Shown here: in pieces, positions 1-64,000 of the stretch | Layout: each line of letters opens with the position of its first letter | Position numbering within the stretch: the stretch's first letter is position 1 | From: Lachnospiraceae bacterium | GTDB taxonomy: Bacteria > Bacillota > Clostridia > Lachnospirales > Lachnospiraceae | Assembly: GCA_017460885.1 (NCBI GenBank) | Contig: JAFUAB010000050.1 | Location: forward strand, 40,095 to 104,094 | Reading direction: 5' to 3' | DNA: 64,000 nt | Program-made: the position numbers and the translations under genes | The notes under the pieces: model-generated | The model's input: the letters and a program-made list of their open reading frames with translations, nothing else | The model's database searches: none | What the model was told of the DNA's origin: nothing

Positions 1-1549
1 GCCATACGCAACAGTCGACTGGGGCATTTCGGTGATGAAATATTTCCGTTAATTGATCCCGATGATTTCATGGTGCTGTATTCAGATAACGGAAGAGGTC
101 CGTCCTATCTTCAGGGATACGTCGGCCTTTATCTCCTGCACCTGATGCTGCATGAAACTGCAGATGACTTGATGCTGCGCGCACAAACCGACGTTTCCGT
201 TCAGTACGCATTACACACGACAAGTTTCGATAAACAGCCATTTTCACGTAGAAATTACTTTCTGTTTATGTCGAGGTTGGATGATTATGAGCAAGAAACT
301 GAGGTCAACCTGATCGAAAGACTGTTTGAAAAAATCACTGCAAAACTTGTTTCCCAAATGGGATTGGATCAACCGGGTTCATCCGGACGGATTACAAGGC
401 GTATGGACAGTTTGATGATCAATTCAAGTGTCGCCCGTCTTACCAGACCGGGAATCATATATGCCGTAAATCGTGATGCGCTTGCCCTTTATAGCAGCCT
501 GCAGGGGATGGATAACATTGTTCCTTCCCTTTAACCATTATTTTGATGAAAGCGATCGCAATGCCGTTGTTTATCATAACAAGGATGCGTCCGAAGAAAA
601 AATCGCAGCATTGCTTGTGGAATCCAGGCTGATTCTTGATCTTCTCGAAGATGAGGAATGGCATTTCTTCCAAGAGTACCGAAACCTCGAGCGCGTTTAT
701 GATGAGCAGACCAAAGAGGACGGAGCCGGCAACCGAATTCCTAAAAGCAACCATGAAATAAAAGGTTCCAGCCTGCAGTCTCCGAACGATCCGGACGCAA
801 CAGCCAGGACGAAAGCCGGGAAGACGTTTGTCGGTAGCGTCGGCAACGTTACTGAAACATACAACGAGTCAGGAGCAAGCCTCATTACTGATGCCGACAT
901 CCAGAACAACTTGCATAGTGATTCAGACTTCATGAAGGAATACATCGATTCAAAACCTGATCCCGAATCTGATCCGGAAGTTGACGTTGTCGAGGAACAG
1001 GTAATAACGGATGGTGCCTACTACTCCTCCGATAATGCGGAAGCTGCCGGCAGAAAGGGCATTCTGATAATCCCCACTTCCCTGACCGGATCCGAAACAC
1101 TGCCGTTGACTGCTGAATTCGAATTAACCGAAGATGGAACAAAGATAAGGCATTGTCCCAACGGTGAAGAGCCGGATGAACAAAAATACAATGAAAGAAC
1201 CGGCAAAATTGACGCTAAATTCAGCCACGACAAGTGCGGCAGCTGTCCCCTTCGGGATCAGTGTCCTGGCGTAAACCAAAAACGGGCCGTGAAGGTAAGC
1301 TTATCAAAGCAAATGGTCAACCGTGCTGAAATGCAGGAGTCTCTTGGAACTGAAGAGCACAAGCAGTTTGCACGAGAACGTAATGCCATTGAGGGAATCC
1401 CGTCCGTGCTTCGAAGGTTCTATGAAATCGATCAGTTAAGAACAACCATAACAACAAGGGTGAAGTCTGCCTTTTTTGGAATTCTCATTTCCTATAACAG
1501 CAGAAAGCACCAGAAATTCCTGGCTGATCGGAGTCATGCAATTGCATAA
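1..1549 (+). pseudogene. IS1182-family transposase, 5' truncated by window edge, split by a +1 frame change
   Basis: DDE transposase of an insertion sequence. Frame 1 is open from base 1 (the first Met at 70 is internal) and ends at TAA 532-534. The protein continues without visible loss in frame 2 from about 530 to TAA 1547-1549, so one base too many is present, or a +1 shift occurs, near 526-534. In the second part I see a DDE-type first Asp (DPDATARTK), the second Asp (VITDGAYYSS) and the Glu near the C terminus (ERNAIEGI). The Cys cluster CGSCPLRDQC typical of IS1182 transposases is also there. The N terminus and left IS end lie outside the window. It may be a dead copy or one expressed by frameshifting. 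Family assignment is from motif memory, not a search. Confidence 0.85.
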
Positions 1550-1625
1550 GTCATAGATGCATGGTGAAATATCAAGTATTCAGTTGACAAGGAACAAACC
1601 AACGATAAAAGGCAGACAAAACACT

Positions 1626-1644
1626 CATCTCTTAAAATGAGATG
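1626..1644. other. Small hairpin in the 172-base gap after the transposase
   Basis: CATCTC (1626-1631) and GAGATG (1639-1644) form a 6-bp stem with a 7-base loop, followed by a short palindrome GCAGCTGC. No T run follows, so it is a weak terminator at best. It may belong to the right end of the insertion sequence. The rest of 1550-1721 holds nothing else I can support, apart from a TATAAT at 1715-1720 that sits too close to the next ATG to be its usual promoter. Confidence 0.3.
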
Positions 1645-1721
1645 CAGCTGCCATGATTGTCGTTAGTAACATATTTGCCCTCGAAGGGGTAAATATTAAC
1701 TATTCATTTTGCATTATAATC

Positions 1722-2840
1722 ATGAATAAAAAGTTTTACAATTCATTACAGATCCTGCGCGTACTCGCAATGACCGGTATATATCTGTTTCATCAGGGAT
1801 TGGCAGACGAACTGTTCTCCAGATGGGGAGTATGCGTATTCTTTGTACTCAGTGGTTTTTTGAGTATTTACAGCAGATATGACAGAGTACAGCCCGTATC
1901 CGTCATTGATTGCATCAGATCCGGGTTAATGAGGATCAGACACATCTTTCCTCTTCATGTAGTGATGCTCTTGGCGGCTTTCGTGATGCAGATTGCGGGG
2001 CGAACCGGTAATCTGATCCCGGGTTCGCCTGATATCGGTATTCAGACGTGCATTAAGTTTTTGCTTAATCTCTTTTTGCTGTCAGACTGGATTCCGCATA
2101 CCGACTTATTGAGAGGCATTAATGGAGAATATAACATAGTAACATGGTTCTTGTCGGCCACGTTGCTTTTTTATATGATCACGCCTCCCGTTATCGACAT
2201 AATGCGTCGGATATATTCCGATAAAAATCACGCGAGACCGGTGATAGTGGTGTTATCGATTCTCGCATTTACCATTACGATAAATCTGTGTTTTATATAT
2301 CTGATGGGTGAAGTGGGATCATTTTGGTATATTTATGAATCGCCGCTTTCACGTATTGGTGATTATCTGATCGGAGCTCAGCTGGGGTATATTTGTCTTA
2401 GTAAAAGGGCGACCGGGACAGGAAACGGGTATAAGCCGGCAATGCATATCGTAATCCCGGCTGCCGCAATTATTCTTAACATTGTTTTTATCTGTATTGG
2501 ACTTACACCGCAATTTTATAAATATAAATATCTGGTATCGAGCGGATTCTATTTCACAATTCCGGTCTGCATGCTTATAATGGCGGCTGTATGGATGGAA
2601 AGTGAGGATCACTGCAGAGCTGAAAAACCACAGCCCATGGCTTTGAGGGGGGTATATTTGCTGGGAGATCTTTCTTCGTACATCTTTCTGATTCATTATC
2701 CGGTGATCACGGGAATACATGGAGTGTTGAAGCGTCTTGGAACGGACAATATCGCATTATGGAGTATGGCATCTGTTGTTCTGACGCTTGTTTTGACGGT
2801 TTTGTGGGATATGCTTTTTAAAAAAATATGTGAGGGTTGA
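1722..2840 (+). CDS. Acyltransferase family 3 (OafA/YrhL-like) membrane protein
   Basis: 372-aa multi-pass membrane protein that probably transfers an acyl group (acetyl or similar) onto a cell-surface glycan at the membrane. The N terminus NSLQILRVLAMTGIYLFHQG is the usual start of acyltransferase 3 proteins (R and H in TM1), followed by FFVLSGFLSIY in TM2 and about ten hydrophobic segments. I start at ATG 1722, which gives the family's normal N terminus; the frame is open upstream to ATG 1653, but that adds 23 atypical residues and neither start has a good ribosome site. It is the first gene of the plus-strand run and ends one base before the next ATG. The acyl donor and acceptor cannot be read from the sequence. 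Confidence 0.8.
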   Translation: MNKKFYNSLQILRVLAMTGIYLFHQGLADELFSRWGVCVFFVLSGFLSIYSRYDRVQPVSVIDCIRSGLMRIRHIFPLHVVMLLAAFVMQIAGRTGNLIPGSPDIGIQTCIKFLLNLFLLSDWIPHTDLLRGINGEYNIVTWFLSATLLFYMITPPVIDIMRRIYSDKNHARPVIVVLSILAFTITINLCFIYLMGEVGSFWYIYESPLSRIGDYLIGAQLGYICLSKRATGTGNGYKPAMHIVIPAAAIILNIVFICIGLTPQFYKYKYLVSSGFYFTIPVCMLIMAAVWMESEDHCRAEKPQPMALRGVYLLGDLSSYIFLIHYPVITGIHGVLKRLGTDNIALWSMASVVLTLVLTVLWDMLFKKICEG

Positions 2841-2841
2841 T

Positions 2842-4770
2842 ATGGGTATATTGGCTGCGTTGTTACCGGCTGCCGCGATTTCGGTCAGGTTTAAAAAAAG
2901 AATAGAAGAAACCATAGCACCGGCTGTGATGATCATTCTGCTTGCAATCTATCTGCCGGGATTATGGACCGTACTGACGGTTGGATATGCAGCGGCACTG
3001 TTGCTTATCGCCGGATCAACGGTTTATTGCGCTTATGTTTTTTTCAAAAACAGGCAGAGGCTTGCTGACAGTCTGGTCACATGGGGGATGGCAGCTTTTC
3101 TGGTATATATTGCCTTCTTTGCATACTATGCATACCACAGGGATTTTTCTCATCCGGATGAACTGTACTGCTGGGGGCTTATGGCCAAAAATTTTTATTA
3201 CTATGACAGATTATTCAGTCCGCTTTCTACTGCCATGTCTGCGGATCAGACACCTCTGATGCCGATCCTGGGGTACTTCTCAGCAAAAACATGGATCGGA
3301 TTCAATGACAGTATTTGCTATTTTGGGCAGGATCTGTTTACGGTTTCATTACTGATTCCGATGTTTGCCCATATTCGCAGCAGGATCAAGGCTCCGACGT
3401 TTTTGCTCATCACACTGGCAATCCCTTCGGTGTTTGTGCTTTCCGGTCTGGAAGCCTTCAGATATGTGCTGGGAGATATGGTTATAGCGGGCAGTATTTG
3501 TTTTTTTGTTCTCAATATAATTAAGTATTCGGAGACCGATGATCATTATTATTATGCCGCTGCTCTCGTTTCACTGATGTCCATGTGCCTTACCAAGAGA
3601 CTGGGATCCGTGTTTGCTGCGATCTGTATTTTTATTGCGGTTCCCGTCTGTATCAGGGGTTCTGTGAGCAGACTGCGGGAACTCTCGGGACTGATGGCAG
3701 CTGTAAGTATCATTACGGTTTCGTGGTTTGGAATATCAGTGTATGATCTGATTCCTATCGCCGGTTTGGTTGGCGGGATTACGGTATATTGGCTGGTCGG
3801 AAGGGTTACCGCAGTGTCAGTCGTAAACAGGGAGCTATTCAGGGTGGCGGTCATACTGGCCCTTGTCGGACTGGTATTTATATTTATGATCTCCGTTCCG
3901 GGAAGGAGTTCCTATGGATATGCCGTAATGGCCCGGTTTATGGAGGATCTTTTTAAGATTACTGTTGATGAAGGTTATATATGCCTGTCCTATGGTATAT
4001 ATACCGTAGTGGCTTTTGGCATGGCAGTTTGGTTCAGATCCTTGCGTACCCAAAAGCCTGCCGGGTTTTCCGGATCGGATCCGGTTGAATTTGAAAACCT
4101 GTTTACGTGGACCGGGATCGCCATGATAATATATGCCCTTCTTATGCTGACTATCCATGTCTGGCAGATCGGTCCCATGAATGATAATATGGAAGGCCTG
4201 ATTCCCAGGTATATGATCCCGTGGGAGATTCTTGTGGTATTTCTGGTGATATATGTCCTGCTGAGCGGATTTGAAGAGATAGGACTACTCCCACTGATCA
4301 CCGGTGTACTTGTTCTTTTTTGTATTTCGGATACCGGAGAACTGTACAGACAGATGTTTGCCAAACACCAATGTGTGGGCTATAACGCCCTGTCGGACGC
4401 GGGTATTTCTCTTGAAACCGGTGATATGGTTTATTTTATCGATGAGCAGAACTATTTTACTTATTCGGACAGAGAATTCTATTATCGCTCCTGGCCTGCC
4501 AGAACCAACTTTATAGATCAGATCTTTATGGGCAATAACGGCAGGGTGGAGTTTACCGTGGAAGAACTTGAACAGATGATCGCAAGTGATCAGTACATGG
4601 AGATACCTTATGACTATCTGTATCTTCAGACTATAGATGATGATTTTGCGGACAGATATTCGACACTTTTTGAAGATCCGTCGGATATAGCTCCGGGCAG
4701 TGCCTATTATGTGATCACCGAAGGGGATCACGTCGTACTCCGCTCAGTCAATACAAATAAAACTGAATGA
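2842..4770 (+). CDS. Large multi-pass membrane protein, GT-C glycosyltransferase-like
   Basis: 642 aa, with about 12-14 hydrophobic segments over the first 510 residues and a soluble C-terminal tail of about 130 residues. The first large outer loop reads FSHPDELYCWGLMAKN, an acidic HPDE-type motif before an aromatic stretch, as seen in GT-C enzymes that take sugars from polyprenyl-phosphate carriers. I therefore think it glycosylates the polymer outside the membrane; this is inference. ATG 2842 is preferred over GTG 2830 because AGGG (2833-2836) lies five bases upstream of it. The gene overlaps the flippase by four bases (ATGA), so the two are probably translationally coupled. I do not recognise a named family. 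Confidence 0.65.
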   Translation: MGILAALLPAAAISVRFKKRIEETIAPAVMIILLAIYLPGLWTVLTVGYAAALLLIAGSTVYCAYVFFKNRQRLADSLVTWGMAAFLVYIAFFAYYAYHRDFSHPDELYCWGLMAKNFYYYDRLFSPLSTAMSADQTPLMPILGYFSAKTWIGFNDSICYFGQDLFTVSLLIPMFAHIRSRIKAPTFLLITLAIPSVFVLSGLEAFRYVLGDMVIAGSICFFVLNIIKYSETDDHYYYAAALVSLMSMCLTKRLGSVFAAICIFIAVPVCIRGSVSRLRELSGLMAAVSIITVSWFGISVYDLIPIAGLVGGITVYWLVGRVTAVSVVNRELFRVAVILALVGLVFIFMISVPGRSSYGYAVMARFMEDLFKITVDEGYICLSYGIYTVVAFGMAVWFRSLRTQKPAGFSGSDPVEFENLFTWTGIAMIIYALLMLTIHVWQIGPMNDNMEGLIPRYMIPWEILVVFLVIYVLLSGFEEIGLLPLITGVLVLFCISDTGELYRQMFAKHQCVGYNALSDAGISLETGDMVYFIDEQNYFTYSDREFYYRSWPARTNFIDQIFMGNNGRVEFTVEELEQMIASDQYMEIPYDYLYLQTIDDDFADRYSTLFEDPSDIAPGSAYYVITEGDHVVLRSVNTNKTE

Positions 4771-6221
4771 AGCGTAGATCATTGAAAAAAAATGCCATAT
4801 TGAATGCACTCAGAAGTATTATCGCAGTCATTTTTCCGCTTGTGACATATCCTTACGCCGCTCGCGTAGTCGGTGTGGAACATATCGGCAGGGTGGATTA
4901 CGTTGCTCATTATATGGAGTATTTTACACTTTTGGCTACGTTTGGAACCACAACCTTTGCCATAAGAGAGTGTGCTGCCGTGCGTGATGACCGCCGGACT
5001 GCGGATGAACAGGCTTCCGAGATATGGACGTTCAGCCTGTGTACCACTCTGATATCTCTGGTGCTGATGGTAATTTTGATACTGGTATACGGAAGGCTGC
5101 ATTCGTATGCTCCGATCTTTGCTATACAGTGCACAAGCGTTGTATTTACTACACTCGGTGCCGACTGGATCAATGTTGTTTATGAGAACTTTGGATATGT
5201 CACAGTCAGAGGAGTTGTTATAAATATTCTGAATATGGTGCTTCTGTTTACATTTGTCAGGAGTCCGGAGGATTATCTGGTTTATGCATTCCTGAACATT
5301 GCAACACCTGTGTTTATCGGGATCAGCAATATGTTTTATATCAGGCGGTTTGTAACTCTTAGGCCGTTTTTTTCATCCCGGTTAAAGGAACTGACGGGCA
5401 GACTGTGGCCGTTTTTCATTAACGAGTTCAGTATTGCCATCTATGTCGGTGCTGACTCTATTATCCTGGGCATCATACGGGGCGATTATCTGGTGGGCAT
5501 TTATTCTGTGGCCGTCAAGATATACACGATAGTAAAAAGCGTGTTCATTGCGATATTCTCGGTCACTTTAAGCCGTTTATCGGAACATGCCGCACACAGG
5601 GAAGAGGATCAGTTCAGAGCAATCCTGTCGGGGGTAATATCTGTATTTATCATTCTGGGGATTCCTGCAATGACAGGGATGATCCTGTATGCCGAGCCTA
5701 TAGTCCTGCTTGTTGGAGGAGATGATTATGTAAGGGCCGCCGGTTCCCTGAGATTATTGGCGATAGCCCTTATTTTTGCCGTTTTCGGAGGGATAGTGAC
5801 CAACTGTATTGATGTTCCGCTGGGATTTGAGAAGGTAAACAGCCGTGCGACCGTAATAGCTTCGGTCGAGAACATTGTCCTGAATATCCCGTTTATCTTT
5901 TTGTGGGATGAATACGGAGCAGCAGCCTCTACAATAATGGCTGAGATGACGGTTTTGGTATATTGTATAGTGATGCTAAAAAGGAGCGGAGTCTCCCTGC
6001 CCGGGATCATAAGCGGCAGATGCCTGAGAGATTCGGCTGTGGGAGTGCTGTTTATGATCGCGGTATATTTTCCCGTTCGGCTGTTGGATAATTATGTGGC
6101 GGTGATCATAGCAGGTGTGCTTCTGTCGGTAGTGGTATATTTTGGAGCCATTCTGATCCTTAAGAATCCGATAATCCTCGAGGGTAAAGAAAAACTGCTT
6201 AATAAATTACAACATCGTTGA
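4767..6221 (+). CDS. Wzx-type polysaccharide flippase (MOP superfamily)
   Basis: 484-aa membrane protein of the oligosaccharide flippase family, moving undecaprenyl-linked repeat units across the membrane. The N terminus (KKNAILNALRSIIAVIFPLV followed by TYPYAARVVG) is the classic Wzx/RfbX start, with 12-14 predicted helices. The length is normal for the family. It overlaps the preceding gene by four bases and is followed by UDP-xylose synthase. With the polymerase-like gene at 33208 it implies a Wzx/Wzy pathway. It is distinct from the ABC exporter at 50-52 kb, which would serve another polymer. Confidence 0.9.
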   Translation: MKRRSLKKNAILNALRSIIAVIFPLVTYPYAARVVGVEHIGRVDYVAHYMEYFTLLATFGTTTFAIRECAAVRDDRRTADEQASEIWTFSLCTTLISLVLMVILILVYGRLHSYAPIFAIQCTSVVFTTLGADWINVVYENFGYVTVRGVVINILNMVLLFTFVRSPEDYLVYAFLNIATPVFIGISNMFYIRRFVTLRPFFSSRLKELTGRLWPFFINEFSIAIYVGADSIILGIIRGDYLVGIYSVAVKIYTIVKSVFIAIFSVTLSRLSEHAAHREEDQFRAILSGVISVFIILGIPAMTGMILYAEPIVLLVGGDDYVRAAGSLRLLAIALIFAVFGGIVTNCIDVPLGFEKVNSRATVIASVENIVLNIPFIFLWDEYGAAASTIMAEMTVLVYCIVMLKRSGVSLPGIISGRCLRDSAVGVLFMIAVYFPVRLLDNYVAVIIAGVLLSVVVYFGAILILKNPIILEGKEKLLNKLQHR

Positions 6222-6272
6222 TTTATGTTATGATAATGGATACGGAATAGAAGTGGTTTAGGAGATACAGAT

Positions 6273-7211
6273 ATGCGTAAAACAAGAGTATTGGTAACGG
6301 GAGGTGCGGGATTCCTCGGATCACATCTGTGCGACAGGCTCGTAAGGGAGGGATATGATGTCATCTGTGTCGACAACCTGTTTACCGGCAGCAAAGACAA
6401 TATCAGGCACCTGATAGGTAATCCGTATTTTGAATTCATCAGACATGACGTGATCCAGCCGATATTTGTGGAGTGTGATCAGATATACAACCTGGCATGC
6501 CCCGCCAGTCCTCTTTGGTATCAGAAAGACCCAATATATACGACCAAAACCTCCATTTATGGAGCCTTTAATACTCTTGGTCTGGCAAAAAGAACCGGTG
6601 CCCGTATTCTCCAGTCATCCACGTCGGAGGTGTATGGCGATCCGGAATGCAATCCTCAGCCGGAGGAGTACAGGGGATGTGTCAATACGATTGGTATCAG
6701 ATCCTGTTATGACGAAGGCAAGCGCGTGGCGGAGACACTGTTTTTTGATTACCACAGAAAGCACGGCGTAGACATCAAGGTTATGAGGATATTCAATACA
6801 TATGGCCCGAGAATGGATATCGGAGACGGGCGTGTGGTATCCAACTTCATAGTCCAGGCGCTTAAGGGTGAAGATATTACTATCTACGGTGATGGATCGC
6901 AGACAAGAAGCTTTTGTTATGTCGATGATCTTATCGAGGGTATGGTGCGGCTTATGAACAGCCGTGACGGCTTTACGGGGCCGGTTAATATCGGTAATCC
7001 CGGAGAGTTTACGATCAAACAGCTGGCCGAAATTGTGATCGAACTTACTGATTCAAGGTCTCAGATAGTATACAGAGAGCTCCCCCAGGATGACCCTACA
7101 CAGAGAAGACCGGATATTACTCTTGCAAAGAAGGAATTGAATTGGGAACCGACTATTCAGCTCAGAGAAGGCCTGGAGTCTACTATAAAATATTTTGAGA
7201 GGGTTATTTAG
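6273..7211 (+). CDS. uxs: UDP-glucuronate decarboxylase (UDP-xylose synthase)
   Basis: 312-aa soluble short-chain dehydrogenase that oxidises and decarboxylates UDP-glucuronate to UDP-xylose. The NAD motif G10-x2-G13-x2-G16 ([10 protein letters not shown]), the family signature LACPASP at 74-80, STSEVYGDP, and the catalytic Y146-x3-K150 in [11 protein letters not shown] are all present. The conserved FNTYGPRM and [14 protein letters not shown] blocks follow. This combination separates UXS from GalE and RmlB. A ribosome site AGGAGA precedes ATG 6273. No UDP-glucose dehydrogenase is in the window, so UDP-glucuronate must come from elsewhere. Xylose (or a derivative) is thus a likely sugar of one polymer. 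Confidence 0.93.
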
Positions 7212-7287
7212 TAAGCCTCATGTGAACCTTTGACGGAAACCGATAGACTATTTCCGCTGTGATCTATCAGGCGATATGGGAGACATA

Positions 7288-8388
7288 ATGAAAGTAATCA
7301 CTCTGCTGACGGCAGGTCATATAGGCGGCATAGAGACACTCTGTATGGACTATGCCGTACATTCGCGCCATGATAATCTGATGCTTATACTCTGGGGTGA
7401 CGGACATGTTGATGAGCTTATGAGAGCTAAAGGGATCAGAGTGTTGAATCTGCATGCCTCTAAACGCAATGTGGCCGCCACGGTAGGCAGGGTAATGCAG
7501 GTCATAAGAGATGAAAAAGCGGATGTTCTGATAGCGCAGCATGAGGCATCCATGTCACACCTTTGCCTGATGAGGGCAAAGATGCTTTTTCCGAATATTC
7601 ATACTATCGCCTATGCGCAGTTGAATGCAGTAGATATGATAAGGGCTGATGAGAAAAAGGGACTTTGGCTGCGCAGGGCAGTGATCGGTTCTTCACTGAA
7701 AAGAGCGGACGATGTGGTTGCGATTTCCCAATCCGTTAAACAGAGCCTGTTGGACGTACTCAATACTCCTGAGGATAAGATATCCGTTATTTATAATGGT
7801 ACGGATCTGGCAGTTTTTCCATATGTTCCCAGAAATCATTCCGCTGAGATCATGGAATTGATGTTTACGGGCCGGCTGATCCCCGAGAAGGGAGTTCAGC
7901 TGACGATCAGGGCGCTCAGCGAGGTCGATGACATATCCCATTATCATTTCAGGATAGTCGGAGACGGTCCGTACAGAAGGGATTTGGAAAAACTTGCCGA
8001 AGAACTCGGAGTCGGAGATATAACGGAGTTTCTTGGCAGCCGAAGTGATGTTCCGGAACTGATAAAGACTGCTGATGTCTTCATCCATATGCCGATCTGG
8101 GCGGAGGGATTCGGCATATCTGTAACAGAGGCTATGTCATCCGGATGTATATGTGTCTGTGCGGATAACGGAGCTATGCCGGAGTTGATAACCGATGGTG
8201 AAGACGGATACCTGGTCGGTAAGGAGGATCATATTGCCCTTGCTCACAAACTGGAAGAGATATACCGGATGTCCGCTGCGGACAAAGAACGGATTGCCAT
8301 GGCGGCTCATGCTAAAGCCGGTGTGTTTTCTATAGAACGATTCGTGCGAGACCTGGATGAGCTGGCATTACGCGGTATGAACAGATGA
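7288..8388 (+). CDS. GT4 family glycosyltransferase
   Basis: 366-aa cytoplasmic GT-B enzyme that adds a sugar to the lipid-linked glycan. The N-terminal domain has HIGGIETLCMDYA (glycine loop) and the C-terminal domain has FTGRLIPEKGVQLTIRAL and GFGISVTEAMSSG, the EX7E-type region of GT4. ATG 7288 is chosen over ATG 7276 because GGGAG (7278-7282) sits five bases before it and the usual start MKVITLL follows. It ends with an ATGA overlap into the next glycosyltransferase, so the two are coupled. Donor and linkage are unknown. Confidence 0.87.
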   Translation: MKVITLLTAGHIGGIETLCMDYAVHSRHDNLMLILWGDGHVDELMRAKGIRVLNLHASKRNVAATVGRVMQVIRDEKADVLIAQHEASMSHLCLMRAKMLFPNIHTIAYAQLNAVDMIRADEKKGLWLRRAVIGSSLKRADDVVAISQSVKQSLLDVLNTPEDKISVIYNGTDLAVFPYVPRNHSAEIMELMFTGRLIPEKGVQLTIRALSEVDDISHYHFRIVGDGPYRRDLEKLAEELGVGDITEFLGSRSDVPELIKTADVFIHMPIWAEGFGISVTEAMSSGCICVCADNGAMPELITDGEDGYLVGKEDHIALAHKLEEIYRMSAADKERIAMAAHAKAGVFSIERFVRDLDELALRGMNR

Positions 8389-9269
8389 TCTTAAGCAGCC
8401 TTGCTCTTATTATATTAAACTATAACTCCTATGACGATACCGTGCATTTGGTGGATCAGCTGATTGAATTTGGTGCTGACTATCACGTGATAATTGTTGA
8501 CAATGCTTCTCCTGACGGATCGGGTAAGCGATTGATGTCGCGATACGAGGACATGAGGATCGTTGATGTTGTCATGGCCGGAGTCAACGGAGGATATGGG
8601 GCGGGGAATAACGTCGGGTTTCGTTATGCCGAGGATAAATATGGAGCTGATGTGATGGCAGTGTTGAATCCTGACGTTGAGATACCTGATCTCGGTGTGA
8701 TCAATACCATGCATGAGACGCTGATGAGCGATGAAAGGATTGGCATCGTGGGATCTGTGATCGGAGATCGTGAGTCTAATGCAGATCTGAATCATTCTGC
8801 ATGGCCGGTTGTAACTGCAAGGCAATTTGCCCGGAAACAATCTCTTTTTAGCAGGCGGTATGCGGTTCCGTTTGAGTGTATCCACATTACCGCTGACATT
8901 GTGCGCGTCGGCTGCGTGGCTGGATGCTTTTTTATGATACGGACTGAAACCTTGCATGACGTGGGATATTATGATGAGGACATGTTCCTCTATAACGAGG
9001 AGGACGTGCTAGGCATTAAATGTCAGCTAAAAGGCTGGAAGGTAGTGCTGGCGTTAAGTTGTGCGTACTTTCATAACCATCATGATAGTGATGGTATTCT
9101 CACGTTTGATCAAAAAATACATGCGACTAATGCATCATATGTATCAGCAAAATATGTTTGCAGAGAATATTATGATGGCAGGGGACTGGTTACGTTATGG
9201 ATGGCTGAGGCCACGAACATGCTGTATCTTGCGGCAGCGTATTTCAGAAATAAACTGATCGGAAGATGA
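8385..9269 (+). CDS. GT2 family glycosyltransferase (rhamnosyltransferase-like)
   Basis: 294-aa GT-A enzyme. It starts with ALIILNYNSYDDT, then IIVDNASPDGS, GGYGAGNNVG, the metal-binding NPDVEI in place of DxD, and YDEDMFLYNEEDVLG, the order found in rhamnosyltransferase-type GT2 proteins. It overlaps the preceding GT4 by four bases and is followed two bases on by the WecG/TagA fusion. Sugar specificity is not readable. A C-terminal amphipathic or hydrophobic stretch (NMLYLAAAYF) may touch the membrane. Confidence 0.87.
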   Translation: MILSSLALIILNYNSYDDTVHLVDQLIEFGADYHVIIVDNASPDGSGKRLMSRYEDMRIVDVVMAGVNGGYGAGNNVGFRYAEDKYGADVMAVLNPDVEIPDLGVINTMHETLMSDERIGIVGSVIGDRESNADLNHSAWPVVTARQFARKQSLFSRRYAVPFECIHITADIVRVGCVAGCFFMIRTETLHDVGYYDEDMFLYNEEDVLGIKCQLKGWKVVLALSCAYFHNHHDSDGILTFDQKIHATNASYVSAKYVCREYYDGRGLVTLWMAEATNMLYLAAAYFRNKLIGR

Positions 9270-9270
9270 G

Positions 9271-10698
9271 ATGAATCAAAAAAATTACGGAAGATATCCC
9301 AAAAGAAGAGTGCTTTTGGCAGATCTGGCCTCGCTGGTTCTGGCATGGTTTTTTTCACTCATGATTCGGTATGACAATTGGCCGGATCGCTTTTCGGAGC
9401 TCTATATTTCCCTGATCATTACGATGTGTCTTTTCCGGGTAATAATATTTCTGGTGATCGATCTCAAGCATTCATCCATATTTGAAATGGATCCTGTTGA
9501 GAACCTTACCTCTGTTCTCAGGGACGGAACCATCATCATAGTTTTCGCTGTAATATATCTGTTTGCCTCACAGCGTGGGGAGATGGCGTCAAGGCTTATC
9601 ATTGGCATGATGTACGTCATGAACGTCATTTTTGACTTCGTGCTTCGCATGCTGCTTAGGCAGTCGCTGCTCAGAAAGGCCGGCCATGGACGAGAGTCGC
9701 ATGTTATTACGATCTCGTATCCATATCCCGACGTGGATAGCCTGCGTGATCAGATACGGAGCGGTAATTATGATGAGCTGATAGTGTATCGCGGAGGGGC
9801 ATCGGATGAAGAATATGAGCAGGCGCTTAAGGAGGTATCTTCATTTGGGCTCAGGACATATGCAGGTCTTTCGATACCCGGATATTCAATAAAGAGTGGT
9901 ATAGCCTGTGATGTTGATGGGCGTACTTCGATCCCGGTAAGCGTGCGCGATGAACGATTTGAACTGTTTGGAGTGAGTTATGCCATTGCACGTACTGAAG
10001 AGGCGGTGCTGCATGTGATCAGGCACTTGCGGGAGCTCTCCGGCAAATACATTTGCTTTTCCAATACGCACACATTGGTGATGGGCAGGGAAAATGCTGA
10101 ATACAGGGAGGTTCTGAACGGTGCGGCGTTTACCTTTGCTGACGGTAATCCGATAGCCAGGCTTCAGCTTAAATCCGGATTGCCTGGAGCTGAAAGGGTG
10201 GCCGGTCCTGATTTCATGGAACACATGTTCATGGATTCCACTGAAGCGTCGGTGAGTCATTATTTCTACGGGGCTGCTCCGGAAACGCTTTCGGAACTGG
10301 ATAAGAGTTTACGTGAAAAATATCCCGGAATAGACATCCGAGGTATGTATTCTCCGCCATACAGGGAGCTTACGCCTGAAGAGGATGCGGAAGTTATTAG
10401 CAGGATCAATGGATCCGGTGCGGATATTGTCTGGATCGGTCTTGGAGCTCCAAAGCAGGAAAAATGGATGGCAGCTCATAAAGGGAAGATAAAGGGCGTC
10501 ATGATGGGGGTCGGAGCCGGTTTTGATTTTCATGCGGGCACGATCAGGAGGGCGCCGACATGGATGCAGAAGATCGGATTGGAATGGCTTTACAGACTAT
10601 TTCAGGATCCGGGACGACTGTTCAAGAGATATGTGGTGACTAATTGTAAGTTTTATTTTTACAGGATCATCGACTTGTTTGGCAGATCAGGCAAATGA
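9271..10698 (+). CDS. Membrane-anchored WecG/TagA/CpsF (GT26) glycosyltransferase with sugar-phosphotransferase-type N terminus
   Basis: 475 aa in two parts. Residues 1-160 hold about four hydrophobic segments and begin RVLLADLASLVLAWFFSLMIRYD, very like the membrane region of polyprenyl glycosylphosphotransferases (WbaP type); they are followed by a short alpha/beta region. Residues about 235-455 are a complete GT26 domain: YICFSNTHTLVMGR, TFADGNPIARL with the conserved Asp at 291, VWIGLGAPKQEKW and GVGAGFDFHAG, ending with RAPTWMQKIGLEWLYRL. GT26 enzymes add the second sugar to a lipid-linked first sugar. The C-terminal sugar-phosphotransferase domain that normally follows such an N terminus is absent, and I see no separate priming enzyme in the window. 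Confidence 0.85.
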   Translation: MNQKNYGRYPKRRVLLADLASLVLAWFFSLMIRYDNWPDRFSELYISLIITMCLFRVIIFLVIDLKHSSIFEMDPVENLTSVLRDGTIIIVFAVIYLFASQRGEMASRLIIGMMYVMNVIFDFVLRMLLRQSLLRKAGHGRESHVITISYPYPDVDSLRDQIRSGNYDELIVYRGGASDEEYEQALKEVSSFGLRTYAGLSIPGYSIKSGIACDVDGRTSIPVSVRDERFELFGVSYAIARTEEAVLHVIRHLRELSGKYICFSNTHTLVMGRENAEYREVLNGAAFTFADGNPIARLQLKSGLPGAERVAGPDFMEHMFMDSTEASVSHYFYGAAPETLSELDKSLREKYPGIDIRGMYSPPYRELTPEEDAEVISRINGSGADIVWIGLGAPKQEKWMAAHKGKIKGVMMGVGAGFDFHAGTIRRAPTWMQKIGLEWLYRLFQDPGRLFKRYVVTNCKFYFYRIIDLFGRSGK

Positions 10699-10771
10699 CA
10701 TGACGCGGTGCGATCCTTTGCATTTAATCACGCAATAAGGTACAACATACGATTACAGAAAACGTTGTAGC

Positions 10772-11719
10772 ATGAAAATAAAAACGCTTTTAAAAAAAAT
10801 AAAGAAACTGGGATTCAGACTCGGATTCAAGAAGTTTATGGGATATGAGGCTATATTTTCGTGTGCTTTCAGAGGGAGAGAAAACCGGGAATGGATAGTG
10901 CTATCTCATTCAGACGATTACTGGTATGCCGATCCCTTGATATACGCCGGGAGTGGGCAGGAGATCGTGTTTATGGAGCGTGTAAACCGACACACCGGAA
11001 CAGGATCCATTGTGGCCTCAGATATAACGGATGGTGAGTGGAAACCTGAAATTCCTGTTATTGACGAAGAGTTCCATATGTCCTTTCCTATGATATTTGA
11101 ATGGGGTAATGAACTCTACATGATCCCTGAGACCGAAATGAACCGCGGGATAAATTTATACAGATGCGCAAAATTTCCATATGCATGGGAGCATGTCGGC
11201 AGATATCTGGATGGCACAAGAATCGTAGATACCGTGGTTGAATGTGTAACGGATGATCATGTCAGACTCCTTGGATCGGATTTCAAGAAGGATGATGACT
11301 TTTATACGCGATTCCATGCTTACAGTCTTCGATTGGATGGGGAAGGAATAATATCGGCGACGGATGACGGAATCATGACACAGGATTACACGCTTCAGTC
11401 GCGCATGGCAGGGTATCCGCTTGATGAAAATGGTGCGAGGATATACCCTGTGCAGCGCAGCACGTCAGGTATATACGGCTATTCAGTGATGTTTAAGAAG
11501 GATCATCCCACTGGCAGAGAAACTGTGCGTGAGATATTGCCGTCGGACGTACAGAGTGAGCTTCCCGCCGGGAGTCCCCGATTGATCGGCGTTCACACCT
11601 ACAGCAGATCCGACAGGTATGAGGTCATCGATATACAATATCTGGTCAAAAAGAGTCCGAAGACCAAAGATAAGAGAACAGCAGATAAGGAGAGGTGCGG
11701 ATTAGAAATAAAACCCTGA
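10772..11719 (+). CDS. Beta-propeller protein resembling the GINT1 N-terminal / GH43-like domain
   Basis: 315 aa, no signal peptide. Repeated blade-like motifs are visible: YWYADPLIYAGSGQEIVFME, HMSFPMIFEWGNELYMIPE, then RGINLYRCAKFP and RIVDTVVECVTDDHVRLLG. This pattern (ADP.., FP..FE..., YMIPE, LYRA..FP..W) matches the five-bladed propeller domain described at the N terminus of plant GINT1-type glucosamine inositolphosphorylceramide transferases and in many bacterial surface-glycan loci. The role in bacteria is not established; a sugar-binding or transferase accessory role is inferred. The start at ATG 10772 lacks a strong ribosome site. It lies between the GT26 fusion and a GT4 enzyme. Confidence 0.6.
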   Translation: MKIKTLLKKIKKLGFRLGFKKFMGYEAIFSCAFRGRENREWIVLSHSDDYWYADPLIYAGSGQEIVFMERVNRHTGTGSIVASDITDGEWKPEIPVIDEEFHMSFPMIFEWGNELYMIPETEMNRGINLYRCAKFPYAWEHVGRYLDGTRIVDTVVECVTDDHVRLLGSDFKKDDDFYTRFHAYSLRLDGEGIISATDDGIMTQDYTLQSRMAGYPLDENGARIYPVQRSTSGIYGYSVMFKKDHPTGRETVREILPSDVQSELPAGSPRLIGVHTYSRSDRYEVIDIQYLVKKSPKTKDKRTADKERCGLEIKP

Positions 11720-11742
11720 TCGGGGCAACATAGTGATTCTGT

Positions 11743-12942
11743 ATGAATAGGATAGACAAAGGCAATTATATACTCGAGGTTTCGTGGGGGTGTCCTTCCG
11801 ACAGGTACCCATTGCATGGACTTTTTCAGTTTGATCAGGCTAAGGCTCTGACAGACGTCGGAGAAAAAATAGTTTTCCTTGCACTTGACATGAGATCGAT
11901 CCGCAGATGGCGCAAATGGGGAGTGAGCTTTCGGACGAGGTATGGAATCCCCGTGTGCGAATACAGTTTTCCATATGGCCCGTTTTCCCCCGAAAAGAAA
12001 TACAGGATTCAGGACAGGGGATTTGACAGGAGCATGGCGAAGATTGAACGCCGGTATGGTAAACCCGGATGCGTTCATTTTCACGGAGTTATGGAAGCAA
12101 TATCCGGGATGGCTTATTGCGTTGAGCGTGGCATACCTTATGTCATAACTGAGCATATTACCCCGGTGGAAGAAGGTGAAAAAGTGCACAGCCGAATGGT
12201 GGATGCTTATGCACATGCAAGCAGGATAATTGCCGTAAGCAATAGATTGGCTGAGGATGTCAGGATTGTTTATGGGGCACATGCTGATGCCGTGATACCA
12301 AACATAGTTGACCTGGAGATTTTCTGCCGCGCGGCAAATGATCATAGTGAGATGGCTTCCTTCACCGGAGATGCTGATAAGCAAAGAGAACATGACGAGT
12401 TTGTTTTTATCACTGCAGCCAGACTTGTTGGGGGTAAAGGATTGTCAGTATTGCTTAATGCATTTTCGACACTTCCCGATACTACGAGACTGATCGTTAT
12501 GGGCGATGGACCGCTCAAGGCTGAGCTGGAACATGAGGCGGGATTATTAGGGATCACGGATAGGGTCAGTTTCACGGGAGCGTACCTACGTCCGGAATTT
12601 GCCGGAAGGCTTCAGGATGCTGATTGTTTCGTTCTGCCGAGCGAATCGGAAACGTTTGGAATAGTTTATGTTGAGGCAATGGCAGCAGGCGTGCCGGTGA
12701 TAGCAACCAAATGTGGAGGACCGGAGGATTTCGTGGATGAATTCAGCGGCATCCTGGTTCCCGTAGGTGACGTGGGCGGACTCATCTTAGCCATGAAAAA
12801 GATGATTGACTCTGCGTACAAATATGATCGTCTCCAAATTTCGGAAAAGTGCAGATGCCGATTTAGTCCTGATGTCATAGCGACACAAATCAAACAGGTA
12901 GTGGCGGATGCCCTGAATGTTTATGACGCGTCTTCAAAGTAA
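11743..12942 (+). CDS. GT4 family glycosyltransferase
   Basis: 399-aa GT-B enzyme. The N-terminal domain contains HFHGVMEAISGM and ITEHITP, and the C-terminal domain RLVGGKGLSVLLNAF, VMGDGPLKAEL and SESETFGIVYVEAMAAGVPVIA with the two glutamates of the GT4 nucleotide-sugar site. A cytoplasmic role in building the repeat unit is expected. It overlaps the next glycosyltransferase by 26 bases in another frame. Donor sugar unknown. Confidence 0.88.
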   Translation: MNRIDKGNYILEVSWGCPSDRYPLHGLFQFDQAKALTDVGEKIVFLALDMRSIRRWRKWGVSFRTRYGIPVCEYSFPYGPFSPEKKYRIQDRGFDRSMAKIERRYGKPGCVHFHGVMEAISGMAYCVERGIPYVITEHITPVEEGEKVHSRMVDAYAHASRIIAVSNRLAEDVRIVYGAHADAVIPNIVDLEIFCRAANDHSEMASFTGDADKQREHDEFVFITAARLVGGKGLSVLLNAFSTLPDTTRLIVMGDGPLKAELEHEAGLLGITDRVSFTGAYLRPEFAGRLQDADCFVLPSESETFGIVYVEAMAAGVPVIATKCGGPEDFVDEFSGILVPVGDVGGLILAMKKMIDSAYKYDRLQISEKCRCRFSPDVIATQIKQVVADALNVYDASSK

Positions 12943-14071
12943 TAATGACAGAAAAAAGAAAAATAAATGCAAGGTGGTCATGATCGGTCATAAGATCATC
13001 CCATCCAGACAGGGAGGTGTGGAGATAGTCGTGGACAGGCTTGCCACCGGCCTTGCCGCTGATGGATATGAGGTTGAGGCATATAATCGTGGCAGGTCGG
13101 ATAATTCCGAAGACTACCACAACGGTGTGCAAATACGCCATATCCCGACACCGGCAAGCAGCGGCTTGAATGCATTCGTATATGCCTGTCTGGCGACTAT
13201 TCGTGCAACTGTTGCGGGTTTTGACATATATCATTTTCATGCCGAAGGTCCATGCGTCATGTTGTGGATGCCGGCCCTGATGCGCAGACGGAGCCGCATA
13301 ATAGTTACGATACATGGTCTTGACTGGCAGCGAGCCAAATGGGGCAGATTTGCCTCTCTTGTGATCAGAACGGGAGAAAAGCAGGCTGTCAAGCATGCTG
13401 ATAGGATCATAGTTCTGTCTCGTAACATCCAGCAGTATTTTGCTGATGCTTATGGACGAAAAACCGAATATGTACCCAATGGGGTTGATCGGCCGGAACG
13501 GGTTTCTCCGGAGCTGATAACGGAGCGGTTCGGGCTTAATGGTGATGACTATATACTTTTTGTAGCACGTATCGTGCCTGAAAAAGGGCTTCATTATCTT
13601 ATTGAGGCATTTAAGAAGATTAAGACGGACAAGAAACTTGTGATTGCCGGCGGAAGCGGTCAGGCGGATGATTACATGCGCCGGATCACGGAGATGACGT
13701 CAGGTGATGACCGCATCATACTGACCGGATTCGTGGAAGGGAAAACATTAGCAGAACTATATTCAAATGCTTATCTTTACGTTTGCCCTTCGGACGTGGA
13801 GGGAATGTCCCTGAGTTTGCTGGAGGCTGCATCCTATGGCAACTGCTGCCTGATCAGCGACATACCGGAGAACGTCGAAGTCATGGAAGACCATTCCGTA
13901 ACGTTTCTGCATGGCAATACGGAAGACTTAAGATCCAGGCTGGAGGCACTCATTAAGTCCACCGGGCGCGTTGATTCCCTGCGTGGGGTCACGGCGGACT
14001 TCATCTGCTCCAAATATGACTGGAACAGGATGATCACGGATACAGAGGAATTGTACGACGATTTGCAATGA
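12917..14071 (+). CDS. GT4 family glycosyltransferase (DUF1972-type N terminus)
   Basis: 384 aa. The N terminus KVVMIGHKIIPSRQGGVEIV, continuing into a sugar-nucleotide domain with EVEAYNRG, is the DUF1972 style found in rhamnosyl- and other hexosyltransferases of exopolysaccharide loci. The C-terminal part has FVARIVPEKGLHYLIEAF, VIAGGSG and CPSDVEGMSLSLLEAASYG. The start at ATG 12917 overlaps the preceding gene by 26 bases and has a weak ribosome site; ATG 12979 would remove an atypical polar leader and is possible. It overlaps the next gene by four bases. Confidence 0.87.
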   Translation: MFMTRLQSNNDRKKKNKCKVVMIGHKIIPSRQGGVEIVVDRLATGLAADGYEVEAYNRGRSDNSEDYHNGVQIRHIPTPASSGLNAFVYACLATIRATVAGFDIYHFHAEGPCVMLWMPALMRRRSRIIVTIHGLDWQRAKWGRFASLVIRTGEKQAVKHADRIIVLSRNIQQYFADAYGRKTEYVPNGVDRPERVSPELITERFGLNGDDYILFVARIVPEKGLHYLIEAFKKIKTDKKLVIAGGSGQADDYMRRITEMTSGDDRIILTGFVEGKTLAELYSNAYLYVCPSDVEGMSLSLLEAASYGNCCLISDIPENVEVMEDHSVTFLHGNTEDLRSRLEALIKSTGRVDSLRGVTADFICSKYDWNRMITDTEELYDDLQ

Positions 14072-14649
14072 AATGGCTGGTGCATATCATGAATTCAAAA
14101 AAACTAAATGATTCCAGATTCATCACAAGGGCGATCTGCGTGATCATGCTGCTGGTCACAGTGGTTTTTGTCTCGTATCAGTATTTCTATTATCAGAGGT
14201 TTTCTGTAGTACACCTACACGAGTATAATGAAATAGCGGTGGACTGGCAGATTGATGACATTCATTGGAAGGATCCGGATTATGATTATATAACGGGACG
14301 GTTGTCAATTGACGGAAGTGAGATGACTACTTTTCCGACACGCATCGTCTTTTACAATGATGAGGATGACGTGGCGTTCGCCCTTCCCGTTAAACTGACA
14401 AAGGACGTTCCGGCGGAGCGGGAACGAGAGAACATAGAGAATAAGGATCTTAGAGATTTTATCAATCATGACGTGGAATATATCTATAATGCAGGTGAAG
14501 ATGCAGAAGATTCCCGGTTTTACTGCCTGATCACGAGGGACAATGTGTTGCGCAATTATTTTAAGATAGCATTTTTGATCAACACGGATGATGGTCCCGG
14601 CTTGGTGAAGACGGACCGGATGTATAAGTACCCGGAAACTCAGGAGTGA
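14068..14649 (+). CDS. Hypothetical single-pass membrane protein with small outer domain
   Basis: 193 aa, not recognised. Residues about 20-40 (ITRAICVIMLLVTVVFVSYQ) form one transmembrane segment, preceded by a short basic stretch, so the rest (about 150 residues, rich in Asp, Glu and Tyr) should lie outside the cell. Beta-rich segments such as YDYITGRLSIDG and YCLITRDNVLRNYFKIAFLI suggest a small beta domain. It overlaps the GT4 gene by four bases and lies four bases before a large membrane protein, so the three are likely co-translated. ATG 14089 is an alternative start. It may be an accessory subunit of the following membrane protein, but that rests on position only. Confidence 0.6.
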   Translation: MKWLVHIMNSKKLNDSRFITRAICVIMLLVTVVFVSYQYFYYQRFSVVHLHEYNEIAVDWQIDDIHWKDPDYDYITGRLSIDGSEMTTFPTRIVFYNDEDDVAFALPVKLTKDVPAERERENIENKDLRDFINHDVEYIYNAGEDAEDSRFYCLITRDNVLRNYFKIAFLINTDDGPGLVKTDRMYKYPETQE

Positions 14650-14653
14650 GAAT

Positions 14654-16105
14654 ATGCTATCCAGGTTTTTTCAGTATGTAAAAAAGAATAAGTATGTTCA
14701 ATACATGTTGGTCTATGTTGCCATCATGGCGATTCTTCATGTGTTCATGAGAGAATATGACAGCGACACGGTTGGCTATTATTCCCGGGCGTCCTGGGAA
14801 GAACCCAGTTTTGGGATCGGAGCTCTATACAGACTGCTTAAATATCGGTACGAGTCCTGGACGTCCAGGATTGTGCTTGAGGCTCCGTTATTTGTCCTGA
14901 CTCATGGGATGCATCAGCTTCTGTGGAGCGTGATCAATCTGATCATGCACGGAATCCTTTACGTGGCACTCGATTGTCTGACCGATCATAAGCATAGCAG
15001 ATTGCTGTTACTTACAATTCTGCTCTATCCGGTCTATGAGATGGGAACGGCAGGTTGGATAACATGCTATATCATATACTGGTGGACGCTGACACTGGTT
15101 TCCATTTCGCTTTTGTCCTTAAAGGTCATGCATGAGGACGGGAGATTGTCTGTCGTTCAAATGATTATCTGTGTGATGTGTGAGTTTTATGCCACTTCAC
15201 TGGAACAATTTGCCGGATTGTATCTGGGGATTCTGGTTCTTTTTACCATGTTGATGATCGCTGATCAAAGGTTTACGCCTTCACGCGTGGCATTCACGGT
15301 GATCCAGTATGTCATATGCATCGGCAACATAGTCTTTGCGCTTACCGGTCCGGGTAATCACGTAAAGGAAGGTTATGGTGTCTGGTACTGGTTTCCGGAT
15401 TACGATTCACTCACCATAGTGGACAAAATGGTCATGGCTGTTAACACCACGATGAGTTTTCTTACGGAGAAAAGCATCATTTGGTTTGTTTTTGTCGTGC
15501 TTATACTGATGATCGTTTTGGTGAAGTATCCCCGAGACGTTTTTAGATCCGCCGTAGCGGCATTCCCGGTTGCAATCACGATAATCAGATCTTTTCTGAG
15601 TACTGCAGGCAAAGCGTATTTCCCGGATTACATGTATATTTTGGATGTGTATTCGGATGCCGCCCGTGTGGATCCCACCAATTATAACAGTCCATCAGGA
15701 TATATCCCTTTTATTCTGTATATGACGGTTGTTACCGCGGTTTTATGCAGTATTGTATGGATTTGCATCCCGGATTCAGATGTCACATCGGATGTACCGT
15801 CTTTGGATCGCATTGCCGATGTCCGGGAGACCTGGGTTTTGTTGTACGTTATTATTTTGGGATTTGCGGTCCGAGGAGTCATGGGTTTCTCTCCTACGAT
15901 ATATGCGTCCTCACAGCGTACCTTTATGGTAACGGAGTTCGTACTGATCTATCTTATTCAGCGATTGTATGGCAGGCAGATGAAATTATTTGACGTGCTG
16001 CCGGGGCAGTTTCCCAGGCTGTGCAGAATTGGGATGATATGTCTGGCTGTGTTATCGGTGATCAACAACCTGTTGACTATTACCAATAGGTACTATTATG
16101 GTTAG
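14654..16105 (+). CDS. Multi-pass membrane protein, DUF6056 / GT-C-like
   Basis: 483 aa, about 11-12 hydrophobic segments. The first outer loop reads YDSDTVGYYSRASWEE and is followed by a Trp/Arg pair (YESWTSRIVLEAPLFVL), the arrangement seen in DUF6056-like proteins (acidic loop, then W..R). These are thought to be GT-C folds using polyprenyl-phosphate sugars, but the family has little biochemistry. It is preceded by a small membrane-anchored protein and followed by a GT4 gene eight bases on. It looks paralogous in plan to the protein at 17387. Function is inferred. Confidence 0.6.
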   Translation: MLSRFFQYVKKNKYVQYMLVYVAIMAILHVFMREYDSDTVGYYSRASWEEPSFGIGALYRLLKYRYESWTSRIVLEAPLFVLTHGMHQLLWSVINLIMHGILYVALDCLTDHKHSRLLLLTILLYPVYEMGTAGWITCYIIYWWTLTLVSISLLSLKVMHEDGRLSVVQMIICVMCEFYATSLEQFAGLYLGILVLFTMLMIADQRFTPSRVAFTVIQYVICIGNIVFALTGPGNHVKEGYGVWYWFPDYDSLTIVDKMVMAVNTTMSFLTEKSIIWFVFVVLILMIVLVKYPRDVFRSAVAAFPVAITIIRSFLSTAGKAYFPDYMYILDVYSDAARVDPTNYNSPSGYIPFILYMTVVTAVLCSIVWICIPDSDVTSDVPSLDRIADVRETWVLLYVIILGFAVRGVMGFSPTIYASSQRTFMVTEFVLIYLIQRLYGRQMKLFDVLPGQFPRLCRIGMICLAVLSVINNLLTITNRYYYG

Positions 16106-16113
16106 GTCATGAC

Positions 16114-17397
16114 ATGAAAATCCTGATAGTAAATAAATTCCTCCACCCCAATGGCGGATCGGAGACATACATATTTGAGATTGGTAAATGCCTTCAGTCG
16201 ATGGGACATGAAGTGCAGTATTTTGGAATGGAGCATGCGGGACGGGTTGTTGGTAATCATGCAGGGATATATACTTCCGACATGGATTTTCATGGTAGCG
16301 GGCTTAAGGGAAAACTGTCCAAACTGACATATCCGTTTAAGATCATCCATTCAAGGGACGCCGCTCGCCGGATAAGCCGGGTTCTTGATGACTTTCACCC
16401 GGATGTTGTGCATTTCAATAATATCAATTTTCAGCTCACTCCGTCCGTGATCGAGGCAGTGGCTGATCATGATATCAGAAACAGAACAACGACCCGTATG
16501 ATATATACGGCACATGACTCGCAGTGGGTATGTCCGAACCATCTGCTGATGCGCCCTGACGGACACAGGTGCTTTGAATGTAATGGCGGTAAATACGGCT
16601 GCTGTATTCGTAACAGGTGCATTCACGGAAATAGGCTACGCAGTATTCTGGGAGCATATGAAGCATTTTATTATCGGTACAGAAAGACATACGGGCTGAT
16701 CGACGTGATAATTGCCCCCAGCAGGTTTATGAAGGAGACTCTCGAGTCGGATCCGGTGTTAAAAGGTAAGTGCACGGTAATGCATAATTTTATACCCGGA
16801 CATAATGGGGCTGACGGTAATATCCGACAAAATCTTCGAGACGCATGTGAACGTAAATACGTTCTGTATTTCGGACGTTTTTCCGAGGAAAAAGGTGTTA
16901 CTGTTTTGCTTAAAAGCATTTCAGAGCTGCCGGATATAGATTTCGTTTTTGCAGGCTCCGGTCCGATGGAAGAAGAGGTTAACGGACTGAAAAACATTGA
17001 TAACGTCGGATTTATAAAGGGAGCTGAACTTGAGCATCTGGTGAAAAATGCAGAATTTACCGTGTTTCCATCGATCTGTCATGAAAACTGTTCCTTCACG
17101 GTAATGGAATCGATCTCATACGGTACTCCGATCATAGCTTCAAATACCGGAGGAACACCCGAATTGGTGGAAAACGGTATAAATGGTCTGATATTTGAAG
17201 CAGGAGATCAGAATGCGCTGACGAAAACAATCCGTAGGCTGTGGGATGACAGGGAAGAAACAGATCGTCTGAAAAAGGGCTGCGAGCTGACACATTATCC
17301 GTCCGTTGAAGATTATTGTGACAGACTGCTTGAGATTTATAAAACCGGAGATTTGGATGAAGCATCCACTGAAAAAGGATCAGGTGATGAAGAATAG
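16114..17397 (+). CDS. GT4 family glycosyltransferase with a Cys-rich insertion
   Basis: 427 aa, starting MKILIVNKFLHPNGGSETYI with the glycine loop of GT4 enzymes, and FGRFSEEKGVTVLLKSI, FAGSGPMEEEV and CHENCSFTVMESISYGTPIIA in the C-terminal domain. Between residues 140 and 171 lies an insertion with five closely spaced cysteines (RCFECNGGKYGCCIRNRC) after an upstream Cys and His; this type of loop occurs in a subset of GT4 enzymes and probably binds a metal such as zinc. The gene ends inside the next one by 11 bases. Confidence 0.88.
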   Translation: MKILIVNKFLHPNGGSETYIFEIGKCLQSMGHEVQYFGMEHAGRVVGNHAGIYTSDMDFHGSGLKGKLSKLTYPFKIIHSRDAARRISRVLDDFHPDVVHFNNINFQLTPSVIEAVADHDIRNRTTTRMIYTAHDSQWVCPNHLLMRPDGHRCFECNGGKYGCCIRNRCIHGNRLRSILGAYEAFYYRYRKTYGLIDVIIAPSRFMKETLESDPVLKGKCTVMHNFIPGHNGADGNIRQNLRDACERKYVLYFGRFSEEKGVTVLLKSISELPDIDFVFAGSGPMEEEVNGLKNIDNVGFIKGAELEHLVKNAEFTVFPSICHENCSFTVMESISYGTPIIASNTGGTPELVENGINGLIFEAGDQNALTKTIRRLWDDREETDRLKKGCELTHYPSVEDYCDRLLEIYKTGDLDEASTEKGSGDEE

Positions 17398-18811
17398 AAG
17401 AACGGGAATCATAAGGTTTTGTTTTTTTGCAGTATTGACCGGGTTTACAGCATTGTTTTTCATCAGGATGCACCCACTCATTCTGCACACTCCGGATGAT
17501 TGGAGATATTTAAATTACTGGAGAGATTTTGCATTTACGGTTATCGGCAGGGGATGGAATCCCGGACGGGTTCTGCCCGAAATACTTATGCCGGTCGGAG
17601 CCTGGATCGGAGTATATTTTCTGATGCCGCTCGGTACCGGTTTTGTCCGTGCGACCGCGATCGGTCTTGCGGTCATTGTAACACTTGCTATCCTGCTGTA
17701 TATGCTGTCATTTGATTTCCTGATCAGGAGAAAGACCGGATTGGGGTTATATTCCGAGCTGTCTGTTACCCTTTTATTTTTTCTCATGCACTTTTGGATA
17801 TTCAGAAGTGCTCAGTCAGGTAATACGTATCTGTTTGACGGATATGATCCAAACCTCTATTTTTACTATGTAATCCCATATATGTTGAATTTCTCAGTAT
17901 GTTTTATCTGGTACGCGATGGGAGAAACCGATGGATTCAGGGAGATTACCGGAATTAAAAAAGGGCTTTGGTGGCTGATCATATATCTGGCGGTTTTCTC
18001 CAATATGTTTGTCAGCATTATTCTGGCTGTTTTTACGGCTATTCGATGCCTGAGTATCGTTCTGAAAAACCGAGGAAAACAGAACCTCAGATCCACAGCA
18101 GTTTCACTTAGATACGAGCTGGCGGTTATAGTTCTCTGGCTGTATTCGCTTGCAGCCGAGGCTACGGGTGGAAATGCCGGACATATTTCGGAGGAGAATA
18201 GTGTTCATTTTGCGGCTGCCATAAAAGATGCTGTAGCCGGTTCGATAGCACTTTGTAAACAGATCAACAAGTATTTCGCTATGTTTGTGGTTTTGATGGT
18301 GATCATATTGATCTGTATAATGATCACGAAGAAGAAAAGCCTTGGAACCTGTATCGGGATCATTTTATGGGGAGTGATGGATTATAGCTATCTTATCCTT
18401 TTATGCGGGGTTGTCGGATCAGAGTATATTTCTCGTGCCATGGTCAGTGCATGTTATCTTATTCCTGTGCTGCTGATAATTTCTCTGTCCGCAGTATCGG
18501 CACTGGAGCTCAGGGAGGATCTTATAACCCTGATGCCACTTGTGGTTTTGATCATAGTATCGTTGATCAATACCACAAAACCGGTGTTTGCGGAATCTCC
18601 CGGCACGGTTCGTATGAAAGAGAAGCTGGACAACTATTTTGTGGAAGAGTTTATGCAAGCAGATCTTGCGGGTTCAAATGAGATCAGGATAAAGATCCCT
18701 GACTGGTATGCTTATGAACTGGAGGATTATGATCTGTATTCAGTATATATCCCATCTACTCTGTATAAGTACGGCATTATTTCCGGTGAAATAAGCTGTG
18801 TTATCGAATGA
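17387..18811 (+). CDS. Multi-pass membrane protein, DUF6056 family
   Basis: 474 aa, 11-12 hydrophobic segments. The first outer loop has the DUF6056 signature LHTPDDWRYLNYWRDFAFT, then GRGWNPGRVLPEILMP. The C-terminal approximately 70 residues are soluble. I start at ATG 17387, preceded by AAGGA seven bases upstream; the open frame reaches back to 17306 but that lies inside the GT4 gene. The stop overlaps the next start by four bases. Likely a GT-C like transferase or other polymer-modifying membrane enzyme; no activity is known to me for this family. Confidence 0.68.
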   Translation: MKNRRTGIIRFCFFAVLTGFTALFFIRMHPLILHTPDDWRYLNYWRDFAFTVIGRGWNPGRVLPEILMPVGAWIGVYFLMPLGTGFVRATAIGLAVIVTLAILLYMLSFDFLIRRKTGLGLYSELSVTLLFFLMHFWIFRSAQSGNTYLFDGYDPNLYFYYVIPYMLNFSVCFIWYAMGETDGFREITGIKKGLWWLIIYLAVFSNMFVSIILAVFTAIRCLSIVLKNRGKQNLRSTAVSLRYELAVIVLWLYSLAAEATGGNAGHISEENSVHFAAAIKDAVAGSIALCKQINKYFAMFVVLMVIILICIMITKKKSLGTCIGIILWGVMDYSYLILLCGVVGSEYISRAMVSACYLIPVLLIISLSAVSALELREDLITLMPLVVLIIVSLINTTKPVFAESPGTVRMKEKLDNYFVEEFMQADLAGSNEIRIKIPDWYAYELEDYDLYSVYIPSTLYKYGIISGEISCVIE

Positions 18812-20751
18812 ACAAATTTCTGGTCAGTATAAACGGTATATATATGCACGTATTGGTTCTTATAGTTATCATTATTTTTTGCCTGTTGCTGGTTAACTGT
18901 GCGATCAGCCGGTTTACGGTTCTGGAAGACCGGGGGACACATTATTTGTTAAGCCTTCTGATTGTTGTCCTTGTTCTGAGCGTGTATCTGATGCATAACG
19001 GCAGCAAGAGTATAGCCGTTACTCAAACCGATTATTCGGATTCCTTTATGATCTTTACGGACGGACCGAAGTTCTCAAGGCTCCCGGGTTTCTATGATCG
19101 GGAGTTTGATCTTAGTTTATCATATCTGCCCGGGTGGACTATATATTATACGACAGATGGCAGCATTCCGAACGAAAGCTCTGTGCAGTATTTGGAGCCG
19201 ATCCATATTTATGACCGGAGTAATGAGCCCAATGTCTACAGATCGATTCCGAATTTTACGCTTGACTGGTATTATGATGAGATCGATACCACTCCCGTGT
19301 CAAAAGGCGTTGTAGTCAGAGCGGTTGCATTCGGACCTCAGGGAGAATGCAGCGATGTGGTAACCGGTACTTATTTTGTGAACCAGTCATCTGATGGTTT
19401 GGCTGTTTTGTCGCTGGTGGGAGATCCTGATGATCTGTTCGGAGATAATGGGATTTATTCGACCGGCCGGCTATATGACGAATGGTATCAGGGTGATCGT
19501 ACCGGAGAGGAACCGGAGGCAAATTTTAATATTCATGGCTTGGAGGTTCCTGCGGATGCGGAGTTGTTTTTGGATGAAACACTATATATGTCTCAGCCGG
19601 TTGGACTTCGGATCCTGGGAGCGTCGCAGAGGGCACAGAGGTTTAAACGTATGTCCGTGATCTCGCGTAAGCAGTACAGCGGCAGCAAGGTTTTCTATAA
19701 GGAGATCTTTCCTGACAAGAAGACGCATGCTTTTGGACTCAGATCCGGTTTTGAAAATGCTTTTTCCATGTACCTTTCTCAGGACAGGGATGTTGCATAC
19801 CAGGCGAGTTTTCCCGTCAGGGTTTATTTGAATGGCGAGTTCTGGTATGATACATACCTTCAGGAGAGATACAATGAAACTTTCTTTAGGGAAACATACG
19901 GAGTAAAGTCCGCGGAATTCATTAAACAGGGGATGACCGACGAGATAACGGAGTTTCTGTCAAAGAACGATCTTTCCGACGATTCGGCTTACAGAGAATT
20001 TGACAGAATAGTTGATATTCAGAGCTATATTGATTATCTGTGCATAAATATCTATCTTGCCAATGCAGACTACAGTGATATGGATAATATAGCTATGTGG
20101 CGATCCCTGAATATAAATAACAGAAATAAATATGCGGATGGAAGGTGGAGATACTGCCTGTATGATCTTGATCTTGAAACGGCTCTGATAAGGAGTGAAT
20201 CCGGGATGGAGGACATAAGTGATGCGGAATACGATTCCTTTCATAATATGGCCGATTGGTCACAGCCGGTGAGTGAGTGGCCGATGTTTACGGCCCTTAA
20301 GAAGAATGAGAATTTTTGCCGTCAGTTTGTGCTGTCTTTTATGGATATGGTGAATACGGATTTTGATCCGGAGCGTGTGGAGAAACTCCTTAAAGACTGG
20401 GATCGGGATATTACATATGACAATGGATTCTTTTTGGACAGACCGGAACTCATAACGGGATATATGGCTGATGAGTTCGGACTTACAGGTACTCCGGAGA
20501 GCTTGAAGATTTCCGTTAACGGCAGTCATAAGGGAATAATAATCGTTAATACATGTGCTCCCGAATTGAAAAACGGAAAGTGGGAGGGAAAGTATTTCAC
20601 GGATTATCCTGTTACACTAAAGGCGGTACCTAAAGAGGGGTACAGATTTGCCAGATGGGAGGGCGGTGTGGCTTCGGATGCAGACACCATAGAAGTCACC
20701 GTCCCGGAGGGCGGAATATCGGTCAAAGCTGTATTTAGGCGTGATTTATGA
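18808..20751 (+). CDS. CotH kinase-family protein, membrane anchored, with chitobiase-C-like and InlB-B-like modules
   Basis: 647 aa. Two hydrophobic segments (about 13-32 and 45-62) anchor it. Next comes a chitobiase/beta-hexosaminidase C-terminal-type repeat (GWTIYYTTDGSIPNESS). Residues about 230-545 form a CotH-type kinase domain: VGLRILGASQRAQRFKRMS, VYLNGEFWYDTYLQERYNE and the metal-binding YDLDLE at 452-457. Residues about 595-647 (VTLKAVPKEGYRFARWEGG) are an InlB B-repeat-like module. CotH proteins phosphorylate other proteins in spore coats. Placement outside the membrane in a glycan locus suggests an extracellular kinase for a protein or glycan, which is inference. It overlaps the preceding gene by four bases. 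Confidence 0.8.
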   Translation: MNKFLVSINGIYMHVLVLIVIIIFCLLLVNCAISRFTVLEDRGTHYLLSLLIVVLVLSVYLMHNGSKSIAVTQTDYSDSFMIFTDGPKFSRLPGFYDREFDLSLSYLPGWTIYYTTDGSIPNESSVQYLEPIHIYDRSNEPNVYRSIPNFTLDWYYDEIDTTPVSKGVVVRAVAFGPQGECSDVVTGTYFVNQSSDGLAVLSLVGDPDDLFGDNGIYSTGRLYDEWYQGDRTGEEPEANFNIHGLEVPADAELFLDETLYMSQPVGLRILGASQRAQRFKRMSVISRKQYSGSKVFYKEIFPDKKTHAFGLRSGFENAFSMYLSQDRDVAYQASFPVRVYLNGEFWYDTYLQERYNETFFRETYGVKSAEFIKQGMTDEITEFLSKNDLSDDSAYREFDRIVDIQSYIDYLCINIYLANADYSDMDNIAMWRSLNINNRNKYADGRWRYCLYDLDLETALIRSESGMEDISDAEYDSFHNMADWSQPVSEWPMFTALKKNENFCRQFVLSFMDMVNTDFDPERVEKLLKDWDRDITYDNGFFLDRPELITGYMADEFGLTGTPESLKISVNGSHKGIIIVNTCAPELKNGKWEGKYFTDYPVTLKAVPKEGYRFARWEGGVASDADTIEVTVPEGGISVKAVFRRDL

Positions 20752-20805
20752 TATGATATTAGGGTCCAAAGGTACGAAACGGAACATATGAAAGGTTGAT
20801 TATAT

Positions 20806-21816
20806 ATGTCACGCAGAAAACTATACGGAACAGTAATAGTAACATACAGATGTAACGCAAGATGTAATATGTGCGATTGCTTTAAGGATCCTACCAAACC
20901 GGAGGAAGAGATCACTCTTGAGGATATCAAAAAGCTTCCTGAGATGGCCTTTACCAATATTACCGGCGGAGAACCCTTTGTGCGTCAGGATATACCGGAT
21001 ATAGTCAGGGAATTGTACAAAAAATCCGACAGGATCGTCATATCTACCAACGGATATTTTACGGACAGGATTATTAATTTGTGCAAGGAATTTCCCAAGG
21101 TTGGAATAAGGATCAGTATCGAGGGCCTTCAGGCTACCAATGATGCGATACGAGGCATTCCCAACGGATTTGAAAGGGGATATACTACTCTTAAGACACT
21201 TGTTGAGATGGGACATCCTGATGTGGGTTTTGGTATGACGGTGCAGGATATGAACTGCGAGGATCTTGTTCCACTGTATGAGATATCGAATGACCTTGGC
21301 ATGGAATTCGCTACGGCAACTCTTCACAATTCCTTTTATTTTCGCAAGACTGATAATAAGATCAACGAAAAATATAAGGTTGCACAAAACTTTGAGAAGC
21401 TGATCAACGAACTGCTAAAGAGCAAGTCTCCGAAGAAATGGTTCAGGGCATATTTCAATCATGGCCTGATCAACTATATTTATGGCAATAAAAGACTGCT
21501 TCCATGCGACATGAGCAAGGATGCCTTTTTTATAGATCCTTTTTGTGATGTTATTCCATGTAATGGAATGGCGCAGAAGGCTGTTATGGGCAACCTGCGT
21601 GAAACTGACTGGGACACACTGTGGCATTCCGAACAGGCTGAAAAGGTCAGGGAATGTACACGTAACTGTGATCGTAACTGCTGGATGATAGGCAGTGCAT
21701 CTCCTGCCATGCACAGATATATATGGATACCGGGCTGGTGGGTGATCAAACATAAATTTTTCAAACGGGGTTATAGCCTGTCAGAGAACAAATTCATTCC
21801 GGAGGCGCGGAAATAA
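20806..21816 (+). CDS. Radical SAM protein with SPASM-like C terminus
   Basis: 336 aa. The [4Fe-4S] motif C16-x3-C20-x2-C23 (YRCNARCNMCDC) is followed by ITGGEPFVR (the GGE motif that binds SAM) and RISIEGLQ. The C-terminal region has further Cys residues (LLPCDMSK, FCDVIPCNG, then CTRNCDRNCW), as in SPASM/twitch proteins that carry auxiliary clusters. Such proteins occur in many exopolysaccharide loci without assigned substrate. It lies directly upstream of, and overlaps by one base, a GtrB-like transferase, so a role in modifying a nucleotide sugar or lipid-linked sugar is possible. It has a cytoplasmic location. Confidence 0.85.
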   Translation: MSRRKLYGTVIVTYRCNARCNMCDCFKDPTKPEEEITLEDIKKLPEMAFTNITGGEPFVRQDIPDIVRELYKKSDRIVISTNGYFTDRIINLCKEFPKVGIRISIEGLQATNDAIRGIPNGFERGYTTLKTLVEMGHPDVGFGMTVQDMNCEDLVPLYEISNDLGMEFATATLHNSFYFRKTDNKINEKYKVAQNFEKLINELLKSKSPKKWFRAYFNHGLINYIYGNKRLLPCDMSKDAFFIDPFCDVIPCNGMAQKAVMGNLRETDWDTLWHSEQAEKVRECTRNCDRNCWMIGSASPAMHRYIWIPGWWVIKHKFFKRGYSLSENKFIPEARK

Positions 21817-22811
21817 TGGAGAAGCGAAATCAAATTCCAACATTGTACCTGATCTTGCCTTGCTATAACGAAGAGGCGGTATTGGAGAAGACATCGCTGG
21901 TTGTTAAAGATAAGATGACCAGACTGATGAAGGAGGGGAAGATCACAAACGTCAGCAAAGCTCTTTTTGTGAATGATGGCAGTCGGGATGCCACACTCAG
22001 GATGCTTTATGATATTGCCCAAAAGGACAGCTTCTACGGGGTGCTTTCTTTTGCCGGTAATTACGGACACCAGAGTGCAATATTGGCCGGAATGCTGGAG
22101 GCCAGACTGCACGCGGATGCGGCAGTCACCATAGATGCGGATCTGCAGCAGGATATTGAAGCCCTTGATCGGTTTCTGGAGTGTTATATGGACGGATGCG
22201 ATGTTGTGTACGGTGTACGTAATGATCGTGATACGGATGGCTTCTTTAAAAAGCTGACTGCTACAACGTACTATAAGCTTATGCATCTGCTGGGAAGCGG
22301 GGCATTGACCAATTCCGCAGATTACAGGCTGATGTCAAAAAAAGCATTAAATGCACTTGCCGAATACGGTGAGAGCAGTCTGTTCCTTCGAGGCCTGATC
22401 CCCACCATGGGGTTTGAATCTGATATAGTATATTTTGATGTAAAGGCTCGTGAAGCGGGTGAATCAAAGTATACGTTCAAAAAAATGCTTAACCTGGCTA
22501 TGGATGGCATCACTTCGTCGAGTATCAGACCGATACACATGATAGGCGGACTGGGCTTCATTACCGTCCTGGCCGCGCTCGTGATGATAATCTTTTCCAT
22601 AGTGGACTGGGCGAGAGGCAATGCTGTACAGGGTTACACTACTTCACTGATAGTGACACTGATCCTGGGCGGTGTTATCCTGGTCAGTCTGTCAGTGATA
22701 GGCGAATATGTTGGTAAAACCTATATGGAAGCCAAGCACCGGCCGAGGTATATCATTGATAATGTGATCCTGCGGGATGTATCTTATGAGGATAATACGA
22801 TCGAGGAGTGA
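21816..22811 (+). CDS. GtrB-like polyprenyl-phosphate glycosyltransferase (GT2)
   Basis: 331 aa. The N-terminal GT-A domain has LYLILPCYNEEAVL, FVNDGSRD, NYGHQSAILAG and the TIDADLQQD catalytic block; the C terminus carries two long hydrophobic segments (GGLGFITVLAALVMIIFSIV and SLIVTLILGGVILVSLSVIG). This is the GtrB/DPM-type plan: it moves a sugar from a nucleotide to undecaprenyl phosphate at the inner face, and a GT-C enzyme later uses the lipid sugar outside. Several GT-C like proteins in the window could be partners. GGAGG lies ten bases before ATG 21816. Confidence 0.88.
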   Translation: MEKRNQIPTLYLILPCYNEEAVLEKTSLVVKDKMTRLMKEGKITNVSKALFVNDGSRDATLRMLYDIAQKDSFYGVLSFAGNYGHQSAILAGMLEARLHADAAVTIDADLQQDIEALDRFLECYMDGCDVVYGVRNDRDTDGFFKKLTATTYYKLMHLLGSGALTNSADYRLMSKKALNALAEYGESSLFLRGLIPTMGFESDIVYFDVKAREAGESKYTFKKMLNLAMDGITSSSIRPIHMIGGLGFITVLAALVMIIFSIVDWARGNAVQGYTTSLIVTLILGGVILVSLSVIGEYVGKTYMEAKHRPRYIIDNVILRDVSYEDNTIEE

Positions 22812-22812
22812 C

Positions 22813-23649
22813 ATGGCGGGCGATCGTCAGAAGCTTCATATTCCATACGGAATGCTTCCGGTGGCTATCGGATTGATCCTTGCCGGATCGGCGATAGTTT
22901 ATGTCAATGTGGTAGAAAATTACCAACAGGATGTTCAGGAGATCCGGGAAAAACTGGATTATGAAAAGACCATACTTCATGCGGCCGGAGGATTGTATGG
23001 TTCTGACGGAAATTTTTACACATATACCAATTCCGTAGAGGCGATGCAGAACGGGATTGATGAGGGTAATCATTTTTTTGAGATTGATTTTATTAAGACC
23101 CCTGATAAGGGGATGATCTGTTCCGGTGATGAACGTAACTTTGAAATAAGTGAAGATGAGTTTATGCATTCCGGGATTGATGGAGAGTTTACCCCCATGA
23201 ATATCGATTCTCTTGCGGAATTTATGTATAACTACCCCGATATCTATGTGATAACCGATGTCAAAAACGGAAACTACTGGGGCTGCAAAAGCATTTACGA
23301 GCGCTATCCCGATCTTGCGGACCGTTTTATAATACAGGTGTATCATGACAGTGAGTATGAGGAAATACGTGGGATTGGTTTTAAATATATTATATTTACG
23401 CTGTACGCCACGGAAGAAGCGGAAAGAGATATAGATGTTTTATCCCAAAATGTTAAGAATCATGATTATGTCGGTATAACATTCTGGGAGGACTGGATGT
23501 ATGATCACGTTTTTTTTGGTGGCGTAAAAAGCTTAAACGTACCGTTGTATGTGCATACTGTGGATGATTACGACAGTATTAAATACGATCTTTCTCAAGG
23601 CATTAGTGCAGTGTACACCGATAATACTGATAATGAATGGGTAAGATGA
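22813..23649 (+). CDS. Membrane-anchored GDPD-like phosphodiesterase with altered active site
   Basis: 278 aa. One transmembrane segment (about residues 14-34), then a glycerophosphodiester phosphodiesterase-like TIM barrel outside: TILHAAGG in place of the usual HRG, NSVEAMQNGIDEGNHFFEID (the xEAF..G...E.D block), TPDKGMICSGD in place of T.DG..V..HD, and YVITDVKN. The first His and the E.D pair are kept; the Arg of HRG and the His of the HD motif are not. It may hydrolyse or bind a glycerol-phosphate or another phosphodiester. GAGGAG precedes ATG 22813. It sits directly upstream of a phosphoglycerol transferase-like gene, which fits a glycerol-phosphate role. Confidence 0.7.
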   Translation: MAGDRQKLHIPYGMLPVAIGLILAGSAIVYVNVVENYQQDVQEIREKLDYEKTILHAAGGLYGSDGNFYTYTNSVEAMQNGIDEGNHFFEIDFIKTPDKGMICSGDERNFEISEDEFMHSGIDGEFTPMNIDSLAEFMYNYPDIYVITDVKNGNYWGCKSIYERYPDLADRFIIQVYHDSEYEEIRGIGFKYIIFTLYATEEAERDIDVLSQNVKNHDYVGITFWEDWMYDHVFFGGVKSLNVPLYVHTVDDYDSIKYDLSQGISAVYTDNTDNEWVR

Positions 23650-23650
23650 T

Positions 23651-25114
23651 ATGTTAAAAAGGGTTTTGAAGGCTCTGTACCTGACGACCTTCCTGACCGT
23701 GGTGTTTATTTCTCTTGTTGTTTCTTCGGTCATCATCTGGTATAGGAATAACTTTGGCGAACGATTGACGATGCTCATATTTACCTTAAAGCATGCGGAA
23801 GGGGCAAATATGGAGATCGTAAAGGAAGTTATTACTTCCTGCATTCCGTCTTTGATCGTATGGCTTCTGATAAGCTGGGTTGCTATTCTCATGTTTATCA
23901 AAAAAGAGGTTTCAAAATCTGCGTATCTTGCGCTTACCGGATTTGCCGTTATTGCGCTGGCGATTTTTGCGGTCATTGCCGAAAAAAGCCTGAAGGTATA
24001 TGAATACTATGAATCCAGGTATGCCGAGACGGATCTGTATGAAAAATACTACGTAATTCCGGATGCATCCGCCATTACCTCTTCTGTTCCCAAAAACCTC
24101 ATATACGTATATATGGAGAGCATGGAAACGGCTTTTGCGTCCGAAAGTGAGGGAGGACACCAGAAGGATGTGAATTATATTCCCAACCTCACAGATCTGG
24201 CTGCCAAAAACATTTCCTTTTCGAATTCGGATAAACTCGGAGGATTTTATCAGGTAAACGGTACGGGATGGACTGCCGCTGCAACGTTTGCATCCATGAC
24301 CGGAGTACCTTATCTGGCATCGACCACCGATATCAGTTCGGGACTGATGGCTCTTCCAGCTATAGGGAATATACTGACAGAGAAGGGATACTATCTTGAA
24401 TACATATGCGGATCGGATGCGGATTTCAGCGGACGGCGTACATTCTTTGGAAAACATGGCGATTATACGATCATGGATTATCAGGCGGCTATCGACAAGG
24501 GTTATATAGATGAAGATTATTACGTATGGTGGGGATACGAAGACCGGAAGCTGTATGAGATAGCTGAAAGCGAGATCACAGAGGCGGCAAATCACAGAGA
24601 TACGCCTTTTGATATCACGATATTGACGGTTGATACCCACTATACAGATGGATATCTTTGTGATCTATGCGATTGGAAATATGATGATCGGTACGCTAAT
24701 GTCATCAGCTGTGCCGACAATCAGATTTCGGATTTTCTCAGCTGGTGTATGGAGCAGGATTGGTATGATGATACGGTTATAATCATTCAGGGCGATCATC
24801 CGTACATGCGTAAATCAGTGCTGCTAAATCATCTTAGAGATTCAGACAGGACTACCTATGATTGTTTCATAAATACCGGATATGATCCGGGTACCCTAAA
24901 TTTGCATAACCGGGTATTTACCTGTATGGATATGTTTCCGACCACCCTTGCCGCTATCGGCTTTGAGATTCCGGAGAACAGGCTGGCTCTCGGAACCAAT
25001 CTGTTTTCGGATAGACCGACCCTTGCCGAAGAGATCGGACTGAAAAAACTGGATGCCGAACTGAACAAGCATTCTGAATGGTATATGGAGAATGCAGCGA
25101 ATGAATATAAGTGA
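23651..25114 (+). CDS. OpgB/LtaS-like phosphoglycerol (or phosphoethanolamine) transferase
   Basis: 487 aa of the alkaline phosphatase/sulfatase superfamily. Three hydrophobic segments within the first 120 residues anchor a large outer domain. Motifs: NLIYVYMESMETAF (first metal site, Glu), NGTGWTAAATFASMTG with the likely nucleophile Thr at 208, TVDTHYTDGY and IIQGDHPYM (Asp-His metal ligands). The GTGWT form is closer to OpgB, which adds phosphoglycerol to periplasmic glucans, than to LtaS. It probably decorates the polymer with glycerol phosphate using phosphatidylglycerol. It begins two bases after the GDPD-like gene. Its 3' end faces a minus-strand gene 12 bases away, with no visible terminator. 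Confidence 0.8.
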   Translation: MLKRVLKALYLTTFLTVVFISLVVSSVIIWYRNNFGERLTMLIFTLKHAEGANMEIVKEVITSCIPSLIVWLLISWVAILMFIKKEVSKSAYLALTGFAVIALAIFAVIAEKSLKVYEYYESRYAETDLYEKYYVIPDASAITSSVPKNLIYVYMESMETAFASESEGGHQKDVNYIPNLTDLAAKNISFSNSDKLGGFYQVNGTGWTAAATFASMTGVPYLASTTDISSGLMALPAIGNILTEKGYYLEYICGSDADFSGRRTFFGKHGDYTIMDYQAAIDKGYIDEDYYVWWGYEDRKLYEIAESEITEAANHRDTPFDITILTVDTHYTDGYLCDLCDWKYDDRYANVISCADNQISDFLSWCMEQDWYDDTVIIIQGDHPYMRKSVLLNHLRDSDRTTYDCFINTGYDPGTLNLHNRVFTCMDMFPTTLAAIGFEIPENRLALGTNLFSDRPTLAEEIGLKKLDAELNKHSEWYMENAANEYK

Positions 25115-25126
25115 CACAGATGGAGA

Positions 25127-26716
25127 TTATTGATCGGAAAATATAATGTTCATTTCCTCATATGATCCATATCCGTATACTACGAGATTTTTCGTTTTCA
25201 TCAGGATATCCTCGTCTCGGAGCTTGTCTTTCCACCGACAGTTGTAAATATCATCATAGGAATATATATTAAATATCTTCCCCCGGGGGATTTCTGTTGA
25301 ATGGCTTGTTTTCTGAAGCCATTTGTGTATATCGTTAACATTTTCGACATATGGCATCATCATTGAATTATCCCAGGAATAAACATCGATCTGACCGTTT
25401 GAAAGCTCCGTAAGTACATTGGCATTCCAGAACGTGGCGTATCCGTTATAATATCCGTTTTCGGACAAAAATGCGGCCACCTCCCGCTGCTCGGAGGTTT
25501 TGTCGATAGCGCTCATTTCTGAATAATTAAATGATCCCGTCAGAATCATTAACCCGGACAGGATTAAGGGCAGGATCGATGCACATATAGGACTATCGAT
25601 CAATTCATGTATACCGGTCAGGATCACGGGAAAGGCAAATATCGCTATCGGAACTCCGTACAGGTCATAATAGACCATGTCTGTGAGTCCGTATAAAAGG
25701 ACAAAGACCATTATCGCGCATACGGAGTAAAGGGAGATCAGATAGTAACCGTGGGATATTTTTGAACGGTTGATCAGAGCAAATGCCATAAAAAACAGAT
25801 AGGCTGCGACAACCGCTATCACGCAGATGTCTGTAACCACGCCGATGGCACTAAACTCTCTCCGGAATCCCAGTATATTGACCAGTCCTCCAAGGGCATT
25901 CAGAGATCTGCGGAGACTGAAACCGATGAGTTTTATCTGGGTCCAGTGTACGTAATAGTACATCTCTGGAAGGATAAAGAGATTAATGAGATAGGCAATT
26001 CCTGCACTCAATATATTTATAGAACTGATCGTAAACAATGGAGAAAAAATGGATTCTTTGATATTTTTCCGTTTGGATATGATATCGGATAACAAAATCA
26101 GAGCTGCACTTGTCATAGCCGGGAAGTAAAACATCACTATTTGGCGGGGACCGATCAGACTTGAAGCAAATGCCAGACAAGCAGAGGGTATTGCCACCCG
26201 TATTCGCATATCTGCTTTTGAGTCTTCGTATTTCAGTACCATTGCAAGTGCAGCAAAGGAAATGGCGATACAGGGGACGTAGTATGGACAGATGAGCACA
26301 TATTCTCCGTAGACCATGGATAATGGTGTCAGTACGGCGATGCCCAATACAGTCCAGGTTTGGCCGAGTTTAAGCTTTTTGGCAAGAAAGCATGCCGACA
26401 CTAACAGGATACCGTATATTATTATAGTGGAATATACCCTGACGAAGTGCCAATAATCGGTAAAACAGAAAAGTATACGAAAAACCTGCGGCATATACAA
26501 CAGACGAAGCTCGGTTGCATAATACCAGCCCTTGGCAAAGACAGCATGTTCTTCGTTAAGCTGCTTTGCCAGTATCATCTCGCTGCTCATATCCGAATCG
26601 AGAAGATACCAGATCCGTGTACGCAGGAACAGTGATAAAAACACAAAAGTTCCCACGAGCAAAACATAATATATGATGCCCCAAAGGCGTTGTTTCCTGA
26701 CAATAAGGTTATTCAT
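25127..26716 (-). CDS. Large multi-pass membrane protein, GT-C-like
   Basis: 529 aa, about 12 hydrophobic segments and a soluble C-terminal tail of about 120 residues. The first outer loop YLLDSDMSSEMILAKQLNEE has the acidic pair before a Lys/Leu-rich helix seen in GT-C proteins from Lachnospiraceae glycan loci. Single gene on the minus strand, tail to tail with the phosphoglycerol transferase. The start is ATG at 26716; an in-frame TTG two codons earlier is possible. No ribosome site is visible, and a -10-like TATACT lies only seven bases upstream, so the transcript may be leaderless. Not assignable to a named enzyme. Confidence 0.62.
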   Translation of the reverse strand: MNNLIVRKQRLWGIIYYVLLVGTFVFLSLFLRTRIWYLLDSDMSSEMILAKQLNEEHAVFAKGWYYATELRLLYMPQVFRILFCFTDYWHFVRVYSTIIIYGILLVSACFLAKKLKLGQTWTVLGIAVLTPLSMVYGEYVLICPYYVPCIAISFAALAMVLKYEDSKADMRIRVAIPSACLAFASSLIGPRQIVMFYFPAMTSAALILLSDIISKRKNIKESIFSPLFTISSINILSAGIAYLINLFILPEMYYYVHWTQIKLIGFSLRRSLNALGGLVNILGFRREFSAIGVVTDICVIAVVAAYLFFMAFALINRSKISHGYYLISLYSVCAIMVFVLLYGLTDMVYYDLYGVPIAIFAFPVILTGIHELIDSPICASILPLILSGLMILTGSFNYSEMSAIDKTSEQREVAAFLSENGYYNGYATFWNANVLTELSNGQIDVYSWDNSMMMPYVENVNDIHKWLQKTSHSTEIPRGKIFNIYSYDDIYNCRWKDKLRDEDILMKTKNLVVYGYGSYEEMNIIFSDQ

Positions 26717-26723
26717 CCCCAAC

Positions 26724-26729
26724 AGTATA
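26724..26729 (-). promoter_or_regulatory. Extended -10 promoter for the 25127-26716 gene, near-leaderless
   Basis: On the minus strand TGA-TATACT (hexamer at 26729-26724) matches an extended -10 box. Only seven bases separate it from ATG 26716, so transcription would begin at or next to the start codon. The -35 region is poor (TAGATT at 17 bases). Confidence 0.45.
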
Positions 26730-26758
26730 TCATAATTTATTTGTAGAATCTAAAAGTA

Positions 26759-26767
26759 TGGTATAAT
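26759..26767 (+). promoter_or_regulatory. Extended -10 promoter for the deacetylase gene
   Basis: TGG-TATAAT (TATAAT at 26762-26767) is a consensus extended -10. The expected transcription start near 26774 coincides with the base of the first hairpin of a tandem pair, giving a leader of about 96 bases before ATG 26870. The -35 box is weak (TTGTAG at 15 bases). Confidence 0.55.
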
Positions 26768-26854
26768 TGGGCGTAGAAATACATCCGTGTATTTCTGGAC
26801 ACGCCCGGCTCCATCCGTGGTGCTTGGGCGTAGAAATACATCCATGTATTTCTG
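26767..26854 (+). repeat. Two near-identical 31-base units, each a perfect hairpin, in a 5' leader
   Basis: Units at 26767-26797 and 26824-26854 differ at one base. Each begins TTGGGCGT and contains AGAAATACA paired with TGTATTTCT around a 4-base loop (9-bp stem). In the first unit GGGCGT (26769-26774) can also pair with ACGCCC (26801-26806), lengthening the stem. They lie between the promoter and the ribosome site AAGGGG (26859-26864). They may stabilise or regulate the mRNA, or be copies of a dispersed palindromic element. Confidence 0.75.
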
Positions 26855-26869
26855 ATAGAAGGGGATAAT

Positions 26870-27889
26870 ATGAGAATATTTGACAATGTACCCGTGATCT
26901 TACATGCCGACGATTACGGTGAAACATACAACACATGTGTGGAGATGATCGAATTGATGAAGGGAGGTCATCTTGACGGTATCAGTCTGCTCACAAACAT
27001 GCGCGAATACGAAAGATATCTGAACCTTCTTATTGCCGCTGTACCCGGGATGCCTTTTCTCCCTCTCATCAATATTCATATTAACCTGGTTGAAGGAAGG
27101 AGGTTATCACTTGCCGCACCGGATGATACCGGTCTGGTAGATGCTCCCTGTACAAGATGGACCTGGATGAATCTGTGCAGAACTTCCTTTCATCTGCCTG
27201 CTTATGACACCTGTGGCAACGGAATGAAATACAGAGAAGTATACAGACAGCTTGTTGATGAGATAAAGGCACAATTGTTAAGAGGTGCCGACGCGATAGC
27301 AGTTTTGCAGAAAACCGCTATGGAGTCCGGCATATCCTATACCCCTCAGAATATCCGTATCGATTCGCATCAGCATGCTCACATGATCCCTGTTGTTCGC
27401 CGGGCATTGACTGCAGCGATCAGAGAAACCGGGATGGAAGTAGATTATATTCGCAATTCTCACGAACTTCTTGTTCCGTTCCTGAAGCATAAGTCCACTG
27501 TTAATATGATCGGCGTTATGAAAAACCGGATTTTGGCTTTGTTTGCTTCGGGAATGGAAAGATATATAAGATCCCTCGGACTTACACCATCCTATCTGTG
27601 CGGTGTTATGATGAGCGGACATATGGATGCTGTCAGGCTTATGACAGTAATGCCTGACATATTGGAGAGATGCCGCAAAAAGGGATTTGGACTTGAAATC
27701 AACATTCATCCTGCGATGATGCTCGAAACAGAGGTTACCGAAGAGATACCGATGGAGTCTGCTCAGAGCTTCTATATGTCTTCGGATCGGCATATGGAAG
27801 CACTGACCGTGAGAACGATACGGGCAGCAATGATACAACAATTCGGTGACAGTAAAACAGGCAATAATCCTGACGAGGTAAGATCATGA
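26870..27889 (+). CDS. YdjC/ChbG-like carbohydrate deacetylase
   Basis: 339-aa metal-dependent deacetylase of the YdjC family, which removes acetyl groups from N-acetylated sugars. Motifs: ILHADDYGE with metal ligands D14/D15, INIHINLVEGRRL, and IDSHQHAHMIP around residue 164. Related HpnK/ChbG enzymes act on chitooligosaccharides or N-acetylglucosaminyl lipids; here a lipid-linked or nucleotide amino sugar is a reasonable substrate. It has a cytoplasmic location (no signal peptide). The ribosome site AAGGGG is five bases before ATG. It is coupled by a four-base overlap to the next GT4 gene. Confidence 0.85.
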   Translation: MRIFDNVPVILHADDYGETYNTCVEMIELMKGGHLDGISLLTNMREYERYLNLLIAAVPGMPFLPLINIHINLVEGRRLSLAAPDDTGLVDAPCTRWTWMNLCRTSFHLPAYDTCGNGMKYREVYRQLVDEIKAQLLRGADAIAVLQKTAMESGISYTPQNIRIDSHQHAHMIPVVRRALTAAIRETGMEVDYIRNSHELLVPFLKHKSTVNMIGVMKNRILALFASGMERYIRSLGLTPSYLCGVMMSGHMDAVRLMTVMPDILERCRKKGFGLEINIHPAMMLETEVTEEIPMESAQSFYMSSDRHMEALTVRTIRAAMIQQFGDSKTGNNPDEVRS

Positions 27890-29208
27890 GCGATAAACCG
27901 GTGCTTCTGCTTATAGTTCCTACGCTGCATCAGGGAGGGCAGGAACGGGTTGTTATAAGAAGTGCCCGTTTGCTGCAAAACGATTTTGATGTGACGATAA
28001 CGGTTTTTGATTCCTCCGATAAGGGATATGATACGGAGGGGCTGAATATAGTGGATCTTAATGTCCCTGCTTCTTCGGGGCTGGTTTTCAAAGCTGTAAA
28101 TATATTAAAGCGTAGAGTCAGACTCGCCGCTTTGAAGAAAAAACTGAAACCGGATATTTCATACAGTTACGGTCCAAGTGCGAATATTATCAATGCTCTT
28201 ACAGCGGTTCCCGGTGAAGCTACATGGTGCGGTCTGAGAAATTATATGGATATGACTGCAGAAAACCAAATGAGGTTGTTTATCCGGAAATCGGATTTGA
28301 TAGTATGCTGTTCCAGAGATATCGAGACTGCGGTGATAAGAAGGTTTGGTCTGGCCGGGGCTGATGATGAAAATGATTACGGTGCACCGTCAGGCAAACA
28401 GAGAGCGCGTACCTGCGTACTCTATAATCTCTATGACTATGATGAGATAAAGAGACTGGCGATAGCGGAAGAACCCGATCCGATGATCCCGCTGACAATG
28501 GGCGAAAGCGGAAAAAAGATCAAGTATATCATGACAATGGGCCGTGATGATGATCAGAAAATGTACTGGCATATGATCAAGGTATTTAAACTTGTCTTAA
28601 CCAGAGTCCCGGAGGCGCGTCTTGTCATTATGGGATCGGGAACTTTTGAATCCTTTAAACGGATGGCAAAGAACCTTGGGATATACGATCAGATAATATT
28701 CGCCGGACAGCAGTCCAATCCTTACAAGTATCTCAAATATGGAGATATATTCTGGATGACGTCCAGAAACGAGGGCTTCCCCAATGCGTTAGTGGAGGCT
28801 ATGGCGATGGGACTGGTACCGGTATCGACCAACTGTTTTACAGGACCCGCGGAGATCCTGATTGAATATGGTGACGTATTCAGCTGCTCGGGAAAACTAA
28901 GGGAAATACAGCATTCCAGACACGTGATCAGTGCTTCTGATTCGCAGGTCGAATCCAGACCTGTGGCGATATATGGGGAATACGGAATTCTTACTCCCGC
29001 AATGAGCAGGGAAAGAGATATGGATTTTGCCCATTTTGAAGATGAACATTACAATCTTGCCGAAGTGTTGATAGATCTTCTCGGAAACGAAAAAATGATC
29101 TCGGATTACAGGAATGCGACCGGGATGAGATCATTAAAATACAGCTATGAGGAATATCGCAAGAGTTTTATGTATCTGGCCAGTGTTTCAACGGGAAAAT
29201 TCCGCTGA
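27886..29208 (+). CDS. GT4 family glycosyltransferase
   Basis: 440 aa. The N-terminal loop VPTLHQGGQERVVIRSARLL and C-terminal MTMGRDDDQKMYWHMIKVF, LVIMGSGTF and SRNEGFPNALVEAMAMGLVPVS identify a GT4 GT-B enzyme. Longer than most because of an insertion of about 45 residues after the donor site (between about 330 and 385) that carries no motif I know. It overlaps the deacetylase gene by four bases, suggesting that the two act on the same sugar, for example deacetylation of an N-acetylhexosamine added by this or the next enzyme. Confidence 0.86.
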   Translation: MSDKPVLLLIVPTLHQGGQERVVIRSARLLQNDFDVTITVFDSSDKGYDTEGLNIVDLNVPASSGLVFKAVNILKRRVRLAALKKKLKPDISYSYGPSANIINALTAVPGEATWCGLRNYMDMTAENQMRLFIRKSDLIVCCSRDIETAVIRRFGLAGADDENDYGAPSGKQRARTCVLYNLYDYDEIKRLAIAEEPDPMIPLTMGESGKKIKYIMTMGRDDDQKMYWHMIKVFKLVLTRVPEARLVIMGSGTFESFKRMAKNLGIYDQIIFAGQQSNPYKYLKYGDIFWMTSRNEGFPNALVEAMAMGLVPVSTNCFTGPAEILIEYGDVFSCSGKLREIQHSRHVISASDSQVESRPVAIYGEYGILTPAMSRERDMDFAHFEDEHYNLAEVLIDLLGNEKMISDYRNATGMRSLKYSYEEYRKSFMYLASVSTGKFR

Positions 29209-29237
29209 GATCGTTTTGAGGAGTACTACTATCATCT

Positions 29238-30377
29238 ATGAACGCTGAAATCAGTAAAAAACGCAGGATACTCTTTCATATCAACTGTCTCGAACATGGA
29301 GGAGCGGAGCGTGTTGTATCCAATCTTGCCAATAAGTTTGCAAAAGAAGGATATGATGTTACCGTCGCGGTTGAATGGATCGGCAAGAATGAATATGAAC
29401 TGGATCCGCGTATCGATCATGTGATGATCGGTATATCGGATTCCGAAAAATCCAAAGGGCGTATTTCTCAATATCTGCTCAGAATAAAGCACCTTAAACA
29501 TTGTATAAAAAAAGCGGAACCCGACATTGTGATCGCATTTGCGCATCTGGCAATCTATCGTGCTCTGATGGCAACGATAGGAACGAAGGTGCCTGTGCTG
29601 ATTTCGATCAGAACCAATCCGATAGGACATTATGATGGCCGTATGGATAAGCTTATGATCCCAATCCTGTTTCCGCGTGCTGCCGGCTGCGTATTTCAGA
29701 CGACCGGACAAAAGGATTTTTTTAAGCCTTATCTGCAGGATAATTCCAGGATCATATTAAACCCGCTTAGTGAAAAATATATTGGAGCAGAAGCCCCATC
29801 AGTTCGCCGTAAGTGCGTCGTTCAATCCGGGCGAATAGTTGATTTTAAGTATCAGCCTATGCTTGTGGACGCTTTTATGGATGTACACGATAAGCATCCG
29901 GACTGGTCGCTGGAGATATATGGTGGTGATTCCGGAGATGGTACGTGGGAAATACTGGAAGAAAAGATTCAAAAATATAACGCCGGTGATTACATCAGAC
30001 TGATGGGAGATTCCGATTCCCTCGAAAGAGATCTGAACGACGCAGGTCTGTATGCTTTTTCCTCCGAATGGGAAGGCCTGCCGAATGCGCTTCTTGAAGC
30101 GATGGCGCTTGGTTTGCCGGTTGTATCCACGGATTGCCCTTGCGGAGGACCGGCAACCCTTATCACTGATGAAGTAAATGGTCTGTTGGTGCCTGTAAAG
30201 GATAAGGATGCTTTGGCAGCAGGCATGTTAAGGCTGATCGAAGATGGCGAATTGGCTGATAAGCTGGGAGACAATGCCCGAAAGATAGTTGAGAGAGCAC
30301 ATCCGGACGTTGTTTACAGACAATGGGCCGAATACATAGAAGAAATAATAGGGAATCATTCTTCTAAAACGAAATAA
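29238..30377 (+). CDS. GT4 family glycosyltransferase (GalNAc/PglH-like type)
   Basis: 379 aa. ILFHINCLEHGGAERVVSNL is the N-terminal motif common in PglA/PglH/PglJ-like and TuaC-like enzymes; SGRIVDFKYQPMLVDAF, EIYGGDSGDG and SSEWEGLPNALLEAMALGLPVV complete the GT4 site. GAGGAG is present upstream but 14 bases from ATG 29238, longer than usual. The 3' end overlaps the 3' end of the minus-strand SGNH gene by 22 bases. Likely adds a hexosamine to the lipid-linked unit; specificity is inferred only from similarity of the N terminus. Confidence 0.86.
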   Translation: MNAEISKKRRILFHINCLEHGGAERVVSNLANKFAKEGYDVTVAVEWIGKNEYELDPRIDHVMIGISDSEKSKGRISQYLLRIKHLKHCIKKAEPDIVIAFAHLAIYRALMATIGTKVPVLISIRTNPIGHYDGRMDKLMIPILFPRAAGCVFQTTGQKDFFKPYLQDNSRIILNPLSEKYIGAEAPSVRRKCVVQSGRIVDFKYQPMLVDAFMDVHDKHPDWSLEIYGGDSGDGTWEILEEKIQKYNAGDYIRLMGDSDSLERDLNDAGLYAFSSEWEGLPNALLEAMALGLPVVSTDCPCGGPATLITDEVNGLLVPVKDKDALAAGMLRLIEDGELADKLGDNARKIVERAHPDVVYRQWAEYIEEIIGNHSSKTK

Positions 30378-31474
30378 TCCTTTTCCTCTATACGGCGGTC
30401 TATTGTGATCAGAGCTTCTTCATATTCTTTTTGCCATTCGGTATATGCATTCTCCCATGATGCATCTTTGACCGGATCGGTCCGGTGATCAGGCAGATCA
30501 TAGTGCGCTTTCAGATAGTTCCCAAGAAAAACAGTACATTTCTCGGCTCCCGCCGCATTGGTGTGTATGCCATAATCACTGAAATCTCTGGCAAAATCGA
30601 TTCCGATCTCGTCGTAGTATCGGTTCATATCAAGCCATGTGTATCCGCGTGATTCCACAGTCTCCTTTATATGAGTAAACTTTCCGGCGTCTTCGGCTGG
30701 CATATTGTACGGAGCAAGATAAAACAGGGCATCGGTATCCAATGAATCCATTTGATCAAGAAGATCGTTTAACGCGGATTCCTGGTAGGGATCGAGTGTT
30801 GCGGGAGACGCATTATCCCATTCCTCCGGTGTTTCTATCGGACCGACCTTATCGGTGATCTTGTAACCTTTACAGGGATCGGGGCTGGTATAAGTAAGGC
30901 TCATAAACTGACTTTTGTTGATCAGACTGATCCAGTTGGAGTGGTATTTAAATATATCAAAATAATAGGTATAGCGTTTGCGGTCGTCGCTGTTTACATT
31001 CGGATGCACCAAACAGTTTATCGCGCTGATACGGTTGAAGGAGTATTTCATATTGTCTGTTACCTCGCGGGTATATCCCATATTGATGGTCAGACTGTCT
31101 TCGGCGCCGGTGTACATGCGCATTTCGAACATATAAAGCTTTGGAGACTGAGTTTTTTCAGCTTCCCTTACAAGAAATCTTCCTGCTGCCGGCCGCTGTA
31201 CATTGCTGGCAAGAGGATAGGACCTGATCCCATATTCCCCATATAACTGAGGCATCACACAACTGGAGTAGGTAGGACTTGATCCGATCATAACTACATC
31301 GAGACTGTTTTTCGGCTCTGCGTAAAAACCCATAAAACGGGTCTTGGTATCTCCTGCCGGTCTGATCATATATGTAAGAGCTGTCAGTACTATCACAAAG
31401 ATCAGGACAAAGATGATCGGTCCCATAGGCTTACTGAATATAATATGCTTTTTAATGACTGTGTTTTCACTCAT
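30356..31474 (-). CDS. SGNH/DltD-like membrane-anchored acyltransferase partner
   Basis: 372 aa. One N-terminal transmembrane segment (about 18-37), then an outer domain with SGNH hydrolase features: VVMIGSSPTYSS (block I, Ser), and DYGIHTNAAGAEK near the C terminus with the Asp-x2-His-type dyad. Such proteins (DltD, AlgX/AlgJ, PatB) work with an MBOAT protein to move acyl groups to a polymer outside the membrane. It lies three bases after the MBOAT gene on the same strand, with AGGGA nine bases before ATG 31474. The acyl group could be acetyl or, given the nearby FkbH/ACP pair, a glyceryl-type acyl; that link is inference. Confidence 0.78.
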   Translation of the reverse strand: MSENTVIKKHIIFSKPMGPIIFVLIFVIVLTALTYMIRPAGDTKTRFMGFYAEPKNSLDVVMIGSSPTYSSCVMPQLYGEYGIRSYPLASNVQRPAAGRFLVREAEKTQSPKLYMFEMRMYTGAEDSLTINMGYTREVTDNMKYSFNRISAINCLVHPNVNSDDRKRYTYYFDIFKYHSNWISLINKSQFMSLTYTSPDPCKGYKITDKVGPIETPEEWDNASPATLDPYQESALNDLLDQMDSLDTDALFYLAPYNMPAEDAGKFTHIKETVESRGYTWLDMNRYYDEIGIDFARDFSDYGIHTNAAGAEKCTVFLGNYLKAHYDLPDHRTDPVKDASWENAYTEWQKEYEEALITIDRRIEEKDYFVLEE

Positions 31475-31477
31475 CTG

Positions 31478-33007
31478 TCAGAATCCCTGGTATATAAATT
31501 CCGCTGAACTGTATTCCGGACCATATTGTGCGGTAAGTATAACGAAGAAAAGGAACAGCATCCATATTGTGTATCGGACCGGAATAGTGTGCCGCGCTAT
31601 CCTGTCGCGCATATCGGTTTTGGTAAGTATGCTTATCAGACTGACAACAAGCATAAGTATTATTGAAAATATAAGTATTCCCAATTCCACATAATTCCAG
31701 CCTATAATGGTTACGTCGGAAAATGCACGTATGCCCCGTTCGGACAGGCCTTTCATAAGAGTGCCTGCCAGATAGGGGATGATGGATTCGGAGCCATTAA
31801 CAGATTTCCTGAACATACGTAATGCGTCGGTTACAGAGGCTGAGCGAAAGAATGCATTTCCGATGTTGACCAGAAGAAATGTACGGATGATCCGGATGAA
31901 TTGCAAGGTTTTGCAGTCGGAGTTGATGTTCAGTCGCTGCCAAAGCTTTGAAAAAGGAGATTTCAGGCTTTCCTCCATAACAATAAAGAACCAGTGAAGC
32001 AGCCCCGAGCCTAATACGAATGTCATTTTCCCGCCATGCCATAACCCAACCAAAAGCCAGAGTATAAACATGGCTATAAACGTGGATATCTGTTTGCCTG
32101 CGCGTTTTCCGAGCTTACTTTTGAGCTTTGTCTGCATAGAGGTGTAGGCTTTTGTTCTGAGGATCGGATAAAAAACATATTCCCTGAACCATAATCCCAG
32201 CGTTATATGCCATCTCCTCCAGTATTCGGATATTGTAGGAGCCAGAAACGGGGCGTTGAAGTTTTCAGGCAGAAAGATTCCCAAAGCTTGTGACATGCCG
32301 AGAACTATATCCATTAAACCTGAAAAGTCGGAATATAACTGGATGGTAAATAAGAGGATAGCAATAAAGACATTAAACCCGCCAAAAGTGTTGGGATCAG
32401 AAAACATAACAGACACAATGACTCCGAGCCGTTCGGATATTACCAGTTTCTTAAAAAACCCCCACAGCATACGCTGCAGACCGTAAATAACCCGCTTCGG
32501 ATCAAATGCGTGCTTAGCAAAAAAACTTTCGGAAATTTCTCTGTACTGCATTATCGGACCGGATACGAGAGCCGGAAAATACATACCGAAAGCGAGAAGC
32601 TTTAACGGATTCTTTTGGAGCTTTGATATCCCGTTATATACATCAACCATATATCCGATCAGAGTAAAGGTGTAATAAGAGAGTCCCAAAGGGATCAGTA
32701 ATTCGGATATATTTATAAAACGGAGATACTTAAGTATGATCAAAACCGAAAGGAGCAGTATTATTCCTATAACAAGGACTGCTTTTCGCCTTGAAACCTT
32801 TTCGGTAGCTGTTATGAGACGTGTACAGATATATACGACTGTAATACTGAGCAAAGGATATATTATAAGCACAGGATTACCGCTCAGCAGATAATATATT
32901 ATATTACTTACGAAAATTATGCCCCACTGGTATTTGCCGGGGACAGTATAGTAAACGACCAATATGACCGCAAAAGCGCATAGAAAATAAAAATCCGTGA
33001 AATTCAT
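31478..33007 (-). CDS. MBOAT family O-acyltransferase (AlgI/DltB-like)
   Basis: 509 aa, 10-12 hydrophobic segments. The MBOAT core is plain: FTIQLYSDFSGLMDIVLGMS, then APTISEYWRRWHITLGLWFR and the catalytic His in LLVGLWHGGKMTFVL. It moves an activated acyl group across the membrane to the partner protein that follows it (30356-31474). The N terminus has FSNIIYYLLSG and GLSYYTF, as in AlgI. No ribosome site precedes ATG 33007; a TATAAT lies nine bases upstream on the minus strand, so the mRNA may be leaderless. Confidence 0.9.
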   Translation of the reverse strand: MNFTDFYFLCAFAVILVVYYTVPGKYQWGIIFVSNIIYYLLSGNPVLIIYPLLSITVVYICTRLITATEKVSRRKAVLVIGIILLLSVLIILKYLRFINISELLIPLGLSYYTFTLIGYMVDVYNGISKLQKNPLKLLAFGMYFPALVSGPIMQYREISESFFAKHAFDPKRVIYGLQRMLWGFFKKLVISERLGVIVSVMFSDPNTFGGFNVFIAILLFTIQLYSDFSGLMDIVLGMSQALGIFLPENFNAPFLAPTISEYWRRWHITLGLWFREYVFYPILRTKAYTSMQTKLKSKLGKRAGKQISTFIAMFILWLLVGLWHGGKMTFVLGSGLLHWFFIVMEESLKSPFSKLWQRLNINSDCKTLQFIRIIRTFLLVNIGNAFFRSASVTDALRMFRKSVNGSESIIPYLAGTLMKGLSERGIRAFSDVTIIGWNYVELGILIFSIILMLVVSLISILTKTDMRDRIARHTIPVRYTIWMLFLFFVILTAQYGPEYSSAEFIYQGF

Positions 33008-33016
33008 ATCTTTATT

Positions 33017-33022
33017 ATTATA
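33017..33022 (-). promoter_or_regulatory. -10 box of the MBOAT gene, near-leaderless
   Basis: TATAAT on the minus strand at 33022-33017, nine bases before ATG 33007. There is no Shine-Dalgarno sequence between them. No convincing -35 box is visible. Confidence 0.4.
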
Positions 33023-33104
33023 AATGAAAAAGGCAATGATTACTACATCGGACTTGAATTATCCCGATACAGTATTGCCGTGTAGGACTGTTATATGGAA
33101 AATA

Positions 33105-33189
33105 TGCTATACTAAAAAAAGACTGATTAAGTCAGTGTTTCTCTTTCTCTACGGAAAGACTGATTAAAACAGCCTTTCGGTAGCAGTCT
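33105..33189 (+). promoter_or_regulatory. Extended -10 promoter and structured leader of the Wzy-like gene
   Basis: TGC-TATACT (hexamer 33108-33113) is an extended -10. Downstream, AAAGACTGATTAA occurs twice (33118-33130 and 33155-33167). The first copy folds as ACTGA/TCAGT (33122-33136) and is followed by a pyrimidine-rich run; the second AGACTG (33157-33162) pairs with CAGTCT (33184-33189). The first copy could pair with the same distal CAGTCT, so the two folds exclude each other, as in an attenuator. This is read by eye, without energy calculation. The rest of 33008-33207 is AT-rich without other signals. Confidence 0.35.
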
Positions 33190-33207
33190 CCGGCGGGATG
33201 TGTCACG

Positions 33208-34875
33208 TTGACGCGCTTGCAAAAAACTGGAGTGATCGGACGGACAGTAGTGTTTAGATTAAATAAAGAACAAAGAACCGCATATTGTGAAGTAATATAT
33301 CTGGTGTATTTTGCTGTCATGATCAGTGCGCGGGCATTGGGAATGTATGAGGGTACGACTGTTTATACGGCTGTACTTTTGATTGCGATCTTTCTGTTCG
33401 GATGCAAGATCCTTATGACAGATCATACCATGGCCGAATATGTCGTGATAGGTGCATTGATGGGCATATCGGGAGTTGTTTATCTTCATACCGGGGAGAA
33501 GGGGCTTATTGTATGTTTTATGACAGTCCTGGGGATGAAATATGTCAATCATTATAAGGTTATCAGGATCGGAACCGTCTGTGCGGCAGTATGCATCATA
33601 TTCAGGATCATTACGGGAGTGTTCGGTATCCTTCCCGAGAAATATTACCCACAGGTTCGTGATGGAGTCGGATTGATGTTCAGACACAGCCTGGGATACG
33701 CTCATCCTAATACTCTGCATATGAACGTGCTTATGCTGAGCATGCTTATCATATATCTGCTGACTTCATGGCTGAAGTATGGCGATCCGGCTATGAATGC
33801 ACGTGACAGACTTCTGACGTTGCTGTCTGTTTCTGTCATTGTAATGGGTTTCAATTATTATGTGTTTATGTATTCCGGAAGCAGGACCGGCCTGCTTGCA
33901 TCTGCAGCTTTCCTGATCGTTAATCTCTGGTTTTTCCTGAGGCCGGAGCCGGGACTGCCTGAGAAGCTTGTCTGCTATGCTGCGTATCCGACAGTCTGTT
34001 TTATTGCGATCGTATTGCCGTTTATCCTGCCCGATTCCGTATTTGATAAGATAGACCGCACGATATTTACTACAAGATTCAGTATTGCCAGATATTATAT
34101 GAGTAATAACAGTATTTCCGTATGGGGGATCAGACTTAATAATCCCTTGCCGGAGTACAGGACATACGGGCTTGATATGTCACATATGTATCTTTTCCTC
34201 CAACTCGGACTGGTGGCATTTGCGACAGTCAGTATTATGACTATGGTCTTCGTATATCGCGCATTATCCAAAAAGATGATGTGTGAGATGGCTGTTTTGC
34301 TGGGAACACTTTTTGCCGGAATATGGGAACCGTTCCTGTATAATCTCGGCTTCAAAAATATAACATATGTATTTATGGGTGCTTTGCTTTACGAGATCAC
34401 ATCACGGCAGGAATATGTAATAAAATGGAAAACAGATAACGGCGCAGTATCATTTAAGAGATCTATGGTGGAAATTCTTAATCCGCGGGCCTTGCTATGG
34501 CTTATGGCGATATCTGTGATGACCGGCACAGCTGTTTCTGCTGTCTGGATCGCGGCTACTCCGCCCCCGACAGCTTTATACGGTAATCTTTCACAGGATG
34601 AGAGCGGACAGGGATTTGGCATGGAGGAACTGTATCTGACTGCTGAAGATATAAGACAGCTTAAGGATCAGGGTGATATGATCATCGGCTATAATGACAG
34701 CAGAACACCCATGTACCGATATGATTCGGGAATAGCCGAGATGGAATATCGCAAGAAAGCTTTGAGTGTTGGCGTATGGACGGGAACCATGACCGCGATC
34801 GTAATGGGAGTCTTTATATATCCGAGGATCAGGAAGAAATATAAAACAAATGCGGGATCGGATAAGAAGAGGTAA
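33208..34875 (+). CDS. Wzy-like O-antigen/exopolysaccharide polymerase
   Basis: 555 aa, about 12 hydrophobic segments with a long outer loop holding RHSLGYAHPNTLHMNVLML and, after it, YVFMYSGSRTGLLASAAFL: the H-P-N and GSRTG motifs are typical of polymerases and ligases of the Wzy/WaaL type. The C-terminal about 110 residues, beyond a final helix, are an extra outer domain plus one more helix. It probably joins the repeat units flipped by the Wzx protein at 4767. The start codon is not ATG: TTG 33208 or GTG 33250 are candidates, because the first Met lies within the first helix. Confidence 0.75.
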   Translation: MTRLQKTGVIGRTVVFRLNKEQRTAYCEVIYLVYFAVMISARALGMYEGTTVYTAVLLIAIFLFGCKILMTDHTMAEYVVIGALMGISGVVYLHTGEKGLIVCFMTVLGMKYVNHYKVIRIGTVCAAVCIIFRIITGVFGILPEKYYPQVRDGVGLMFRHSLGYAHPNTLHMNVLMLSMLIIYLLTSWLKYGDPAMNARDRLLTLLSVSVIVMGFNYYVFMYSGSRTGLLASAAFLIVNLWFFLRPEPGLPEKLVCYAAYPTVCFIAIVLPFILPDSVFDKIDRTIFTTRFSIARYYMSNNSISVWGIRLNNPLPEYRTYGLDMSHMYLFLQLGLVAFATVSIMTMVFVYRALSKKMMCEMAVLLGTLFAGIWEPFLYNLGFKNITYVFMGALLYEITSRQEYVIKWKTDNGAVSFKRSMVEILNPRALLWLMAISVMTGTAVSAVWIAATPPPTALYGNLSQDESGQGFGMEELYLTAEDIRQLKDQGDMIIGYNDSRTPMYRYDSGIAEMEYRKKALSVGVWTGTMTAIVMGVFIYPRIRKKYKTNAGSDKKR

Positions 34876-34877
34876 AT

Positions 34878-35279
34878 ATGATTTCAACATTAAAAATCCA
34901 CCATATCGGATATCTTGTTAAGAAAATAGAAAAAGCTCAAAGTCAGTTCCTGACGCTGGGCTATCAGGTCGTAAGCAAAATCTGCCGTGATGAATATCGT
35001 AAGGTAGATATTCTGTTTATGGAAAAGGACGGTTACAGGATCGAACTGGTCAGTCCGTATTCGGAGGATTCCGTTGTTTACGGGCTTATGAGCAGATATA
35101 AAAACAGTCCGTATCATATATGCTATGAAACGGACGATTTGGAAACCACTGCGGCCGAACTGTGCAGCGATGGCTTTACAGCGATAGACGAAGCAACACC
35201 GGCTCCGGCGATAAAGGGCCGCAGAGTACAGTTTCTGATGGGTCGTTATTCGGGAATGATCGAGTTATTGGAGAATTAA
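34878..35279 (+). CDS. VOC (glyoxalase) superfamily protein, methylmalonyl-CoA epimerase-like
   Basis: 133 aa, the usual size of a one-chain VOC protein with two beta-alpha-beta-beta-beta repeats. KIHHIGYLVKKIEKAQ supplies the first metal His, YRIELVSPY the Glu, SPYHICYETDD the second His, and GMIELLEN the last Glu: the H-E-H-E set of methylmalonyl-CoA epimerase and glyoxalase I. Its end overlaps the end of the minus-strand ACP gene by 15 bases. Next to FkbH and ACP it could epimerise or remodel an acyl thioester; that is inferred from position only. Confidence 0.8.
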   Translation: MISTLKIHHIGYLVKKIEKAQSQFLTLGYQVVSKICRDEYRKVDILFMEKDGYRIELVSPYSEDSVVYGLMSRYKNSPYHICYETDDLETTAAELCSDGFTAIDEATPAPAIKGRRVQFLMGRYSGMIELLEN

Positions 35280-35510
35280 TTCTTCTATGATATTCACCAT
35301 CTCACCGACATTCTTCATGGTCACGATCTGTCCCATATTGAATTTGATGCCAAACTGCTGTTCAACGGCAGCGATCAGATTGATATGCTCCAGAGAATCC
35401 CAGTCTTCGATATCATCCGATGTGGTCTCGTCATTAACGGTAATGGATTCGTCATCGAATACATCCCTGAATACCTCGTTCAAGTCGGCGTAAATCTCTT
35501 CTCTTGTCAT
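35265..35510 (-). CDS. Acyl carrier protein
   Basis: 81 aa. DWDSLEHINLI has the Ser (S39) that receives the 4'-phosphopantetheine arm; the rest is the acidic four-helix pattern of ACPs. The sequence is not that of a fatty-acid ACP (no GADSLD), but of the stand-alone ACPs that pair with FkbH proteins. A strong ribosome site GAGAGGAG lies six bases before ATG 35510. It follows the fkbH-like gene by 22 bases on the same strand, so it is expected to be its carrier. A PPTase must act from elsewhere. Confidence 0.92.
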   Translation of the reverse strand: MTREEIYADLNEVFRDVFDDESITVNDETTSDDIEDWDSLEHINLIAAVEQQFGIKFNMGQIVTMKNVGEMVNIIEELILQ

Positions 35511-35532
35511 TGATAGCTCCTCTCGTTAACGT

Positions 35533-37371
35533 TCAATTATCTTTCGGCGATGCCGTATTTTGTACTTTTATCACGGTATTGCGGCGTTCCCGGGGCTTAG
35601 ATATGTCCAGCTCCCATATTGTGGATCCTTCGGGGATGTCATTACGCTCCGGCGGCCATTCGGTGCAGCCGTCAAGCAGCGCAAACCCCATTGTCTTATA
35701 GAATTCCCTTACCATACCGTTCTTGGCGGTGGGATAGTAGTAACCCCTGATCCGGTTTAGGCCTGCATCGGCAGCTTTCTCTATTATAGCATCAAGCATG
35801 GCAAATTCCGTATCACGTTTCAGAACCCTGCAGCTCATAAGCCATAAATCCATATGCAGTATGCCCTGATCCGTATCCTTGCGTCCGATCAGCAGCGAGA
35901 CGATACCGTTGTCGCCGAATCTGTCTGAAAGCTGCCCGTACAAAGTGATATATTCATCGGATTCGGAGAATCTTTTGACATCGGATTCGCTGCATCTGAG
36001 AGTCGTCAGGTTAAACTGGTTGGACTTGCCCGTCAGCTGTGAAATACGTCCGAAATACATCGGATCAAAAGGTGCGATCACGGCACTCATGTCCAGACTG
36101 AGCAGGTATTCATGATAATCAGCATAAGCATTTTGCGCGTGTGCGCGTTCGGCATTTGCCTTATACATGGAATTGCGTTTGCGGTCATCCTCGGACAGTC
36201 CGATCACCTCAAAATACCCGTTTTTATCCAGGTTTCGGATGTATTCTTCGGGTTTACCGATATCCGGAACCGCCGCTCCGGGTATCCGGTCTGCGACTAT
36301 CATACGCTCAGCGGGATTGTCATCCACAAATACGAATGAATCGGGCGTGATATTGATAGATGCGGCTATGTCGGTCAGATTCCTGTCCTTGGGATCCCAG
36401 TTGGCCCTGATCTCGATGAAGTCATCGGGACGAAGTACTCCCGAGGGATGATTCAGACCTGCGATGGCGTTTTCCTCTTCATTCTTGGAGTCGACGTTCA
36501 GAAGAACCCCGATATCCTTATGCTTCCTGAGGTATTCCTGAAATTCCGTATAGGTTTCGGCAATGGCCGTTTCCTGACCGATCTCAAGTCCTTCGGGACC
36601 GTCGTCACCGACTATACCGCCCCACAGGGTATTATCCAGATCCAGGGCAAATGCCTTTTTATTATATCCCCATATGGCCTTGCAGATATGCGAAAGACTG
36701 AATGCGAATCCGGGGATCGCCTGCATGGAGCACATGTACTTGTACATATTCCAAAAAGCCGGATCTGTCCATTTATCCAGGCCGTATGAAGCGGAGAGAT
36801 AGTTGATATCATGGATATAGAAGCTGCGATGTCCTGCTGCATAACCGGCAAATCTCTCATTGAGTCTGTTGACAAACCGGACCGTGCCGGATGCATCTAC
36901 TGCCTCGTAGTTGCCCATAACACGGTAATAGGGATATTCAAAGTTATTCTGAATGATCGGACACCTGTATTTATCGGCCAGATGCTCCCACATGGATACG
37001 AAGCGGTCAAATTCGGCATTAAGTAATGCATCCGTCTGTTCGCCCGACATGCCCGGCGAAGGAAGATTTAGGATGTTGCGGTATCCGGTGTGTATATAAA
37101 TCAGCTCCGGAGCAAACGATACCAGCTCCTCGGGATCGAACATGGCATCCTGATAGTATTGGGCATATTCGGATTCGTAAAAAGACGGCTTTATTCCGTA
37201 GTTTAAGAGGAAAAGCTCGAGGATCCGAAGATAATCGTGGGTTGTTGATCCGCCCAGTACGGCTATACGTCGATCCGCCCTTTGGGTAGTGTCGGAAAGA
37301 AGTTCGCGTCGTATTGATTTGGATTTTTTAAGTATATAATCCCCGTCAAAGGGGTACTCCAGAATATTCAT
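35533..37371 (-). CDS. FkbH-like protein (HAD-IIIC phosphatase domain plus GNAT domain)
   Basis: 612 aa in three parts: an SGNH-like N-terminal region (AVLGGSTTHD, 37-46), a HAD-IIIC domain with KAFALDLDNTLWGG (nucleophile D244, D246) and VFVDDNPAERM, and a GNAT-like C-terminal domain (about 450-600). Characterised FkbH enzymes take 1,3-bisphosphoglycerate, remove phosphate and load D-glyceryl onto an ACP (tetronate and methoxymalonyl pathways). The start MNILEYPFDGDYILKKSKSI is family-typical, yet no ribosome site precedes ATG 37371. A TTGCTA-18-TAAAAT promoter ends six bases upstream, so the message is probably leaderless. The expected partner is the ACP just downstream. Confidence 0.9.
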   Translation of the reverse strand: MNILEYPFDGDYILKKSKSIRRELLSDTTQRADRRIAVLGGSTTHDYLRILELFLLNYGIKPSFYESEYAQYYQDAMFDPEELVSFAPELIYIHTGYRNILNLPSPGMSGEQTDALLNAEFDRFVSMWEHLADKYRCPIIQNNFEYPYYRVMGNYEAVDASGTVRFVNRLNERFAGYAAGHRSFYIHDINYLSASYGLDKWTDPAFWNMYKYMCSMQAIPGFAFSLSHICKAIWGYNKKAFALDLDNTLWGGIVGDDGPEGLEIGQETAIAETYTEFQEYLRKHKDIGVLLNVDSKNEEENAIAGLNHPSGVLRPDDFIEIRANWDPKDRNLTDIAASINITPDSFVFVDDNPAERMIVADRIPGAAVPDIGKPEEYIRNLDKNGYFEVIGLSEDDRKRNSMYKANAERAHAQNAYADYHEYLLSLDMSAVIAPFDPMYFGRISQLTGKSNQFNLTTLRCSESDVKRFSESDEYITLYGQLSDRFGDNGIVSLLIGRKDTDQGILHMDLWLMSCRVLKRDTEFAMLDAIIEKAADAGLNRIRGYYYPTAKNGMVREFYKTMGFALLDGCTEWPPERNDIPEGSTIWELDISKPRERRNTVIKVQNTASPKDN

Positions 37372-37377
37372 ACTGTA

Positions 37378-37407
37378 ATTTTAGCATATATCGTGGTACA
37401 ATAGCAA
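37378..37407 (-). promoter_or_regulatory. Sigma-70 type promoter of the FkbH/ACP operon, leaderless
   Basis: On the minus strand TTGCTA (37407-37402), an 18-base spacer, and TAAAAT (37383-37378). Six bases then lead to ATG 37371. It overlaps a divergent plus-strand extended -10 (TGG-TACAAT, hexamer at 37397-37402) for the deacetylase-like gene, so the two promoters should compete for polymerase. Confidence 0.55.
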
Positions 37408-37441
37408 ATGGTTGAAAAAAGCGAAACAGAGCGGAAAGATT

Positions 37442-38206
37442 ATGTTTTCTTACGACGATTACAGAGAGATCATCAAAATCATACGGGAGAGCGGACGCGG
37501 GATGAAATATCCCGAGGCGTTAAATGCGGATTCCTTTGTCATTATGAGACATGACGTGGAATACAGTGTTGAAAGGGCCTATGAGCTTTCCAATGTTGAA
37601 TCCGATCTGGGTTTTGCCAGCACATGGTTTTTCCAGATCACCAACAACACCTATAATCCGTTTTCACGCAGATCTGTCGGAATGATCGGACGGATGCGCG
37701 ATGCCGGACATACGATCGGTCTGCATTATGCGCTTGACGGTGAAACGGATATGGAAAAGGTTCGTGAGCAGATACCGCGCCATATGCGTATAATGTCCGA
37801 GATGCTGGGATTTAAGGTCGATCAGTTCAGCATTCACCGGCCGCCGGTCGAGGCCCTCAGATGCAATTTCAAATATCCCGGACTTATCAATGCATATCAG
37901 GACGATTTTTTTACGTTCGCGGAGGAGATCACGGAGGGTACCGAGCTTAAGGTTAAATATATGTCGGATGCTAACCATATCTGGAGGTACGGTTATCCCG
38001 ACAGGGATAATATTCTGAATCACCGACGGGTTCAGATACTGACGCATCCTTTTGCCTGGTGCGCGGAGGGCTATGATAATCACGATAATTACAAAGCCCT
38101 GATACATGAGAAGTATATCGAAACGATTCATTCGATAGATGATGAGTGTAAGGATTTTAAGGAGTATCTTGACGGGTTTCTTGGGGCATCGATAAATCTG
38201 CGTTAG
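37442..38206 (+). CDS. Polysaccharide deacetylase-like (NodB-fold) protein
   Basis: 254 aa, cytoplasmic. FVIMRHDVEYSVERAYELSN has the His-Asp pair after a beta strand, then ASTWFFQITNNTYNPFS and GHTIGLHYAL; this RHDVD..A..LA..E...G..sT.FF pattern occurs in carbohydrate esterase 4-like proteins of surface-glycan loci. The C-terminal RVQILTHPFAW supplies the late His. ATG 37442 has GGAAAG just upstream; an in-frame TTG at 37412 would add ten residues. Substrate unknown: an N-acetyl or O-acyl sugar is plausible. Divergent from the FkbH operon. Confidence 0.75.
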   Translation: MFSYDDYREIIKIIRESGRGMKYPEALNADSFVIMRHDVEYSVERAYELSNVESDLGFASTWFFQITNNTYNPFSRRSVGMIGRMRDAGHTIGLHYALDGETDMEKVREQIPRHMRIMSEMLGFKVDQFSIHRPPVEALRCNFKYPGLINAYQDDFFTFAEEITEGTELKVKYMSDANHIWRYGYPDRDNILNHRRVQILTHPFAWCAEGYDNHDNYKALIHEKYIETIHSIDDECKDFKEYLDGFLGASINLR

Positions 38207-38247
38207 TGCCCTTTGATTATTGTTTTCTGAAATGGAGGTAACTGATA

Positions 38248-38676
38248 ATGGAAATCACATTGGAAGCTGTTGAAAAAGTAATGGAGGAAACAGGCGTTGA
38301 GTTCGCTACCGCTAAGGAGGCTCTTGTAAACGCGGACGGAGATGCTGACGCAGCCATCAAGGCTATCAGACCCGAGACCAGGGATTTTGATGCCAAGGTC
38401 AATGAAACCGTAGATAAGCTGAAAAAGGTCGTTGAAGACGGCAATGTTGACAGGATCCAGATCCGCAGGGGAGATGAGATAATGCTCAGCGTTCCCGTAA
38501 ATGTAGGTATTGTCGGAGGTATTCTGGGACTTGCAGCTGCTCCGTGGGCACTGATCGCAGGTGCGGTAGCCGCTTTCGGATTCGGGTGCAAACTCGAGGT
38601 GGTTAAAAAGGACGGCACAACCGACGAGATCAGGCAGGCAGATGATACCAAACAGACGGACGAGACTGATAAGTGA
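38248..38676 (+). CDS. DUF4342 protein with N-terminal UBA-like domain
   Basis: 142 aa. Residues 1-45 resemble a UBA/TS-N fold (LEAVEKVMEETGVEFATAKE, then ALVNADGDADAAIKAI). The rest matches DUF4342: VDRIQIRRGDEIMLSVPVNVG followed by a hydrophobic glycine/alanine stretch (about 87-113) and a charged tail. Function unknown. GGAGG precedes ATG 38248 with good spacing, and the stop overlaps the GTG of the epimerase gene by four bases. It is probably a bystander gene, since such proteins are found in many Clostridia outside glycan loci. Confidence 0.78.
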   Translation: MEITLEAVEKVMEETGVEFATAKEALVNADGDADAAIKAIRPETRDFDAKVNETVDKLKKVVEDGNVDRIQIRRGDEIMLSVPVNVGIVGGILGLAAAPWALIAGAVAAFGFGCKLEVVKKDGTTDEIRQADDTKQTDETDK

Positions 38677-39680
38677 TACCATTTGACAGCAATAACAAGA
38701 TATTGGTCACAGGAGCGGCGGGATTTATAGGTTTTCACCTGTCCCGTCTCCTGCTGTCCGAGGGGGCGGAAGTAATAGGCATAGACAATATGAATGACTA
38801 TTATGATGTCGCTCTTAAGGAGAACCGCCTGGAGATCCTTGATGAATATGAAAGGTTCACTTTCGTCAGAGGTTCCATATCCAATGATGAGCTGGTTGAC
38901 TTCGTATTCGAGGACCATCATCCGGATATCGTTGTCAATCTGGCCGCTCAGGCCGGGGTCAGATATTCAATTGACAATCCGCGCAGTTATATAGACAGTA
39001 ATCTTGTAGGTTTTTTCAATATTCTGGAGGCATGTCGCCATAGCTACAGCGGCAACAGTGGTGTTAAGCATCTGATATTTGCGTCGTCTTCCTCAGTGTA
39101 CGGCAATCAGATGAAAACTCCTTTTTCTGTCAGTGATCCCGTTGATCATCCGATCAGTCTGTATGCAGCGACCAAGAAATCAAATGAGCTTATGGGATAT
39201 TCCTATTCCCATCTGTACGGAATCCCGATGACAGGGGTCAGGTTCTTTACCGTATACGGACCCTATGGGCGTCCGGATATGGCGTATTTTAAGTTTGCCG
39301 ACAAGATGCGCCGTGGCGAACCTATACAGATATATAACAACGGTGATATGCTGAGGGATTTCACCTATGTGGATGATATTGTCACCGGCCTCGAAAGGAT
39401 GCTTTGCAATCCTCCCGGGTCGGACGGACAGGCGCCCTGCAGAATATATAATATCGGGAATAATACTCCCGAGAAACTGCTTGATTTTATAGATATCCTG
39501 GAAGAGGAACTGGGGATGAAGGCAGTCAGGGAATATCTTCCCATGCAACCCGGAGATGTATATCAGACCTTTGCCGATGTTGACGATCTTATTCGCGATT
39601 TCGGGTTTAAACCGGCCACATCTCTCAGGCAGGGACTCGGCCGTTTTGCTGCGTGGTATCGGGATTATTACCGGCTGTGA
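38673..39680 (+). CDS. UDP-glucuronate 4-epimerase
   Basis: 335-aa SDR enzyme interconverting UDP-glucuronate and UDP-galacturonate. G14-x2-G17-x2-G20 (TGAAGFIG) binds NAD; GIDNMNDYYDVALKENRL, QAGVRYSIDNPRSYIDSN, Y164-x3-K168 (SLYAATKKSNELM) and FFTVYGPYGRPDMAYFKF are the signature blocks of CapI/LpsL-type enzymes and differ from UDP-glucose 4-epimerase. It starts at GTG 38673, overlapping the preceding stop (GTGA), with a weak ribosome site. With UDP-xylose synthase at 6273 it shows that UDP-glucuronate feeds at least two branches. Confidence 0.9.
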   Translation: MIPFDSNNKILVTGAAGFIGFHLSRLLLSEGAEVIGIDNMNDYYDVALKENRLEILDEYERFTFVRGSISNDELVDFVFEDHHPDIVVNLAAQAGVRYSIDNPRSYIDSNLVGFFNILEACRHSYSGNSGVKHLIFASSSSVYGNQMKTPFSVSDPVDHPISLYAATKKSNELMGYSYSHLYGIPMTGVRFFTVYGPYGRPDMAYFKFADKMRRGEPIQIYNNGDMLRDFTYVDDIVTGLERMLCNPPGSDGQAPCRIYNIGNNTPEKLLDFIDILEEELGMKAVREYLPMQPGDVYQTFADVDDLIRDFGFKPATSLRQGLGRFAAWYRDYYRL

Positions 39681-39703
39681 TCCGGTGCGCATTCATACGC
39701 AGC

Positions 39704-39725
39704 TTTAAGGAAATCTTAAGAAATT
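39704..39725 (+). promoter_or_regulatory. 11-base direct repeat, possible OmpR/PhoB-family operator
   Basis: TTTAAGGAAAT (39704-39714) and CTTAAGAAATT (39715-39725) are adjacent and match at 8 of 11 positions, with TTAAG recurring at exactly 11 bases. Winged-helix response regulators of the OmpR family bind such repeats. It lies about 70 bases before the lipoprotein gene at 39795, within an AT-rich stretch (AAAAATATTTAAAAA). No clear -35/-10 pair was found in 39681-39794. Confidence 0.4.
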
Positions 39726-39794
39726 GGGATAAAAATATTTAAAAAGGAGTTACATACTCTGATATGACGTGTTTGTCAGAAGGAGTGTGAGATC

Positions 39795-40883
39795 ATGAAA
39801 AAGAAGATCGTTTCTGTAATCATAGCCGCCGCATCGATCGTCATGCTGGCAGGCTGCAGCCTGGATGGCGTAAATATCGAGGACGAGGTAACGGAGGCCA
39901 TTTTGTCCGAACAGGAGCCTGTATCCGAAACCGAACCCGAAACCGAAGAGAAACCGGACGAACAAAAACAGGAAGCGGACAAGACCGGGCCTGATACAGC
40001 GACGGAGATGGATCAGCCGGAGGATCTGGCACCGGATCCGACCGTGATGACCGAAGAAGCATTGGATGCAGACGTGGTTGAGATGCTTGCTTCGGAGGCA
40101 GACGGCGAAGGCAATATCGAACCGGTTGCGGAGAAGCCTGCACCGGATCCCTTTCAGATAGTTTTTATAGGAGATTCCATCTTTGATTCGGTCAGAGATG
40201 AGACCGGTATAGCGCATCTCGTGGGTGATGCGCTGGATGCCGATATCTATAATCTCTCGATCGGTGGCACGTCCGCAGCTATCCGCTGGGGGAAGCCGAC
40301 CGACAAAAAGACCTGGACCGAGCCCTCTCTGCTGGGTGTCATATATACCATGCAGGGAGTATTGGCCAATGATGTCATGGACGGATATAAGGCCGGAGAG
40401 GTGATAGAGACTCTTGACCCGTCCAAAACCGATTACTTTATCATAGAATACGGAACCAATGATTTTCTGAGTTATATCCCCATAGGATCCGAAAATATCA
40501 ACGGGCAGTATTTTTATTATTTTTCCACTACACTGACGATGGGTATTACCGAGCTCAAAAACAGCTATCCCAATGCCCGGATAATCCTTTGCACACCATA
40601 TTATGAGCAGTTCTGGTCGGCCGACAGGACAAGATTTATCGGAGATGTTCATACGGTGAACAACGGATTCGGAACACTTCTGGATTACGTTGGAGTAATA
40701 GAGAGTACGGCCTCAGATAATAATGTCAGCTGCCTTAATATGTATAATCTGATGGAGATAGATACATACAGCGTGGATAAGATGACGGTCGACGGGATCC
40801 ATCCCAACGAGGAGGCCAGACGTAAGTACGCCGGGCTTCTGATAGACAAGATCAATGAACTGGAGCAGGAAACGGATGAATGA
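39795..40883 (+). CDS. SGNH-hydrolase lipoprotein
   Basis: 362 aa. The signal peptide ends in the lipobox LAGC (Cys21), so it is a membrane-tethered lipoprotein. Residues 22-120 are a low-complexity Glu/Asp/Pro linker. The catalytic domain begins about 123: IVFIGDSIFDS (Ser128), LSIGG, EYGTND and VDGIHPNEEA (Asp333, His336), the four SGNH blocks all intact. It probably removes acyl groups from a surface glycan or peptidoglycan, or acts as an O-acetyltransferase. AAGGAG lies nine bases before ATG, and an 11-base direct repeat is further upstream. It overlaps the next gene by eight bases. Confidence 0.87.
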   Translation: MKKKIVSVIIAAASIVMLAGCSLDGVNIEDEVTEAILSEQEPVSETEPETEEKPDEQKQEADKTGPDTATEMDQPEDLAPDPTVMTEEALDADVVEMLASEADGEGNIEPVAEKPAPDPFQIVFIGDSIFDSVRDETGIAHLVGDALDADIYNLSIGGTSAAIRWGKPTDKKTWTEPSLLGVIYTMQGVLANDVMDGYKAGEVIETLDPSKTDYFIIEYGTNDFLSYIPIGSENINGQYFYYFSTTLTMGITELKNSYPNARIILCTPYYEQFWSADRTRFIGDVHTVNNGFGTLLDYVGVIESTASDNNVSCLNMYNLMEIDTYSVDKMTVDGIHPNEEARRKYAGLLIDKINELEQETDE

Positions 40884-41862
40884 AAAGCGTTTTAAGCTTA
40901 ATATTCATATTATTCTGATAATAGCCATAATAATTGTTTTGGGCATTGCAGCGTATGAACTGCTTTCGTGGAATCACGGAGAGCAGCTGGCTTTTGACCC
41001 TGATGAGGATACATCGGAATTCGATGTTGAGATCCTGGATGAGATAGTTCCCATGAATCCCGCGGAGTACGCCGGACATACCTTTGATGATGAAACCACT
41101 GTCCTTCTTTTGGGAAACGGTTCTCTCTCGTTTACCCGTGATGACAAGGACGGCCTGGGAGCGCTGATAGCGGATTATGCGGGAGTGAAGGTCTATAATG
41201 CGTCATTTCCGTATCCTACTCTGGCCACCAGAAACCTGGCCATGATAGAACAGAATTATCCAGATGATATTTATTCGCTGACTTATCTGACGGACGCCAT
41301 ATGCAGCGGAGATTTTTCGGAGATCGACCGTGTGACTTCCACATACCACGGAGACGGTAATTTCACGCAGGATTCGGCTAAGATACTGAAGCAGATCGAT
41401 TATGATAATCTGGATGTGATCGTTATCATGTATGATGCTTCCGATTATTTTGAAGGAAGAGCCATAGAGAATCCGAAGGATGATGAGGAGAGATGTACGA
41501 TAGTGGGGTCGCTGAATTATTCCATTCGCAGACTTCGTGAGACATACCCGTACATACGTATCATAGTTTCCAGCTTATACTATACCGAAGGCAGAAATTC
41601 CGACGGCTCGGTTTATGATCCTGATGTCGTGGATGCGGGTAACGGAACGATCTCCAATTATTTCTATAACGAACTCAATACCTGCGTGGATCTGTCGGTT
41701 TCATTTGTGGATAACTTCTACGGGACGATCAATCAGGATAACTATAGGGATTATATAGATACAGACACGGATGCGGATTATATCAGGCTGACGGATGCCG
41801 GCAGGGAAGTGCTGGCAAGACGTATAGCATATGCCATAAACAAATATCAGCATGACAAATAA
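40876..41862 (+). CDS. Membrane-anchored SGNH-like protein with degenerate active site
   Basis: 328 aa. One N-terminal transmembrane helix (about 8-29), acidic linker, then a fold parallel to the upstream lipoprotein: TVLLLGNGSLSFTRDD in the place of GDS, VIVIMYDASDYF in the place of GTND, and YIRLTDAGREVLARRIAYAI where the D-x2-H block should be. The catalytic Asp-His pair is not visible (IRL instead of IHL). It is likely a diverged paralogue, a binding partner rather than an enzyme, or an enzyme with changed chemistry. ATG 40876 has AGGA six bases upstream and overlaps the preceding gene; the two are co-translated. Confidence 0.72.
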   Translation: MNEKRFKLNIHIILIIAIIIVLGIAAYELLSWNHGEQLAFDPDEDTSEFDVEILDEIVPMNPAEYAGHTFDDETTVLLLGNGSLSFTRDDKDGLGALIADYAGVKVYNASFPYPTLATRNLAMIEQNYPDDIYSLTYLTDAICSGDFSEIDRVTSTYHGDGNFTQDSAKILKQIDYDNLDVIVIMYDASDYFEGRAIENPKDDEERCTIVGSLNYSIRRLRETYPYIRIIVSSLYYTEGRNSDGSVYDPDVVDAGNGTISNYFYNELNTCVDLSVSFVDNFYGTINQDNYRDYIDTDTDADYIRLTDAGREVLARRIAYAINKYQHDK

Positions 41863-41907
41863 TACGTTTCCCGGTGTCGGATCTGAATCAATGTGATATG
41901 AGGTTTT

Positions 41908-44900
41908 ATGAAAAAGAAGAATAAGCTTACAGCGTTTGAAAAACGGGTAAGAGACCGGCATAAACGGCAGGAGAAGGAATTCGGACGTGACGAATTCCTT
42001 TTCGGCGTTGATGAGGAGGATGAAACCGTTGATATAGAGTATGGAGAGGATACTGATCCCGGGGTGGAACCGGCCGTCGGGGATGATCCGGATATGGAGG
42101 ATCGGACCGGGAATGAGCGGGATCTGACTCCGGACGATTCCGGAATAGGCAATACAACCGCGATCATTGCGGATGAGATAATCGCAGCCCAGTTGTCCGC
42201 ACTTGCGACAGAGATGTCCGGGGATGGTGTCGAAGAGAACGATGAGGATTCCGACTTCTATACGGATGAGATACCGGCGGCGGAAGATGAAGCGGCAGTG
42301 TCTGTGACAGGCGGAACGGAAACGGAAGAATCCGGGGACCTGCCGGAGGAAGAGGATGACGAGGATTCCGACTTCTATACGGATGAGATACCGGCGGCGG
42401 AAACTGAAGCGGCAGTGTCTGTGACAGTCGGAACGGAAACGGAAGAATCCGGGGACCTGCCGGAGGAAGAGGATGACGAGGATTCCGATTTCTATACGGA
42501 TGAGATTCCCGCGGCAGTCGCCGCTATGGCAGAGGCAGAAGAGGCGGCTGCGATAGCCGAGGCCGAAATGGCAACACGCAGAAAGTCGTCCGGGACCAAA
42601 TCAAGATTAAAATCGGTATCGGGATCCGGATCGAAGCGCGTAAACTCACGCAAGCGAAAAAAGCCTGCCAAAGAAGAGGAAGATACTCCTCTTGTCGGTG
42701 GGATCGCATCCTTCCTGACGGATATGTCTGTGACAGACAGACTTATAGTGGTAACGGGGATATGCGTCCTGATAGTGGCGATCATCAGCGGTTCTATATT
42801 TGTCAATGCCCGTACCATTCAGAAACAGGTGGCTGAATTCGGAACTATCGGCGGTCAGACAGCCGGTATTTACGTTGTGGGTGAGAGCGGATTGAACGCG
42901 GCGGTTTCGGCCAGAGCGGATTATTTAGCCGTCAGCGAGCTTGAACAGCTTCCCGAAGAGGAGCCGGAGATTGTTGAAGAGATAGTCATAGAGGATAAAG
43001 TCGTTCAGATAGTGATGAAAGTCGCTTCGGTTCAGTCTGACCTCAAGATCAAGTTCTCGAATAAGGATACGGGGAAGCTGATATCAGGTGTGGCATTTGC
43101 GGTTACCGTCACTTCCGATGCAGGTAAGGAGTATAAGTGGAGCGATGATAATAAGGACGGACTGATCTACCATACAGACGTTCCGAACGGGACATACAGC
43201 GTGGTGATGGAGGAACTTCCCGAAGAGGAAAAGGATAATTATCTGCTTCCGTCCAACGTATCCGGGGTCAAGGTAACCGACAAGATAGAGTATAAAAAGG
43301 TCGATGTGGCCGATGAGGTTAAATCCGAGGCTGAAGTAAACGTTGCGGCCGAGGATACCGCCGTCCAGGATACGGCAATAGAATCCCAGCTTGCAGATAC
43401 GGTGGAATGGGTGGAATCTACCAAGACCCTGATCAGTGGCTCGGATGATGGATATATGGAGATAGATAAAGGCAGTATAAGCCTGACTACTTCAAGGGTG
43501 ACAGTACAGGAAAGAGACCTGGTCGTGGAAACGGGAATCTGGCAGATGCCGGTTATGAGTGCCGAACCCGAAACTACCGTTGTCAAACTGATGGCGGAGG
43601 GAGAAGAAAGCGGAGAGACGATTAAACCCGGCGGTGATGACAGTACCTCCGAGAATACCGATCAGAATACAAACGAGGAGGATGAAAGCGGGGACAGCTC
43701 GAAAACCGAAGAAGAAAAAAAGGATGACGAGGAGTCGGGCGGTGACGCTGAGGTCGTGTCGGATGATAACCATATTTCATCGGTATCGATAAGCAGCAAC
43801 AGCATCAGTCTGAAGGTCGGTGATACATACGGCCTGAAGGCGAGCGCCAGGAGAGAAAACGGAGATGACGGGGGAACAGTTTCCTGGTGGTCGTCCGATG
43901 AGAGTATAGCTACCGTTTCGGACGGAACGGTAACTGCGGTAAGCAAGGGAACTGCGACCATTACTGCCATAAGTGATATGGACGGGAGCAAATCCGCAAG
44001 CTGTAAGGTTACGGTTTCGGATCCGGATGAAAAGACGGACAACGAAAATGTGAATATCGATTCCCCGAAACTGAAAGACAGCAGCGGAAACCAGGTTTAT
44101 ATAAAAAATTCCTCCGGTGAGTATGTACCTGCGACTCAGGCGGACTATGACAGCGCCGATAAGTTCTATATCAAAACCACCGGTGATAACGCCGTGTATA
44201 TGTACACCGGATGGCAGACCATTGACGGCAATACATACTTTTTTGATAAAAACGGAAATTACGTGACCGGGGAACAGATCATTCAGGGAGCGCGTTATAC
44301 GTTTAACTCCGATGGACATCTCTCAACCGGCAGTGGTACTATGGGTATAGATGTATCCAAGTGGAACGGATCCATAGACTGGAATGCGGTCAAAAATGCG
44401 GGTGTCTCGTATGTTATTATCCGTTGCGGATACAGGGGATCCAGTACCGGAGCTCTGATCGAGGATCCCAAATTCAGAGCCAATATATCCGGAGCAAAAG
44501 CAGCCGGACTTGCAGTCGGAGCGTATTTCTTTACTCAGGCCGTTAATGAGGTAGAGGCCGTGGAAGAGGCGTCCATGGCAGCGAGCCTTTGCGGAGGCTA
44601 CGGTCTTTCACTGCCGATCTTCCTGGATGTAGAAAGCTCCGGAGGCAGAGGAGATTCTATAGGGGCGGATATGAGGACGGCAGTGGTCAAGGCCTTTTGC
44701 CAGACCGTCAGGAACTCCGGCTATGCGGCAGGCGTTTATGCCAATAAGACCTGGTTTACCGAAAAGATGCATATTTCACAGCTTACGTCATATAAGATAT
44801 GGCTTGCCCAGTATGCGGCTTCGCCAACTTATACCGCTTCCCGGTACGACTACTGGCAGTACTCGTCCAAGGGCAAGATCTCGGGTATCAGCGGAAATGT

Positions 44901-44922
44901 GGATCTGAACATAAGATATTAG
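41908..44922 (+). CDS. Type II membrane protein with GH25 muramidase, SpaA-like, Big_2 and cell-wall-binding modules
   Basis: 1004 aa. Residues 1-270 are cytoplasmic by the positive-inside rule: very acidic, with two and a third copies of a 39-residue repeat at 112-203, then a basic stretch (RVNSRKRKKPAK). A transmembrane helix spans about 279-301. Outside lie a SpaA/Cna-B-like fold (378-450, with SGVAFAVTVTSD), an acidic Ser/Glu linker, a Big_2 Ig-like domain (622-708), a cell-wall-binding repeat pair (about 765-805, GWQTIDGNTYFF) and a GH25 lysozyme domain from 812. The catalytic set D815, D907 and E909 (IFLDVES) is intact. It should cut peptidoglycan near the export machinery. GAGG precedes ATG 41908. 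Confidence 0.88.
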   Translation: MKKKNKLTAFEKRVRDRHKRQEKEFGRDEFLFGVDEEDETVDIEYGEDTDPGVEPAVGDDPDMEDRTGNERDLTPDDSGIGNTTAIIADEIIAAQLSALATEMSGDGVEENDEDSDFYTDEIPAAEDEAAVSVTGGTETEESGDLPEEEDDEDSDFYTDEIPAAETEAAVSVTVGTETEESGDLPEEEDDEDSDFYTDEIPAAVAAMAEAEEAAAIAEAEMATRRKSSGTKSRLKSVSGSGSKRVNSRKRKKPAKEEEDTPLVGGIASFLTDMSVTDRLIVVTGICVLIVAIISGSIFVNARTIQKQVAEFGTIGGQTAGIYVVGESGLNAAVSARADYLAVSELEQLPEEEPEIVEEIVIEDKVVQIVMKVASVQSDLKIKFSNKDTGKLISGVAFAVTVTSDAGKEYKWSDDNKDGLIYHTDVPNGTYSVVMEELPEEEKDNYLLPSNVSGVKVTDKIEYKKVDVADEVKSEAEVNVAAEDTAVQDTAIESQLADTVEWVESTKTLISGSDDGYMEIDKGSISLTTSRVTVQERDLVVETGIWQMPVMSAEPETTVVKLMAEGEESGETIKPGGDDSTSENTDQNTNEEDESGDSSKTEEEKKDDEESGGDAEVVSDDNHISSVSISSNSISLKVGDTYGLKASARRENGDDGGTVSWWSSDESIATVSDGTVTAVSKGTATITAISDMDGSKSASCKVTVSDPDEKTDNENVNIDSPKLKDSSGNQVYIKNSSGEYVPATQADYDSADKFYIKTTGDNAVYMYTGWQTIDGNTYFFDKNGNYVTGEQIIQGARYTFNSDGHLSTGSGTMGIDVSKWNGSIDWNAVKNAGVSYVIIRCGYRGSSTGALIEDPKFRANISGAKAAGLAVGAYFFTQAVNEVEAVEEASMAASLCGGYGLSLPIFLDVESSGGRGDSIGADMRTAVVKAFCQTVRNSGYAAGVYANKTWFTEKMHISQLTSYKIWLAQYAASPTYTASRYDYWQYSSKGKISGISGNVDLNIRY
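42241..42516 (+). repeat. 117-base in-frame tandem repeat, 2.36 copies
   Basis: Copies begin at 42241, 42358 and 42475 (partial, 42 bases). Each encodes DEDSDFYTDEIPAA followed by an acidic Glu/Thr-rich linker. The first two copies differ by only a few bases, pointing to a recent duplication or ongoing copy-number change inside the cytoplasmic part of the GH25 protein. Confidence 0.92.
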
Positions 44923-44943
44923 TTACAGGAGAGGTATTACAAG

Positions 44944-45879
44944 TTGGACAAAATAGCGGTACTTATACCATGCTATAATGAAGAAAAAACAATAACCAAG
45001 GTTGTGACAGACGCCAGAAGGATCCTTCCGGAGGCGACAGTATATGTATATGACAATAATTCGTCGGATGCCTCGGTCAGGCTGGCACAGGAGGCCGGCG
45101 CTATAGTCAGGCACGAGTATGTGCAGGGTAAGGGCGCAGTTATCCGGCGGATGTTCAGAGAGATCGAAGCCGAATGCTATATAATGGTTGACGCGGATGA
45201 TACCTACCCGATGGAAAATGCCCCCGAAATGGTCAGGCTGGTGGAAGAGCATAATTCAGATATGGTGGTGGGAGACAGGCTTTCATCCACGTATTTTACG
45301 GAAAACAAGAGGCCGTTTCATAATTTTGGCAACTCAATAGTACGCGGCACCATCAACCGTCTGTTTGACTGTGACGTAAAGGATATCATGACCGGATTCA
45401 GGGCATTCAGCTATAATTTTGTCAAGACGTTTCCTGTGTTATCGCGGGGCTTTGAGATTGAGACCGAGATGACGATCCACGCGGTTTACAATCATATGCA
45501 GATCGACAATGTTATCGTAGATTATCGTGACCGTCCCGAGGGGTCGGAATCCAAGCTGAATACGTATTCCGACGGGATCAGGGTTCTGTTTACGATACTC
45601 AAGCTGTACAAGGATTATAAGCCCATGTCTTTTTTCAGCCTGCAGGCTTTGGTGCTTACGCTTATTTCTACGGCGTTTCTGATACCGGTATTGGTTGAAT
45701 ATGTGCAAACGGGGCAGGTTGCCAGATTTCCTACTCTGATAGTGTGCTGCTTCGTATATATGGCCGCCATACAGTCTGTTTTTTCGGGCATGATCCTGTC
45801 TAATCTGGCATTGGCAAACAGGCGGGAATTTGAATTTAATCTGACCACACTCAAGGCAAGAGAATCCCGAAGTGAGTAG
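44944..45879 (+). CDS. DPM-like GT2 glycosyltransferase with two C-terminal helices
   Basis: 311 aa. IAVLIPCYNEEKTI, YDNNSSDAS, GKGAVIRRMF and the DxD-type MVDADDTYP mark a GT-A enzyme of the dolichol/polyprenyl-phosphate type; IMTGFRAFSYNF and RPEGSESKLNTY are also typical. Two hydrophobic segments near the C terminus (about 228-250 and 262-285) hold it at the membrane. It should make a polyprenyl-phosphate sugar used by a GT-C partner; the GT-C like gene at 46936 is the nearest candidate. It starts at TTG 44944, supported by GAGAGG nine bases upstream. It overlaps the next frame at GTG 45872. Confidence 0.86.
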   Translation: MDKIAVLIPCYNEEKTITKVVTDARRILPEATVYVYDNNSSDASVRLAQEAGAIVRHEYVQGKGAVIRRMFREIEAECYIMVDADDTYPMENAPEMVRLVEEHNSDMVVGDRLSSTYFTENKRPFHNFGNSIVRGTINRLFDCDVKDIMTGFRAFSYNFVKTFPVLSRGFEIETEMTIHAVYNHMQIDNVIVDYRDRPEGSESKLNTYSDGIRVLFTILKLYKDYKPMSFFSLQALVLTLISTAFLIPVLVEYVQTGQVARFPTLIVCCFVYMAAIQSVFSGMILSNLALANRREFEFNLTTLKARESRSE

Positions 45880-45883
45880 TGCT

Positions 45884-46939
45884 ATGGACAAAAGCAGGAA
45901 CAGAGGTCTTGATATATGCAGGATCATAGCCTGCGCCCTGGTCATTATCAACCACAATAATTCTAAGGTCATGCTGCAGGTGATCCCCGGATCGATGGCC
46001 TGGTATGTGACAGTGGCCGTTGTATATCTGACCAAGATAGCGGTTCCTGTCTTTTTTATGATCACGGGATATAATCTTCTGCACCGCATCGATGACCGAA
46101 GGGCATATTTTGCGAGAATAGTCAGGATGTCGGTGATTCTTGCCGTATTTACTCTGGCTTACTTCGTGTGGAAATGTCTGATAGGGGTATATGATCCCGG
46201 CGAAAGCGGAAATCCGGTTGCCGGCTTTGCTCTTGGCTATATAAGGGTGCTGTTCAGGGATACCGTTACCGACTCATATTGGTATATGTATACTTATCTC
46301 GGCATTCTTATCGTACTTCCCGTATTACAGCATATAGCAGCTGCGGCAGAGGGCAGGACCATCTTTACCGTAATGATGATCATGAGCGTACCCCTTTCTC
46401 TGATCCCCACAGCCGGATTGTTTGTCCGGGGATTTAATCTGTCTGAATATTTTGTGCTTCCCGGAGTTACAACAGCAGTTTTTTATCTGTTTGCGGGACA
46501 CCTAATGTATCTGTACAGGGACGTAAAAGGTGCCGGAGTATGGCTTCAATGCCTCATATTTGCGGCCGGATTTGCATTAAACATGTGCTTTATGCATATG
46601 GAGTATAATATGTCTGACGGATCGGCCTTTTTGTCACAGTCCGAGATCCACAGTCCCGGTATAATTGCCTGCAGCGTATCATTCGCTATGGTAATGTTCC
46701 GATGCGGATCGCTGTACCCTGTTATCGAAAAGACAGTCGGAGTACTGGCTCCGCTTACATTCGGCGTATATCTGATCGGCGATTTTATGTGCTCGACGAC
46801 ACATATGGTATATTACAGTCTGTGTGCGCACATGAACAGGCTTGCTGCCGTAGCGATACAGGATGTCGCAGCTCTTGCGGCTGCCTTTGTTATCGTGTAT
46901 CTGGTCAGATTGATACCGACGGTGAAAGGGTGGATATGA
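45884..46939 (+). CDS. Acyltransferase family 3 membrane protein
   Basis: 351 aa, about ten hydrophobic segments. RNRGLDICRIIACALVIINH has the R and H of TM1 in acyltransferase 3, and VPVFFMITGYNLL matches TM2. It probably acetylates (or otherwise acylates) a glycan outside or at the membrane. ATG 45884 is used; GTG 45872, in frame four codons earlier and overlapping the GT2 gene, is an equal candidate because neither has a clear ribosome site. It is the second such protein in the window (first at 1722). It overlaps the following gene by four bases. Confidence 0.8.
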   Translation: MDKSRNRGLDICRIIACALVIINHNNSKVMLQVIPGSMAWYVTVAVVYLTKIAVPVFFMITGYNLLHRIDDRRAYFARIVRMSVILAVFTLAYFVWKCLIGVYDPGESGNPVAGFALGYIRVLFRDTVTDSYWYMYTYLGILIVLPVLQHIAAAAEGRTIFTVMMIMSVPLSLIPTAGLFVRGFNLSEYFVLPGVTTAVFYLFAGHLMYLYRDVKGAGVWLQCLIFAAGFALNMCFMHMEYNMSDGSAFLSQSEIHSPGIIACSVSFAMVMFRCGSLYPVIEKTVGVLAPLTFGVYLIGDFMCSTTHMVYYSLCAHMNRLAAVAIQDVAALAAAFVIVYLVRLIPTVKGWI

Positions 46940-48294
46940 TAATGAACTCTAAATTCGTAAATAAGTTCAGGGAAAACCGGTTTGTATATATATCAGCATT
47001 GGTGATCATCGGTGCTTTTATTGTGTCCTGCACAGTAGGAATGCTTTCGGAGTTTGGGATGCATCCCGATGAGTATGATGTAAAGGCGTGCCTGGACTGG
47101 TGCGAAAGCAGATGGATCTGGCCGGATATGAGGCTTGAGGGTGAGGGCCTGGGCGATACATACAGCGGGTACGGATTTACCAAGGTATGCAATAATACTC
47201 CCTATTTTCTGATATTTAGCAAGATTTCTTTTATATTCAGACAGTTCATGCATGTTTTTCCGTATTATCGAATGCCGGATCTTCTGCTCATGCTGATCAT
47301 GACCGTTTATATACTAAAAAATCTTAAACGTCGTAACTATATGATGCTTGGATTCGGTATAGTGGTACAGGCATGGTATATTTTTTCATATCTTACTTAC
47401 GATGCAGAGGACTATTTCCTGGGCTTTATAAGTATGGTCATGCTCGCGGATGAGGAAAGCTTTCTGTGGAAGACACTTAAGCGAGAACATAAATATGCTG
47501 TTCCCTGTGTACTGCTGGGAGTGATGTATGGCGTGATAATGCTTTCGAAATGGGGCTATTACGCTGTTTTGGGAATGACATTTATCACACTGGTGACGCA
47601 TTTAATTAAATCAGAAATTAATATTCACAAGCAATTACTGGTTAAATATCTTATCATTCTCGGGGTTGCGTTTGCGATATTCGGTGCGAGGTTTTCCCTC
47701 GATCTCTATTACTATGGTTTCGATAAGGATTCCGTCAGTCTGGAAATGGAAGAGAAGTGGTGCGATTATGACAAGAAACCGTCGACTCCCATAGAAGAAC
47801 AGCAGATAAGCTGGAGGATCAAGAGCAAGGGATACCCTGCCGGCCGCGTTTTTGAACTTGAGCCGCACTGGTTTCTTAAAACATACAGATCGTTTGCGGG
47901 AGCGCGGATCACTGCCTCTGGAGAGAATATATATTATATTGTAATGGCTGTTCTCTACGCGGTCATATACGTGTGGATAGGCATATCCCTGTGCCGGTCG
48001 GGAGATTCTGTACTGTTTATCGGCGGTACTGCTCTCAATCTGTTTCTTATTGCGGCATCATTTACTTTTTCGTATGAGTATGAGATCCAGCCTCAGGGGA
48101 GATATCTGCTTCCGATCGCTCTGATCACATGCTTCCTGGGAGGACGTGCGCGTACCATCTGGAGGAACCGGTACTTCAGGTTTTGCGTGGCTCTTGCCGG
48201 ATGTCTGTCCGTGGCTTATTATGGTCTGTTCGAAAGCCGTAAACTGATAGATCTTACTTATGCCCGAAGTCTGTTATTTTCCGTGAATAAATGA
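46936..48294 (+). CDS. Multi-pass membrane protein, GT-C-like (DUF2142-like outer loop)
   Basis: 452 aa, about ten hydrophobic segments. The first outer loop EFGMHPDEYDVKACLDWCES carries HPDE, the acidic motif of DUF2142-like and other GT-C proteins, and a second loop near 255-310 is charged (VSLEMEEKWCDYDKK). ATG 46936 has AAGGG five bases upstream and overlaps the acyltransferase stop by four bases (ATGA); the open frame reaches back to 46702 but within the upstream gene. It is probably the GT-C partner of the polyprenyl-phosphate transferase at 44944. Not assignable to a named enzyme. Confidence 0.68.
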   Translation: MIMNSKFVNKFRENRFVYISALVIIGAFIVSCTVGMLSEFGMHPDEYDVKACLDWCESRWIWPDMRLEGEGLGDTYSGYGFTKVCNNTPYFLIFSKISFIFRQFMHVFPYYRMPDLLLMLIMTVYILKNLKRRNYMMLGFGIVVQAWYIFSYLTYDAEDYFLGFISMVMLADEESFLWKTLKREHKYAVPCVLLGVMYGVIMLSKWGYYAVLGMTFITLVTHLIKSEINIHKQLLVKYLIILGVAFAIFGARFSLDLYYYGFDKDSVSLEMEEKWCDYDKKPSTPIEEQQISWRIKSKGYPAGRVFELEPHWFLKTYRSFAGARITASGENIYYIVMAVLYAVIYVWIGISLCRSGDSVLFIGGTALNLFLIAASFTFSYEYEIQPQGRYLLPIALITCFLGGRARTIWRNRYFRFCVALAGCLSVAYYGLFESRKLIDLTYARSLLFSVNK

Positions 48295-48344
48295 TAAAAT
48301 AAATTATCTATGTGTACGTGGAGGTGGCTGAAGGCCTGTAGCAG

Positions 48345-49595
48345 ATGAATTCCCGAATCGTCAAGCACTCAATTATCATGGGAATAACGATGTTCGCTCT
48401 GATCATGGCCGTTGTGGTCCTGACCAACTGGGATACCGTGAAGCGCAAGCTCGGTATCCGGAGCAGGAATGAGGTCACGGTAGCGGCTGAGGATCCGGAG
48501 TTTACTGGCGGACAGGTTGGTGATGACCTTACCGCGTTCATGAAGGACGAGAACTTTTTTGATAAAAAGCAGTATACACCGGGAGTCAGGGTTGAGAACG
48601 GTATCAAGGTCAATGTGATGATGGATTCAGTGGGGCAGGACCTGCGGATCATGGTCATAGATGCCCTGGGGAATCTCGCGATAGGTGCGCCGTTTGAAGC
48701 GGAGATAGAGAATACTGGACGATATGTTGATGAGGATCGTGACGGTATCATATATGTGGAACACCTGAGAGAGGGTGAGTATTACGTCAGATTATCAGAG
48801 CGTGAGGGTTATATAGTCCCTCAGACCAAGACGATGATCAAGATCAGTAAGACTCTGGAGTACAAGGCTCTCAGCGACATAGCTTATCTGATACTGACCG
48901 AGGATGAGGTGGATATCACCGCCGATGATACCGAGACAAATACCGCACTTGCGGAGGCGGACGGTACGGAGCATACGGCAGTCGATTATTACGATGCCGC
49001 CGGAAAGATCGGTATAGACGTTTCCAGATATAATAAGGAGATCGACTGGGAAAAGGTCGCCGACGACGGTATAGAGTATGCGATCATCCGATGCGGGTAC
49101 AGAGGCTCATCCTCAGGATCGCTGGTCCTTGATTCGTATTTTAAGGACAATTGTCTCGGGGCTATCAAGGCCGGGATCCCGATTGGCGTATATTTCTTTT
49201 CCCAGGCCGTAAATGAGACCGAAGCCATAGAAGAGGCCAGCATGGTCATCGAGGAATGCAAGCTGTACAAGATAGACCTGCCGATATTTATTGATTCCGA
49301 ATCGGCCGGTGGCAGGGGCAGGGCAGATAATCTGAGTAAGGATGACAGAACTGCGGTTACGAAGGCTTTTTGCGAGACTATAACCAATTCGGGTTACGAA
49401 GCGGGGGTCTATGCCTCCCGAAACTGGTGGAACAAGAGGCTGGATGCCGATAAGCTTACGGCTTATCATGCCTGGCTTGCGGAATATACGGACGAACCCG
49501 GGTATGATGGCTATTATGACTACTGGCAGTACACCTCCAAGGGTACGGTAAAGGGTATAGAGACCAGAGTTGACTTAAACGTCCGATACAGATGA
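48345..49595 (+). CDS. Membrane-anchored GH25 lysozyme with SpaA-like module
   Basis: 416 aa, a shorter relative of the 1004-aa protein. One N-terminal transmembrane helix (about 8-27), a SpaA/Cna-B-like fold (about 95-185: IGAPFEAEIENTGRYV, then DRDGIIYVEHLREGEYYV), then GH25 from 223 with GIDVSRYN (D225) and LPIFIDSES (D317, E319), and DYWQYTSKGTVKG near the end. The catalytic acids are intact. It lacks the acidic cytoplasmic repeats, the Big_2 domain and the wall-binding repeats. A muramidase at the membrane surface could open peptidoglycan for polymer export. The gap 48295-48344 holds no clear promoter. Confidence 0.88.
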   Translation: MNSRIVKHSIIMGITMFALIMAVVVLTNWDTVKRKLGIRSRNEVTVAAEDPEFTGGQVGDDLTAFMKDENFFDKKQYTPGVRVENGIKVNVMMDSVGQDLRIMVIDALGNLAIGAPFEAEIENTGRYVDEDRDGIIYVEHLREGEYYVRLSEREGYIVPQTKTMIKISKTLEYKALSDIAYLILTEDEVDITADDTETNTALAEADGTEHTAVDYYDAAGKIGIDVSRYNKEIDWEKVADDGIEYAIIRCGYRGSSSGSLVLDSYFKDNCLGAIKAGIPIGVYFFSQAVNETEAIEEASMVIEECKLYKIDLPIFIDSESAGGRGRADNLSKDDRTAVTKAFCETITNSGYEAGVYASRNWWNKRLDADKLTAYHAWLAEYTDEPGYDGYYDYWQYTSKGTVKGIETRVDLNVRYR

Positions 49596-49640
49596 CGTAG
49601 TAGATATACAATACTTATATATGTTACAGGAGGTTTAAAC

Positions 49641-50192
49641 ATGGGCAGGATCACGGTTGAAACATGCCATATCGATGGACTGAAGGTAATCACACCTCAG
49701 GTTTTCGGGGATTCGAGGGGATATTTTGTGGAAACATATCATAAACAGGCATATGCGGAAGCGGGTATCGACGCGGAATTCGTACAGGATAATCAGTCTG
49801 CATCCAGATATGGGGTTCTGAGAGGGCTGCATTTCCAGATCAATCATCCGCAGGCTAAGCTTGTGAGGGTAGTTTCGGGCGAGGTTTTTGACGTGGCGGT
49901 CGATATGCGTAAGGGCTCTCCGACCTATGGTCAGTGGTACGGAGTGATATTGTCCGCAGATAACAAAAAGCAGTTCTTTATTCCGGAGGATTTTGCTCAC
50001 GGATTTCTGGTGCTGTCGGATTATGCCGAGTTTTTCTATAAGGTAACCGATTTCTATCATCCTGACGATGAAGGCGGAATTATTTACAACGATCCCGATA
50101 TCGGAGTGGAATGGCCGATCCCGGAGAATATGGTTCTTATTCTTTCCGAAAAGGATACCGGATGGGGCGGGATCAGGGACTTGAACAGGTAA
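49641..50192 (+). CDS. rfbC: dTDP-4-dehydrorhamnose 3,5-epimerase
   Basis: 183-aa cupin enzyme of dTDP-L-rhamnose synthesis. FGDSRGYFVETYHK, FVQDNQSASRYGVLRGLHFQ (His of the active site), GEVFDVAVDMRKGSPTYGQW, FIPEDFAHGFLVLSD and FFYKVTDFYHPDDEGGI are the family signatures in order. GGAGG lies before ATG 49641. The other rhamnose genes (rfbA, rfbB, rfbD) are not in the window and must be elsewhere. Its position at the head of the ABC exporter operon suggests that the exported polymer contains L-rhamnose. Confidence 0.95.
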   Translation: MGRITVETCHIDGLKVITPQVFGDSRGYFVETYHKQAYAEAGIDAEFVQDNQSASRYGVLRGLHFQINHPQAKLVRVVSGEVFDVAVDMRKGSPTYGQWYGVILSADNKKQFFIPEDFAHGFLVLSDYAEFFYKVTDFYHPDDEGGIIYNDPDIGVEWPIPENMVLILSEKDTGWGGIRDLNR

Positions 50193-51205
50193 TGACGGGG
50201 CGCAGATCAGACGATAAACCGCATACCGTTAAAAGAGTCGTTATAACCGTAGTAGTGCTTCTGTGCATTACGCTGGCCGTTTTGGTGTTCTTTCATAACA
50301 ATCCGTTGGATGATCCGGGCACGGCCAGGCTCAAAAAGATCAGCGGGATATCGCTGATCACTGTTTCGTGCGTTCTCTTCTGTATCTTTTTTGACCAGCT
50401 CAAGGTCATTCCGGTGGAACTCCTGCAGAGCCGCAAGCTCATCTGGAAGCTGGCAAAGAATGACTTTAAGAAAAGATACGCGGGTTCATATCTTGGAGCG
50501 GTATGGGCGCTTGCACAGCCGGTTGTCACGGTACTCATGTACTGGATAGTGTTTGATAAGGTCTTTAATACCAGATCCCAGATGGTAGCCAGCGGCGTGG
50601 AGGTTCCGTATGTGTTGTTTCTGACCGCGGGACTGGTTCCCTGGTTCTTTTTCCAGGAAGCAATGAATCACGGGATGATGGCCATGATAGAGTACAATTA
50701 TCTGGTCAAAAAGGTAGTCTTTAATATCTCTGTACTGCCTATCATCAAGGTGATCGGTGCCTGGTTCACGCATGCGTTCTTTACGATGATCCTTCTGACA
50801 GTGGCTTCATTTTACGGATATTATCCCACGGTCTATACGATCCAGATCATTTATTACAGCCTCTGTCTTTTCCTGCTGGTTCTTGCGCTGAGCTATATTA
50901 ATTGCGCAATAGTTGTTTTCTTCAGGGATCTTCAGCAGATCGTGGCTATCATGCTTCAGATAGGCATGTGGGCAACTCCCATTCTCTGGGATATACATAT
51001 GGTTCCCGATCCGTTAAAGCCGATATTTAAACTTAATCCTATGGTTTATATCGTCAACGGATTCAGATTTTCGGTATATGGAGACGAATGGTTCTGGCAG
51101 CATTTTTATTCCAGTGCATATTTCTGGATACTGCTGTTCCTGCTATATACCGTTGGCGGTATGATGTTTAAGAAACTCAAAGTACATTTTGCGGATGTGC
51201 TGTGA
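50192..51205 (+). CDS. ABC-2 type polysaccharide export permease (Wzm-like) with two extra N-terminal helices
   Basis: 337 aa. The usual Wzm/TagG core begins at about residue 85 (LIWKLAKNDFKKRYAGSYLG, then AVWALAQPVVTVLMYWIVF) and has six helices, ending with a helix before FKKLKVHFADVL. It forms the membrane channel for an undecaprenyl-linked polymer. The first 80 residues add two helices (VVITVVVLLCITLAVLVFF and ISLITVSCVLFCIFF) not found in standard TagG/Wzm. ATG 50192 overlaps the rfbC stop by one base (TAATG); the frame is open back to 50111 inside rfbC. Its ATPase is the next gene. Confidence 0.9.
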   Translation: MTGRRSDDKPHTVKRVVITVVVLLCITLAVLVFFHNNPLDDPGTARLKKISGISLITVSCVLFCIFFDQLKVIPVELLQSRKLIWKLAKNDFKKRYAGSYLGAVWALAQPVVTVLMYWIVFDKVFNTRSQMVASGVEVPYVLFLTAGLVPWFFFQEAMNHGMMAMIEYNYLVKKVVFNISVLPIIKVIGAWFTHAFFTMILLTVASFYGYYPTVYTIQIIYYSLCLFLLVLALSYINCAIVVFFRDLQQIVAIMLQIGMWATPILWDIHMVPDPLKPIFKLNPMVYIVNGFRFSVYGDEWFWQHFYSSAYFWILLFLLYTVGGMMFKKLKVHFADVL

Positions 51206-51225
51206 TCAGCCTGACGAGGAAAGAA

Positions 51226-52509
51226 ATGCCTGATTCCGATTTTGCCATCAAAGTTGAACATGTAGACAAGGTCTATAAGCTCTACGAGAAACCATCTGAC
51301 AGACTGAGGGAGGCTTTGGGACTTTCCAGGTGCCGTCATACCGATCACAGTGCTCTTAAGGATGTCAATATGACTATCCGAAAGGGTGAGACAGTCGGGA
51401 TCATCGGCACGAACGGATCCGGTAAGTCCACCATTTTGAAGATAATCACAGGAGTTCTTTCGCCCACTGCGGGTACGGTTACCGTGAATGGACGCATTTC
51501 CGCACTTCTGGAGCTTGGTGCCGGTTTTAACATGGAATACAACGGAATAGATAATATCTATCTTAACGGGACCATGATCGGCTTCTCCGAGAAGGAAATA
51601 GATGAAAAACTTGGTTCCATACTTGAGTTTGCCGATATCGGGGAATATATCTACCAGCCTGTCAAAACGTATTCAAGCGGAATGTTTGTCAGACTGGCAT
51701 TTGCGGTAGCGATCAATATCGATCCCGAGATACTGATAGTCGATGAGGCACTCTCGGTCGGAGACGTTTTCTTTCAGGCCAAGTGTTATCACAAATTTGA
51801 AGAATTCAAGGAGATGGGCAGGACGATCCTGTTTGTCAGTCATGATCTGAGTTCCATAGCCAAGTACTGTGACAGAGTGATTCTGCTCAATCAGGGTATA
51901 AAGCTCGGTGAGGGCGGTCCGAAGGAGATGATAGACGCCTATAAAAAGGTTCTGGTTGGCCAGTATGAGCTGCCCGGGACCGATGAAGCATCCGGGATCC
52001 ATCTGCTGGATGACGAGGAAATACGTAAGGCGGCAGCTGCTGCGGCGGACGGTGTTAATGTAAACCCCGACCTGATAGAATACGGTTCGCAGAAGGCTGT
52101 TATCACCGAATACAGCATCCTTGACGAAAACGGAACCAGATCATCGGCCATAATCAAAGGCAGCAACTATACGATACATATGAAGGTTGAGATCAGAGAG
52201 GATATTCCCGGACCGATCTTCGCCTTTACCATCAAAAACATACGCGGGACGGAGATCACCGGAACCAATACAATGATAGAGAAAAGCTTCCTTGAACCTG
52301 TCCATGCGGGTGATATTAAGGAAATAGATTTTACACAGCATATGAATCTGCAGGGAGGAGAATATCTGATCAGTCTCGGGTGTACGGGCTTTGAGGAAGA
52401 TGTATTTACCGTTTATCACAGACTGTATGATGTTATGGGCCTTACAGTGGTGTCGGATAAGGATACTGTGGGATATTACGATAGCGAATCGACCGTTATT
52501 GTTAAATAA
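51226..52509 (+). CDS. Polysaccharide export ABC ATPase (Wzt-like) with C-terminal substrate-binding domain
   Basis: 427 aa. Walker A GTNGSGKST at 61-69, signature YSSGM at 149-153, Walker B ILIVDEAL, and the switch His in FVSHDLSS make a complete nucleotide-binding domain. From about 290 a beta-sandwich domain follows (NYTIHMKVEIREDIPGPIFA, then GGEYLISLGC), as in the Wzt proteins that recognise a capped glycan end before export. ATG 51226 is chosen over GTG 51202 because GAGGA sits five bases upstream. The C-terminal domain matters: in E. coli O8/O9a it binds the end put on by WbdD, and the next gene here is WbdD-like. Confidence 0.92.
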   Translation: MPDSDFAIKVEHVDKVYKLYEKPSDRLREALGLSRCRHTDHSALKDVNMTIRKGETVGIIGTNGSGKSTILKIITGVLSPTAGTVTVNGRISALLELGAGFNMEYNGIDNIYLNGTMIGFSEKEIDEKLGSILEFADIGEYIYQPVKTYSSGMFVRLAFAVAINIDPEILIVDEALSVGDVFFQAKCYHKFEEFKEMGRTILFVSHDLSSIAKYCDRVILLNQGIKLGEGGPKEMIDAYKKVLVGQYELPGTDEASGIHLLDDEEIRKAAAAAADGVNVNPDLIEYGSQKAVITEYSILDENGTRSSAIIKGSNYTIHMKVEIREDIPGPIFAFTIKNIRGTEITGTNTMIEKSFLEPVHAGDIKEIDFTQHMNLQGGEYLISLGCTGFEEDVFTVYHRLYDVMGLTVVSDKDTVGYYDSESTVIVK

Positions 52510-52520
52510 GGATATAATTT

Positions 52521-54557
52521 ATGCAACTTCCTTTCGAGACGGGAACAAAAAAAGATAAAGAGATCATCGGCAGGGTCACACTTGATCTGAGCGTATATTC
52601 CGGAGAGGATCTCTATTGCGACGGCAGTGTAGAGGATGAATTGCTGGAGATAGCCAGAGACAGATCGGAGGCTGAGTATCCCGGCATCATAGAGGAGTCC
52701 GGAAGCTGGCCGATACTCTATCATCTGTCTCCCCTCAGGGAGAATATCGTTGAGTGGCTTCCGATTGACAAAAATATGAAGGTCCTGGAGATCGGAGCCG
52801 GCTGTGGTGCGATCACGGGTGTACTGTCCCGCAAGGCCGGCCGTGTGGATTGCGTCGATCTTTCGTTTAAACGCAGCAGGATCAACGCATACAGACATAT
52901 GGATTCGGAAAATGTGACTATCCATGTCGGGAATTTTACTGATGTGGAAAAGGGGCTCGCACGTGACTATGACTATATTCTGCTGATAGGAGTTTTTGAA
53001 TATGCCCAGAGCTATATCGATTCCGCAGATCCGTATGGGGATTTCCTCAGGACGATCGGCAGCCATTTAAAGCCCGGTGGTTCCATAGCCATAGCGATAG
53101 AGAACAGATTCGGGCTCAAATACTGGGCAGGCTGCGCGGAAGACCATCTGGGCACGTATTTCAGTTCGCTTGAGAACTATCCCGACGGAGGAGTGGTCAG
53201 GACCTTTACCGACAAAGCCCTGATCGGGATAGCGGAGGAATGCGGTTTCGGGGAACACAGGATGTATTATCCCTATCCCGATTATAAATTCATGACAAAT
53301 CTGTATTCCGACAGACGTCTTCCGCAGAAGGGGGAACTTAAGCTGAATATCCGGAACATGGATCGTGACAGATATCTTCTGTTCAATGAAAAGAATGTCT
53401 ATGATTCGATCCTCGATGAGGGACTGTATCATCTGTATTCCAATTCATATATGCTGATCCTGGGCAGCTGCCCGGATACGGATTATGTGAGATATTCCAA
53501 CGACCGCGCACCTGAATGTGCGATATGTACGGAGATAACCGAAAAACACGGCAAAAAGCGTGTGATCAAAAGAGCACTTGATCCCCGTGCCCGTGCGCAT
53601 CTGGAGAGATATGCCGAAAACTGCCGAATGCTGACGGAGAGATATAAAGACAGCAGATTGAGGATAAACAGAGCGGTAATGACCGGCGGCGGCAACGCTC
53701 TCGAGATAGAGTATGTGGAGGGTGAAACCCTGGAATCCCGGTTGGATTCTCTTCTGTTTGATAATGATACCGAAGGATTTGTCAGGCTTTTTGATGATTA
53801 TCTTGACAGGATCTCATATGGAAGCGATACAGCGAAGATTACGGATATCGATCTTATCTTCTCCAATATACTGATCAACGGGGATGAGTGGACTGTAATC
53901 GATTATGAGTGGACGGTAAAGGAAAGCTGGACTGCGGGACAGCTTGGATTCAGGGCGGTTTATTGCTATATTCTCGAGGATGAAAAACGGCAGAAATTAG
54001 ATCTGGATTTAATTTTAGGCAAACTGAACATCTCCGATAAACAGGCGGAGGAGTATCGGGAAGATGAGATGAGGTTTCAGAAAAACGTTACCGGTAATCA
54101 CAGATCACTGGACGAGATCCGCGAGAGGATAGGCAACCGTGTGATCGTCCCCGGGGATCAATCGTGCTCGGATTCCGGATCGTTGTCTCTAAGGCCCCAG
54201 GTTTATCTGGATTCCGGACGCGGATTCAGTGAACAGGAATCTTTTTTTGAGGAAGAACTTCCCTTTACCGCGGTCATACCGGCCGGGGTAAGGACAATCC
54301 GGATCGATCCCTGCAGCGAATTCTGCATAGTTTCGATAGGAGGGATCTTCTGGAACGGAGAACGTATGAAGCTTTCCGGTTTGGGATTTAAGACCAACGG
54401 GAAACGCATCGGGGCGGATACCTATGCGTTTGCGACATCGGATCCCGGTTTTACATTATCACTCAGGAATCATACGGACAGGACTGAGAATGAATTGCGG
54501 GTAGAAATGACCGTGACCGTATTGGATGCGGAAACGGCAGGACGGATCGGACGGTAG
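52521..54557 (+). CDS. Methyltransferase-kinase fusion, WbdD-like in plan
   Basis: 678 aa. Residues about 60-260 are a class I SAM methyltransferase (VLEIGAGCGAITG at 88-100). Residues about 320-500 look like a small kinase of the APH/choline-kinase type: a Lys at 350 (RVIKRALDP), then TDIDLIFSNILI with D444 and N449 and VIDYEWT with D461, in the place of HxDxxxxN and DF. Residues about 560-670 are a beta-rich domain. In E. coli O8/O9a WbdD, a methyltransferase plus kinase caps the polymer end and sets chain length. The gene directly follows Wzt, which fits such a role; the homology itself is inferred from plan and motifs. Confidence 0.75.
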   Translation: MQLPFETGTKKDKEIIGRVTLDLSVYSGEDLYCDGSVEDELLEIARDRSEAEYPGIIEESGSWPILYHLSPLRENIVEWLPIDKNMKVLEIGAGCGAITGVLSRKAGRVDCVDLSFKRSRINAYRHMDSENVTIHVGNFTDVEKGLARDYDYILLIGVFEYAQSYIDSADPYGDFLRTIGSHLKPGGSIAIAIENRFGLKYWAGCAEDHLGTYFSSLENYPDGGVVRTFTDKALIGIAEECGFGEHRMYYPYPDYKFMTNLYSDRRLPQKGELKLNIRNMDRDRYLLFNEKNVYDSILDEGLYHLYSNSYMLILGSCPDTDYVRYSNDRAPECAICTEITEKHGKKRVIKRALDPRARAHLERYAENCRMLTERYKDSRLRINRAVMTGGGNALEIEYVEGETLESRLDSLLFDNDTEGFVRLFDDYLDRISYGSDTAKITDIDLIFSNILINGDEWTVIDYEWTVKESWTAGQLGFRAVYCYILEDEKRQKLDLDLILGKLNISDKQAEEYREDEMRFQKNVTGNHRSLDEIRERIGNRVIVPGDQSCSDSGSLSLRPQVYLDSGRGFSEQESFFEEELPFTAVIPAGVRTIRIDPCSEFCIVSIGGIFWNGERMKLSGLGFKTNGKRIGADTYAFATSDPGFTLSLRNHTDRTENELRVEMTVTVLDAETAGRIGR

Positions 54558-54559
54558 AT

Positions 54560-56935
54560 ATGGCTTTCGAAGAATACACCTGGGAGCGGTATTACGAGGA
54601 TATCTTCCGCAGGCAGAAGAAATACAACAATAATCTGGCTGTTCAGATCGGTGAAAAGGATTCAAAGACCGCCGAATTGCAGGCGCAGCTTGACAGGGTG
54701 ACCGGCAGTACCTATTGGAAGCTGCTGGCTCCGGTGCGCAAACTGTATTCCGGACTGAAGGGTACGGGCAAACAGATCCCGCAGCCGGATGCTTCGGTTG
54801 ATACGGCAGATGAGGATCTTTCGACTCTGTATGAAGAAAGAAAGTGGCATTTCGAGGATTATTATGCCGGCTGGATCGCAAAAGACGATACGGAGAATAA
54901 CTATACCTCATATCGGAACTCAGGGATGACCCGTATCAGGGAATCGGGCTTTCACATCATCAATATAGAAGACTGTAAAGGAATAAAGGTTCCTTTTGAC
55001 TTAGAAGAGGCTTCGAAATGGCTTCTTTTTGTATCCGCGGCGGGACAGCTTGCCACGGGATACGCTGACAGGATCGGTGCCGAACTTGCGGAGCATCCGG
55101 GTGCGGTGATCGCTTATGCCGATGAGGACTGGTATTATAACGTATCCGGAGGCATCCATCGGATCGAACCGAACTTCAAACCGGATTGGTCTCCCGATAC
55201 TCTCGACAGCTTTTTTTATTTTGGAAATATCGCATTGATAAGAACCGATTTTGCGGTCCGCGCCCACTGGCTTGGCTCATCGGATCCCTATGCCAATATC
55301 TATGATCTGTTTCTGCAGGCTTCCGACAGCCTCGGGAAGCATATAACCGAACCCGGAGTCCTGCATATTTCACAGGTACTGTATCATAATGACGGAAATA
55401 AATACGTGGATACGAGCAGGTTCGGAGATGCGGATAGCGGCAGAAACGACTGTTATTCATTGTGGAAGAGTACTTGTACACGATTAAAGGAAGATTTGGA
55501 GAACGGTCGTCTCACATGGGGAGCTGAGGCCAAATACAACGGGATCAAGCGGCGCAGCTTCGATCGTCGACAGGTTAAAGCAGGCTTTATCGATTCCCAG
55601 GATGGAATAACAAAGCATATTTTATATAAAACGGACGTTGAACCGCTCGTATCGGTTCTGATCCTGACCAGGGATCATCCGGAGGTGCTTGAAAAGCTGC
55701 TGTTCAGCTTCGCGGAGCGCACGGATTATACGAATCTGGAATTTGTGATAGTGGATAACGGATCTACGGCAGAGCACAGAACGGATTATGAGAATCTTAC
55801 GGACAGGATCCTTTCGGAGTTCCCGCATAAATATATATACGAACCGAGGGATTTTAATTTTTCGGCGCTATGCAACACAGCCGCCTCTCATGCGGCAGGT
55901 GATCTGCTTCTGTTCATGAATGATGATATCGAAGTCGTGCAGAAGGACTGGCTGCGCCTGATGGCGGGATATGCCGTGCAGCCTCATATCGGAGCGGTCG
56001 GAGCCAAGCTGCTGTATGCGGACACGGATCTGATCCAGCATGTCGGCATAACTTCTATGGAGATAGGTCCCTCGCACAAGCTTGTGATCTTCCCGGATGA
56101 TGTACAGTATTATTATGGGAAGAACGTTTTTCAGACGGATGTGCTCGGCGTGACCGCTGCCTGTCTTATGATCTCTGCACAGAAGTTCAGACAGGTCGGA
56201 GGGTTTGATGAAAGCTTTCCGGTCGCATATAACGATGTTGAGCTTTCCTTCAGGATCACCGGGGCCGGATTTGTGAACCTGCAGTGCAACGGAGCCTTGC
56301 TCTATCATCACGAGTCTCTGACCCGCGGAAAGGATGAAGGTGACGGAGATAAATGGGACAGGCTTTTAAATGAAAAGAAAAGACTGTATCAAATCCATCC
56401 TGAATTTTATGGATACGATCCATATTACAACTGTAATCTTATCGGCAACGAATCCAATTATCTGAGTAATTGCGATTTCGGATACAATAAATCAACCCGG
56501 TGTGAAGTAATCAGACAAAATGATGAAAGAAATCTTGCAGAAATACCGGGTGATGAGTACCGGATTTCGGTGGATTTTGCAGGGCTTCATTCAAAACTGA
56601 ACCTGGAAGAGCCCGAAATCATTGAAATCCGAGGCTGGCTGTATATGCCCGGAAGGGATAACGGACTGCTGGGATGCGATCCGGTCCTCAAAAACATAAC
56701 GAGTGGAATTGTTTATGAGCTAAAAAGTTATGCAATGCCCAGACAAGATCTGGAGGCTGCTTTTCCAAACGAAAGAAATATCGGCTTATGCGGCTTCGTC
56801 GGACGTGCACTTAAGGATGATTTAACGGCGGGGAAATATCGGATCGGCATAAAACCCAAGCGGCTAAAACATGATTTAATCGAGTGGGAAACATCGAAAA
56901 ACGTGATATTTACGGCAAATACGATTACCGTTTGA
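54560..56935 (+). CDS. Multi-domain GT2 glycosyltransferase (rhamnosyltransferase-type)
   Basis: 791 aa. A short N-terminal coiled coil (about 15-50) is followed by a degenerate GT-A-like region (about 100-300, with VIAYADEDWYY) and a full GT2 domain from about 352: VSVLILTRDHPEVLEKLL, IVDNGST, NFSALCNTAA, LFMNDDIEV (metal site) and FDESFPVAYNDVELSFRI. The C-terminal 120 residues form a beta-rich module resembling those in the neighbouring proteins. The first domain may be inactive or a binding domain. It starts two bases after the methyltransferase-kinase. Cytoplasmic, building the ABC-exported polymer; sugar inferred as rhamnose from the nearby rfbC. Confidence 0.86.
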   Translation: MAFEEYTWERYYEDIFRRQKKYNNNLAVQIGEKDSKTAELQAQLDRVTGSTYWKLLAPVRKLYSGLKGTGKQIPQPDASVDTADEDLSTLYEERKWHFEDYYAGWIAKDDTENNYTSYRNSGMTRIRESGFHIINIEDCKGIKVPFDLEEASKWLLFVSAAGQLATGYADRIGAELAEHPGAVIAYADEDWYYNVSGGIHRIEPNFKPDWSPDTLDSFFYFGNIALIRTDFAVRAHWLGSSDPYANIYDLFLQASDSLGKHITEPGVLHISQVLYHNDGNKYVDTSRFGDADSGRNDCYSLWKSTCTRLKEDLENGRLTWGAEAKYNGIKRRSFDRRQVKAGFIDSQDGITKHILYKTDVEPLVSVLILTRDHPEVLEKLLFSFAERTDYTNLEFVIVDNGSTAEHRTDYENLTDRILSEFPHKYIYEPRDFNFSALCNTAASHAAGDLLLFMNDDIEVVQKDWLRLMAGYAVQPHIGAVGAKLLYADTDLIQHVGITSMEIGPSHKLVIFPDDVQYYYGKNVFQTDVLGVTAACLMISAQKFRQVGGFDESFPVAYNDVELSFRITGAGFVNLQCNGALLYHHESLTRGKDEGDGDKWDRLLNEKKRLYQIHPEFYGYDPYYNCNLIGNESNYLSNCDFGYNKSTRCEVIRQNDERNLAEIPGDEYRISVDFAGLHSKLNLEEPEIIEIRGWLYMPGRDNGLLGCDPVLKNITSGIVYELKSYAMPRQDLEAAFPNERNIGLCGFVGRALKDDLTAGKYRIGIKPKRLKHDLIEWETSKNVIFTANTITV

Positions 56936-56986
56936 TCTGCGGGCACGAAAGTTATCCACTTTTGAAACAGAAACGGAACAGGACAG

Positions 56987-58957
56987 ATGAAAGAAGAGCT
57001 TGAACGTCTGAAAAAGGAATATAAGGCTGAGAAACAACGCACAGCCGCACTGGAAACACGATTATCCGAGGCAACCGCACAGATGAATGCCGTTTCGGAG
57101 CGTGTGAGCAGGATCAAGGATTCCGCTTTGTGGAAAGCCAGCAAGCCTGCGCGAGACCTTATCCACCTTTTGCAGAGAACAAGACAGAGACTCGGGGCAT
57201 ACGGATCTGTTCGGGGGATCCTGCGCAAGATTGATTCCAAGTCTCAGGAGAGACGTGCGAGAACGAGTCACGGCACCGGATCATTCCCGGACGAAACGCG
57301 ACGCAGGCTGGAATCGGAGACAGTTTTTAACAGGAATATCGTATTTTCGATACTGGTTCCGCTGTACAATACGCCGAAGGGGTTTCTTACCGATATGATC
57401 GATTCGGTGATCGCACAGACATACGGATGCTGGGAACTGTGTCTGGCTGACGGTTCCGATGCGGAGCACGGCTATGTCGAAGAGGTCGTTGAGGGCTACA
57501 GGGTCAGGGATTCACGAATTGTATATAAGAAGCTTGAGTCGAATCTGGGTATCTCCGGTAATACAAATGCGTGTCTGGAGATGGCGACCGGCAATTACAT
57601 CGCGCTTTTTGACCATGACGATATTCTGCATCCCTCGGTACTGTATGAGTACATGAAGGCAATCTGCGAGCAGGATGCCGATTATATATATTGTGATGAG
57701 ACCACGTTTAAGGGAAACAGCGTGGACAATATGATCACTTTGCATTTTAAACCGGATTATGCAATAGACAATCTGAGAGCAAATAACTATATCTGTCATT
57801 TCAGCGCTTTTTCACGGGATCTGCTGGAGGGAATGGAGCTGTTCCGCAGCGAATTTGACGGCAGTCAGGATCATGACATGATACTGAGGCTTACCTCAAG
57901 GGCAAGGCACGTGGTACATGTGCCCAAACTAATGTATTACTGGCGTTCACACAAGGCATCCGTGGCCAGGGACATCGGTGCCAAAAGCTACGCCATCGAT
58001 GCGGCCAAAGGAGCCGTGGCCGATCATCTGAGATCCTGCGGATACGAGAACTTTGAGATCACATCCACACGTGCTTTTGAGACAATATTCCGGATCAGAT
58101 ATGAGATACAGGGGGATCCGAAGGTTTCGATCGTGATCCCTAACAAGGATCATACGGAGGATCTGACGAGGTGCATCAATTCCATTATTGAGAAGAGCAC
58201 ATATGATAATTATGAGATCATTGTCGTGGAAAACAACTCCGTTACGGATGAGATCTTTGAGTATTACAAAAAGCTGGAGGCCTCGGATGCGGACATCAAA
58301 GTGGTCAGATACGAGGATGAATTCAACTTTTCGGCGGTATGCAATGCCGGTGTGAGGGCTTCCGGGGGAGAGTATATACTGCTCCTGAATAATGATACAG
58401 AGGTGATCACGCTTGACTGGATCGAAGAGCTGTTAATGTATGCGCAGCGGGACGATGTGGCGTGCTCGGGAGCAAAGCTGTATTATCCCGACATGACGAT
58501 CCAGCACGCCGGGGTTGTGATAGGACTGGGCGCGCATCGGACGGCAGGCCATACACACTACCGGATGCCGGTAACAAATCTCGGATATATGGGAAGGCTT
58601 TGCTATGCGCAGGATGTGACTGCGGTTACGGGTGCATGTCTGATGGTATCAAGGGAGATCTACGATCAGGTCGGGGGACTGGACGAAAGCTTCAGAGTGT
58701 CGCTTAACGACGTGGATTTCTGCCTGAAGTGCAGACATGCCGGCTACCTTAATGTGTTTACGCCTTTTGCGGAGCTTTATCATTATGAGTCCGTATCCCG
58801 CGGTTCGGATGCCGAGGGGGCTTCGGCCGCAAGATATAATGAAGAATCCGAACATTTCAGAACCAAATGGAAGGAAGATCTGGAGGCGGGGGATCCCTAT
58901 TATAATCCCAATTTCAGTCTGGACAGAAGCGATTATACAATTCTGCCCGCCAAATAG
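56987..58957 (+). CDS. Bifunctional GT2-GT2 glycosyltransferase
   Basis: 656 aa. An N-terminal coiled coil (1-55, charged heptads) precedes two GT2 domains. First (about 115-330): FSILVPLYNTPKGFL, LADGSD, LGISGNTNACL, ALFDHDDILH (metal site) and GSQDHDMILRLT. Second (about 375-610): VSIVIPNKDHTEDL, VVENNS, NFSAVCNAGV, LLLNNDTEVI and LDESFRVSLNDVDFCLK. Both catalytic Asp sets are intact, so two linkages may be made by one protein. This plan matches the dual rhamnosyltransferases of rhamnan loci. The gap to the previous gene is 51 bases. Confidence 0.9.
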   Translation: MKEELERLKKEYKAEKQRTAALETRLSEATAQMNAVSERVSRIKDSALWKASKPARDLIHLLQRTRQRLGAYGSVRGILRKIDSKSQERRARTSHGTGSFPDETRRRLESETVFNRNIVFSILVPLYNTPKGFLTDMIDSVIAQTYGCWELCLADGSDAEHGYVEEVVEGYRVRDSRIVYKKLESNLGISGNTNACLEMATGNYIALFDHDDILHPSVLYEYMKAICEQDADYIYCDETTFKGNSVDNMITLHFKPDYAIDNLRANNYICHFSAFSRDLLEGMELFRSEFDGSQDHDMILRLTSRARHVVHVPKLMYYWRSHKASVARDIGAKSYAIDAAKGAVADHLRSCGYENFEITSTRAFETIFRIRYEIQGDPKVSIVIPNKDHTEDLTRCINSIIEKSTYDNYEIIVVENNSVTDEIFEYYKKLEASDADIKVVRYEDEFNFSAVCNAGVRASGGEYILLLNNDTEVITLDWIEELLMYAQRDDVACSGAKLYYPDMTIQHAGVVIGLGAHRTAGHTHYRMPVTNLGYMGRLCYAQDVTAVTGACLMVSREIYDQVGGLDESFRVSLNDVDFCLKCRHAGYLNVFTPFAELYHYESVSRGSDAEGASAARYNEESEHFRTKWKEDLEAGDPYYNPNFSLDRSDYTILPAK

Positions 58958-58995
58958 ATGAAGGTTATGGTATACTTGGTAGGAGTGAGGCATTA

Positions 58996-59023
58996 TTGGC
59001 AATCTGCTAAACTGAGGTATATC
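58996..59023 (+). promoter_or_regulatory. Possible promoter for phosphoglucomutase
   Basis: TTGGCA (58996-59001; five of six to consensus), a 16-base spacer, and TATATC (59018-59023; four of six). It lies 36 bases before ATG 59059, with AGGAGG in between. This would allow the housekeeping gene to be expressed apart from the glycan operon. Confidence 0.4.
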
Positions 59024-59058
59024 AAAAGAAAATAAAAAGTATTACAGGAGGTTACAAA

Positions 59059-60786
59059 ATGAGTTATCAGGACGAGTATCGCAAATGGCTTGAGGATCCC
59101 TGGTTTGATGAGGATACCAAGGCCGAACTGAAGGCAATTGAGGGCGACGACAAGGAGATCGAGGACAGATTCTACAGAGAGCTTGAATTCGGTACCGGCG
59201 GTTTGCGAGGCGTTATCGGAGCCGGAACCAACAGAATGAACATTTATACCGTTCACAAGGCAACCCAGGGCCTGGCCAATTATATAATCAAGGCCGGAAC
59301 CCAGTCCAAAGGTGTGGCGATCGCTTATGACTGCCGGAGGATGGGACGTGAATTTGCCGATGTGGCAGCTACGTGTCTGGCTGCAAACGGGATCAAGGCT
59401 TATGTTTTTGATGAACTCAGACCTACTCCCGAGCTTTCCTTTGCGGTAAGGGAACTTGGATGTACGGCGGGAATTAACGTTACCGCCAGCCATAATCCGC
59501 CTGAATATAACGGATATAAGGTTTACTGGGAGGACGGAGCCCAGGTTACACCGCCCAATGATACCGGCATAATCGGTGAGGTTCAGGCCATATCCAATTT
59601 CAGCGACTGCAAAAAGATGACAAAGGATGAAGCCATAGCGGCCGGACTCTATGAGGAGATCGGTTCCAAAATAGATGACAGATATATGTCCGAGCTTAAG
59701 AAGCAGATCATTCATCCCGAGGTTATAGAGGCAGTTGCAAAGGATATCAGGATCGTTTATACGCCTCTTTGCGGAGCGGGAAACAAATCTACCCGCAGGA
59801 TCCTCAGTGAGCTCGGGTTTGAGAATGTATATGTTGTACCCGAGCAGACAGGTCCCGATCCCGACTTTACCACCCTGGATTATCCCAATCCCGAGGATCC
59901 CAAGGCATTTACTTATGCACTTAATCTGGCTAAGGAAAAGGACGCCGATATCGTGCTTGCGACCGACCCCGATGCCGACAGACTCGGCGTATATGCCAGG
60001 GATTCCAAAACCGGCGAATATATGGGCTTCACGGGTAATATGTCCGGCATGCTGATCGCCGAGTATATCCTCAGGGAGCGCAAGGCAGCAGGAACGATGC
60101 CCGCAAATCCGACTCTCGTTACCACCATTGTTACGACCAACATGACTTTCCCGATCACCGAGAGCTACGGTGTGAAGCTCATTGAGGTTCTGACCGGATT
60201 CAAATATATCGGCGAGCAGATCAAGCTTTTTGAGCAGGCCGGTAATAAGGATAACAACTACGTATTCGGCCTTGAGGAATCTTACGGATGCCTTGCCGGC
60301 ACACATGCCAGGGACAAGGACGCCATTGTGGCAGTTATGATGCTCTGCGAAGTGGCCTCCTACTGCAAGAAGAATGGCAAGACTCTCTGCGATATGATGA
60401 ACGAGATGTATGAGAAATACGGATACTTCAAGGAGACGCAGTATACGATCACTATGAAGGGCGCCGACGGAGCCAAGCAGATCCAGGCAACCATGGACAA
60501 GCTTCGCAATGATCCTCCCAAGGCGTTCGGAGATCTGAAGGTGCTTAAATTCAGGGATTACAAGACCGGAGTAGTACTTGACATGGAGACGGGGGCAAAG
60601 TCCGAAACAGGACTTCCCACATCAAATGTGCTCTATTTTGAACTGCCGGATAACAACTGGTGCTGTGCAAGACCCTCGGGTACCGAACCCAAGATCAAAT
60701 TCTACATGGGAGTAAAGGGCACAAGCCTTGATGACGCGGCGGCGAGACTTGAAGCTCTGACAGAAGCGGTTAAAGCCAATATCTGA
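59059..60786 (+). CDS. pgcA: Phosphoglucomutase / phosphomannomutase
   Basis: 575 aa, the length of the Gram-positive PgcA-type alpha-D-phosphohexomutase. It converts glucose 6-phosphate to glucose 1-phosphate, feeding UDP-glucose, UDP-glucuronate and dTDP-rhamnose. All four domain motifs are visible: the phosphoserine loop NVTASHNPPEYNGYK, the metal loop ATDPDADRLG, the sugar loop FGLEESYG and the phosphate-binding RPSGTEPKIKFY. FGTGGLRG near the N terminus is also family-typical. AGGAGG precedes ATG 59059, and the codon choice looks like that of a well-expressed gene compared with its neighbours. Confidence 0.95.
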   Translation: MSYQDEYRKWLEDPWFDEDTKAELKAIEGDDKEIEDRFYRELEFGTGGLRGVIGAGTNRMNIYTVHKATQGLANYIIKAGTQSKGVAIAYDCRRMGREFADVAATCLAANGIKAYVFDELRPTPELSFAVRELGCTAGINVTASHNPPEYNGYKVYWEDGAQVTPPNDTGIIGEVQAISNFSDCKKMTKDEAIAAGLYEEIGSKIDDRYMSELKKQIIHPEVIEAVAKDIRIVYTPLCGAGNKSTRRILSELGFENVYVVPEQTGPDPDFTTLDYPNPEDPKAFTYALNLAKEKDADIVLATDPDADRLGVYARDSKTGEYMGFTGNMSGMLIAEYILRERKAAGTMPANPTLVTTIVTTNMTFPITESYGVKLIEVLTGFKYIGEQIKLFEQAGNKDNNYVFGLEESYGCLAGTHARDKDAIVAVMMLCEVASYCKKNGKTLCDMMNEMYEKYGYFKETQYTITMKGADGAKQIQATMDKLRNDPPKAFGDLKVLKFRDYKTGVVLDMETGAKSETGLPTSNVLYFELPDNNWCCARPSGTEPKIKFYMGVKGTSLDDAAARLEALTEAVKANI

Positions 60787-60861
60787 TTAATAAGTTCTTT
60801 TATGCAAATGCCATGGCTCCCGGGAGTTGTGGCATTTGCCTGTATTTTGGAGAATCGCCGG

Positions 60862-62379
60862 ATGAACCGGTATTTGAATTATCTCAAAAGAAACGGGATT
60901 TCCGATACATATTATGCCGTAAAGGAGCGACTTAAACTACGGAGAGGTCCTGCTTACAGCTACGTTTCACCCGGTGCAGCGGAGCTTGAGAGGCAGAGGG
61001 GGGAGTCTGAGGGACTGCAGGAGCGGCCTCTTATAGGAGTGGTCATGCCCGCCTATAATACTCCTGCCGGCTTCCTGAGAGAGGCCGTGGATTCGGTCGT
61101 CCGCCAGTCCTATCCGGATTGGAGACTTGTGATCAGCGACGCTTCCGACCAAGACTGCGTGGAAAGGATCGCTGGTGAGTATTCCGGCGATCCGCGCATA
61201 ATCTATCTTAAACTGAATGAAAACAGGGGGATATCGGCCAATACCAACGAAGGTGTAACGGAGGCACTTAAAAGTGTGAACGGAAGGGCGTGTGACTATA
61301 TCGCACTGCTGGATCATGATGATGTACTCACTCCCGATGCGTTGTATCATATGGCGATGGCGATCATGGATCCGGATCAAAAAAACCGTCCCCGTGATCC
61401 GGATCAAAAGAACCGTCTCCGTGATCCGGATCAAAAACCTGCCCTGCTATACTCAGACGAAGACAAGATGACCGCTGATGAAGCTTCGGGGTCAGTCATG
61501 TATTTCGATGATCATATCAAATATAAATTCAATTACGATTTAATTTTATCCAATAATTATATCTGCCATCTGATGCTGATACGCCGCGATATTGCTGCAA
61601 AGATCCGCTTCAGATCCGAATATGACGGGGCACAGGATTATGATCTTGTTCTGAGTACGATCCGACTGCTGTGCGGACATGGTGACGAGCCCGTTTCAGA
61701 TCCCATACCGGTCACGGAGCTGGATAATCAGATCGTTCACGTAACCCGTGTCCTTTATCACTGGAGAAGTCATGCGGGCAGTACGGCGACCAACACTGCC
61801 AGCAAGTATTATGCTTACGAGGCGGGACGGGAGGCTCTTCGGGAACATATCAGGGTCATGTACGGCGAAAACGCCGGTGATGTTCGCCACAGCAGGCACC
61901 TGGGATTTTACAATATAGTCTGGGGACAGTCTTCAGCCGGCGACACCGGCCAGGCGAAGCCGGAAAGATCCGGAAGCGCTGTCGCTGCTTCAGACCGTCA
62001 AAAGTCCGGAAATCCGTCAAAAGAGGATATAGATACGTATATTTCCGGGATTTTTGCGATCCGCTCCGATATAGGAGCCGTGGCCGTCAGGGTATTTGAC
62101 AGACACGGACGGATGTCGGAATGTATAGCGGACGAAAACGGCAACTGGCTGTATTCGGGTACCTTTAAGCATTATGCCGGCAGGTTCAACAGATTTGACT
62201 GCGCCCAGGATGTGGCTTTTGCCGATATAAGATATATAAGGGTAAGACCGGAACTTATGGATCTGCACCGGGAGTATATGGACAGGATCCGGGAAACCGG
62301 CGATCACGTCAGCATAAGCCGCGAATTTGCTGAGAAAATAAAGGAAAACGGATATATGATCATGTATATTCCGGTATAA
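60862..62379 (+). CDS. GT2 glycosyltransferase with a repeat-expanded loop
   Basis: 505 aa. A GT2 domain covers about 55-330: IGVVMPAYNTPAGFLREAV, ISDASD, RGISANTNEG, ALLDHDDVLT (metal site) and GAQDYDLVLSTI. Between LDHDD and YSDEDK lies an insertion encoded by a 27-base tandem repeat. The C-terminal region (about 370-505) reads SGIFAIRSDIGAVAVRVFD and may be a partial second domain without a complete catalytic set. ATG 60862 has GGAG nine bases upstream and gives a family-like start; the frame is open back to 60802. Related to the first domain of the dual GT2 at 56987. Confidence 0.83.
   Translation: MNRYLNYLKRNGISDTYYAVKERLKLRRGPAYSYVSPGAAELERQRGESEGLQERPLIGVVMPAYNTPAGFLREAVDSVVRQSYPDWRLVISDASDQDCVERIAGEYSGDPRIIYLKLNENRGISANTNEGVTEALKSVNGRACDYIALLDHDDVLTPDALYHMAMAIMDPDQKNRPRDPDQKNRLRDPDQKPALLYSDEDKMTADEASGSVMYFDDHIKYKFNYDLILSNNYICHLMLIRRDIAAKIRFRSEYDGAQDYDLVLSTIRLLCGHGDEPVSDPIPVTELDNQIVHVTRVLYHWRSHAGSTATNTASKYYAYEAGREALREHIRVMYGENAGDVRHSRHLGFYNIVWGQSSAGDTGQAKPERSGSAVAASDRQKSGNPSKEDIDTYISGIFAIRSDIGAVAVRVFDRHGRMSECIADENGNWLYSGTFKHYAGRFNRFDCAQDVAFADIRYIRVRPELMDLHREYMDRIRETGDHVSISREFAEKIKENGYMIMYIPV
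61369..61437 (+). repeat. 27-base in-frame tandem repeat, about 2.5 copies
   Basis: Copies start at 61369, 61396 and 61423, each beginning with the palindrome GATCCGGATC and encoding DPDQKNR plus two residues. The repeat sits within the GT2 coding region, in a loop after the DHDD metal site. Since 27 is a multiple of three, copy-number change keeps the frame. Confidence 0.9.
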
Positions 62380-62381
62380 AC

Positions 62382-63353
62382 ATGCATAAAACAACAGTAT
62401 TGATACCAAATTACAACGGAAAAGACTATATAGCCGCCTGCCTTGACAGCATCGCGGCCGCAGGGGATTATCCGGTGATCATTGTCGATAACGGATCCTG
62501 TGACGGCTCCGCCGAGCTTATAGCTTCGAGATATCCCGGGGTACGGCTGATAAGGCTTCCCGAAAATACCGGGTTCTGTCATGGCGTCAATGTGGGACTG
62601 GAGAAGACGGAGACCGACTATGTGTTTCTTCTGAATAACGACACCACTGTCAGTCCCTCGGCCATTGAAGCTCTGGAAAATCGCATGGGATCGGATAGCC
62701 GCATTTTTTCGGCCCAGTCCAGGATACTGAGCCTGAAGGATCCTGAGCTGATCGACGACTGCGGGGATCTGTACTGTGCTTTGGGCTGGGCCTTTGCCCG
62801 CGGAAAGGGCAAACCGGCAAACGGACGCTACACTGCCCCCGACAGTGTGTTTGCCTGCTGCGGAGCGGCGGTAATGTACAGAATGTCCGTATTTGGCGAT
62901 ATCGGGTATTTTGACGAGGAGCATTTTGCCTATCTGGAGGATATAGATCTCGGATACCGTGCGAGGATAGGCGGATATACCAATGTATATGAACCCGGCT
63001 CCGTCATTTATCATGCCGGAAGTGCAACATCGGGATCGAGATATAACCGTTTCAAGGTGGATCTTTCCGCGCAGAACAGTATTTATCTGATATACAAGAA
63101 CATGCCGGTCCCGCAGATCATACTGAATCTGCCGTTTCTTCTCGCCGGCTTCGCTATCAAGACGTTCTTCTTTATATTAAAGGGAATGGGATTTACATAT
63201 ATACGGGGTTTGCTCCGCGGATTTGCCAAATGCGGACGGGATATGGGAAACGGGCACAGGCATAAGGTTTCTTTTGAAATGAAAAACCTGTTCAGGTATA
63301 TCGTTATCCAGCTTGAACTCTGGATCAATACGGTACGCAGGATAGGTGCCTGA
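62382..63353 (+). CDS. GT2 glycosyltransferase (rhamnosyltransferase-like)
   Basis: 323 aa. TTVLIPNYNGKDYIAACLDS, IIVDNGSCDGSAE, NTGFCHGVNVGL, FLLNNDTTVS (metal site), ACCGAAVMYRMSVF and FDEEHFAYLEDIDLGYRARI are the ordered motifs of rhamnosyltransferase-type GT2 enzymes. A hydrophobic segment near 245-265 (IILNLPFLLAGFAIKTFFFI) suggests membrane contact. It begins two bases after the preceding GT2 and is the last gene of the plus-strand locus. The only hairpin after it fits better as a terminator of the opposing mscL. Confidence 0.88.
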   Translation: MHKTTVLIPNYNGKDYIAACLDSIAAAGDYPVIIVDNGSCDGSAELIASRYPGVRLIRLPENTGFCHGVNVGLEKTETDYVFLLNNDTTVSPSAIEALENRMGSDSRIFSAQSRILSLKDPELIDDCGDLYCALGWAFARGKGKPANGRYTAPDSVFACCGAAVMYRMSVFGDIGYFDEEHFAYLEDIDLGYRARIGGYTNVYEPGSVIYHAGSATSGSRYNRFKVDLSAQNSIYLIYKNMPVPQIILNLPFLLAGFAIKTFFFILKGMGFTYIRGLLRGFAKCGRDMGNGHRHKVSFEMKNLFRYIVIQLELWINTVRRIGA

Positions 63354-63367
63354 CCGTGATTACGGAT

Positions 63368-63410
63368 AAAAAACCTCCCGCATTCCGGAGGCATGTCCGT
63401 TTGCGGGAGG
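63368..63410 (-). terminator. Rho-independent terminator of mscL
   Basis: CCTCCCGCA (63374-63382) pairs with TGCGGGAGG (63402-63410), a 9-bp GC-rich stem, with an inner CGGA/TCCG pair. On the minus strand the stem is followed by six T residues (complement of AAAAAA at 63368-63373), the classic form. On the plus strand only AAAAC follows, so it would not be an efficient terminator for the GT2 gene. Confidence 0.85.
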
Positions 63411-63458
63411 AAAACTTCATATTATGTTTTGGAAAAGCCGGTTGATCCGGTGGTTCCT

Positions 63459-63863
63459 TTACAGATCTGAAGTACAATGAGGGCACTTTGTGGCCTTGAT
63501 ATTGATCTCGCTCTGGCAATGAGGACAGATCTTGGTGGTGGGAGCTGCGGCTTTCTCTTTCTTTTTTGCAAGCTCGGAAGCCTTGTTGATAGCCTTGACT
63601 ATAAGGAAGATCACGAAGGACATGATCAGGAAGTTGATAATGGCTGTTACGAAGGCTCCCCAGCGGATATCCACACCGCCTACAGTTGCTACCATGTCGC
63701 TTAAGTCCGTGTCTGCGATAAGTCCGATGATGGGTGAGATGATGTCGTCAACGAGACTGTTTACGATCGCCTGAAAGGCCGCACCGATGATAACACCGAC
63801 AGCCAGGTCGATCACATTGCCCCTGAGTATGAATTTCTTAAATTCGGCAAAAAAACTTTTCAT
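63459..63863 (-). CDS. mscL: Large-conductance mechanosensitive channel with C-terminal zinc ribbon
   Basis: 134 aa. FKKFILRGNVIDLAVGVIIG is the TM1 gate helix of MscL; VTAIINFLIMSFVIFLIVKA is TM2. The protein releases solutes on hypo-osmotic shock. The C terminus adds KICPHCQSEINIKATKCPHC, two CxxC pairs that should bind zinc; this form is seen in Clostridia. ATG 63863 is preferred (AAGGAG about ten bases upstream) although the frame is open to 63905. It has its own promoter and terminator and is unrelated to the glycan locus. Confidence 0.94.
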   Translation of the reverse strand: MKSFFAEFKKFILRGNVIDLAVGVIIGAAFQAIVNSLVDDIISPIIGLIADTDLSDMVATVGGVDIRWGAFVTAIINFLIMSFVIFLIVKAINKASELAKKKEKAAAPTTKICPHCQSEINIKATKCPHCTSDL

Positions 63864-63889
63864 AATGATGATTCTCCTTTTGCTAATGG

Positions 63890-63918
63890 ATTTTGGGTCT
63901 GCCACAATATGTAGTCAA
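63890..63918 (-). promoter_or_regulatory. Sigma-70 type promoter of mscL
   Basis: On the minus strand TTGACT (63918-63913; five of six), a 17-base spacer, then CAAAAT (63895-63890; four of six). The mscL ATG at 63863 follows 26 bases after the -10, with the ribosome site AAGGAG between. Confidence 0.6.
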
Positions 63919-63938
63919 CGAATTTAGTAATTGCCGTA

Positions 63939-63982
63939 TGGCGAGCCATAATGCTGGAATTTATGGCAGTTATGGCTCGCCA
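63939..63982. repeat. 13-bp perfect inverted repeat with 18-base loop
   Basis: TGGCGAGCCATAA (63939-63951) and TTATGGCTCGCCA (63970-63982) are exact inverted complements. The loop itself contains another TTATGGC. It lies upstream of mscL at the window edge with no T run on either side. It could be a dispersed palindromic element, or a regulatory site for a gene beyond the window. Confidence 0.8.
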
Positions 63983-64000
63983 AAGTGCAATTAATTAATT

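Follow-up and report, generated by a model that had tools for sequence, protein, structure and literature searches.

The window, a 64,000-nucleotide stretch, comes from a Lachnospiraceae-like genome and includes a surface-polysaccharide locus. On its minus strand, genes encoding an FkbH-type loader (35533..37371; 612 aa) and an acyl carrier protein (ACP; 35265..35510; 81 aa) adjoin one another, and a second minus-strand pair encodes a DltB-like MBOAT acyltransferase (31478..33007; 509 aa) and an SGNH/DltD-like acyltransferase (30356..31474; 372 aa). The two pairs are split by two plus-strand genes, one for a VOC-fold protein (34878..35279; 133 aa), overlapping the ACP gene tail to tail by 15 bases, and, upstream of it, one for a polytopic membrane protein resembling Wzy or O-antigen ligases (33208..34875; 555 aa); the four minus-strand genes therefore do not form one operon in the window genome. 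The ORF list contains FkbH, ACP, VOC, MBOAT and SGNH reading frames exactly where an earlier note on this DNA had placed them, and the ORFs bear out its positions and minus-strand orientation for the loader, carrier and two acyltransferases. It had likewise correctly put the VOC gene between them on the other strand, without mentioning the Wzy-like gene that also lies between ACP and MBOAT. The Wzy-like protein, named by eye from its sequence, had no Pfam match, and its family gave HMM matches in few relatives' loci; it is part of the polysaccharide locus and lies outside the conserved module. A polysaccharide-deacetylase-like ORF (37412..38206, plus strand), also named by eye and without a Pfam match at E 0.01, starts 40 bp from the FkbH start in divergent orientation, and homologues were detected by HMM near some related modules (loci L103, L115, L158, L160, L161 and L181). 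Promoter and terminator scans returned sites no more numerous than in shuffles.

The loader scored 276.4 bits against TIGR01686 (cut-off 146.65) and 39.4 bits against FkbH_N (PF21211; cut-off 27), and consists of an FkbH_N domain, an HAD-IIIC domain and a C-terminal domain. Its predicted HAD-IIIC residues are the nucleophile D244, D246, S295 and D350/D351, and the aspartates at 244, 246, 350 and 351 are kept in all 169 FkbH rows used (of 181). C514, in an SCRV motif of the C-terminal domain, is present in 168 of these with one gap, and we take it to be the glyceryl-accepting cysteine. The window protein has Asp at position 294, beside the HAD motif, where many FkbH proteins carry a Cys before SKN. 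A changed or dead loader was considered on this account and rejected, because FkbH proteins at large differ at this position (C 48, N 46, D 35, A 19, V 8, I 7 and S 6 of 169), two Streptomyces FkbH proteins located beside KASIII and ACP have Ser there, and the invariant Cys is C514. The ACP matched PP-binding (PF00550) at 26.4 bits (cut-off 20.8), and the serine of its phosphopantetheine site (S39, in WDSLEH) is found in 150/150 ACPs of FkbH loci; in one locus (L048), FkbH and ACP are fused in a single ORF. Intact HAD residues, the SCRV cysteine and a free-standing ACP alongside are shared with the FkbH/ACP pairs of polyketide and NRPS pathways (methoxymalonyl, tetronate), whereas the partner in the window is a membrane acyltransferase within a surface-polysaccharide locus, with no polyketide synthase or KASIII beside FkbH.

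The MBOAT protein scored 45.6 bits against PF03062 (cut-off 27) and 157 bits against the DltB model, below the cut-off of 375 at which a DltB-type assignment is made. Its structural model has the DltB fold plus two extra C-terminal helices (439–462 and 475–492), with H324 as the predicted catalytic residue, and the protein ends in FIYQGF, an FXYXXF-type motif predicted to be an acyl-shuttle tail with Y506. Under a relaxed pattern this tail occurs in 85 of 99 MBOATs, and Y506 in 97 of 99. The SGNH protein had no Pfam or NCBIfam match at E 0.01; its model (pLDDT 90) has an SGNH fold with DltD (6pfx) as the top PDB match by Foldseek (E 6.5e-4), and other SGNH folds score like DltD against it by VIA-align. 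It has an N-terminal helix (17–37), G64-S65-S66 and H304, of which S66 and H304 are invariant across the 21 rows of alignment A2, and the Asp of the triad is shifted in the window protein (D-x-x-x-H). Recognition of SGNH proteins in relatives was patchy, with HMM matches within 4 kb in 27/77 family loci and 17/56 genome_contigs loci. A motif search placed SGNH candidates beside 22/91 MBOATs versus 197/1601 control ORFs with the same motifs; being too strict for the window's own subgroup, which has D-x-x-x-H, it lends weak support.

Linkage between the two pairs was assessed in 77 usable of 100 fetched family loci and in 56 genome_contigs loci, the usable ones among 80 that ranked best of 570 relatives of an alignment led by the window protein. 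An MBOAT lay within 1.5 kb of FkbH/ACP in 39/77 family loci (mean 10.2 and largest 20 in 500 random placements) and in 33/56 genome_contigs loci (random mean 12.1, largest 20). Within the window's FkbH clade, window included, ACP was found in 90/95 loci and MBOAT within 8 kb in 77/95. ACP accompanies FkbH in 126 of the 134 loci used for the 8-kb counts (flank of at least 3 kb; 169 loci in all), with two FkbH pairs of >95% identity kept in the counts; neighbourhoods were scanned for eight families, a scope within which a recurring cytoplasmic acyltransferase could be missed. FkbH, the window-type ACP and MBOATs of a mostly dedicated clade are neighbours again in Clostridia and in two MAGs, one of Treponema and one alphaproteobacterial. 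These recurrence data make a chance neighbourhood unlikely.

The members of a 73-row MBOAT clade all come from FkbH loci, with 0/40 background MBOATs inside, and 62 of 96 MBOATs labelled FkbH-linked fall in one clade free of background members. Three residues common in the clade are rare in the background: W317 (73/73 vs 1/40), R375 (71/73 vs 0/40) and Y280 (66/73 vs 0/40). Some linked MBOATs sit among ordinary MBOATs, and the tree contains 10 linked/background changes. The background set was picked by hand, not at random, among the best-scoring matches listed, leaving out those close to an FkbH gene (G318:C1 was judged by eye to be the one within 10 kb), and the finding that 0/40 have a window-type ACP or FkbH in their 6–10 kb stretch is thus a description of ordinary MBOATs and not a rate; for this control the ACP model was built from carriers adjoining FkbH, and other ACP types could escape it. 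Four genomes have the full Dlt layout, SGNH-FkbH-ACP-MBOAT with a DltX-like microprotein, in which FkbH stands in the place of DltA. The microprotein was found in 4/4 loci with a roughly 400-aa DltB-type MBOAT and ends in ILYQGF or VLYQSF, near but not exact versions of FXYXXF, and a scan of 300 loci, comprising 40,338 small ORFs, gave no further clear match.

The linkage of the genes, the MBOAT clade, the protein folds and catalytic residues, the tail motif and the DltX version lead us to consider that the locus probably encodes a Dlt-like module for acylation across the membrane, with FkbH replacing the AMP-forming ligase DltA. This is the reading proposed in the earlier note, and adjacent recurrence, the largely dedicated MBOAT clade and the four Dlt-layout genomes favour it. 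A carrier protein with a phosphopantetheine site, a DltB-fold MBOAT, an SGNH-fold protein with DltD as its best Foldseek match and an FXYXXF-type Tyr shuttle are common to the window module and Dlt systems, as is, in the four relatives, a separate DltX-like microprotein. The window module differs in that the MBOAT itself bears the shuttle motif and in having FkbH instead of DltA, for which there is no ORF in the module and a best whole-genome match of 231.6 bits (cut-off 559.85). An MBOAT with two extra C-terminal helices ending in FXYXXF and an SGNH partner are shared with PatA/PatB, a type described, in the sections of PMC12148441 dealing with it, as having no carrier protein because its donor is acyl-CoA; the window MBOAT differs in having an ACP and a loader nearby.

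Many gut bacteria seem to attach a small acid, probably glycerate, to a polysaccharide on their surface, by machinery that resembles the Dlt system for D-alanylation of teichoic acids and employs a loader best known from antibiotic biosynthesis. Given its family and intact catalytic residues, FkbH would take a glycolytic acyl phosphate, most likely D-1,3-bisphosphoglycerate, dephosphorylate it and load glyceryl onto the phosphopantetheine of the ACP. The ACP-bound group could then be altered, by the VOC protein in some loci, including the window, or by a FabG-like SDR in others. By analogy with DltB/DltX and PatA, the MBOAT would transfer the group from ACP at the cytoplasmic face to Tyr506 of the FIYQGF tail outside, and by analogy with DltD and PatB, the SGNH protein would move it to a hydroxyl of the presumed acceptor, an exported glycan.

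The cargo of such a module may not be plain D-glyceryl, and conversion on the ACP to L-glyceryl, O-methyl-glyceryl, a lactyl-type group or an oxidised C3 acid, depending on which VOC, SDR or methyltransferase is present, is a credible alternative, if short of an even chance. The window's VOC protein matched Glyoxalase_4 at 63.8 bits (cut-off 27), and five of its residues are invariant (H9, E56, H80, E129 and D38, each 39/39), among them an H/E/H/E pattern that we presume to be the metal ligands (H9, E56, H80, E129). From its sequence it resembles methylmalonyl-CoA epimerases and may be a tailoring enzyme (epimerase) of the ACP-bound acyl group, perhaps inverting C2, although it reaches 57.8 bits against the epimerase model (TIGR03081), under the cut-off of 114.95. 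The order FkbH-ACP-VOC(reversed)-MBOAT also occurs in L061, L115, L142 and L146 (181 loci; order among scanned families at any distance). Over 134 loci, VOC (36) and FabG-like SDR (23) genes near FkbH/ACP never occur together (hypergeometric 3e-4, or 3e-3 in 90 MBOAT loci with two weak SDR matches removed, both uncorrected for relatedness), and in Paroceanicella a methyltransferase and a VOC gene lie beside ACP-FkbH. Against a derivative cargo, neither VOC nor SDR was found within 3 kb in 47/90 MBOAT loci, and tailoring by them is therefore not obligatory. In favour of a derivative, gellan gum of Sphingomonas, likened here by product and not by genes, is a bacterial polysaccharide with a glycerate ester, which in the part of PMC9104527 concerning it is L and not D.

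The earlier note gave equal standing to plain O-acetylation by MBOAT/SGNH with another role for FkbH/ACP. In its fuller form this explanation is that MBOAT/SGNH, like PatA/PatB, use acetyl-CoA for ordinary O-acetylation, that FkbH/ACP make glyceryl for a separate cytoplasmic step, and that the pairs are neighbours only through the same polysaccharide. The plus-strand genes that part the pairs in the window agree with this, as does the MBOAT's own FXYXXF tail, which goes with acyl-CoA donors in the characterised systems treated in the relevant sections of PMC12148441; the tail is also carried by 39/40 background MBOATs and is therefore no marker of ACP use. Independent occurrence of the two pairs, which the earlier note had named as counting against its module if seen in most genomes, was partly observed: 44/134 FkbH loci are without an MBOAT in the surrounding 8 kb, and most MBOATs live without FkbH, as 369 of 397 family genomes contain MBOATs and 82 an FkbH above cut-off. 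FkbH-ACP therefore serves other acceptors too, and in Niveispirillum it lies beside a WcbI-type putative acetyltransferase. However, placement of MBOAT beside FkbH/ACP is far above random, most FkbH-linked MBOATs form one background-free clade with residues rare in the background, and four compact operons combine SGNH, FkbH, ACP and MBOAT with a DltX-like protein, all of which leaves plain acetylation improbable. It is very improbable that FkbH/ACP, together with the Wzy-like protein and glycosyltransferases, transfer glyceryl intracellularly to a sugar nucleotide or a lipid-linked unit, MBOAT-SGNH being unrelated. Although the ACP's neighbours in the window are the VOC/Wzy-like pair and some FkbH-ACP loci have no MBOAT, very few relatives' loci contain the Wzy-like family and most members of the window's clade have an MBOAT, in neighbourhoods scanned for eight families.

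Returning to the FkbH-fed, Dlt-like module, we tentatively propose that it represents a widespread type of envelope acylation not yet described, which would glycerylate surface glycans directly from 1,3-bisphosphoglycerate without an ATP-using ligase or acyl-CoA, with surface decoration tracking glycolytic flux and interchangeable VOC/SDR enzymes setting stereochemistry or oxidation state at the ACP. Among CC-licensed PMC papers, we found none combining HAD-IIIC with MBOAT, only natural-product papers for FkbH with MBOAT, no description of glycerate ester biosynthesis and no paper joining gellan, glyceryl, acyltransferase and gene cluster. MBOAT-SGNH systems are described, in the sections of PMC12148441 devoted to them, as fed by D-alanyl-DltC or acyl-CoA; if the proposal is correct, an FkbH-ACP acyl-phosphate route would be a third supply and widen the range of surface acyl groups. 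It would also tie surface decoration to glycolysis and provide a genetic handle on glycerate esters, and interchangeable VOC/SDR tailoring would account for L-glycerate in gellan and similar polymers. The module is also carried on alphaproteobacterial plasmids, in Rhodobacteraceae SC52, Sinorhizobium meliloti and Tistrella.

The five open reading frames of the proposed Dlt-like module were found exactly where the earlier note had placed them, with FkbH (35533-37371), the ACP (35265-35510), the MBOAT protein (31478-33007) and the SGNH protein (30356-31474) on the minus strand and the VOC protein (34878-35279) on the plus strand. In profile searches of the window proteins, FkbH scored above the cut-off of its family models, and both the ACP and the MBOAT met Pfam cut-offs. 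The VOC protein is a member of Glyoxalase_4, its top NCBIfam match (methylmalonyl-CoA epimerase) falling below cut-off, and a polytopic protein of 555 aa is encoded on the plus strand between the ACP and the MBOAT (33208-34875).

The expectation that FkbH, ACP and MBOAT genes co-occur in other genomes was borne out. Among 397 family genomes, FkbH (TIGR01686) was detected over cut-off in 82, while MBOATs are common, since PF03062 was present in 369. We searched the open reading frames around 100 FkbH places in family genomes (up to 10 kb of flank on each side) with models built from the window proteins; 77 of these loci were usable, having FkbH full-length and free-standing and no less than 3 kb of flank. 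The ACP was within 300 bp of FkbH in 64 of these, and 39 had an MBOAT no more than 1.5 kb from the FkbH/ACP span (37 on the same strand). Random placement of the MBOAT within its own locus gave 10.2 on average and never more than 20 in 500 trials. Similarly, the best 80 of 570 genome_contigs relatives yielded 56 usable loci, 33 with an MBOAT within 1.5 kb versus a random mean of 12.1 and maximum of 20. In the FkbH tree (169 rows), the window falls within a clade of 127 (support 100), and among the 95 clade loci with sufficient flank, the window included, an ACP was present in 90, an MBOAT within 8 kb in 77 and a VOC within 3 kb in 26, versus 36, 13 and 10, respectively, of 39 loci outside the clade. 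Across 181 loci, counting order among the scanned families only and setting no distance limit, 46 had FkbH-ACP-MBOAT and 34 had MBOAT-FkbH-ACP. Four other FkbH loci (L061, L115, L142, L146) share the window's arrangement, in which a reversed VOC gene sits between the ACP and MBOAT genes, and the near relatives L113 and L158 are arranged FkbH-ACP-SDR-MBOAT-SGNH. Of the matches listed, L158, from an uncultured Lachnospiraceae MAG, is the closest named FkbH relative. In a further locus, L048, FkbH and ACP form a single open reading frame.

Many of the MBOATs of these loci are themselves distinctive. A tree was built from 122 MBOATs of FkbH loci and 40 background proteins (non-random picks from places away from FkbH), 162 in all. 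One 73-row clade (support 99) comprised 62 FkbH-linked rows, including the window's MBOAT, and 11 more from these loci; all 40 background proteins fell outside it. W317 and G271 (window numbering) are present in all 73 clade members versus 1 and 4 of the 40 background MBOATs, R375 and Y280 in 71 and 66 versus none, and position 333 is Gly in 57 of 73 versus Trp in 40 of 40. Neither a module-type ACP nor FkbH was detected in the 6-10 kb stretch around any of the 40 non-randomly picked background MBOATs, and 3 had an SGNH match. Judged from sequence, the clade appears to be a largely dedicated MBOAT family of FkbH loci. The remaining linked MBOATs fall outside this clade, and 10 switches between the linked and background states are counted over the tree; MBOATs thus appear to have entered FkbH/ACP loci on several occasions.

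Comparable arrangements were found outside Clostridia. Of eight plasmid regions around FkbH, four had an MBOAT near FkbH by HMM: Rhodobacteraceae SC52, two S. meliloti records and Tistrella. The arrangement is ACP-FkbH-MBOAT-hypothetical-VOC in SC52 (MBOAT C-terminus FIYFNF) and MBOAT-ORF-ACP-FkbH in S. meliloti (FLYQGF), and Tistrella has an ACP and an opposite-strand MBOAT near FkbH (FIYAGF). None was detected by HMM in the regions from Subdoligranulum (a clostridial species), Niveispirillum, Maritalea and Paroceanicella. Among 240 genomes searched from the class to which the MAG L197 (labelled Alphaproteobacteria) belongs, 22 had FkbH over cut-off, and 9 of 23 loci had an MBOAT within about 2.1 kb of FkbH (L229, L230, L232, L234, L236, L238, L241, L245, L248). 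FkbH is read as two pieces in S. meliloti 1021 pSymB (L225) and is one annotated ORF in strain RCAM1750 (L224). In the Niveispirillum plasmid region (L222), which lacks an MBOAT by HMM, the genes after FkbH-ACP encode a putative acetyltransferase of the WcbI family and an SDR; the WcbI-family protein is a possible further outlet for ACP-bound glyceryl.

The loader itself is highly conserved, with the HAD aspartates in 169 of 169 rows and C514, in an SCRV motif, in 168 of 169 (that is, every row with letters at the site) as well as in 36/36 and 8/8 rows of two further alignments with partly shared rows. FkbH domains are described in PMC8949500 and PMC7489565 as loading D-1,3-bisphosphoglycerate and removing its phosphate, which leaves a glyceryl group on a carrier. 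We infer the same substrate for the window's FkbH; glyceryl is a plausible group for the module to carry. No DltA scored over cut-off in the window's genome and the MBOAT scored below the DltB cut-off. By these tests the module is not a Dlt system, although it is predicted to work like one. It also departs from the statement in PMC12148441 that, apart from Dlt, MBOAT/SGNH pathways have no carrier protein. Overall, an FkbH-fed, Dlt-like acylation module is the likely reading of these genes.

Near FkbH/ACP, 36 of 134 loci have a VOC (for example, L061, L115 and L146), 23 have a FabG-like SDR (L113, L158 and 21 others) and none has both, as if the two were alternative enzymes for one step. The hypergeometric probability of this exclusion is 3e-4, ignoring kinship and including two weak SDR matches (L036, L095); with these two left out, it is 3e-3 among the 90 MBOAT loci. 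Among MBOAT-bearing loci, VOC accompanies 25 of 77 members of the window's FkbH clade and 0 of 13 others, and residues H9, E56, H80, E129 and D38 of the VOC are kept in 39/39. The simplest idea is that VOC or SDR would change the ACP-bound group before transfer, VOC perhaps by C2 epimerisation. Gellan is described in PMC9104527 as bearing L-glycerate, which would require C2 inversion if its source were D-1,3-bisphosphoglycerate. However, 47 of the 90 MBOAT loci have neither enzyme within 3 kb, so alteration by these two would not be obligatory.

The module is surrounded by a large surface-polysaccharide locus encoding a flippase, many glycosyltransferases, one of them of WecG/TagA type, nucleotide-sugar epimerases, a Wzt-type ABC transporter and GH25 proteins. 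A sugar epimerase is kept beside the module in L113 and L158. The same locus encodes two AT3-type acyltransferases (Acyl_transf_3; 1653-2840 and 45872-46939), so that plain acetylation may be served by separate enzymes. On the plus strand, a GDSL-type protein whose start resembles that of a lipoprotein (39795-40883) adjoins a 335-aa protein with no Pfam match (40855-41862). A second copy of the whole window was found, reversed, on contig C38 of the same assembly (G000; approximately 97000-161200). The two pieces of this copy are 99.98-99.99% identical to the window and overlap within a GH25 gene, at window positions 42349-42398. The contamination value of the genome is 6.64, and the copy probably reflects redundancy in the assembly or a mixture of strains, not a true duplication.

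Four genomes encode DltX-like microproteins (41-45 aa) directly downstream of DltB-type MBOATs (L036:7819-7956, L042:7634-7762, L048:7735-7872 and L080:12046-12171); at this size, annotation can overlook them.
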